Shown here piece by piece: positions 1 to 24,752 of a stretch of DNA of 24,752 bases. Both the position numbers and the translations under genes were made by a program. The DNA is from a virus: the IMG/VR virus record IMGVR_UViG_3300010297_000080, positions 1 through 24,752 of that record, one strand, 5' to 3'. Within the stretch, counting starts at the first letter, position 1. Each line of letters starts with the position of its first letter. A model generated the notes under the pieces. The model saw only the letters and a list, made by a program, of their open reading frames with translations, did no database searches and had not been told where the DNA came from.

Positions 1-510
1 ACCCCCTCGCTTTATGTTTCCATCCCCATCTAAGGGTAATGCAATAGTAGCCGCTTTGTAAATCAACTTTTCCGCGCCAACGGCATCCGCAGAAAGACTA
101 ATTGCGGTTTCCGCCTTTGCGTTTTCTAAGGTGGTGGCTAACTTTAAGGTGGTTGCCGAAACGTAAATAACAAAGTAATTCGCGTTGTTTGTAAGCCCTG
201 AATCCGCAGAAGTAGCCGCGTTGTAACGAACAGGGTCGCCCGTAACCAACCCGTGTGGCGCACTCATTGTTATAATATCAGTAGCCGCGCTAACCGAGCT
301 AACAGTTTTAGATAGTGCAGTTATGTCGGGAGAACCAACGCTTGTATTGTTGTAAGACGTTAGACCATCGGGGTCAACAATCTTAATAATACCCCTTTCG
401 TCACCAGCGTCAATAGCCAAGCTAGTGTAGGTTGTTGCATCTTGAATGGTAATTGTCTTCGCGTTGTGCGAGGGGTAAGGTAAAATTCTTAGTTCAGAAG
501 AGAAAGCCAT
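1..510 (-). CDS. Phage structural protein, N-terminal part (runs off the left edge)
   Basis: An open frame of 170 codons begins at an ATG at 510 and continues without a stop through base 1, so the C-terminus is outside the window. The sequence is rich in Thr, Ala and Ser. At about residues 83-130 it contains an 'APHGLVTGDPVRY ... GLTNNANYFVI' segment. Segments of the form HGL-x-TGD-x-V ... YFVI ... TLKLATT occur repeatedly in phage tail, fibre and decoration proteins, where they form beta-rich domains. It is the promoter-distal neighbour of the coat-protein region and has its own TAnnTTTG promoter at 533-540. This fits a virion protein (tail, fibre or head decoration); which one cannot be decided from the fragment. 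Confidence 0.75.
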   Translation of the reverse strand, partial: MAFSSELRILPYPSHNAKTITIQDATTYTSLAIDAGDERGIIKIVDPDGLTSYNNTSVGSPDITALSKTVSSVSAATDIITMSAPHGLVTGDPVRYNAATSADSGLTNNANYFVIYVSATTLKLATTLENAKAETAISLSADAVGAEKLIYKAATIALPLDGDGNIKRGG

Positions 511-532
511 GATTGAGGTTTAATCGTATGTG

Positions 533-540
533 CAAATATA
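533..540 (-). promoter_or_regulatory. Bacteroidota -7 box for the structural gene ending at 510
   Basis: The minus strand reads TATATTTG, matching TAnnTTTG. It lies 22 nt before the ATG at 510, giving a short leader with no Shine-Dalgarno sequence. Confidence 0.6.
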
Positions 541-568
541 CGACTTTTAAAACTTCAATATTGTTTCT

Positions 569-877
569 TTATGTAGCTATTATGTTCCATAGGTCGTTGG
601 TAGTTTTCAACCTTGCATTCTTGCCATCAAAAGTAACGCACCCATCCCTATACTCCTTCCCAAAGTCAAGCTCGTAAACATAGTAGTCAATCCAATCGTC
701 CTTATCGTTCACGGCATCTTTAATCACCTTCAATATTTGCCCTATCAAAATACCGTTATCGTACCCCGAAACGTAGTCGTTCTTCAAAATAAAAGAGAAC
801 GCTTCCGAACACTTTTGGTCGTGGCGAAATTGAGCCTCTAATTTTTCAATACTTTCTATAAAAAGCTCTTTTGTCAT
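569..877 (-). CDS. Small acidic protein of unknown function
   Basis: The gene encodes 102 residues starting at ATG 877. I recognise no family. The protein is acidic, with predicted helices over about residues 1-35, a 'GYDNGILIGQILKVIKDAV' helix near 38-56 and an aromatic, acidic 'DDWIDYYVYELDFG' stretch near 60-73. It has no signal peptide, membrane segment or Cys motif. The start is supported by a TATCTTTG box at 899-906 with a TTG 21 nt further upstream and an A-rich leader, typical for Bacteroidota. It is transcribed divergently from the XRE gene at 933 and lies between the small basic genes and the structural gene at the left edge. It is probably a real phage gene. Confidence 0.7.
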   Translation of the reverse strand: MTKELFIESIEKLEAQFRHDQKCSEAFSFILKNDYVSGYDNGILIGQILKVIKDAVNDKDDWIDYYVYELDFGKEYRDGCVTFDGKNARLKTTNDLWNIIAT

Positions 878-898
878 TTATTTTTTTACTTTCCCCGA

Positions 899-906
899 CA
901 AAGATA
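899..906 (-). promoter_or_regulatory. -7 box of the 569-877 gene
   Basis: The minus strand reads TATCTTTG, with a TTG (-33 element) 21 nt upstream. It is divergent with, and partly overlaps, the promoter of the 933 gene, so the two transcripts may compete. Confidence 0.6.
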
Positions 907-919
907 TGTATTTTTTTGT

Positions 920-927
920 TATATTTG
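920..927 (+). promoter_or_regulatory. -7 box of the XRE gene at 933
   Basis: TATATTTG lies only 5 nt before the ATG at 933, so the transcription start should fall at or next to the start codon (a leaderless mRNA). This box decides the start: the upstream in-frame ATG at 906 lies before the promoter. Confidence 0.6.
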
Positions 928-932
928 CAACT

Positions 933-1313
933 ATGGCAGCAAAATATTATTACATAGATAAAGGAATAGGTAAGGTAAACTATTACAGAGGCTCTAAACT
1001 TTGCCGAAGAACATTAAACGATATTGAGGTTTGGTTTTTAGAAAACGGCGTAACACACGAGCAGTTCTACCGAACCCTAAAACTCACAAGGTCGCAAATG
1101 AACCTTATATTCGAGCGTGGGGGTATGGACAGGCTTTTGTTAAGTCAACTCCAACAAATAGCCGAACTTTGCGATAAACCCGTTGGGGATTGCTTTGACG
1201 CGCTAGATAAGATACAATCGAAAAATAAAATAGAGGAACTAAACCCACAAGAGATTAAGTTGTTCTTGACAAAGCACAAAAAGAATATCAAAAGAAGGCT
1301 TTGGAACGGTTAG
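933..1313 (+). CDS. XRE-type helix-turn-helix regulator
   Basis: The protein has 126 residues. The frame is open from an ATG at 906, but that codon precedes the -7 box, so I choose the ATG at 933. A helix-turn-helix of the XRE/Cro type spans about residues 30-80: 'GVTHEQFYRTLKLTRSQMNLIFERGG' is followed by 'LLSQLQQIAELCDKPVGD', the pattern of helices 2-5 of the fold. The C-terminal 40 residues are Lys-rich and could bind DNA or form a dimer helix. It lies on the plus strand inside a minus-strand late block and converges with the 1310-1606 gene (4-nt overlap). The likely role is a phage transcription regulator. No catalytic protease domain is present, so it is not LexA/CI-like in that sense. 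Confidence 0.75.
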   Translation: MAAKYYYIDKGIGKVNYYRGSKLCRRTLNDIEVWFLENGVTHEQFYRTLKLTRSQMNLIFERGGMDRLLLSQLQQIAELCDKPVGDCFDALDKIQSKNKIEELNPQEIKLFLTKHKKNIKRRLWNG

Positions 1314-1606
1314 CCCCTAGCCCTTTTATCGCCCGAACTATCTGAGCGACTTCCTCGATTAGCCTTTACCGACTTTAAGCGCAGTCCGTTTTTAGTGTGA
1401 GATAGGTCTTTTCCACCCTTACCCATTATTCCGCGCTTTCTTCGCTCCCTTGCTAACTCCCTTCGCTTTGCTTTTTGCTCAGGGCGGGCGTTTATCTTTT
1501 TGTCAGTTGCCGCTTTTTTTGCGCGAGCCGCTTTTGCTGCCTTAGGGTTACTTTTACCCTTTACTGTTGAGCCTGTTTTGTAGTATCTTGCTGAACGTGA
1601 TTTCAT
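1310..1606 (-). CDS. Very basic 98-residue protein, possibly degenerate HNH-like or DNA-binding
   Basis: Lys and Arg dominate (runs such as KAAKAARAKKA and KAKRRELARERRKRG), with no hydrophobic core in the first half. The segment 'GIMGKGGKDLSHTKNGLRLKSVKANRGSRSD' at about residues 60-90 resembles small phage proteins that look like reduced HNH nucleases (a D-x-x-H in a Gly/Lys-rich loop, then Asn/Arg/Ser), but a full metal-binding set is not evident. It follows the 62-residue basic gene by 4 nt and ends the short operon that starts at 2081. It could be a DNA-condensing virion component or an inactive nuclease relative. The family assignment is tentative; that it is a gene is likely. Confidence 0.7.
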   Translation of the reverse strand: MKSRSARYYKTGSTVKGKSNPKAAKAARAKKAATDKKINARPEQKAKRRELARERRKRGIMGKGGKDLSHTKNGLRLKSVKANRGSRSDSSGDKRARG

Positions 1607-1610
1607 AATA

Positions 1611-1799
1611 TCAACACTTCCACCTTCTTTTTGCTAATTTTCCTGCTGTACCATTATTCTTAGCGTGCCTTTTGCAAAAAGCCTTTTGTCGCTTTGAACC
1701 CACCTTCCCTACTCGAACTCCCTTTTGTCCGTAAGATACTTTCTTTCCGTCAACGACCTTACAAGAGGCTTTTCCTTTTCTTGGTTTGCAACCTTTCAT
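1611..1799 (-). CDS. Small basic Cys-containing protein, unknown function
   Basis: The protein has 62 residues from the ATG at 1799, which overlaps the stop of the preceding 43-residue gene as ATGA. That coupling makes 1799 a better start than the longer frame from 1817. The sequence carries four Cys (CKPRKGKASC, 'AFCKRHAKNNG', final 'RRWKC') among many Lys and Arg. The pattern 'KKVSYGQKGVRVGKVGSKRQKAFCKRH ... LAKRRWKC' recalls short proteins found near head genes of other Bacteroidota and marine phages, though I cannot name a family. The Cys pairs might bind zinc. It is probably a minor virion or DNA-binding protein. Confidence 0.65.
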   Translation of the reverse strand: MKGCKPRKGKASCKVVDGKKVSYGQKGVRVGKVGSKRQKAFCKRHAKNNGTAGKLAKRRWKC

Positions 1800-1927
1800 C
1801 CCGAGCAAGTTTCGCAAGATTCAGGCGCGTCCAAATCGCAAGCCTTTACATTGTTTTCTTCTTGCAACTTTGCCATGCGCTCAATTAACGCATCTAAATT
1901 TGACTCCTCCTGATTCTTCTCGTTCAT
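1796..1927 (-). CDS. 43-residue acidic small protein
   Basis: ATG at 1927, TGA at 1796-1798. The product begins MNEKNQEESNLDALIERMAK and ends in DAPESCETCSG, with an acidic helical N-terminus and a C-terminal CxxxxxxxxxxCxxC-like cluster. It overlaps the end of the 66-residue gene upstream by about 46 nt in another frame and couples by ATGA to the basic gene downstream. An acidic peptide directly before a strongly basic one suggests a partner pair, but that is inference. It is too short to be certain; the overlap architecture is the main support. Confidence 0.5.
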   Translation of the reverse strand: MNEKNQEESNLDALIERMAKLQEENNVKACDLDAPESCETCSG

Positions 1928-2081
1928 AAATTGGGGTTTGTATAAGTGTTCGTAAATACTCAACCTCGTCCTCTAAGTCTAAAACAAGGTTTTGATTTGT
2001 GATAATAATGTTAGCCACAAGTTGGTCAACCTCGTGAGATGAAACCGTGTTTGTCTTGGGGTCGTATAGCTTTATTAACAC
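1881..2081 (-). CDS. 66-residue protein of unknown function, GTG start
   Basis: The start is GTG at 2081, and the TAATTTTG promoter box lies only 4 nt upstream, so this should be a leaderless or nearly leaderless message. The protein begins MLIKLYDPKTNTVSSHEVDQ and has a helical centre (IIITNQNLVLDLEDEVEYLRTLI, about residues 25-49) that looks like a short coiled coil. No family recognised. It is the first gene of the four-gene operon 2081-1310, downstream of one of the three 37-bp repeats. Confidence 0.65.
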   Translation of the reverse strand: MLIKLYDPKTNTVSSHEVDQLVANIIITNQNLVLDLEDEVEYLRTLIQTPIYEREESGGVKFRCVN

Positions 2082-2085
2082 ACTA

Positions 2086-2093
2086 CAAAATTA
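2086..2093 (-). promoter_or_regulatory. -7 box of the 2081-1310 operon
   Basis: The minus strand reads TAATTTTG, 4 nt before the GTG at 2081. The 37-bp repeat lies 35 bp upstream of the box. Confidence 0.5.
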
Positions 2094-2128
2094 CGAATAA
2101 AAACCCAATAGTGATGTTCTAGGTATGA

Positions 2129-2165
2129 TACCTCCGTTATTCTATACTTTTAGTTCACATAGCCG
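2129..2165 (-). repeat. 37-bp element, copy 1
   Basis: In minus orientation it starts CGGCTATGTGAAC and ends AATAACGGAGGTA. It differs from copy 2 (10865-10901) at one position. It lies between a small possible gene (2142-2297, whose end it covers) and the -7 box at 2093, 35 bp away. Just before it the minus strand reads TAACGTATCA, a motif also seen next to the accessory genes at 21944-21957. Confidence 0.85.
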
Positions 2166-2297
2166 TGATACGTTAGAAAACCGTTTCGTGTATCGGTAAT
2201 GGTCTATCTCGTATCGGTGTCTTACATCAAATGTAAACACAAACTGCGCTGCGTGCCTTAAAATACGATAGCCCCTTACAAACAAATCCTTATTCAC
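2142..2297 (-). CDS. Possible small basic protein in an accessory slot
   Basis: A well-formed promoter (TAAGTTTG at 2321-2328 with TTTG 20 nt upstream) is followed by an open frame that can start at GTG 2297 and ends at TAG 2142, giving 51 residues. The product is basic and aromatic (residues 3-12 DLFVRGYRIL, later DVRHRYEIDHYRYTKRF). The frame extends further upstream to 2435 into the coat gene, but that part precedes the promoter. The last 11 codons are made of the 37-bp repeat and its flank, as expected if this is the gene of an inserted cassette. No family recognised, and it could be untranslated. Confidence 0.35.
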   Translation of the reverse strand: MNKDLFVRGYRILRHAAQFVFTFDVRHRYEIDHYRYTKRFSNVSRLCELKV

Positions 2298-2320
2298 AAA
2301 CCAATAGTTTACCTTTAATG

Positions 2321-2328
2321 CAAACTTA
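2321..2328 (-). promoter_or_regulatory. Promoter downstream of the coat gene
   Basis: The minus strand carries TTTG at 2349-2352, a 20-nt spacer and TAAGTTTG at 2321-2328. This is the best match in the window to the Bacteroidota -33/-7 consensus. It follows immediately after the terminator of the coat gene and drives the 2142-2297 region. Confidence 0.65.
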
Positions 2329-2350
2329 CAACAAAAAACTTTAAGGCACA

Positions 2351-2380
2351 AAAAAAGCCCCGAAAAAATTTCCGAGGCTT
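2351..2380 (-). terminator. Rho-independent terminator after the coat gene
   Basis: The minus-strand RNA folds AAGCCTCG against CGGGGCTT (8 bp with one G-U pair) and is followed directly by seven T. It lies 21 bp after the coat stop codon and separates the head operon from the accessory slot. Confidence 0.8.
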
Positions 2381-2400
2381 CTTTCTTGTGTTTAAAAAGA

Positions 2401-3840
2401 TTAAACGTAGAACTGTCCGTGTCGGTGTCCTGCAAAGGCGTGAAGCCCTTTTTCAGACAACAAGTGAACTTTCATAACGTCATCTCCGTCTGTTGGGTCA
2501 TCCAAACCTGCACCACCAGTTACCCATTCGCGGTAGCCGTTAGTCATGTCAGGTCGGTTAAGACACTCCATACGTAAACTTGGTACGGTTGTGCTTGCGG
2601 AGTTTGTCCCGTCTTTTGCTACAATCGTGTTGTCCATTGGAATAACCAATCCCATGTTTGCGTATTTGAAGCCGTCTGCGCCAAAAACAACAGGTGAAGT
2701 GAAAGCCTCAAGGGTTTTCTTGTGGAAGCTGATGTCTCCGTAAGTGAACGAGTTGAACCCGAACTTAACAGAACGCTCTTCTCCACCTACACCAGCGTAT
2801 TGAATACCCCCAGCTTTCAAGCCTTCTGAGTTACGCATTACGTTGTCGATTTCGATAGACAAATTGTGTCCAACCCAAAGGGCGTTTTCGGTAGAACCTT
2901 TATACTTGTAAAGTTTCTTTACCATGTTTTCCAAGTCTGTTAAAGACCAAGAACCCTCTGTGTATTGCTCGCGCTGACCGTTAGACTCTACGAAAGGAAT
3001 GTAACCCTCAGTTTTGATTGTCGTACCTTGACCACTGACGGCTGTCAAAGTAGCGTTTGTAATCTTCTGAGAAGTCAACATTTGGAACTCGCAGTCGTTT
3101 TGGTGGTTGATGTAAACATCGCGAATACCCTCCAAATACCAAGCAGAACCGTTTCCGTCTTCACCCAAGTTATTCAACCAAGTGATAGAGCTAAGAGCAG
3201 TACCCGTTACCTCATGGTAATCGCGCATTCTCTGTACGTTGTTGGTGTAGTTTGAGATTTGAGTTGAACGTGAGCTTGTCGCAGAAGAACCTTCTTTAAC
3301 AGCAGTACCAGTTCTGATAATCTCAGTTGAAGTTGTTACATTGGGAACAGTTTCGCCAGTTACCACAGGGTAAATAGTGAAGTCGTTTCCGCTAACAGCA
3401 GTAACCAAGCACTCAACAAATCCACCTGAGCCGTTAGGAACTTGGATAACATCTTGCGCAATAGGCATAATGTTAGTAGTAGTTCCCGAAGCTAAATACT
3501 CAGGAGCAGCAGAGTTAGAAACTGAATCGCGGTAAGCAGTAGCTACTGTCAAAGTAACCGCAGCACCCGCTCCGTGTCCTGAACTCGCAGTAACCTTAAT
3601 TACGTCACGAATCCAATCTTTCTCTCCGTGAATGAATACAGGGTTGTCGGTCAAAGCCTCTCTGTCCATCATTTTTAAGAAGGTAGAGATGTTGCCCGAA
3701 CCAAAGCCGCGAACAAGTTCGTCGTACACGTTTGGTTTCTCAATAGTCACAGAGCTATAAGCAGTGCTTAACACTTGTGAGTTGATGTAATTTCTGTTTG
3801 TTGCCGAAGTTGTCGCACTCGGCGTTACGTTATATCCCAT
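2401..3840 (-). CDS. Major capsid (coat) protein
   Basis: The protein has 479 residues from ATG 3840. It is the third gene of a portal, scaffold, coat order, which is the main basis for the call. The sequence is typical of large coat proteins: a helical N-terminus ending near residue 60 ('VYDELVRGFGSGNISTFLKMMDREALTDNP'), a long Thr/Ser/Gly/Val-rich beta region over about 80-210, and a C-terminal half with 'DLENMVKKLYKYKG' and 'GDISFHKKTLEAF' that fits the helical and axial parts of an HK97-like fold. It has no signal peptide or enzyme motif. Codon use is the least AT-biased of the block, as expected for a highly expressed gene. Transcription ends at the hairpin at 2351-2380. The scaffold stop lies 17 nt upstream. 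Confidence 0.8.
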   Translation of the reverse strand: MGYNVTPSATTSATNRNYINSQVLSTAYSSVTIEKPNVYDELVRGFGSGNISTFLKMMDREALTDNPVFIHGEKDWIRDVIKVTASSGHGAGAAVTLTVATAYRDSVSNSAAPEYLASGTTTNIMPIAQDVIQVPNGSGGFVECLVTAVSGNDFTIYPVVTGETVPNVTTSTEIIRTGTAVKEGSSATSSRSTQISNYTNNVQRMRDYHEVTGTALSSITWLNNLGEDGNGSAWYLEGIRDVYINHQNDCEFQMLTSQKITNATLTAVSGQGTTIKTEGYIPFVESNGQREQYTEGSWSLTDLENMVKKLYKYKGSTENALWVGHNLSIEIDNVMRNSEGLKAGGIQYAGVGGEERSVKFGFNSFTYGDISFHKKTLEAFTSPVVFGADGFKYANMGLVIPMDNTIVAKDGTNSASTTVPSLRMECLNRPDMTNGYREWVTGGAGLDDPTDGDDVMKVHLLSEKGLHAFAGHRHGQFYV

Positions 3841-3855
3841 TTTTGTTTGTTAAAA

Positions 3856-3870
3856 GGTTAAAATTTAACC
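3856..3870. repeat. 15-bp palindrome between scaffold and coat genes
   Basis: GGTTAAA-A-TTTAACC is a perfect 7-bp inverted repeat covering the stop codon of the scaffold gene, 16 nt before the coat ATG. It could be an RNA processing or translation-control hairpin. It is AT-rich, so the stem is weak. Confidence 0.4.
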
Positions 3871-4988
3871 CCCTTACTGATTAACTGCTCGCCAATTTGG
3901 TCTAGTAAACTAGATGCTTTTTTAGCTTGCGGATTCTCAATAGTCGGGGCTTTTTGGTTTTTAAGCCCAACAATTTTCTCCTCGCCACCTACTGACTTAG
4001 CTTGGTTAATAATCGCCTCTAAACGACGATTGCGTATTTCTTTGTTCGCCCAAGAGATGTCTTCTGATAGGCTTGAGTAGTCAATGGGATTGTCTTTGTC
4101 TCCTGTAATGTAACGGTTAAAGAATTGGTCGCTTTTAAGGATGCCTTCCTTAATAACAGTCTTTTCCTCGTTAGGAACTTCAAGTTCAAAATCCCAATCA
4201 CCAATCTTTACACTCACCTTTGAGAAATCTTCAAGAAACTTACTCGTAGCCGATTCAAAAGCTCGCTGTGCTTGCTCTTGCTGTTGGGCTAAAAGTTGCT
4301 CTTGCTCCTTACTTTGTACAGACGGTAATTGCAAAGACTTCTGATGCTCCAAAAGATTCTTCTGATGCTCTCTCGCTTGTCTTATTAATTTACCTTCCGC
4401 AACTTCCATTCGGTCATTGTAAGACTTCATGGCTTTGTTGTAAGCACGCTCAGGGTCTTCGCTGTCTTCAAAGTCTTCCCTTAAAGGAGGTCTCTCCCCA
4501 AGGACTTTAAATTCGCTTAACTCCGCGTTGATTTCCTTATCAGTGATGTCAGGCTCGCTTAAACGTAAACCCTCTTTAACAATGTTCAAAGCTTGCTCCG
4601 CGTCATTTAAATCGTACGCAGTGTAATCTTTTTGCACCGTCGCCCAAAATTTAGGGTCTTCGATGTTTACGTTGTTCTTTCTGAACTCAATCATTTTAGC
4701 AATGAAAGGGTCTTCGGGAACATACGAGTCTTTAGGAATATAACCGTTTTTTTCGGCTTCCGCCTTCCAATCATATCCCGTTTCGGTTGACGAATTAGGT
4801 TTGCTATTCAAAGAACTTTCGTCGGTTTGAACCGACTCTTGTTGAGCTTCTTTAGTTTCAGGAGTTTGCTCAGTTTGAGGGGCTTGCTCCTGACTTACGG
4901 CTTCTTCCGTTACCGCTTTAGTTTCTTCTTCTTTGGGTTTTGAAAACCCCAAACTCTCGTTTACTGCCTTAGATAAAGCTTCGTTCAT
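3858..4988 (-). CDS. Capsid assembly scaffold-like protein
   Basis: The protein has 376 residues. The first 70 are low-complexity, rich in Glu, Gln, Thr and Ser, with no hydrophobic core. A folded-looking segment follows (about 70-150, 'DWKAEAEKNGYIPKDSYVP' onward), then a long Gln/Glu/Lys-rich coiled coil over about 185-255. The C-terminal tail is Lys-rich (ASSLLDQIGEQLISKGVKF). Acidic, highly helical proteins encoded between portal and coat genes are usually scaffolds; P22 gp8 and phi29 gp7 are functional models. Its own TATTTTTG box lies 22 nt upstream of the ATG. No protease motif (Ser-His or Ser-Lys) is apparent. Role inferred from position and composition, not from a recognised domain. 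Confidence 0.7.
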   Translation of the reverse strand: MNEALSKAVNESLGFSKPKEEETKAVTEEAVSQEQAPQTEQTPETKEAQQESVQTDESSLNSKPNSSTETGYDWKAEAEKNGYIPKDSYVPEDPFIAKMIEFRKNNVNIEDPKFWATVQKDYTAYDLNDAEQALNIVKEGLRLSEPDITDKEINAELSEFKVLGERPPLREDFEDSEDPERAYNKAMKSYNDRMEVAEGKLIRQAREHQKNLLEHQKSLQLPSVQSKEQEQLLAQQQEQAQRAFESATSKFLEDFSKVSVKIGDWDFELEVPNEEKTVIKEGILKSDQFFNRYITGDKDNPIDYSSLSEDISWANKEIRNRRLEAIINQAKSVGGEEKIVGLKNQKAPTIENPQAKKASSLLDQIGEQLISKGVKF

Positions 4989-5010
4989 ATCAACTAATTT
5001 TTAATTATTG

Positions 5011-5018
5011 CAAAAATA
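5011..5018 (-). promoter_or_regulatory. -7 box of the scaffold-coat operon
   Basis: The minus strand reads TATTTTTG, 22 nt before the ATG at 4988. It is back to back with the plus-strand promoter at 5064. Confidence 0.5.
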
Positions 5019-5063
5019 CCCCGAAAAAAAACTGCCTCTTGTTTGCTTTTAAAAACATTTTTG

Positions 5064-5071
5064 TATCTTTG
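5064..5071 (+). promoter_or_regulatory. -7 box of the XRE gene at 5079
   Basis: TATCTTTG lies 7 nt before the ATG at 5079, with TTTG at 5042-5045 (18-nt spacer) as the -33 element. The message should be leaderless or nearly so. The upstream in-frame codon at 5043 lies before the promoter and is rejected as a start. Confidence 0.65.
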
Positions 5072-5078
5072 CAGCCGT

Positions 5079-5360
5079 ATGGAAGTATCTAATGTAATTT
5101 TGGAAAGCAAAAGGTTTGAGGCTTATAATAAGCAAACAAATAAATGTATCGCCTATGGCGTGCTAAAACTAAGAGAGCAAGCGGGGTTGTCGCAAAACGA
5201 ACTCGCGCAATTAGCGGGGGTTGGTCGAAGCTTAATTCTTAAAATAGAAAAAGGAAACCACACACCACCACTTCTTTCTTTAGAGAAGATAGCCTTTGTT
5301 TTTAACTTAGGCGTGTTTCAGTTTCTTAACCGATGTAAAGAGATTTACGTCGCTTGTTGA
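5079..5360 (+). CDS. XRE/Cro-family transcription regulator
   Basis: The protein has 93 residues with a clear XRE helix-turn-helix at about residues 27-80: 'LKLREQAGLSQNELAQLAGVGRSLILKIEKG' followed by 'LLSLEKIAFVFNLGVFQFL'. This is the classic Cro/C1 arrangement, with the recognition helix at 'GRSLILKIE'. It is encoded alone on the plus strand between the scaffold and portal genes, and its 3' end overlaps the end of the portal gene by 16 bp. The position between two minus-strand structural genes suggests control of the adjacent promoters, or antisense interference with portal transcription; neither is shown. It also resembles HipB- and antitoxin-type repressors, but no toxin partner is adjacent. 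Confidence 0.85.
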   Translation: MEVSNVILESKRFEAYNKQTNKCIAYGVLKLREQAGLSQNELAQLAGVGRSLILKIEKGNHTPPLLSLEKIAFVFNLGVFQFLNRCKEIYVAC

Positions 5361-7708
5361 GGAAACACCTTCGGCTCTCTTACACCCGAACCTTTTGGAA
5401 TAGATGTTTGTCTTAAATCGGAGCTTTGTGGGGTTTGGTCTGTTGCCAACTCCACAAGTTCTTTCTTAATGTCTCCCTCTACAATAGCTCGCTCAATATC
5501 CTTATCTCCGCGAACCTCCTCTTGAGGTATTCTACCCAACCTATAAACCTCAATCTCGTTGCGTAGTTTAAGGTCGTATTCGAGCTGTAAGGTTTCTCTT
5601 TTTTGTTGCTCAGATACCACGTTAGACTCCATTTGAACCTTCCCGTTGGCTTCTTGAAGTTGTAAGCTTTCTTTAAACTTAGCCTCTTGGAACTTCTTGC
5701 TCGCACCCTCTAGGTATCTTTCAGCAGCCTTTATACTTGTGCTTGCAATCCTTTTGGCGCGAGTCATTATTGTTACATCTATCTGTTGGTTTTGTAAAGA
5801 TATAGCCAACGAATCAATGAAGTCTTGCATCTCTTGGTGGGTGGGTCTAAACCTTATGGTAATTCCCATTTCAGCGTAGTTGTACTTAGCCGAATCTTTC
5901 AAGCCCTCCACCCGAAGGTTTCCAATAGCAAAATCCCAACCCTTTTGCTTACCGTAGAACTCTAAAGCATCTTGAACCAACAACCCGCAGTTTCTAGCGG
6001 CAGAACTTATGATTTTCGCGTAAGCACTTGTTAGGTGGCGCACCGCGTTGTTGTGAGCAGCCTCTCGCATCCTTTCAACACCCACCAAAGCATCCTTGTC
6101 AGAGCTAGTCCCATCAACGCTTGGGTTAAACCCTGACACTTGATAAAGCTTTGCTAAAGCAGCGTTGTACAATTCTATTACCGTTATAATGTTGTTTGGT
6201 ATGCCGTTTGCTAACTCGGTTATTGGGCGGTTGTTTTGGTGCGAGCCGTCCTCTCCTTTAGACGAATAGAACACAGACCCCTTTTGGTCGTACATCGCGA
6301 TAGCCTCTTCTGTGTCGTAATCTATTCCTAAAGCATCTTGAACCGAAGCTATTGAGTAAGCGTCTATCGCCAAACCCGACGGTCTTGATTGCGCGATAAT
6401 CTGTTGGGTCTTTAGGTCAAGCAACATCATTTGTTCCGCTATTGGAGTCATTTGCTCCACCTTAGACTTAGTTTCCATATCTAAAAGGTCTGTGGCAAAA
6501 CCAACAAACGGGCTAACTACCCTTGTTGAGTAAATACCGTCCTCTCGCGGGCGAAGCATATTTTCGCAAAGCTTGTAATCTCTAATGTGCTGCGTGCCGA
6601 CAATCCAAAGCCCTTCGTACATTACTTCGATGTTCTTATCATCTATGCGCTCAATTCCGCGCTCCTTTTTAAGGTCTTGTTTTAAATCCCTTTCCTCGTA
6701 GTAATATCCGTTACCTTTCTTTGTTTGCTTCTTTATGAACCTTTTTTGGTCGACAGTCTTAAAGACAAAATCCATCGCCAAAATATTAAAATCAGCGTAG
6801 TCGCTAAAATCATAATTTCTTTCTCCGTAATAAGAACCGTAAGTCCACGATTGGTTTCCGTACTGACCCGCGCTTGACTTAGCGATGTTGAACCATTCAT
6901 CCTCTGTGAACGCTTTATCCCCCAAACGCATTCTAAGTTGGCTAAGGGGCATTTCAAGAATTTCGTAAAAATAAGCCCAATCGCTGAAATCTCTTTTCTT
7001 ACAATATGAGAACCCGAAGTTTTTTATGTCAACCGCCCGAATGTAAGGGTCTCGGTTGTGGTCGAATCCAGTGCGAACAAAGCCGTAACCGTTTTCAAAA
7101 ATATCCCTCGCAACCGTTTCCTTTATTTCTTCTATTCCGTTGTTGTTAAATACGAAGTTTATACCCGTTTCAAGAAACTCTTCTAGCTCGGTTTTGGCGT
7201 TTAGCTCTAAATCAAAATCAGCATCCGCGAAACTATCAGGCGCTGACTCAACGGCTTCCAAATCGGAAATCTTTAAACCCAACTCTTCCAATCGAGCCTT
7301 GTTCTTTTTCATAAAAACCTTATTGTAGGTTTCTAATCGAATTTTGTCAAGCTCTCCCTTGCTTGTTTTGTCAAGGGCTGACACAACCACATCGTAATCT
7401 CTTTCTACGGTTTTGTTTACAAAGGTGTTTACTAAGTTGGGGATTGGGTTTGCTACGTTCCAATTCATAGAAAGGTACGATAGGTCGCCCCCTGTGGAAA
7501 CTAGGTCTTTTAAGTGGTCTATTGATTGTGTACCCCTAGCCCACTCTCGGTTTTCAATTATTCGCTTTTGGCGGGAATAGAAAGCGTCGAACCGCCCGTG
7601 TTGTGCGCGACTCCAAATAGCCTTAGCGTACTCTAACCCGTACTTGGGTGATTTTTTTTCTTTTGCGGTTTTAAAGGGAGAAGGAAAACCTAATAGCCTG
7701 TCTGACAT
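5345..7708 (-). CDS. Portal protein
   Basis: The protein has 787 residues, the length range of podovirus-type portals (P22 gp1 is 725). Features that fit a portal are an N-terminal segment with 'SYLSMNWNVANPIPNLVNTFVNKTVERDYDVVV' (about 77-108), a region with 'YTVAR/AVDIKNFGFSYCKKRDFSDWAYFYEI' style strands near 230-255, and a long helical C-terminal third (Gln/Glu/Lys-rich from about 640) that would form the stem and barrel. The order portal, scaffold, coat supports the call. The extreme C-terminus is Pro/Ser-rich. Its promoter (TATCTTTG at 7727-7734) is followed by a perfect palindrome that occupies the predicted transcription start. The gene is transcribed towards, and slightly overlaps, the plus-strand XRE gene. 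Confidence 0.8.
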   Translation of the reverse strand: MSDRLLGFPSPFKTAKEKKSPKYGLEYAKAIWSRAQHGRFDAFYSRQKRIIENREWARGTQSIDHLKDLVSTGGDLSYLSMNWNVANPIPNLVNTFVNKTVERDYDVVVSALDKTSKGELDKIRLETYNKVFMKKNKARLEELGLKISDLEAVESAPDSFADADFDLELNAKTELEEFLETGINFVFNNNGIEEIKETVARDIFENGYGFVRTGFDHNRDPYIRAVDIKNFGFSYCKKRDFSDWAYFYEILEMPLSQLRMRLGDKAFTEDEWFNIAKSSAGQYGNQSWTYGSYYGERNYDFSDYADFNILAMDFVFKTVDQKRFIKKQTKKGNGYYYEERDLKQDLKKERGIERIDDKNIEVMYEGLWIVGTQHIRDYKLCENMLRPREDGIYSTRVVSPFVGFATDLLDMETKSKVEQMTPIAEQMMLLDLKTQQIIAQSRPSGLAIDAYSIASVQDALGIDYDTEEAIAMYDQKGSVFYSSKGEDGSHQNNRPITELANGIPNNIITVIELYNAALAKLYQVSGFNPSVDGTSSDKDALVGVERMREAAHNNAVRHLTSAYAKIISSAARNCGLLVQDALEFYGKQKGWDFAIGNLRVEGLKDSAKYNYAEMGITIRFRPTHQEMQDFIDSLAISLQNQQIDVTIMTRAKRIASTSIKAAERYLEGASKKFQEAKFKESLQLQEANGKVQMESNVVSEQQKRETLQLEYDLKLRNEIEVYRLGRIPQEEVRGDKDIERAIVEGDIKKELVELATDQTPQSSDLRQTSIPKGSGVREPKVFPQQAT

Positions 7709-7712
7709 TTAA

Positions 7713-7727
7713 GCACTAATTTAGTGC
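7713..7727. promoter_or_regulatory. 15-bp palindromic operator candidate at the portal promoter
   Basis: GCACTAA-T-TTAGTGC has 7-bp perfect arms. It abuts the -7 box (7727-7734) and covers the predicted start point of the portal message, the ideal place for a repressor. No second copy was found by eye. Confidence 0.5.
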
Positions 7728-7734
7728 AAAGATA
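7727..7734 (-). promoter_or_regulatory. -7 box of the portal gene
   Basis: The minus strand reads TATCTTTG, 18 nt before the ATG at 7708. Confidence 0.6.
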
Positions 7735-7747
7735 AACAAAGAAATAG

Positions 7748-7939
7748 CTAAGTGTTGTTTTGGTTAAGAAGCACTCCGTTATTGTCTGCTTTCTTTACAC
7801 ATATCCGATAAATGTTAGACTCTAAAAGAGCGCAGTCGTTATGTTCCGAACAATCTAATGGACTCTTACTTGTGCGTTTGCAACCGCGTTCCAAGCCTTT
7901 TGCGCTCTCAATGTCCTCTCCAATCAATTTCTTCCTCAA
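7748..7939 (-). CDS. Possible small Cys-containing protein with a non-ATG start
   Basis: The frame fills the space between the 72-residue gene and the portal promoter, and can begin at TTG 7939 or at later TTG codons. The product is basic with four Cys (GCKRTSKSPLDCSEHNDCALLESNIYRIC), a spacing that could bind a metal, although no known zinc motif is matched. No ATG is available. Its 5' part overlaps the 7908-8126 gene in another frame. The only support is the conserved-looking Cys set and the absence of any other explanation for this 190-bp stretch. Confidence 0.4.
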   Translation of the reverse strand: MRKKLIGEDIESAKGLERGCKRTSKSPLDCSEHNDCALLESNIYRICVKKADNNGVLLNQNNT

Positions 7940-8126
7940 CTAAAGTTATGAAGTCGCCCTCGTTTTTTAGTGGGTGGTCGGTGTCGTCGTTTATGCTTTC
8001 AATTTCCAAGTCTATGCTACTAAAGCTAGGATTCCAATAATCACCCCTTTCTTCGGTTCTTGTGTACCAAACTACCACATCATAGGTTTCTCCACCCCAA
8101 CATATTTTAAAACTGTCCCCTACCAT
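7908..8126 (-). CDS. 72-residue acidic protein of unknown function
   Basis: ATG at 8126, overlapping the end of the upstream membrane-protein gene by 20 nt. The sequence starts with a beta-like 'DSFKICWGGETYDVVVWYT' and ends in a strongly acidic stretch (SIDLEIESINDDTDHPLKNEGDF). There is no signal peptide, membrane segment or recognised motif. It is part of a chain of overlapping small genes between the nuclease and portal genes, so it is probably co-translated with them. Confidence 0.65.
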   Translation of the reverse strand: MVGDSFKICWGGETYDVVVWYTRTEERGDYWNPSFSSIDLEIESINDDTDHPLKNEGDFITLVEEEIDWRGH

Positions 8127-8517
8127 TTTTTAAAGTGTAATATACAATCGCGAACCCTGCGCCGAAAGATGCCCTAAACAATACGACGCAAATAATAAGA
8201 GTCCAAATGTCGTTAAAAGGAAAGCCCGAAATTAAACTAAGCCCAGCACCCAAACTCAAGCACCAAAGCATAACGCTTTTAGCCAAGTGCCAACCGTCCG
8301 TGAAAGCTATTGGTGTATTGTTTCTTACGTACTTGTTCGCCGCAAAATCCCAACCGTTTACGTACTTGTTTCTCCAACTATCTTCGTGAAAAAACCTGTA
8401 CCAAAAACCTTTCATGTGAAAAAACACAGAGCCGTGCCAATGATGGGCTAACACATCCATTAACCCGTTCATAGCGCCCGCTATTAAAAACAATATTAGC
8501 GCCGACGAAAAAGCCAT
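8107..8517 (-). CDS. Integral membrane protein, 136 residues
   Basis: Hydrophobic helices are visible at about residues 3-22 (SSALILFLIAGAMNGLMDVL), 84-101 and 105-127, with a soluble-looking loop 'HHWHGSVFFHMKGFWYRFFHEDSWRNKYVNG' between the first and second. The His- and Trp-rich 'DVLAHHWHGSVF ... SWRNKYVNGWD ... FTDGWHLAK' pattern resembles an uncharacterised membrane family that I associate with Bacteroidota phages. The conserved His residues (HH, H, H) could be catalytic or metal-binding. It overlaps the 70-residue two-helix gene upstream. A lysis role is possible because both are small membrane proteins, but no endolysin is adjacent. Confidence 0.7.
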   Translation of the reverse strand: MAFSSALILFLIAGAMNGLMDVLAHHWHGSVFFHMKGFWYRFFHEDSWRNKYVNGWDFAANKYVRNNTPIAFTDGWHLAKSVMLWCLSLGAGLSLISGFPFNDIWTLIICVVLFRASFGAGFAIVYYTLKNGRGQF

Positions 8518-8708
8518 TTTATGTGGTTTATTATTGCTGCTATTGCCAATATGACAAACAACCCTGTGGTTAATAATTGTGGGATATAGTCATCCCCCTC
8601 CTGCGATTGTTCTAACCAAACAAGCAGAAGAGGAATCACTATGAATACACACAAAACGAATACAAAAAAAGATTTATCAGCCTTCATGTGGGCGATTATA
8701 TTTTTCAT
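8496..8708 (-). CDS. Two-helix small membrane protein, holin-like
   Basis: The protein has 70 residues with two clear hydrophobic helices at about 13-31 (FFVFVLCVFIVIPLLLVWL) and 45-63 (LLTTGLFVILAIAAIINHI), an acidic loop between them (EQSQEGDD) and a basic end (KWLFRRR). This is the layout of class II holins, but a two-helix topology is not specific. The ATG at 8708 overlaps the stop of the 49-residue gene as ATGA. Its neighbours are another membrane protein and a nuclease, not a lysin, so holin remains a guess. Confidence 0.7.
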   Translation of the reverse strand: MKNIIAHMKADKSFFVFVLCVFIVIPLLLVWLEQSQEGDDYIPQLLTTGLFVILAIAAIINHIKWLFRRR

Positions 8709-8854
8709 CGAGGTAAGTCATTTAAGTATTCTTCGTAACACTCCAAAAAGTTTTTTGCCGCGCTAATGTCATTTTGCATAACCGATAAAACAACGAGTGC
8801 TTGATACGGGTTTGCCTTTTGTTCAATTAGTTCTTCTATTAAATCTTTTATCAT
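8705..8854 (-). CDS. 49-residue helical small protein
   Basis: ATG at 8854 overlaps the nuclease stop (ATGA) and the TGA at 8705-8707 overlaps the next ATG (ATGA), so it sits in frame-perfect translational coupling with both neighbours. The product starts MIKDLIEELIEQKANPYQAL and is predicted to be fully helical, ending KNFLECYEEYLNDLPR. The pattern resembles a short helical-bundle protein. No function is assigned; the double ATGA coupling makes it convincing despite its size. Confidence 0.65.
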   Translation of the reverse strand: MIKDLIEELIEQKANPYQALVVLSVMQNDISAAKNFLECYEEYLNDLPR

Positions 8855-9558
8855 AGTTCACCAAAGGTACAAATTTTTCTGAAACTACAAATATTTTCGC
8901 AAAAAAACTTATCAAAATTATGTTTGTACTCTTTTTCGGTTCTTATCTTCTCCACCATTCTCTTTGCCCAATCAACTGCCTCTATCATATCTTTTTCTTT
9001 AAAAGGTATTATTACGGGGGTCTTTTGGCGGAAATGATAAAAGATTAAATCTCTTGGGTACTCTCCAATTTCTTGTTTTGTTCCGTAAGCGTAAAGGTAA
9101 AGTTGTCGTGCCTTTTGGCGGAGCTTTTCGCCCTTAAAAATGTTAGCCACCTTGTAATCAACTATTGTAAAGCCCCTCTTGGTGTAACTCGCCCTATCCA
9201 CGAACCCTTGAAGGTTGAAGTCGTCTATTGGAAAGTTTAGGTACTTCTCTATCCAAACGGCATCGGTTGACCAACCATCGAAGGTGTCGAAAAAGTCTTG
9301 GCACTGTTGTTCCCATTTGTGCGCCCAAGTAAACGTGGGTAACTGAACCCTTTTTCTTAAATACTTTCGGTAAACAGAACCTAAGTTTTTTATTTTACCC
9401 CTGTCGTAAAGCTCCAAAAGCAAATGCCCAAAACTACCCAAATCAGAAAACCAATTACCCTCTTCTGACTCTCCTAAAACATACTTGTATTCAAAACTTT
9501 TAGGACAAGTTTCTATGGTACTTAATCTACTAAAAGAGTATGTTTCTTGGTTGTTCAC
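8851..9558 (-). CDS. Cas4/RecB-like PD-(D/E)XK nuclease with Fe-S cluster
   Basis: The protein has 235 residues. The N-terminus 'YSFSRLSTIETCPKSFEYKYVLG' is the hallmark of the RecB/AddB/Cas4 nuclease group, with C18 as the first cluster ligand. H45 (SFGHLLLE), D121 (GFVDR), D134 and K136 (IVDYK) form the expected metal-binding and catalytic set, followed by the Gln-Tyr motif 'QKARQLYLYAYG'. The end 'CENICSFRKIC' gives C220-x3-C224-x5-C230, the other three Fe-S ligands. Such proteins are Cas4-like 5'-3' or 3'-5' exonucleases that phages use in recombination, DNA end processing or host-DNA degradation. The start is GTG at 9558, 20 nt after the 38-residue gene. No cas1/cas2 or array is nearby, so a CRISPR role is not supported. 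Confidence 0.85.
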   Translation of the reverse strand: MNNQETYSFSRLSTIETCPKSFEYKYVLGESEEGNWFSDLGSFGHLLLELYDRGKIKNLGSVYRKYLRKRVQLPTFTWAHKWEQQCQDFFDTFDGWSTDAVWIEKYLNFPIDDFNLQGFVDRASYTKRGFTIVDYKVANIFKGEKLRQKARQLYLYAYGTKQEIGEYPRDLIFYHFRQKTPVIIPFKEKDMIEAVDWAKRMVEKIRTEKEYKHNFDKFFCENICSFRKICTFGEL

Positions 9559-9578
9559 TTCTGTTATTATCTACATTG

Positions 9579-9695
9579 TTAATCGGATAATTCCCGATTA
9601 TCTCCACTCAAAAAGTCATCCAAAATGCTTTCTGCGTCCTCTTGGATTATGGGATGCCCTAGCTCCTCCGCCACAAAATGAATAAGTTCTATCAT
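9579..9695 (-). CDS. 38-residue acidic small protein
   Basis: ATG at 9695 overlaps the GroES stop (ATGA); TAA at 9579-9581. The product MIELIHFVAEELGHPIIQED continues with a second short helix and ends in DNRELSD. It is acidic and helical. Coupling to groES and filling of the gap before the nuclease are the only evidence for expression. Confidence 0.55.
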   Translation of the reverse strand: MIELIHFVAEELGHPIIQEDAESILDDFLSGDNRELSD

Positions 9696-9934
9696 AACGC
9701 CGCTAATATAGAGCTTTCGTAAACGAGTTGATAGGTTTTACCCCCCTCTTTGACCTCTATGTTGTTTGACTTTGAAAGAAGGACTTTCTCCCCTTCTTTG
9801 ACTTGAGTGACCGCATCCCCCACCCGAACAACAACAGCCTCTTGGGTGTGTTCTTTTGCGCTTGGAGAAAGTTCTATCTTGCTCTTTGTTTCAATCTTTT
9901 CTACTAAGACTAAGTTTCCTTTTGGTACTATCAT
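9692..9934 (-). CDS. groES: GroES-like co-chaperonin (cpn10)
   Basis: The protein has 80 residues, slightly shorter than host GroES (about 95). The cpn10 beta-barrel pattern is visible: 'GNLVLVEKIETKSKIELSPSA' (first strand and mobile-loop position, about 6-27), 'QEAVVVRVGDAVTQVKEGEKVLLSKSNNIEV' (about 31-61) and the closing 'YQLVYESSILAAL', equivalent to the E-x-x-ILA ending of GroES. The mobile loop 'KSKIELSPSAKEHT' lacks the usual Gly-Ile-Val-Leu but retains an I-x-L, which could dock into the GroEL apical site. It would cap a chaperonin ring, presumably the phage GroEL encoded at 22803 or the host ring, to fold coat protein, as gp31 does in T4. It is coupled by ATGA to the DnaA-like gene upstream. 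Confidence 0.88.
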   Translation of the reverse strand: MIVPKGNLVLVEKIETKSKIELSPSAKEHTQEAVVVRVGDAVTQVKEGEKVLLSKSNNIEVKEGGKTYQLVYESSILAAL

Positions 9935-10410
9935 TGGTATAAAGCGTTAATTTTGTTTTTAGCTAATTGAATTTCGTTTTCTATATAATCCCTTTGTTCT
10001 TCTAATCCCTTTACTAAAGCCCAAAGGTTTTCAGTTTTTGGTTTACTTGGCTTTATGCCGTGAATTACCTCAAGTAATTTTTGGCAGTCAAGTATTACCT
10101 TTCTTAAATTCGGGTTGCTTGTGAACCGCCCCATCCTATCAGGGGTCATAGCTTCCTCACACCTACGAAGGTGGTGTATGGTGTTGGAGTGGTCTGTTTG
10201 GAAAATAGCCCCGACGGACTCTAAAGTCATTCTCCTTAACCAAGGGTCGTTTTTAATCAAGTACATACAAACCTTTTTGGAAAGAACTACGTACTTGTTC
10301 CTTGAGCCTTTTTGCTTTATCTCACTAATTGGTATGTTGTTTACCATTGATACAACTTCCAATATTTTATCAACTCTTTCTTTCTGTTTCTGCGTCATAT
10401 TCGTTTTCAT
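9931..10410 (-). CDS. DnaA domain IV-like DNA-binding protein
   Basis: Residues about 10-85 match the C-terminal, DnaA-box-binding domain of DnaA: 'VDKILEVVSMVNNIPISEIKQKGSRNKYVVLSKKVCMYLIK' followed by 'MTLESVGAIFQTDHSNTIHHL', where D73-H74-S75-N76-T77 is the signature loop (D-H-S/T-T-V in DnaA) and the helix-turn-helix precedes it. There is no AAA+ ATPase domain. The rest (about 120-159) is a helical coiled segment, possibly for dimerisation. Such domain-IV-only proteins may bind phage origin sites, recruit or block host DnaA, or act as regulators. The start could be the ATG at 10410 or at 10398. It overlaps the upstream 140-residue gene by 41 nt and is coupled to groES downstream. Confidence 0.85.
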   Translation of the reverse strand: MKTNMTQKQKERVDKILEVVSMVNNIPISEIKQKGSRNKYVVLSKKVCMYLIKNDPWLRRMTLESVGAIFQTDHSNTIHHLRRCEEAMTPDRMGRFTSNPNLRKVILDCQKLLEVIHGIKPSKPKTENLWALVKGLEEQRDYIENEIQLAKNKINALYQ

Positions 10411-10792
10411 TATTTAGAAAAGTAGGGTCTATGGTGTTTATTACTTCTGTAATCTCCGCCATTTCACGTACTATTTGTTCGTCATCTTTTTGTTTAGTTC
10501 CTATTTGTGCTTGCAAATATGCTAACTTTTTTAATTCAGCGTCAACTTTTCGCCGAATTTTTTTGTTTGAATAGTAATTTTTTCGGTCAACAAGAGCTAA
10601 ACCCTTGTAAGAGCGCAAGCTAATTCGGCAAGTTTCTTTTAAACCGTCAACCGTTCTGTCCCAAACCGCAAGCTCGCCACGCTTTTCCCACTCACTACCC
10701 AAGTAGTCTTTAACGTAGCTTTTCATATCAACCAAATCCAACGAAGAGTAAACAAACTTACTATCGTGGTAAAAATCCCATACTTTTTTCAT
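10370..10792 (-). CDS. 140-residue protein of unknown function
   Basis: ATG at 10792, 18 nt after a TATGTTTG box, so the start is well supported. The N-terminal half has mixed alpha/beta character with many aromatic residues (KKVWDFYHDSKFVYSSLDLVD); the second half is a long charged helix (about 75-115, 'NKKIRRKVDAELKKLAYLQAQIG'), and the end is acidic. No family recognised. It is the first gene of the operon that continues with the DnaA-like protein, GroES and the nuclease, suggesting a role in replication or its timing, which is inference only. Confidence 0.7.
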   Translation of the reverse strand: MKKVWDFYHDSKFVYSSLDLVDMKSYVKDYLGSEWEKRGELAVWDRTVDGLKETCRISLRSYKGLALVDRKNYYSNKKIRRKVDAELKKLAYLQAQIGTKQKDDEQIVREMAEITEVINTIDPTFLNNENEYDAETERKS

Positions 10793-10810
10793 TTGTTTTT
10801 ATTTGTTTGG

Positions 10811-10818
10811 CAAACATA
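10811..10818 (-). promoter_or_regulatory. -7 box of the DnaA-like/groES operon
   Basis: The minus strand reads TATGTTTG. From the end of the 37-bp repeat to this box the spacing (46 bp) and much of the sequence, including CCACTTTT and TTAATTATTTT, match the groEL promoter region at 22745-22798 without gaps. Confidence 0.65.
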
Positions 10819-10864
10819 CGCAAAATAATTAAACAACACGTAAAAAGTGGCGTAATTATTTACC

Positions 10865-10901
10865 TACCTCCGTTATTCTATACTTTTGGTTCACATAGCC
10901 G
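10865..10901 (-). repeat. 37-bp element, copy 2
   Basis: In minus orientation it begins CGGCTATGTGAACCAAAAGT and ends AATAACGGAGGTA. It has one mismatch with copy 1 and three with copy 3. It directly follows the stop codon (10905-10907) of the small accessory gene and precedes the operon promoter at 10811-10818. Confidence 0.85.
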
Positions 10902-10904
10902 ACA

Positions 10905-11249
10905 TTAGCGGTAATATACTACCAATCTATCTTCCGTGCTTTCTTCATCGTCAAATTCTAATTCTTTTGTAATTGGTAAATCTGCTACAATCGAAAATGT
11001 AACCCACCCACTTGACAAGGCTTTTGGTTTTATTGTTTTGCCCATATAATCTATTGTTGGCTTTTTAAATATTATTTTTTCACGGTCAACTATTACAATT
11101 ATATCTTCGTCAACATTGAAAAAACAAGAATTTGACTGTACTTGTCGCTGATTCAATCTTGTTCTTTTATGCACATTAATACTACCGCTAACACACGGTA
11201 AAACTCCATTGCCTTGTTGTTTTTTGATGTTTTGTTCTTTGTCTTTCAT
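10905..11249 (-). CDS. Accessory protein of unknown function (cassette-like gene)
   Basis: The protein has 114 residues. The N-terminal 45 residues look unstructured and include 'LPCVSGSINV', encoded by a GTTAGCGG motif that also appears in the glycosyltransferase gene (20601-20608). A beta-rich part follows (DIIVIVDREKIIFKKPTIDYMGKTI, then WVTFSIVADLPI) and an acidic end. No family recognised. It occupies an isolated slot between the hydrolase gene and copy 2 of the 37-bp repeat, preceded by a hairpin at 11273-11299. It looks like a 'moron', an extra gene inserted between operons. No clear promoter box was found. Confidence 0.6.
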   Translation of the reverse strand: MKDKEQNIKKQQGNGVLPCVSGSINVHKRTRLNQRQVQSNSCFFNVDEDIIVIVDREKIIFKKPTIDYMGKTIKPKALSSGWVTFSIVADLPITKELEFDDEESTEDRLVVYYR

Positions 11250-11272
11250 TTTGTTGTAATTTGAAAATTAAC

Positions 11273-11299
11273 CTCTCGTATTTAAAACGGCAACGAGAG
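11273..11299. terminator. Stem-loop between hydrolase and accessory genes
   Basis: CTCTCGT pairs with ACGAGAG (7 bp) around a 13-nt loop. On the minus strand the hairpin is followed by GGTTAATTTT, a weak T-tract. It may terminate the terminase-hydrolase transcript or mark the left edge of the accessory gene; the GCGGTAAAC next to it resembles the accessory-gene flanks elsewhere in the window. Confidence 0.4.
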
Positions 11300-11327
11300 T
11301 TTACCGCAAAAGGTTGACAAAAGTAAA

Positions 11328-12011
11328 CTAAAAACTTGAATACGAAAAATTTGTTGCAATTATTTTTCCGTTCGACGCTGAAATTATCGGGATGAGGTTT
11401 GCGGGAGAGCGAAAGTTTTTAAAAACCCGCACCCTTTTGTCGTTGTAAAAAATCTCCACGTCCCTGTCCCAAACCATTTTGTAAGTTACCCAATCTGTGA
11501 AGTCCTTTGAGCCGTGATTTATATTTCCCTCTTTGTGGTGGTGCTTTGATTTGTAAACCTTTCCAAAGTGTAGGTTGGATTCCATTCGCCTTGTTTTTAT
11601 CCACCAATTACTCGGAATCCCTAGTGCGCGGAAAATATCTGCGTGGTTCTTTTTTACACCATAGTAAGCCTCGCAAACGTCTATTTCGGGCATTATTTCG
11701 TTTTTGCTTTCACTTATAAACCATAGTGGTGCGTGCCAAAGACCGCTTATTATCGGTTCTTGTATTTTGCAATCTATACTATAAACGCCGCGATTAAAAG
11801 CCCACTCACATTCCAAGCCACCCTTTCCTTGATGCACCTTTGCCATTAAGTCGGATGATTTAGCTACCGCGTAGCCTAAGTCTATTTTTTCCCCCTTGTG
11901 TTCAAGTATTGCTACGTTTTTTCCCGTTTTTACACTACCAACCTTTTGCGCCACATCTTCGGGGACGTACCAAAGTCTTTTTTGCCAATTATTGAAGTTT
12001 TCCCAAATCAT
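11328..12011 (-). CDS. GH16-type glycoside hydrolase (laminarinase/lichenase fold)
   Basis: The protein has 227 residues with no signal peptide. The active-site motif of family GH16 is visible at residues 109-114, E-I-D-V-C-E, matching E-x-D-x-x-E (nucleophile E109, assisting D111, acid/base E114). It is preceded by 'SGLWHAPLWFIS' (about 89-100), which fits the strand that holds the substrate-binding Trp. C-terminal strands such as 'DFTDWVTYKMVWDRDVEIFYNDKRVRVFKNF' are the typical GH16/LamG closing sheet, where W-x-x-Y-x-x-x-W-x-x-x-x-I-x-x-Y is common. It would cleave beta-glucan, galactan or a related polysaccharide, so it may be a virion depolymerase or help lysis. Its ATG overlaps the terminase stop by 4 nt, placing it firmly in the head operon. 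Confidence 0.8.
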   Translation of the reverse strand: MIWENFNNWQKRLWYVPEDVAQKVGSVKTGKNVAILEHKGEKIDLGYAVAKSSDLMAKVHQGKGGLECEWAFNRGVYSIDCKIQEPIISGLWHAPLWFISESKNEIMPEIDVCEAYYGVKKNHADIFRALGIPSNWWIKTRRMESNLHFGKVYKSKHHHKEGNINHGSKDFTDWVTYKMVWDRDVEIFYNDKRVRVFKNFRSPANLIPIISASNGKIIATNFSYSSF

Positions 12012-14071
12012 ATTCTTCTACTTATTTTCCCTGAGTTATCAAACTTTGGCAACAACCTTTTTATGTGCCTGTGCGAAACTTTGTTTATAGGATTGCGCCA
12101 AGCAGCCAAGCTTAACATCGAGGCAACCGACAAGTCATTCTTTGTCCACTTCTTTGAAGGTTCAAACTTAGTCCAATCGTCCAAAAGTTCATTAAAGGGA
12201 CAAACCCCAAAACCATCAGCCCTTCTTCCTATAAAGTCGTAAACGTGGCTTATGAGTATGTTCACAAGCTCTCTTCGTTTTGTTTCGTCCTTCATGTAAA
12301 AACCAAAAGCTTTGAGTCTTCTTTTTATGTCGGTTTCTAATGGGTCGTGAAGTAAGTAGCCCGAACGCCCCCTGTCGACGAAGTGGTTAACACACCCTAC
12401 TTTGTTTCTTTCAATTAGAATCGGCGCGGAATAAAACTCAGCAGCCATAATCATATCTTCGTAAAATATCTCAGGCTTTGGAGGTCTGTGTAAGTACAAG
12501 GCGCACCACTCTGTTCCGTTTGCACCGCTAACTAAAGCAGCAGCGTTAGAGCCGTCTTTATCTACCGTTTCTCCCGTGTCGATTGGGTCAACGCCAATTC
12601 TAAACTCGTCCCTTGCGGGGGTCATCTGACCGTTTCTAAACACATAAGCGTTTTGGTCTTCTAACCTCGACAACTCGCTAATAAGCCACCTTCCGTTTCC
12701 GTGTGATTTAAACTTAACGATACCCTCGTCGTGACCTCCCTCTCTGTAAAAGTCCCCGCGTCTTAGGTGGTCTGCCCCACCGTTTTCGTTAAATTCGTAT
12801 TGGTCGTAAATGTTTTTAAGGTCAAGTGGCGAAGAGTTTGTGTCTGCTAAAAATATATCAGACTCATCTTGAGGAAACTTCCTTCTATAAGATATTAAGT
12901 CGTTTCCCGTTAACCTAGACATTTTAGCCTCGTGATACTTTTTGGTAAACTCAATTTGTGAGTACCCCCACTTATCAATAAAAGCTTGCCCTTCGTGCGA
13001 GCCTCTAAACCCGTACCAAGCTGGGTTAAAATACCGAATAAGACCACTCTTTGTACTTTTTAGAAATGGGTCTAATTCGTTTGGGTCTGATTTATCGAAC
13101 AAACTTCTAGTAGCTTCTGCCGCTGCCTTTTCGGTTTGGTCGTCGTCTACTGTTGTTGTCAGTATTGCTTTACCTATAATGTTTGCGCCGTCCTCTAAAG
13201 TAGGTCTTGAAATGTACCACCTTTTCTCAGGGTCAACACCCGTTTCGGGTTTTGCAATCTCATCGTGATAAACAAACGTGTTTCGCGAACCGTCGAGGGC
13301 TGCGTTGGATGCTGATTCGTAATAAATACGAGAGCCTAAATAGTCGCCCGTTTCCCCGCCAAGCTCCTCCTTTTTGGATGAGGGCATATCGAAAACAAGT
13401 TCTGTCTTTGGGTTTGCGTTTCCTGTGGATTTTGGTTTCCAAAGTGGGTGCATCTTTTTCCAAGCCCGAATAATAATATCCCCAAAAACTTTGTCTTTCG
13501 CATCGTTTCGTGTCTTTGACTGAATGGCGAAGTTAGCCGCGTATTGGCTTATTGTAGAAAGGTAGCCGTTAGCACAAGCAAAGGTGGTTTTAGAAAAACG
13601 ACGACCTGAGAAAAGCAGTAGCCCGTGAAGGTTTGGGTTTGTTTTAACGTACTCCCAAACGTACCACAAATCTCTTTGCGCGTCGATAAAGCTTGCGTTT
13701 CCAACCCCACCCGTAGAGCCGTCAACCTTGCTTATTGTGATTGGAAAATAGTTTAATAAAAAGTAGTGGTCGCCTGTAACGTACTCTAGGGTTATGTTGT
13801 CGTTGCTCCCGTTAAAGAACCAAAAACCACGCCTTACCCTTGTGTGTTCTCGGTCTGCTATTTTTTTCTTTATTTCGGGGGGTTGCGTGTCAAACTCTTC
13901 TTTTAAGTTGACGTAAGGAAATGTTCTTTTGTTTTCGTCCTTTACCCCGTAGTTGGCAATGTCGGTTATGTTTGGTGGGGAAGGTAAGGTTATTTGAATC
14001 CCACCGCGAAGAGTTCTCTCTCGCTTAAATGCTAAGTACGCTTTTTTTTCTTCGCTACCCTTTGTTGGCAT
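12008..14071 (-). CDS. Terminase large subunit (DNA-packaging ATPase/nuclease)
   Basis: The protein has 687 residues. The ATPase domain carries a deviant Walker A at 156-162 (G-R-R-F-S-K-T, Ser in place of the usual Gly before Lys) and a Walker B with catalytic Glu at about 266-271 (FVYHDE). A coupling segment 'AILTTTVDDD' lies near 303-310. The RNase H-like nuclease domain begins around 490 with 'RIGVDPIDTG' (first Asp, D495), and 'ILIERNKVG' and the C-terminal Asp-containing helices supply the rest. The length fits large terminases of podovirus or crAss-like phages. It pumps DNA into the prohead and cuts concatemers. It overlaps the 105-residue gene upstream by 17 nt, a candidate small-subunit position. 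Confidence 0.92.
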   Translation of the reverse strand: MPTKGSEEKKAYLAFKRERTLRGGIQITLPSPPNITDIANYGVKDENKRTFPYVNLKEEFDTQPPEIKKKIADREHTRVRRGFWFFNGSNDNITLEYVTGDHYFLLNYFPITISKVDGSTGGVGNASFIDAQRDLWYVWEYVKTNPNLHGLLLFSGRRFSKTTFACANGYLSTISQYAANFAIQSKTRNDAKDKVFGDIIIRAWKKMHPLWKPKSTGNANPKTELVFDMPSSKKEELGGETGDYLGSRIYYESASNAALDGSRNTFVYHDEIAKPETGVDPEKRWYISRPTLEDGANIIGKAILTTTVDDDQTEKAAAEATRSLFDKSDPNELDPFLKSTKSGLIRYFNPAWYGFRGSHEGQAFIDKWGYSQIEFTKKYHEAKMSRLTGNDLISYRRKFPQDESDIFLADTNSSPLDLKNIYDQYEFNENGGADHLRRGDFYREGGHDEGIVKFKSHGNGRWLISELSRLEDQNAYVFRNGQMTPARDEFRIGVDPIDTGETVDKDGSNAAALVSGANGTEWCALYLHRPPKPEIFYEDMIMAAEFYSAPILIERNKVGCVNHFVDRGRSGYLLHDPLETDIKRRLKAFGFYMKDETKRRELVNILISHVYDFIGRRADGFGVCPFNELLDDWTKFEPSKKWTKNDLSVASMLSLAAWRNPINKVSHRHIKRLLPKFDNSGKISRRI

Positions 14072-14372
14072 AACTTTCAGGCGAGAAGCCTAACTGCGCT
14101 TTCTTTCGAGATTCCACAGTTGCCTTTGACTTTGTGAGTTCTATGGCTTGATAAACTTTGGGTATGTTGGTATAAAACCTATCTACGCGCTCTTGAAGCT
14201 TGTCGTCTTTGTCGCTATTGATGTCGTACTGAACATCGCCCAAAGCTTCTGTCATTTGCTTTAGTTTGTAGCGCAAGGTTACGTACAAATTAGCGTCAAT
14301 CTCATCTGAAAAAACCTCCACTAATTTATCGTATTCCTTTTTTAGTTTTTCATACTCAAGCTTGTAGTCCAT
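14055..14372 (-). CDS. Helical protein, candidate small terminase or packaging factor
   Basis: The protein has 105 residues. The N-terminal 55 are a clear coiled coil (YKLEYEKLKKEYDKLVEVF ... YKLKQMTEALGDV), and a second helix at about 80-97 is basic (ELTKSKATVESRKKAQLGF). There is no recognised helix-turn-helix. Its position directly before, and overlapping, the large terminase gene is the usual place of a small subunit, but size and sequence do not prove it. It overlaps the tandem cpn10-like gene upstream by 17 nt. Confidence 0.6.
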   Translation of the reverse strand: MDYKLEYEKLKKEYDKLVEVFSDEIDANLYVTLRYKLKQMTEALGDVQYDINSDKDDKLQERVDRFYTNIPKVYQAIELTKSKATVESRKKAQLGFSPESYANKG

Positions 14373-15135
14373 CTTCTTTCCACAGAGCCAAAATTTGCTC
14401 CTCTTTTATTACATTAAAATTATCTCTAAAAACAGAGTTCTTTTTGAAAACAACTCTTTCTCCCTTGTGCTTACCTTCGGTTACAATACCCACAGAAGCC
14501 GTGCCCATAAGTGTGCGAATAGGAACTAATAAGTTTCCTTTTTCTTGCATTTGGTCAAACGGTTCTACAACACACCACCCTTCCATAATCTCTCCGTTAC
14601 AATGTGTTATGTATCGGTTGTGTATTGCTTTTAGCTTTTGCCCCCGATAACTAACCTCGTAGTCTGCGTGTTGTGTAAACTCAACGATGTCGCCTTTTTT
14701 GTAAACATTTGAGACAATAACCTCTGCTTTTTGCTCCACTTCTTTTTCAAGCGATAGCTTGCTTTTCTTTTCGGTTATTGGTTTACAAACGGTAACGTGG
14801 TAAAGCGGTTCAATGTTTGTTTTGTTCAACTTAAAAAGCGCAACGGGCATAAACCCCTCAACGTCTGCTTTAAACTTTCTGTCGGGGATTGAGAATATAT
14901 CCTTTCCTTCGTGCTTGATGTGGTTTTCGTCTTTGTAAACCATGTGGGAGAAGTAAACTACATCTCCCGCTTTTATTGGTTCGTCTTTTGGGCAAGCTAA
15001 TATTTCACCAAACTGAAAGACGTTATCGAACTCTGAGCCAAATTGAGCGGCTTGATGAAACACCTTGCCAGCAATATTTATTTCGTATTGCTTTTTTGAA
15101 GGTACTTGTATTAAAAACCGCCCGATACTTTTCAT
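14356..15135 (-). CDS. Tandem cpn10/GroES-fold protein, three units
   Basis: The protein has 259 residues. Three stretches share the core of the GroES barrel: unit 1 about 6-102 (FLIQVPSKKQ, FGEILACPKDEPIKAGDVVYF, then GKDIFSIPDRK), unit 2 about 111-178 (YHVTVCKPITEKKS, YKKGDIVEFTQHADYEVSYRG), and unit 3 about 186-253 (WCVVEPFDQMQEKGNLLVP, GKHKGERVVFKKNSVF, ending KEEQILALW, like the E-x-x-ILA end of GroES). The signature G-D/E-x-V-x-F recurs at 57-62, 148-153 and 225-230. Each unit could replace one or more protomers of a seven-membered co-chaperonin, or the protein could be a barrel adaptor. This is a sequence reading by eye, not a profile match. It lies in the operon of the terminase gene. 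Confidence 0.6.
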   Translation of the reverse strand: MKSIGRFLIQVPSKKQYEINIAGKVFHQAAQFGSEFDNVFQFGEILACPKDEPIKAGDVVYFSHMVYKDENHIKHEGKDIFSIPDRKFKADVEGFMPVALFKLNKTNIEPLYHVTVCKPITEKKSKLSLEKEVEQKAEVIVSNVYKKGDIVEFTQHADYEVSYRGQKLKAIHNRYITHCNGEIMEGWCVVEPFDQMQEKGNLLVPIRTLMGTASVGIVTEGKHKGERVVFKKNSVFRDNFNVIKEEQILALWKEDGLQA

Positions 15136-15392
15136 AAATTCTGTTCAAGACCACACCAACTAAAGGGGTAAGATTTCCAAACCTTCTCTGTTGGGTATTC
15201 TTCTTTTGTGTTTATAGCCACAACTTCAACTCTCGGTTCTCCACCTTCCATAACGAAAATTTCGTTTACGATTATTGCAGTTACCTTTATTCCGCTTTGA
15301 CCAATCTCCCCGCCAACATTAAATCGCATTTCTTGTTTTTGCGAGGGGAAAATGATTGTTACGCTACGAACGTCGTTGTATCTACTTAGCAT
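15132..15392 (-). CDS. 86-residue beta-rich protein of unknown function
   Basis: ATG at 15392 overlaps the end of the upstream gene by 11 nt; its stop couples to the tandem cpn10-like gene (ATGA). Alternating hydrophobic strands (SVTIIFPSQKQEMRFNVGG, IKVTAIIVNEIFVMEGG, PRVEVVAINTKEEY) suggest a small beta-barrel or sandwich. The C-terminus has 'SYPFSWCGLEQNL'. No family recognised; co-translation with the tandem cpn10 gene hints at a shared job. Confidence 0.65.
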   Translation of the reverse strand: MLSRYNDVRSVTIIFPSQKQEMRFNVGGEIGQSGIKVTAIIVNEIFVMEGGEPRVEVVAINTKEEYPTEKVWKSYPFSWCGLEQNL

Positions 15393-15684
15393 CTTTTACT
15401 GAGGCAAAGGCGGCTTCAAAAGCGTCCTTAGACCAAATTGAAAGTTCTCCTGTTTGGTCTTTAACAATAAAATCACCGTTGTAACCAATAAAAATACCTT
15501 TTGAGTTTTTTAAAACCACTCGGTACTTTCTAGGAGCGCCACCTTTAGGCTTAACCTCTATTGGCTCAAAGTAAACACCACCAAAAGGAAGGGATTCTCT
15601 TTTCTCGTACAAAGATTTTAGTTCTCTGTCGCTAATTCTAACAGCGTCCACGTCCTTTTCGTTTTTCTGTAAATAAGGTTTCAT
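15382..15684 (-). CDS. 100-residue protein of unknown function
   Basis: I place the start at ATG 15684 because the -7 box (15700-15707) overlaps the upstream TTG at 15702. The protein is mixed alpha/beta with a charged N-terminus (KPYLQKNEKDVDAVRISDRELKSL) and a beta-rich centre (GGVYFEPIEVKP, YRVVLKNSKGIFIGYNGDFIV). No motif or family recognised. It starts a transcript leading into the tandem cpn10-like protein and terminase. Confidence 0.65.
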   Translation of the reverse strand: MKPYLQKNEKDVDAVRISDRELKSLYEKRESLPFGGVYFEPIEVKPKGGAPRKYRVVLKNSKGIFIGYNGDFIVKDQTGELSIWSKDAFEAAFASVKDAK

Positions 15685-15699
15685 AATAACAAATTTTTG

Positions 15700-15707
15700 C
15701 AAATATA
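15700..15707 (-). promoter_or_regulatory. -7 box of the 15684 gene
   Basis: The minus strand reads TATATTTG, 15 nt before the ATG at 15684. Confidence 0.6.
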
Positions 15708-15734
15708 CGCAAAAGAACCCTTAGTCATTGCTTG

Positions 15735-16073
15735 TTAAAACGGTAGGTCGTCTTCAACCTCGGCTAGTGACTCTTTTGGCTCTTGTGGTTTAGGTGCTTT
15801 TTGCGAGCCTCCTTCAATCTTCCAAGCCTTTACGTCTGTGTAGTACTTTTCTTTGTACTCACGAGATTCGATGTCGATGTGTGCGGTTATATCGTCGCCC
15901 CCTGTAAATCCTTTTAGCGAGTCGATGACATCTTCTCCCCAAGCTACAATCTTTACATTTTTCGGGTACTTATCCCCTGTTTCAACCAAGAACTCTTGTT
16001 TTTTCCAAACACCGTTTTTTCCTTCTCCTGATGCGAAGTCTAGTAGCTTCACGAATTTTGCTTTTAATTCCAT
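15735..16073 (-). CDS. DUF3127-type SSB-like OB-fold protein
   Basis: The protein has 112 residues from ATG 16073; the TATATTTG box at 16089-16096 rules out the TTG start at 16091. The signature of DUF3127 is nearly complete: 'WKKQEFLVETGDKYPKNVKIVAWGEDVID' then 'DITAHIDIESREYKEKYYTDVKAWKIEGG', an OB-fold pattern found in Bacteroidota and their phages. The tail is Pro/Lys-rich and ends in E-V-E-D-D-L-P-F, the acidic, Phe-terminated tip by which SSB proteins contact partners. It would coat single-stranded DNA during phage replication or recombination and is adjacent to recA, fitting that job. Confidence 0.85.
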   Translation of the reverse strand: MELKAKFVKLLDFASGEGKNGVWKKQEFLVETGDKYPKNVKIVAWGEDVIDSLKGFTGGDDITAHIDIESREYKEKYYTDVKAWKIEGGSQKAPKPQEPKESLAEVEDDLPF

Positions 16074-16088
16074 TTTTTTCAGTTTTGG

Positions 16089-16096
16089 CAAATATA
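16089..16096 (-). promoter_or_regulatory. -7 box of the SSB-like gene
   Basis: The minus strand reads TATATTTG, 15 nt before the ATG at 16073, with the A-rich leader CCAAAACTGAAAAAA. Confidence 0.6.
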
Positions 16097-16107
16097 AGTA
16101 AAAACTT

Positions 16108-16197
16108 TTAATCTAGGCACATTTCGTCCAAATTTATTTCGTGGTAGTTTAAAGCCTCGTTTACCTTATCCAAGAATGTTTGTTTTAAATACGTATT
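16108..16197 (-). other. 29-codon in-frame extension after the recA stop
   Basis: After the TGA at 16198-16200 the recA frame stays open for 29 codons to a TAA at 16108-16110. The would-be product starts NTYLKQTFLDKVNEALNYHE and ends in an acidic INLDEMCLD. It could be a lost C-terminal tail (RecA tails are acidic), a readthrough product, or a small gene starting at a TTG inside it. Without a comparison the choice is open. There is no other gene in this gap. Confidence 0.4.
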
Positions 16198-17073
16198 TCA
16201 AAAGACTTGTTTTTTAATTTCTTCAAAGTTATCCTCCACAATGTTTAGCGCTGCGGTTTCTCCTTGTGCTTTTTCTTCGTTGTACTTGTACCAACTACCG
16301 CCCTTTGTGATTATCCCTTGCTCTAAGGCTAGTTGCAAGAGTTCATAGCTCTGCGAGATTCCTTTGCCGTAGAAAACTTTTGTTTCAGTTTTTGTGAATG
16401 GCGGGGCTAGTTTGTTTTTTACGAATTTGATTTTGATGAGGTCGTTTCCGTCTTCTTTTGTTCGGTTAAACTCTAGCCTCATAGAAGCGTAAAACCTAAG
16501 TGCGTTACCACCTGTTGTTACTCTAGGGTCTCCAAAGCTAACACCAATCTTTGACCTAAACTGATTAATAAAAATAACAAGTGTTTTTGTTCGGTTTGCT
16601 ACTCCTACAAGTTTGCGCAAAGTTTGGCTCATAAGTCTTGCGTGAAGTCCAATAACCGAATCGCCAACTTGACCTTCTATTTCTGCTTTTGGGGTTAGTG
16701 CAGCAACAGAGTCCACAACAACAACTCCGTACTTACCACTTTCGCAAGCTTCAATAACAGCGTTCAGTCCTTCCTCCCCGTTGTCGGGTTGCCCAAAGTC
16801 AGTTAAGCTAAAGTCCACACCAAGATTCTGTGCGTACTCTCTGTCAAAAGCGTGTTCAGCATCTATGTAGGCTGCTCTCAGTTTTTTTTTGTTTGCTTGT
16901 GCTACTGTGTGAATAGCAAGTGTTGTTTTGGAAGTAGACTCAAAACCGAACAACTCTACAATCCTTCCTCGGGGAAACCCTCCAATACCCGAAGCCATGT
17001 CTACTAAAAAACTACCAGTAGAAATAACATCTACTTTCTCGGTTACTGTACTATCTAAACTTACTAATTTCAC
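16198..17073 (-). CDS. recA: RecA/UvsX-type recombinase
   Basis: The protein has 291 residues, shorter than bacterial RecA (about 350) because the C-terminal domain is reduced. Core motifs: Walker A at 43-50 (GFESTSKT, with Ser where RecA has Gly), catalytic Glu at about E73 in 'IDAEHAFD', Walker B 'YGVVVVDSVAALTP' near 114-127, and the L2 DNA-binding segment 'FINQFRSKIGVSFGDPRVTTGGNALRFYAS'. It also keeps the C-terminal 'GGSWYKYNEEKAQGE', which in RecA reads GSWYSYGEERLGQG. It forms filaments on single-stranded DNA and pairs homologous strands for recombination-dependent replication and repair. It has a structured leader of about 110 nt (17074-17185) and its own promoter at 17188-17195. Confidence 0.93.
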   Translation of the reverse strand: MKLVSLDSTVTEKVDVISTGSFLVDMASGIGGFPRGRIVELFGFESTSKTTLAIHTVAQANKKKLRAAYIDAEHAFDREYAQNLGVDFSLTDFGQPDNGEEGLNAVIEACESGKYGVVVVDSVAALTPKAEIEGQVGDSVIGLHARLMSQTLRKLVGVANRTKTLVIFINQFRSKIGVSFGDPRVTTGGNALRFYASMRLEFNRTKEDGNDLIKIKFVKNKLAPPFTKTETKVFYGKGISQSYELLQLALEQGIITKGGSWYKYNEEKAQGETAALNIVEDNFEEIKKQVF

Positions 17074-17105
17074 TTATTTTTTTTTGTATTAAGTTTTATC
17101 TAATC

Positions 17106-17138
17106 TTACTTAGTCTACGATAACACTGTACTAAGTAA
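17106..17138 (-). promoter_or_regulatory. recA leader stem-loop B
   Basis: TTACTTAGT pairs perfectly with ACTAAGTAA (9 bp) around a 15-nt loop, about 33 nt before the recA ATG. It could be an RNA control hairpin or, as DNA, an operator. Confidence 0.55.
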
Positions 17139-17141
17139 TAA

Positions 17142-17169
17142 CTGCTCCGAGATAAGAAACTTAGAGCAG
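17142..17169 (-). promoter_or_regulatory. recA leader stem-loop A
   Basis: CTGCTC pairs with GAGCAG around a 16-nt loop at the 5' end of the predicted recA message, directly upstream of stem-loop B. Confidence 0.5.
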
Positions 17170-17187
17170 TAAACAGAAAAAAGCCGT

Positions 17188-17195
17188 CAAAGATA
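17188..17195 (-). promoter_or_regulatory. -7 box of recA
   Basis: The minus strand reads TATCTTTG. Transcription would start near 17182, giving a leader of about 110 nt, much longer than other leaders here (15-22 nt). Confidence 0.6.
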
Positions 17196-17334
17196 AAGAA
17201 CGCGCAAGCGCGCGCGGGAGAACCCGCATTTTATCTTGTTGACTTTCTCTGCTCGTCGATGAAGTATCCTCGTCGCAGTACCTTTTTGTTGGGGCACGCC
17301 GTCAACTCGCCCGATGAGAAACTTTAACTCATCG
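17193..17334 (-). ncRNA. Candidate structured small RNA upstream of recA
   Basis: A TATCTTTG box at 17338-17345 would start a minus-strand transcript near 17333. Over the next 140 nt it can form: CGATGAG/CTCATCG (17312-17334, 7 bp), a long-range GTTGAC/GTCAAC pair (17301-17306 with 17238-17243), CGACGAGG/CTTCATCG (17257-17275, one mismatch, one G-U), GCGGG/CCCGC (17214-17227), and CGCGC/GCGCG (17201-17212). The last is followed by TTCTTTATCTTT, which resembles a terminator. No protein frame is convincing. The same region could instead be the start of a long recA leader. No known RNA family recognised. Confidence 0.5.
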
Positions 17335-17337
17335 CGG

Positions 17338-17345
17338 CAAAGATA
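17338..17345 (-). promoter_or_regulatory. -7 box of the candidate small RNA
   Basis: The minus strand reads TATCTTTG, just before stem-loop 17312-17334. A TTG lies 16 nt upstream, shorter than the usual 19-21. Confidence 0.5.
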
Positions 17346-17392
17346 GGTAAAAAATATTTAACAAAAAAGTTTTTTATGAAGTTTTTTTTGCG

Positions 17393-17400
17393 TATGTTTG
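17393..17400 (+). promoter_or_regulatory. -7 box of the early plus-strand operon
   Basis: TATGTTTG lies 8 nt before the ATG at 17409, so the first gene of this operon should be leaderless or have only a few leader bases. Confidence 0.6.
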
Positions 17401-17408
17401 CAAAGTTT

Positions 17409-17633
17409 ATGAAACTAACCATTACCAAAACGAGGCTTAACGATTACAAGATAGTTGTTTACGGAAAAAAGGACGTTCTATTTGAATTGTTCTACGACTC
17501 TGAACAAAACGCAATTTACGATATAAATGGCTATGAAGAGTTCCCGTTTTTGAATGTTGAGGTGGAGATAGACGGAAAAAAAGACACGCTTTTTAACGCG
17601 ATAGAAAACAAAATAATTGACCAAAATGTCTAG
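17409..17633 (+). CDS. Small protein of unknown function, first gene of the early operon
   Basis: The protein has 74 residues. The frame extends to an ATG at 17376, but the promoter box at 17393-17400 lies inside that extension, so I choose ATG 17409. The product is mainly beta (KLTITKTRLNDYKIVVYGKK, VLFELFYDSEQNAIYDING, LNVEVEIDGKKDTLF) with a short C-terminal helix. No family recognised. Being first after the control region suggests an early host-takeover role, which is inference. Confidence 0.7.
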   Translation: MKLTITKTRLNDYKIVVYGKKDVLFELFYDSEQNAIYDINGYEEFPFLNVEVEIDGKKDTLFNAIENKIIDQNV

Positions 17634-17982
17634 GGAGCAACAGCAAGATTACTCAGAGTGGTTTGACGGGTTTTACACATCACCGTTTCAAGCAAAAAGG
17701 TTTTTAGATTTAATCTACGACAGTAGGTTGACTAAAGATGCGGTGAAGATTCGCAACGCAGTTCAGATTTACCAAAAGCCTTTTTCGCGGGATTTTGCGC
17801 ACATATTTTTCGAGTCACTAAGAGCCGACCAAACCGAAGTTATTATCTCAGACGATGCTTATTGCATTAAGGGAGTAACCCTTTCTCCGCCAAAAGACGT
17901 GTCAGATTTTATTGACGATTGCGTTCGGTTCGGAGTTAAGCTTATGTGGGATATTGATATTTACAAACAATACTTGGTATGA
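17626..17982 (+). CDS. 118-residue protein of unknown function
   Basis: Start chosen at ATG 17626, which overlaps the preceding stop by 8 nt; an ATG three codons earlier is possible. The sequence is aromatic-rich (YSEWFDGFYTSPFQAKRFLDLIYDS), then alpha/beta with 'DFAHIFFESLRADQTEVIISDDAYCIKGV' and an ending 'FGVKLMWDIDIYKQYLV'. No motif recognised. Its stop overlaps the next start (ATGA). Confidence 0.7.
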   Translation: MSREQQQDYSEWFDGFYTSPFQAKRFLDLIYDSRLTKDAVKIRNAVQIYQKPFSRDFAHIFFESLRADQTEVIISDDAYCIKGVTLSPPKDVSDFIDDCVRFGVKLMWDIDIYKQYLV

Positions 17983-18383
17983 CATATAAGCAGTTGAAAT
18001 CAATGCTTGACGAGATTGTTGCGCGGGCAAGAGATAACTTTGAAGACCCTAACAGTCTTTCTATTTGCGTGTCTGATTTAGCGTCGCTCATAGCTACTGT
18101 GAACGAGTCTTATGCGGTTAAGTATTACGATAAGTTGCAGTTAGAACACCAAAAAGAAGAGGAATTTTTGCAACACAAGCAAGGGCAAATAAACGAAGGA
18201 GAAAGCATTTCTAAAGCCGACTTTTGGGCGAAAATATTAGTAACCAAAAAAGACTTCGAGGTAAGAAAAGCAGATGCCGCTTACCGAACTTACCAACGAT
18301 TGTACGATAGCTGTGAAAAGCAGTTTGAAGCCATGAGAAGTAGATTATCCGTTGTTAAAAAAGAACAAGAGAAGTATGGCTAA
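17979..18383 (+). CDS. Coiled-coil protein of unknown function
   Basis: The protein has 134 residues and is almost wholly helical. Residues about 45-80 (VKYYDKLQLEHQKEEEFLQHKQGQ) and 95-130 (DFEVRKADAAYRTYQRLYDS, QFEAMRSRLSVVKKEQEK) have heptad-like charge patterns. It resembles structural or DNA-handling helper proteins, but no family can be named. It is coupled to both neighbours by overlaps. Confidence 0.7.
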   Translation: MTYKQLKSMLDEIVARARDNFEDPNSLSICVSDLASLIATVNESYAVKYYDKLQLEHQKEEEFLQHKQGQINEGESISKADFWAKILVTKKDFEVRKADAAYRTYQRLYDSCEKQFEAMRSRLSVVKKEQEKYG

Positions 18384-18630
18384 GAAACTAAACTTTAAGA
18401 ATGACGCGACTTTGATTCGTCGGATTTGCGAGGAAAAGTTTTTCGAGATTGTTGGCGGAGAAATAAGCAACCACAACTTCGATGAGAAAAAACAAGAAGT
18501 AAACCTTTGGATGTTTTATTGCGTTGATTTTTTGCGCAGGTGGACTAAGTTAGACACCGAAGGGTGTATGAGCTACGTTGGGTATTTGATAAACGATGCG
18601 ACAAGTAAGCAAGAAACAAGCGAAGAGTAA
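18376..18630 (+). CDS. 84-residue protein of unknown function
   Basis: I choose ATG 18376, overlapping the preceding stop by 8 nt, rather than 18352, which would overlap by 32. The product is 'MAKKLNFKNDATLIRRICEE' and onward, helical, with Trp and Cys residues (LWMFYCVDFLRRWTKLDTEGCMSYVGYL). It overlaps the HNH gene by 35 nt. No known family. Confidence 0.65.
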   Translation: MAKKLNFKNDATLIRRICEEKFFEIVGGEISNHNFDEKKQEVNLWMFYCVDFLRRWTKLDTEGCMSYVGYLINDATSKQETSEE

Positions 18631-18964
18631 CAGACTTGTTTATCAAACGAAAGCTCGGTTTTTGGAGCTTTTTCGCGAGGAACACGGTTACTATTTTTGT
18701 AGAGGTTGCGGGACTACTTCGGGGCGGATTGACGTTTCCCACTTAGTACCAATAGGCTACAAAAAGAACTTAGAGGCAACCGAACAAAACCTAACCTTAC
18801 ACTGCGCAAGTTGTCACAGGGCTTGGGAAAACCAAACAAGAGAAGTAACACAACTAAAAGATTACGAACAAAACTTAAAAAAGGTTAAAAGCCTTGATGA
18901 AGATTATTATAACCAAATTAAAAACAAATGGCAAATTCAAAGTGGGCAAAATACGATAACCTAA
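18596..18964 (+). CDS. HNH endonuclease with zinc-binding Cys pairs
   Basis: The protein has 122 residues. C35-x2-C38 ('FCRGCG') and C70-x2-C73 ('HCASCH') form a zinc site, and the HNH core is H49 ('DVSHLVPIG'), N65 ('EQNLTLHC') and H74. This is the compact beta-beta-alpha-metal fold. The Lys/Arg-rich N-terminus could bind DNA. Phage proteins of this type cut DNA during packaging, recombination or homing. It is in an early operon with an exonuclease gene, not next to terminase, so recombination, repair or host-DNA attack is more likely. It overlaps both neighbours (35 and 37 nt), arguing against a freely mobile homing gene. Confidence 0.85.
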   Translation: MRQVSKKQAKSNRLVYQTKARFLELFREEHGYYFCRGCGTTSGRIDVSHLVPIGYKKNLEATEQNLTLHCASCHRAWENQTREVTQLKDYEQNLKKVKSLDEDYYNQIKNKWQIQSGQNTIT

Positions 18965-19893
18965 TACTTGAGCATTACAAGCACGGTGATAAAAACTTCT
19001 CCAGTATAGCTAAAAAAATACTCAACACAGAAAATTTCACTCACGACGTGGACTTGCTTCGGACTTACGCAAAAAGGATGATAAACCGAAGGGGTATCGG
19101 CAACTCTAAGGGCGCGAAAATTTTAGTTTTTGATATTGAAACCTCTCACATAGAATTTAAGACAAGGGTTTTTAGTATTTGGCAACAAAACCTAAACCCA
19201 GACCACATAGTTAAAGATTGGTACATATTGTGTTGGTCGGCAAAGTGGTTGTTTGAGGACAAAATATACAACGCTTCTTGCACCCCAAAAGAGATAGAAG
19301 AAGGAAACGACAAAAGGGTTGCTCAGTCCCTTTGGAATATGTTGAACGATGCAGATATTGTAATTGCGCACAACCTACGTAAATTCGATAGGAAGGTGGC
19401 TCAAACTAGATTCTTAAAGAACGGGCTATCCCTACCCTCTCCGTACCAAGAAATAGACACGCTACTTCACGCTAGAAAACAGTTTAAAATATCTTCCAAT
19501 AGGCTAGATTATTTGGGTGAATTTTTAGAGGTTGGTAGAAAGATTGACACCGAAAAGGGGCTTTGGGATAAGGTAGAGGACGGGGACGCTCAGGCTATGG
19601 AGCGTATGCAAATGTATTGCGACCAAGACGTACTTCTACTTGAGAATGTTTATCTTGAGATGCGCCCGTACATTCAACCACACCCAAACATTGGTTTGTT
19701 TATAGAAAAGTCTTTTGACATGACTTGTCCGTCTTGCGGGGGAAATCACTTAACCCATATTGGTGAGTACGCCACAACCGTAAATACTTATGACGCTTAT
19801 AGGTGCGACGATTGCAATAGCTTAACAAGGGCAAGAAGGGCTAATACGCCGCTTAAATCTAATTTAAACATTACCTCAAGTATCCCAAGATGA
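18928..19893 (+). CDS. DnaQ/PolB-like 3'-5' exonuclease with HTH and zinc ribbon
   Basis: The protein has 321 residues. Exonuclease motifs: ExoI 'FDIETS' (D69, E71), ExoII 'IAHNLRKFD' (about 145-153, D153) and ExoIII Y229-x3-D233 ('YCDQD'). It thus belongs to the RNase H-like DEDDy group, as in the proofreading domain of family B polymerases. Residues 1-55 look like a small helix-turn-helix (DNLILEHYKHGDKNFSSIAKKIL). The C-terminus has a zinc ribbon with C266-x2-C269 and C292-x2-C295. No polymerase domain follows, so it is a stand-alone nuclease, probably for recombination or DNA repair. It starts inside the HNH gene (37-nt overlap). Confidence 0.88.
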   Translation: MANSKWAKYDNLILEHYKHGDKNFSSIAKKILNTENFTHDVDLLRTYAKRMINRRGIGNSKGAKILVFDIETSHIEFKTRVFSIWQQNLNPDHIVKDWYILCWSAKWLFEDKIYNASCTPKEIEEGNDKRVAQSLWNMLNDADIVIAHNLRKFDRKVAQTRFLKNGLSLPSPYQEIDTLLHARKQFKISSNRLDYLGEFLEVGRKIDTEKGLWDKVEDGDAQAMERMQMYCDQDVLLLENVYLEMRPYIQPHPNIGLFIEKSFDMTCPSCGGNHLTHIGEYATTVNTYDAYRCDDCNSLTRARRANTPLKSNLNITSSIPR

Positions 19894-20153
19894 AAAAAAC
19901 AGCAGAACTAATTAAACAATTAAACGAAAGTAGGTATTTGATGTCTGAGGTAGGTATGACTTTATCAAACCTTTCGGAAGAGAATAAATACCTTCGGGTT
20001 ATTCTTTGGCGAATGATGCAAAAGCACGGGGCGGAAGTAATGGGCGGTAATTTAGACGAACAAACCTACGATGAGATATTATCTTCTGATATTCACTTGG
20101 ATGACAACCTAAACGTGAAATTTTCAAAAAATCACAAAACCGTAGGCGATTAG
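19890..20153 (+). CDS. 87-residue protein of unknown function
   Basis: ATGA coupling to the exonuclease gene sets the start. The first 55 residues are a helical, coiled-coil-like segment (TAELIKQLNESRYLMSEVGMTLSNLSEENKYLR), then a more acidic end. No motif recognised. Probably a partner of a neighbouring DNA-handling protein, but nothing in the sequence proves this. Confidence 0.65.
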   Translation: MKKTAELIKQLNESRYLMSEVGMTLSNLSEENKYLRVILWRMMQKHGAEVMGGNLDEQTYDEILSSDIHLDDNLNVKFSKNHKTVGD

Positions 20154-20167
20154 AAACGCGGGAAATT

Positions 20168-20461
20168 ATGGTAACAAAAGAAGATTACAACAGGGCTTTA
20201 GACGTTATTGATGATTACTATAATCAGTTGCGCGATTGTTCATCGGAGGGAAATAAACGGTTTTATTGCAAAGATGAAAGCTACCACAAAACCGCGAGAT
20301 GCACCAAGCAATGTAGCGACTGCATAATTGGCGATAATATAGAGGTTACATTTAAAGTTGACGGTACTATGTACACTATTAAATTTGATAATGGAAGTTG
20401 GGTAAGGGTTTCGGGGGCTAAACTTTACAAAGTTTTAGATGATGTAGCTAGGGATGGTTAG
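20168..20461 (+). CDS. Cys-rich small protein of unknown function
   Basis: The protein has 97 residues. A cluster of six Cys (DCSSEG, FYCKDES, ARCTKQCSDCIIG, about residues 20-54) looks able to bind zinc or form an Fe-S site, and is followed by a beta-like half (IEVTFKVDGTMYTIKFDNGSWVRVSGAKLYKVL). No family recognised. It is the last gene before the accessory segment, and its stop is followed at once by the cassette-like flank. Confidence 0.65.
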   Translation: MVTKEDYNRALDVIDDYYNQLRDCSSEGNKRFYCKDESYHKTARCTKQCSDCIIGDNIEVTFKVDGTMYTIKFDNGSWVRVSGAKLYKVLDDVARDG

Positions 20462-20495
20462 TTTTCATTATCCTTGCCCATAACGTTATTCGGCT

Positions 20496-21935
20496 TTGTT
20501 TAGTGCCGATTTTAAAAAAATAAATTTTCAACTTAAAATAAATATAATTACGAAAACAGAATTTGATAATACCGAAAACGAGGCATTGAACAAAACCGAT
20601 GTTAGCGGTTCGTTGCGGTTAATTAACGGATTACGCATTTTGCATATTTTATCTCCTGTTAAATGGAATGGAGATACTTTTAATGCTAATGCAGATGCTA
20701 ATTGGAAGGTAGCAGAAAAGACAATTAGATTTTTGCCTAATTGCCATCACTATATTTTAGTGCCACATAACCACACTATAAGAATACAGCAAGAGAATGT
20801 ATCTTATATTAAATACGATTACCCAAAAAGCGTACAGTTAAATAGAGGGATGTTTGATTATAGGCAAATAAAGTTTGACTTTACTAAATTAGACGTTGAT
20901 TTTGTATTTAATCACCAACCCGAACTAACGTACAATATTCATCAATGGTTTCACTCAAATAGGTATTACGAAGATGTTATTTACTTTGGTTTTTATCATT
21001 GGATTGACTGTAAACAAAGCAGAGGAAGTGTAAGCGGTTGCCCTTCATTTTATATGAGGCAATTAGAAAGTATGCACATTTTAGATGCAAACTTTGTCCA
21101 TTCAAATATTAGTTTAGATTATCTAAAAGGTAATTTTAAAGAATTTGACTGCTCACATTTAATTAGCAAGGTTTATGAAATGCCTTTGAGTGGAAGGATA
21201 GATGTTGAGCCAACACCATTTAATTTACCTAACAAAAAGATATTATTATTTAACCATAGATGGGCAGAAAGTAGTGGTATAAAAAGAATGATGCAATATG
21301 TAGATAAGTTGGATGATAGTTATGTAGTATGGGTTACAGACGAAAGTTGTGATGTTAAAAATGATAAATTTATAGTAAAAAATCTAACCTATTCAGATTA
21401 TGCTTATTTAGTAGAAAATTGCTACGCTTCAATATGCTTTATAGATGGATATGCAACTTGGAATTTAGCGGTGCAAGATGCTTTGATAAAGAAAAAGCCA
21501 AGTTTATTTTTTGAACATAAAACAATTAGAAAAGTAGTTGGAGAAAAATACAATGGTGGGTTTAAAAACTTTGAACAATTTAAATATATTTTAGAGATAA
21601 ATGACGCTGATGATTTTGATAATTGTATAATATCTGAACACGACTTTATTTTTGAATTACAATTAAAAACAGCTATGTTAGAGCATTGGAAAGACACATC
21701 TAAAAAGCCAAAAGATGCAGATGCTTGGATTAATTGTATTGAAAATGGTATAACTGATAAAAAATCTATTTGCACAAAAGTAAATCCAAAAGTAAGACTA
21801 AATGGAACGGCACATTTTATCCGAAGACATTTATTAAATAATGGAGTAACTGATGATATAAAAGAACCTTATACTCAATACTTCATAGAGGGCAATGCTA
21901 ACACTATAAAACACGATTTATTTAGCAGTATGTAG
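20496..21935 (+). CDS. Glycosyltransferase, GT-B type, no ATG start
   Basis: The frame gives up to 479 residues from a TTG at 20496; another candidate start is TTG 20586. No in-frame ATG occurs in the first 113 codons, yet the folded part begins by about residue 46 ('LRILHILSPVKWNGD'), so initiation must be non-ATG. The nucleotide-sugar domain is suggested by 'KKILLFNHRWAESSGIKRMM' (about 249-268), followed by 'YVVWVTDES' and 'FIDGYATWNLAVQDALIKKKPSLFF', the pattern of GT4-like enzymes. Codon use is much richer in A and T than in neighbouring genes, suggesting separate origin. Together with the methyltransferase it may modify DNA (for example a base) or a surface. The acceptor is unknown. The N-terminus contains the shared TDVSGS motif. 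Confidence 0.7.
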   Translation: MFSADFKKINFQLKINIITKTEFDNTENEALNKTDVSGSLRLINGLRILHILSPVKWNGDTFNANADANWKVAEKTIRFLPNCHHYILVPHNHTIRIQQENVSYIKYDYPKSVQLNRGMFDYRQIKFDFTKLDVDFVFNHQPELTYNIHQWFHSNRYYEDVIYFGFYHWIDCKQSRGSVSGCPSFYMRQLESMHILDANFVHSNISLDYLKGNFKEFDCSHLISKVYEMPLSGRIDVEPTPFNLPNKKILLFNHRWAESSGIKRMMQYVDKLDDSYVVWVTDESCDVKNDKFIVKNLTYSDYAYLVENCYASICFIDGYATWNLAVQDALIKKKPSLFFEHKTIRKVVGEKYNGGFKNFEQFKYILEINDADDFDNCIISEHDFIFELQLKTAMLEHWKDTSKKPKDADAWINCIENGITDKKSICTKVNPKVRLNGTAHFIRRHLLNNGVTDDIKEPYTQYFIEGNANTIKHDLFSSM

Positions 21936-21943
21936 TAATGACA

Positions 21944-21967
21944 GCTAACGTATGGTGCTATGAGCAG
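21944..21967 (+). repeat. Accessory-gene junction motif
   Basis: GCTAACGTATGGTGCTATGA, just after the glycosyltransferase stop, resembles the minus-strand flanks of copies 1 and 2 of the 37-bp repeat (TAACGTATCACGGCTATGTG and GCTAATGTCGGCTATGTG). It probably marks an old cassette junction between the two accessory genes. Confidence 0.5.
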
Positions 21968-21998
21968 TAGCGGATCAATAACAACAAACTTTCAAATT

Positions 21999-22691
21999 AT
22001 GACAAACGATAATAAACAGCAGAAACTTTCGGATAGCACGGACACCGCTATTGCTTATAGCACGTGTTGTGTGTCTGGTGCGGATTTCGGAGAACTAATT
22101 TCGCTTTATAACGAGGATTGCTTACAGGCATTGAAACGATATGATGATAACCATTTTGATATTGCAATAGTAGACCCACCTTATGGAATTGGAATAAGTA
22201 GTAACCCTTTTCGCCAAAAGTTTGAAAAATGTGATTGGGATAACGCAATACCCAACAAGCAATACTTTGATGAACTTATGAGAGTAAGTAAAAATCAAAT
22301 CATTTGGGGTGGAAACTACTTTGATTTACCACCATCGCAGGGCTTCATTATTTGGGATAAAAAGCAACCACAAGATTTTAGTAGTGCAATGTGTGAAATG
22401 GCTTGGATGAGCTTTCAGAAGCCCGCAAAGATATTTAGAAAGCACGTTGTAACTGCTGAACCGAATAAGATACACCCAACACAAAAGCCCGTTGATTTGT
22501 ATAAGTGGTTGCTTACTCACTACACAAATGAAAATGATTTGATTTTAGACACTCATTTAGGTAGCGGAAGTATTGCTATTGCTTGTTGGGAATTGAAACG
22601 TAAACTTGTAGGATTTGAAATAAATAAGGGTTACTACGACAATGCCTGTAAGCGTTTGGATGACAAAACTCGAATTTTAACGTTATGGTAG
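21999..22691 (+). CDS. DNA methyltransferase, beta-class (N6-adenine or N4-cytosine)
   Basis: The protein has 230 residues from ATG 21999; an ATG at 21960 in the junction motif would add 13 residues. Catalytic motif IV is D-P-P-Y at about 59-62 ('IAIVDPPYGIG'), and the AdoMet-binding motif I comes later, around 183-191 ('LDTHLGSGSIAIA'). This order defines the beta class, and 'HPTQKPVDLYKWLL' before motif I is typical of it. The target sequence cannot be read. DPPY favours adenine. No restriction partner is adjacent, so it is most likely an orphan phage methyltransferase that protects DNA from host restriction. It is AT-rich like the glycosyltransferase. The N-terminus (STCCVSGADFG) shares the VSG motif. 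Confidence 0.9.
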   Translation: MTNDNKQQKLSDSTDTAIAYSTCCVSGADFGELISLYNEDCLQALKRYDDNHFDIAIVDPPYGIGISSNPFRQKFEKCDWDNAIPNKQYFDELMRVSKNQIIWGGNYFDLPPSQGFIIWDKKQPQDFSSAMCEMAWMSFQKPAKIFRKHVVTAEPNKIHPTQKPVDLYKWLLTHYTNENDLILDTHLGSGSIAIACWELKRKLVGFEINKGYYDNACKRLDDKTRILTLW

Positions 22692-22707
22692 CACTTGCAC
22701 ACAACGA

Positions 22708-22744
22708 CGGATATGTGAACCAAAAGTGTACAATAACGGAGGTA
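22708..22744 (+). repeat. 37-bp element, copy 3 (inverted relative to copies 1 and 2)
   Basis: It begins CGGATATGTGAACCAAAAGT and ends AATAACGGAGGTA; three mismatches to copy 2. It lies 17 nt after the methyltransferase stop and 46 bp before the groEL -7 box. Similarity to copy 2 continues without gaps through the promoter. Confidence 0.85.
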
Positions 22745-22790
22745 GGTAATTATTTTATCCACTTTTCGCCATTAACTTAATTATTTTTAT

Positions 22791-22798
22791 TATGTTTG
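22791..22798 (+). promoter_or_regulatory. -7 box of groEL
   Basis: TATGTTTG lies 4 nt before the groEL ATG at 22803, so the message should be leaderless. The box sits at the same distance from the 37-bp repeat as in the DnaA-like/groES operon. Confidence 0.65.
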
Positions 22799-22802
22799 CA
22801 AC

Positions 22803-24290
22803 ATGAACAACAAAGTAATAATCGGAAAGGAAGCTCTTGATAGTTTACTTATCGGGGCTAATAAGGTAGCCAACGCGATAAAAACAACGCTTGGTGGTAA
22901 CGGCAGAAACGTAATAATTCAAGGACAAACCAAATACCCCCACATTACAAAAGACGGGGTTTCGGTTGCCAACTCAATCCACCTAAAAGATAACGTGGAG
23001 AGATTGGGGGCTTCCCTTATTCAGGAGGTAGCATCTAAAACACTAGAAACTTCGGGCGACGGAACAACAACCGCGTCCGTTATTGCCCAAGCCCTCATAA
23101 ACTCAAAGGTAGGAAACCCCGTAGCGTTTAAAAAAGATATTGACGAATCTTTAACCCAAGCGGTTGAAGCAATTAAGTCGTTTTCTAAAGATTGCAAAAC
23201 GTCAGAGTCTTTGCGCAAAATCGCCACAATATCAGCAAACAACGACCAAGAGGTAGGGGGTATCATTTCCCAAGCCATAGACAGAGTTGGCGCTGACGGT
23301 CTAATAAAGGTAGAGGACTCAAAGACAAACCAAACAGAAGTGGAAACCGTTGACGGTGTTAGCTTTAACAGGGGGTTTGTTTCTCGGTACTTTGTTACCA
23401 ACAACGAGAAAATGACAGCCGAGTTTGACAAGCCTTTGGTTTTAATTTGCGCAGACCCCATAGACCAAATTCAACACATTATGCCAATACTTGAGTTGGT
23501 GGCAAGTCAAAACCGCTCTCTTTTCATTGTATCAGAACAAGTGGTTGGCGAGGCTTTACAAACCCTAGCTATGAACCACCAACGCGGTTCTCTTAAGGTT
23601 TGCGTGGTGCAAGCCCCCGAATACGGAGAGAGAAGAAAAGACGCGCTCTCAGACTTAGCCCAACTTGTGGGGGCGAAGGTTATTTCCGAAGAAGCGGGTT
23701 CTCCAATGGCAACCATAACCCCCGAACACTTAGGCTCGGCAGAATCGGTATTGGTAACTAAAAACTCTTTTACCATAACGGGTGGTGAAGGTGATATTTC
23801 GGCGGTAGTCGCGCAACTAAAAGATAAAACCGACGATTGGTCAAAAGAACGACTAGCTAAGCTACAATCCAAAGTGGCTGTAATAAAAGTTGGGGGGTTC
23901 TCAGAAACACAAATCAAAGAAAAGAAAGACCGAATAGACGACGCTTTAAGGGCAACCGTAGAGGCTTACAAAGGCGGTTACGTTTATGGTGGTGGTACGG
24001 CTCTTTACTTTGCTTCTTTTAACGTAGAAAGCGATATTTTGCGCGATGCTATGCAAGCCCCAATAAAACAAATACTTTGGAACGCGGGTATGGGAGCGGA
24101 GCTATTAGAAAGTATAGACTACGGTTACGGGGTAAACGTAATTACGGGGGAGGTTGAGAAGTTCGACCACATCATAGACCCCACAAACGTGGTAATAAAC
24201 GCCCTTGTAAATGCGGCAAACATTTCGACAACTTTTATGACAACCGAGTGCTTAATAGTAAACGAAGATGACAATAGAGCAAATAGTTAA
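22803..24290 (+). CDS. groEL: GroEL-type chaperonin (cpn60)
   Basis: The protein has 495 residues, against about 545 in bacteria. It aligns along its whole length: ATP-binding 'TTLGGNGRNVII' (bacteria have GPKGRNV), 'ITKDGVSVA' with the ATPase Asp, 'SGDGTTTASV' with the phosphate-binding Asp, apical domain 'NRGFVSRYFVTN ... SLFIVSEQVVGEALQTLAMN', and 'KKDRIDDALRATVEAYKGGYVYGGGTAL' with the catalytic Asp. It ends '...TTECLIVNEDDNRANS', without the Gly-Gly-Met tail of the cavity floor. A complete intermediate and equatorial domain suggests a working ATPase ring that could fold coat proteins. Together with the GroES genes on the other strand it gives the phage its own folding machine. It has its own leaderless promoter and the 37-bp upstream element. 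Confidence 0.95.
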   Translation: MNNKVIIGKEALDSLLIGANKVANAIKTTLGGNGRNVIIQGQTKYPHITKDGVSVANSIHLKDNVERLGASLIQEVASKTLETSGDGTTTASVIAQALINSKVGNPVAFKKDIDESLTQAVEAIKSFSKDCKTSESLRKIATISANNDQEVGGIISQAIDRVGADGLIKVEDSKTNQTEVETVDGVSFNRGFVSRYFVTNNEKMTAEFDKPLVLICADPIDQIQHIMPILELVASQNRSLFIVSEQVVGEALQTLAMNHQRGSLKVCVVQAPEYGERRKDALSDLAQLVGAKVISEEAGSPMATITPEHLGSAESVLVTKNSFTITGGEGDISAVVAQLKDKTDDWSKERLAKLQSKVAVIKVGGFSETQIKEKKDRIDDALRATVEAYKGGYVYGGGTALYFASFNVESDILRDAMQAPIKQILWNAGMGAELLESIDYGYGVNVITGEVEKFDHIIDPTNVVINALVNAANISTTFMTTECLIVNEDDNRANS

Positions 24291-24438
24291 TCAGTATTCG
24301 GGCGACTTGGACACAATGACCAAGATGCTGTCCAAGTACGTACAAGAAAGGGAAAGCGAGTTAATAGAAGAGTTAATAAACCTCATCCATTACCTTCCCA
24401 AGAGCGAAATAGAAGACGAATTAAAAAAACTACTATGA
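24268..24438 (+). CDS. 56-residue helical protein, overlapping groEL
   Basis: ATG at 24268 inside the groEL end (23-nt overlap), TGA at 24436-24438 coupled to the next ATG. The product MTIEQIVNQYSGDLDTMTKM and onward is acidic and helical (QERESELIEELINLIHYL). No family recognised. The overlaps on both sides support it as a real gene. Confidence 0.6.
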   Translation: MTIEQIVNQYSGDLDTMTKMLSKYVQERESELIEELINLIHYLPKSEIEDELKKLL

Positions 24439-24617
24439 AGTATTTTATAATCATTTTTTCAATCGCGGCACTTTCTTGCGGCAGGGTTGCGTACCCAAGA
24501 TACAACGACGAAATAAACTTTCACAAAAGATTAGAGAAGTTCGGTTACGTTCAAGTAACATCTTGTAACCTAGTAAACGGAGAACAGAAAACAATAATAA
24601 AAAAGTTGAAGCGATGA
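24435..24617 (+). CDS. Predicted small lipoprotein
   Basis: The protein has 60 residues. A hydrophobic signal segment (YFIIIFSIAALS, about 3-14) ends in a lipobox A-L-S-C with Cys15 as the lipidation site. The mature part is 45 residues, with 'DEINFHKRLEKFGYVQVTSC' and a basic end. Phage lipoproteins of this size often block superinfection or have a lysis role, but the sequence does not say which. ATGA-coupled to the genes on both sides. Confidence 0.7.
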   Translation: MKYFIIIFSIAALSCGRVAYPRYNDEINFHKRLEKFGYVQVTSCNLVNGEQKTIIKKLKR

Positions 24618-24752
24618 CAACTGACTTTGAACTCTTTAAAAACCGAGAGTTTCTAGGCGACAAGCTTTTGGACTTAATAATTGCGGACATACTCCTTTCT
24701 CGCGGAATGTCACGAAACGAAGTAAACCGAGAACTACCAAAGCACACAAGCA
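24614..24752 (+). CDS. RNase III-like protein, N-terminal part (runs off the right edge)
   Basis: ATG at 24614 overlaps the preceding stop (ATGA), and 46 codons are visible. 'NREFLGDKLLDLIIADILLS' matches the RNase III signature, in which the E-x-L-G-D-x-x-L-D-L run carries the metal-binding Glu and Asp. The signature normally lies about 40 residues from the start, whereas here it begins near residue 10, so the upstream helix is missing or short, as in mini-RNase III. It would cut double-stranded RNA. The C-terminus and any dsRNA-binding domain are outside the window. Confidence 0.6.
   Translation, partial: MTTDFELFKNREFLGDKLLDLIIADILLSRGMSRNEVNRELPKHTS

Follow-up and report, generated by a model that had tools for sequence, protein, structure and literature searches.

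Within a stretch of tailed-phage DNA, two genes stand in AT-rich sequence between a 97-aa ORF and groEL, which raises the question of what this segment is and how it came to lie there. The analysed DNA, referred to here as the window, is IMG/VR record IMGVR_UViG_3300010297_000080, positions 1–24,752 (24,752 nt), and all coordinates are those of the window. Its tailed-phage nature is reflected by an SU10-type capsid protein, a P22-like portal, a large terminase, RecA, a polymerase exonuclease subunit and a phage GroEL. The initial annotation had proposed an inserted segment bounded by flank motifs at 20466–22707, encoding a DPPY-class methyltransferase and a GT-B glycosyltransferase; it took no account of the flank motifs as integron-like recombination sites or of the segment as two separable cassettes. 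The features are collected in Table 1.

Table 1. Positions of the insert, its parts and the related phage features in the window.
Feature	Position	Strand	Remarks
Phage repeat, third copy	2129..2166	-	
Phage repeat, second copy	10810..10901	-	
97-aa ORF, left of insert	20168..20461	+	Probably phage, possibly further cassette (weak TTATGG/CCATAA complementarity)
Site 1, attC-like hairpin	20481..20603	+	TAACG, 5-nt spacer, 18-bp stem, loop, 1-nt spacer, GTT
Cassette 1 (site 1 + gene 1)	20484..21948	+	Read as cut between AA and C
Gene 1 (earlier "GT-B")	20553..21935	+	No family match; putative start
Site 2, attC-like hairpin	21946..22068	+	TAACG...19-bp stem...GTGTTGTGTG
Cassette 2 (site 2 + methyltransferase)	21949..22704	+	Read as cut between AA and C
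Gene 2, DNA methyltransferase (N6_N4_Mtase)	21999..22691	+	PF01555 9.9e-21; phrog_67
Hairpin-less terminal half-site CACACAAC, right end of insert	22698..22705	+	8/8 complementary to cassette 2 5' end
Phage intergenic repeat + Bacteroidota-type promoter	22706..22799	+	Insert joins right after AAC
Phage-encoded GroEL, right flank	22803..24290	+	phrog_5725 7.8e-122

Composition, genes and sites of the segment

The GC content of positions 20466–22707 is 32.6%, versus 40.6% for positions 1–20461 and 44.2% for groEL, with a drop to about 30% between the 97-aa ORF and groEL and a subsequent recovery. The sharp change of composition claimed initially holds for gene 1, whose body has 30.0% GC (GC3 0.23) and is matched by none of 1059 equal-length stretches outside, but not for the methyltransferase, whose body (37.4% GC) lies within range, 137 of 1094 outside stretches being as low, and is not anomalous alone. 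The compositional anomaly is gene 1 only.

The assignment of gene 2 to the DPPY-class methyltransferases was borne out by its PF01555 score of 75.1 bits against a cut-off of 26.7, and the translation contains DPPY and GSGS motifs in that order. Its relatives, at 50–53% identity, are found in Polaribacter, Tenacibaculum and Flavobacterium phages. The ORF can start at an ATG in the loop of site 2 (21999), and the site-2 leader is common to other cassettes (L008, L014, L016 and others).

The GT-B label of gene 1, on the other hand, was not supported, as no family was found in Pfam, PHROG or NCBIfam and no convincing sequence match in the PDB. No match to gene 1 was obtained in 345 Bacteroidota genomes, 50,697 phage records and 72,556 plasmid records, and the AlphaFold single-sequence model (pLDDT 32) is too poor to speak for or against a GT-B fold. 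The gene body (20627–21938) has 89% DNA identity to a free phage gene in two viral loci (L182/L183), which were also the only homologues recovered with a profile as bait; judging from translations, the free gene lies in a DNA-metabolism region between VRR-NUC-like and DnaB-like genes. The site-1 leader (MKTEFDNTENEALNKTDV in relatives) precedes three other, unrelated genes in L184–L186. Since the body matches a free gene and the leader precedes other genes, we read gene 1 as a phage gene that was captured into a cassette by being joined to a cassette site. Where its translation begins is uncertain, because an ACG stands at 20556, where related cassettes have ATG.

The flank motifs are real and structured, and they take the form of attC-like hairpins, one lying 5' of the gene in each cassette of the window. 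Site 2 contains an inverted repeat of 19 nt at 21955/22045, its two arms separated by 71 nt, with TAACG before and GTT after it; a similar stem with the same cores is present at 20490/20583 in site 1, which has the form TAACG...18-bp stem...TGTTAGCGG. The loop and right arm of site 1 encode the leader KTEFDNTENEALNKTDV, and the loop of site 2 encodes MTNDNKQQKLSDST..AIAYSTCCV. At the 5' end of cassette 1, GTTAGC is complementary to GCTAAC of site 2 in 6 of 6 nt, and the terminal half-site CACACAAC is complementary in 8 of 8 nt to GTTGTGTG (22066–22073). A methyltransferase cassette with ends identical to those of cassette 2 is present in L008, where it runs on into a complete hairpin; in the window, the terminal half-site is followed by phage DNA, GACGGATATGTGAACC, the start of the phage repeat. 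The folding energy of whole sites was not significant against shuffles, and the evidence for the sites is therefore the long stem and its strand asymmetry. No match was obtained in an Rfam scan of the window.

Two further ORFs were considered as cassettes. The 97-aa ORF ("cassette 0") may be a third one, with only the TTATGG/CCATAA pairing and A instead of G before TT; the AT-rich ORF at 10905–11249 was rejected, as no site was found 5' of it.

The phage repeat (CGGCTATGTGAACCAAAAGTATAGAATAACGGAGGTA) occurs right after stop codons and 60–100 nt before Bacteroidota-type promoters (TTG..TAnnTTTG). An additional copy is present at 46417–46457 (minus strand) of the sister contig G001, which was found via the portal, is 99% identical, comprises 52,846 bp and stops at window position 18467. 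The repeat resembles the left half of an attC site and may be a regulatory element or an insertion target; with this likeness, homologous recombination at the right end is possible. As TAATG or TAACG stands before the other copies (10881-, 2178-, one in G001), the phage probably read ...TTGCCCATAACGACGGATATGTGAACC before insertion, and from this reconstruction the insert would comprise positions 20484–22704, i.e., two gene cassettes, so that the initial coordinates were off by no more than about 20 bases. A search for an empty site in this same phage found none, since G001 ends before the segment and the distant relatives found via the portal, which have the exonuclease in common, gave no groEL match; groEL used as bait gave no match in viral contigs.

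Site type, cassette ends and cargo

The site-2 20-mer TAACGTATGGTGCTATGAGC recurs unchanged in 29 stretches of viral contigs from IMG/VR, with differing flanks and nearly always inside a complete hairpin. A structural search pattern (AAC core, spacer, stem, loop, stem, short spacer, GTT core) retrieved 92 sites in the first set of loci versus none in shuffled DNA, and 139 versus 1 in a larger viral set. The site type is found in dozens of Bacteroidota phage contigs, in named isolates, including the Bacteroidota phage P12002L, and next to a tyrosine recombinase in chromosomes of Bacteroidota. The viral loci are predicted viral contigs, some of them near-duplicates (L006/L029/L032, L026/L030) that were eliminated in part when cassettes were de-duplicated, and the site sets are modest in size and were chosen by pattern or recombinase similarity. 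A nearly loopless hairpin of 54 nt, flanked by AACG and GTT cores (L012, 6621–6675), was seen as a minimal or degenerate site.

The sites chain into arrays, in which the bases after GTT are complementary to those before the next AAC, often over 8–10 nt. The mean pairing of 5' and 3' cassette ends was 7.65, 7.60 and 6.36 nt in the first viral, second viral and host sets, with shuffled maxima of 5.26, 5.73 and 4.36, respectively, while the two sides of one and the same site have no special complementarity. This is the signature that would be expected of cassettes excising as circles and re-forming the site. Many arrays end 3' in a hairpin-less half-site whose sequence is the exact complement of the final cassette's 5' end; the DNA past these terminal half-sites is unrelated, and any base can follow AAC.

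The R boxes are non-canonical in both phage and host sites: RYYYAAC and GTTRRRY were each matched by 10 of 139 viral sites and by 4 and 8 of 87 host sites, respectively, with about 1/16 expected by chance. G.T wobble pairs in the stems are one-sided, with G on the 5' arm (220 versus 17 and 155 versus 17), and by these counts phages and chromosomes agree in which strand of the site folds better, the "bottom strand" in integron terms. In classical attC sites, extrahelical bases serve as the strand-choice signal, and the G.T asymmetry is likely to stand in their place here.

About half of 73 larger phage-cassette proteins are methyltransferases, comprising 23 N6_N4, 7 C5, 3 Dam and 2 D12 members plus general methyltransferase matches. 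Among 54 chromosomal-cassette proteins, in contrast, no DNA methyltransferase family with two or more members occurred in the first 25 of 65 families, which instead included nucleotidyltransferases of resistance type, transporters, hydrolases and an EcoRV-type endonuclease. On account of this difference in cargo, counter-restriction is the most likely benefit of cassette 2. By analogy with its family and with the content of other cassettes, the most likely role of gene 2 is to methylate the phage DNA and so counter host restriction, in line with the role originally suggested for it. Resistance-type families among the chromosomal cassettes of L097–L136 include LinB-like nucleotidyltransferase, streptomycin adenylyltransferase, small multidrug resistance and pterin-binding enzyme. 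In Nonlabens phage P12024L (L195, 1395–3660), genes for a TET/JBP-like oxygenase, an alpha-glucosyltransferase (as named in RefSeq) and a DNA methyltransferase lie in a row outside any cassette, possibly as a DNA hypermodification operon.

Recombinases, attI-like junctions and gene polarity

No tyrosine recombinase match was obtained in the window or in G001. On two other phage contigs, G009 (169.7 kb) and G011 (46 kb), a gene for a tyrosine recombinase of 276–298 aa starts just downstream of the terminal half-site, and a third contig (L065) has a recombinase of 79% identity beside its array; these contigs carry phage replication and recombination genes. L055 and L065 resemble each other closely on the right side of AAC and differ on the left side, and this boundary marks an attI-like junction, of which the window itself has none. 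A tyrosine recombinase gene (gp036) adjoining a site similar to site 1 was seen in the cultured Cellulophaga phage phi19:3 (L194, 4992–6248).

Against the integron-integrase model TIGR02249, the two phage recombinases examined scored 155 and 159 bits, below the cut-off of 265. Their best family was NF040815 (XerA) with 206 and 184 bits (PDB 4a8e, 2a3v), and they score below every curated NCBIfam cut-off. A homologue (E<1e-45) is present in 87 of 296 Bacteroidota genomes, and at least 12 of the 30 best chromosomal recombinase loci adjoin the same sites with a terminal half-site. The phage recombinases make up a clade of their own (97/88), separate from the recombinases of chromosomes, with one long branch. 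Chromosomal integron-like arrays were seen in many Bacteroidota genomes (L067, L071, L072, L074, L083, L085–L087, L090, L092, L093, L096, L097–L136), with non-canonical R boxes and a recombinase whose direction is away from the array in some and toward it in others.

For scoring of polarity, the orientation of a site was taken from the asymmetry of its spacers and from the terminal half-site, and ORF direction was scored separately. The sense:antisense ratio of phage cassettes was 64:0 in the first set and 57:2 in an independent set obtained with a different site pattern, versus 3:44 for chromosomal cassettes beside recombinases and 0:10 for those found with the same pattern as the second viral set. 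Altogether, 121 of 123 phage cassettes are inverted and 54 of 57 chromosomal ones follow integron polarity (Fisher p = 1.2e-39 overall; 1.9e-10 for matched patterns), which indicates that the Bacteroidota chromosomal arrays have the usual integron polarity and the phage arrays the opposite one. The better-folding strand is accordingly mRNA-like in phages and antisense in chromosomes. Named isolates with phage polarity are Polaribacter phage P12002S (3/3), Tenacibaculum phage JQ (2/2) and Flavobacterium phage filifjonk9-1 (3/3), together with Flavobacterium phage stinky9-1 in all but one doubtful short match; P12002L has mostly phage polarity. Exceptions to the contrast are antisense cases in P12002L and the three sense chromosomal cassettes. 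Among open-licence PMC papers, no report of inverted cassettes was found.

In phage cassettes, the site forms the mRNA leader and is often the source of the start codon; in 53 of 122, the start of the longest ORF lies within the GTT of the site or upstream of it. A search for promoter motifs in cassette 5' regions gave 3 of 127 versus 2 in shuffles, with none above shuffles. A few recurring leader peptides (M..PPFCKTDV, MKNVDLKNETPTFGNVLLPAV, MTNDNKQQKLSDST..AIAYSTCYV) are fused in frame to unrelated proteins, with examples in the window (20556–20603 and 21999–22068) and in L005, L146, L150, L153 and L157. For the AIAYSTC-type leader, all seven sites avoid GTTAG, which would give a stop in their frame.

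Origin of the segment and relation to known systems

Taking these data together, it is very probable that the segment represents two integron-like cassettes placed by a trans-acting tyrosine recombinase at an AAC core, at the edge of the phage repeat upstream of groEL. A cassette would consist of an attC-like site, i.e., a folded single-strand hairpin with AAC and GTT cores, followed by its gene and a half-site complementary to its own 5' end, and the excised circle would re-form a full site via the complementary ends. Recombination would take place on a single strand, with the cut between AA and C. Because both the window and its 99%-identical sister contig are without a recombinase, the enzyme presumably came from the host or from another phage. 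The hairpin would lie in the 5' leader of the phage cassette, often giving the start codon, and, since no promoter motif was found, cassettes would be expressed by phage read-through. The whole case is sequence-based. What the sequences establish are the sites and the pairing of cassette ends, the way in which arrays terminate, the attI-like junctions next to recombinase genes and the opposite gene polarity of phages and chromosomes. Points against this explanation are the complementarity of only 6 nt at the end of cassette 1, the scores of the recombinases below the integron-integrase cut-off and the R boxes being off consensus.

The segment could also have arisen by ordinary phage mosaicism through homologous or illegitimate recombination, with the hairpins being RNA-level elements (leaders, terminators, T4-type promoter-stem-loop modules) that offer homology. 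Such an origin fits the mosaic nature of phage genomes, the position of the right junction within a phage repeat, the leaders that are encoded by the site loops and read into the gene, and the better folding of the sense strand. We nevertheless consider it unlikely, because cassette-specific end complementarity of 8–10 nt, hairpin-less half-sites and attI-like junctions beside tyrosine recombinases are unexpected from mosaicism, the same sites in chromosomes carry genes the other way round and hence are not leaders there, and the 5' regions lack a promoter motif. The initial annotation implied yet another origin, with gene 1 and the methyltransferase acquired as a unit, a DNA hypermodification pair for glycosylation and methylation, and the free gene 1 homologue does lie in a DNA-metabolism region. 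That the two genes belong to separate cassettes with different sites and different GC content, that the ends and leader of cassette 2 recur without gene 1 (L008) and that gene 1 has no glycosyltransferase family match make this very improbable; in L182/L183, gene 1 occurs without this methyltransferase cassette, though another DPPY methyltransferase is nearby.

Least of all do we expect a standard integron cassette array without integrase (CALIN), no different from those of Proteobacteria. Such CALINs with methyltransferase cassettes have been published for phages, including Polaribacter phage P12002L, and IntI1 recombines P12002L_attC2 (Qi et al. 2023, PMC9892861). The R boxes analysed here, however, fit RYYYAAC/GTTRRRY no more than chance, the phage genes are inverted and the IntegronFinder 2.0 model probably misses this site type, judging from how few integrons it reports in Bacteroidetes (PMC9024848). 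With the phage CALINs of Qi et al., the cassettes share attC-like sites in lytic phages, DNA methyltransferase cargo and the lack of a phage integrase, but that study describes divergent site directions in P12002L and no systematic polarity (PMC9892861), whereas 121 of 123 cassettes are inverted here. The phage arrays also differ in their non-canonical R boxes, in the use of the site as gene leader and in the three contigs with an adjacent recombinase.

Sedentary chromosomal integrons likewise have an attI junction, a cassette 5' end complementary to its own attC and an asymmetry of the folding strand, their integrase has a putative counterpart in the recombinases beside arrays, and the Bacteroidota chromosomal arrays agree with them in gene polarity; they differ in that here the R-box consensus is unmet, the phage recombinases stay below the IntI cut-off and the orientation of the recombinase to the array varies. 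The "atypical" Treponema integrons are comparable in the unusual relative direction of integrase and cassettes, with intI pointing toward attI and the cassette genes keeping the usual direction (PMC3607928), while in the phage cassettes it is the gene that is turned round with respect to attC. Archaeal XerA/IntI4 tyrosine recombinases are the best family for the array-adjacent phage recombinases, which, given the curated cut-offs and their separate clade, are nevertheless distinct. IntegronFinder 2.0 found one complete integron in Bacteroidetes (Salinibacter), where earlier only In0 had been reported (PMC9024848). As the R-box consensus is unmet, standard integron models may miss these Bacteroidota sites.

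That phages can have integron sites and methyltransferase cassettes had been described before (PMC9892861); the inverted polarity, the non-canonical R boxes and the phage recombinase clade turned up in none of the papers searched. The phage form appears to work like an integron cassette system, but fails two of its defining features, the R-box consensus and the gene polarity. The consistent inversion of phage cassettes compared with the Bacteroidota chromosomal ones suggests a phage-adapted gene-swapping system. With moderate confidence, we propose a system of cassette exchange that is peculiar to, and shared among, the phages of Bacteroidota, with inverted genes, a phage recombinase clade and attI, translated-leader sites and a methyltransferase-dominated cargo, which would amount to a common counter-restriction pool swapped by lytic phages. 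Such a system would explain in concrete terms how anti-restriction methyltransferases turn over among lytic phages. Phage cassettes appear to be built differently from host cassettes, a contrast that is testable in cultured phages of Polaribacter, Tenacibaculum and Flavobacterium, and the off-consensus R boxes suggest why integron surveys of Bacteroidota have found almost none or only "empty" integrases.
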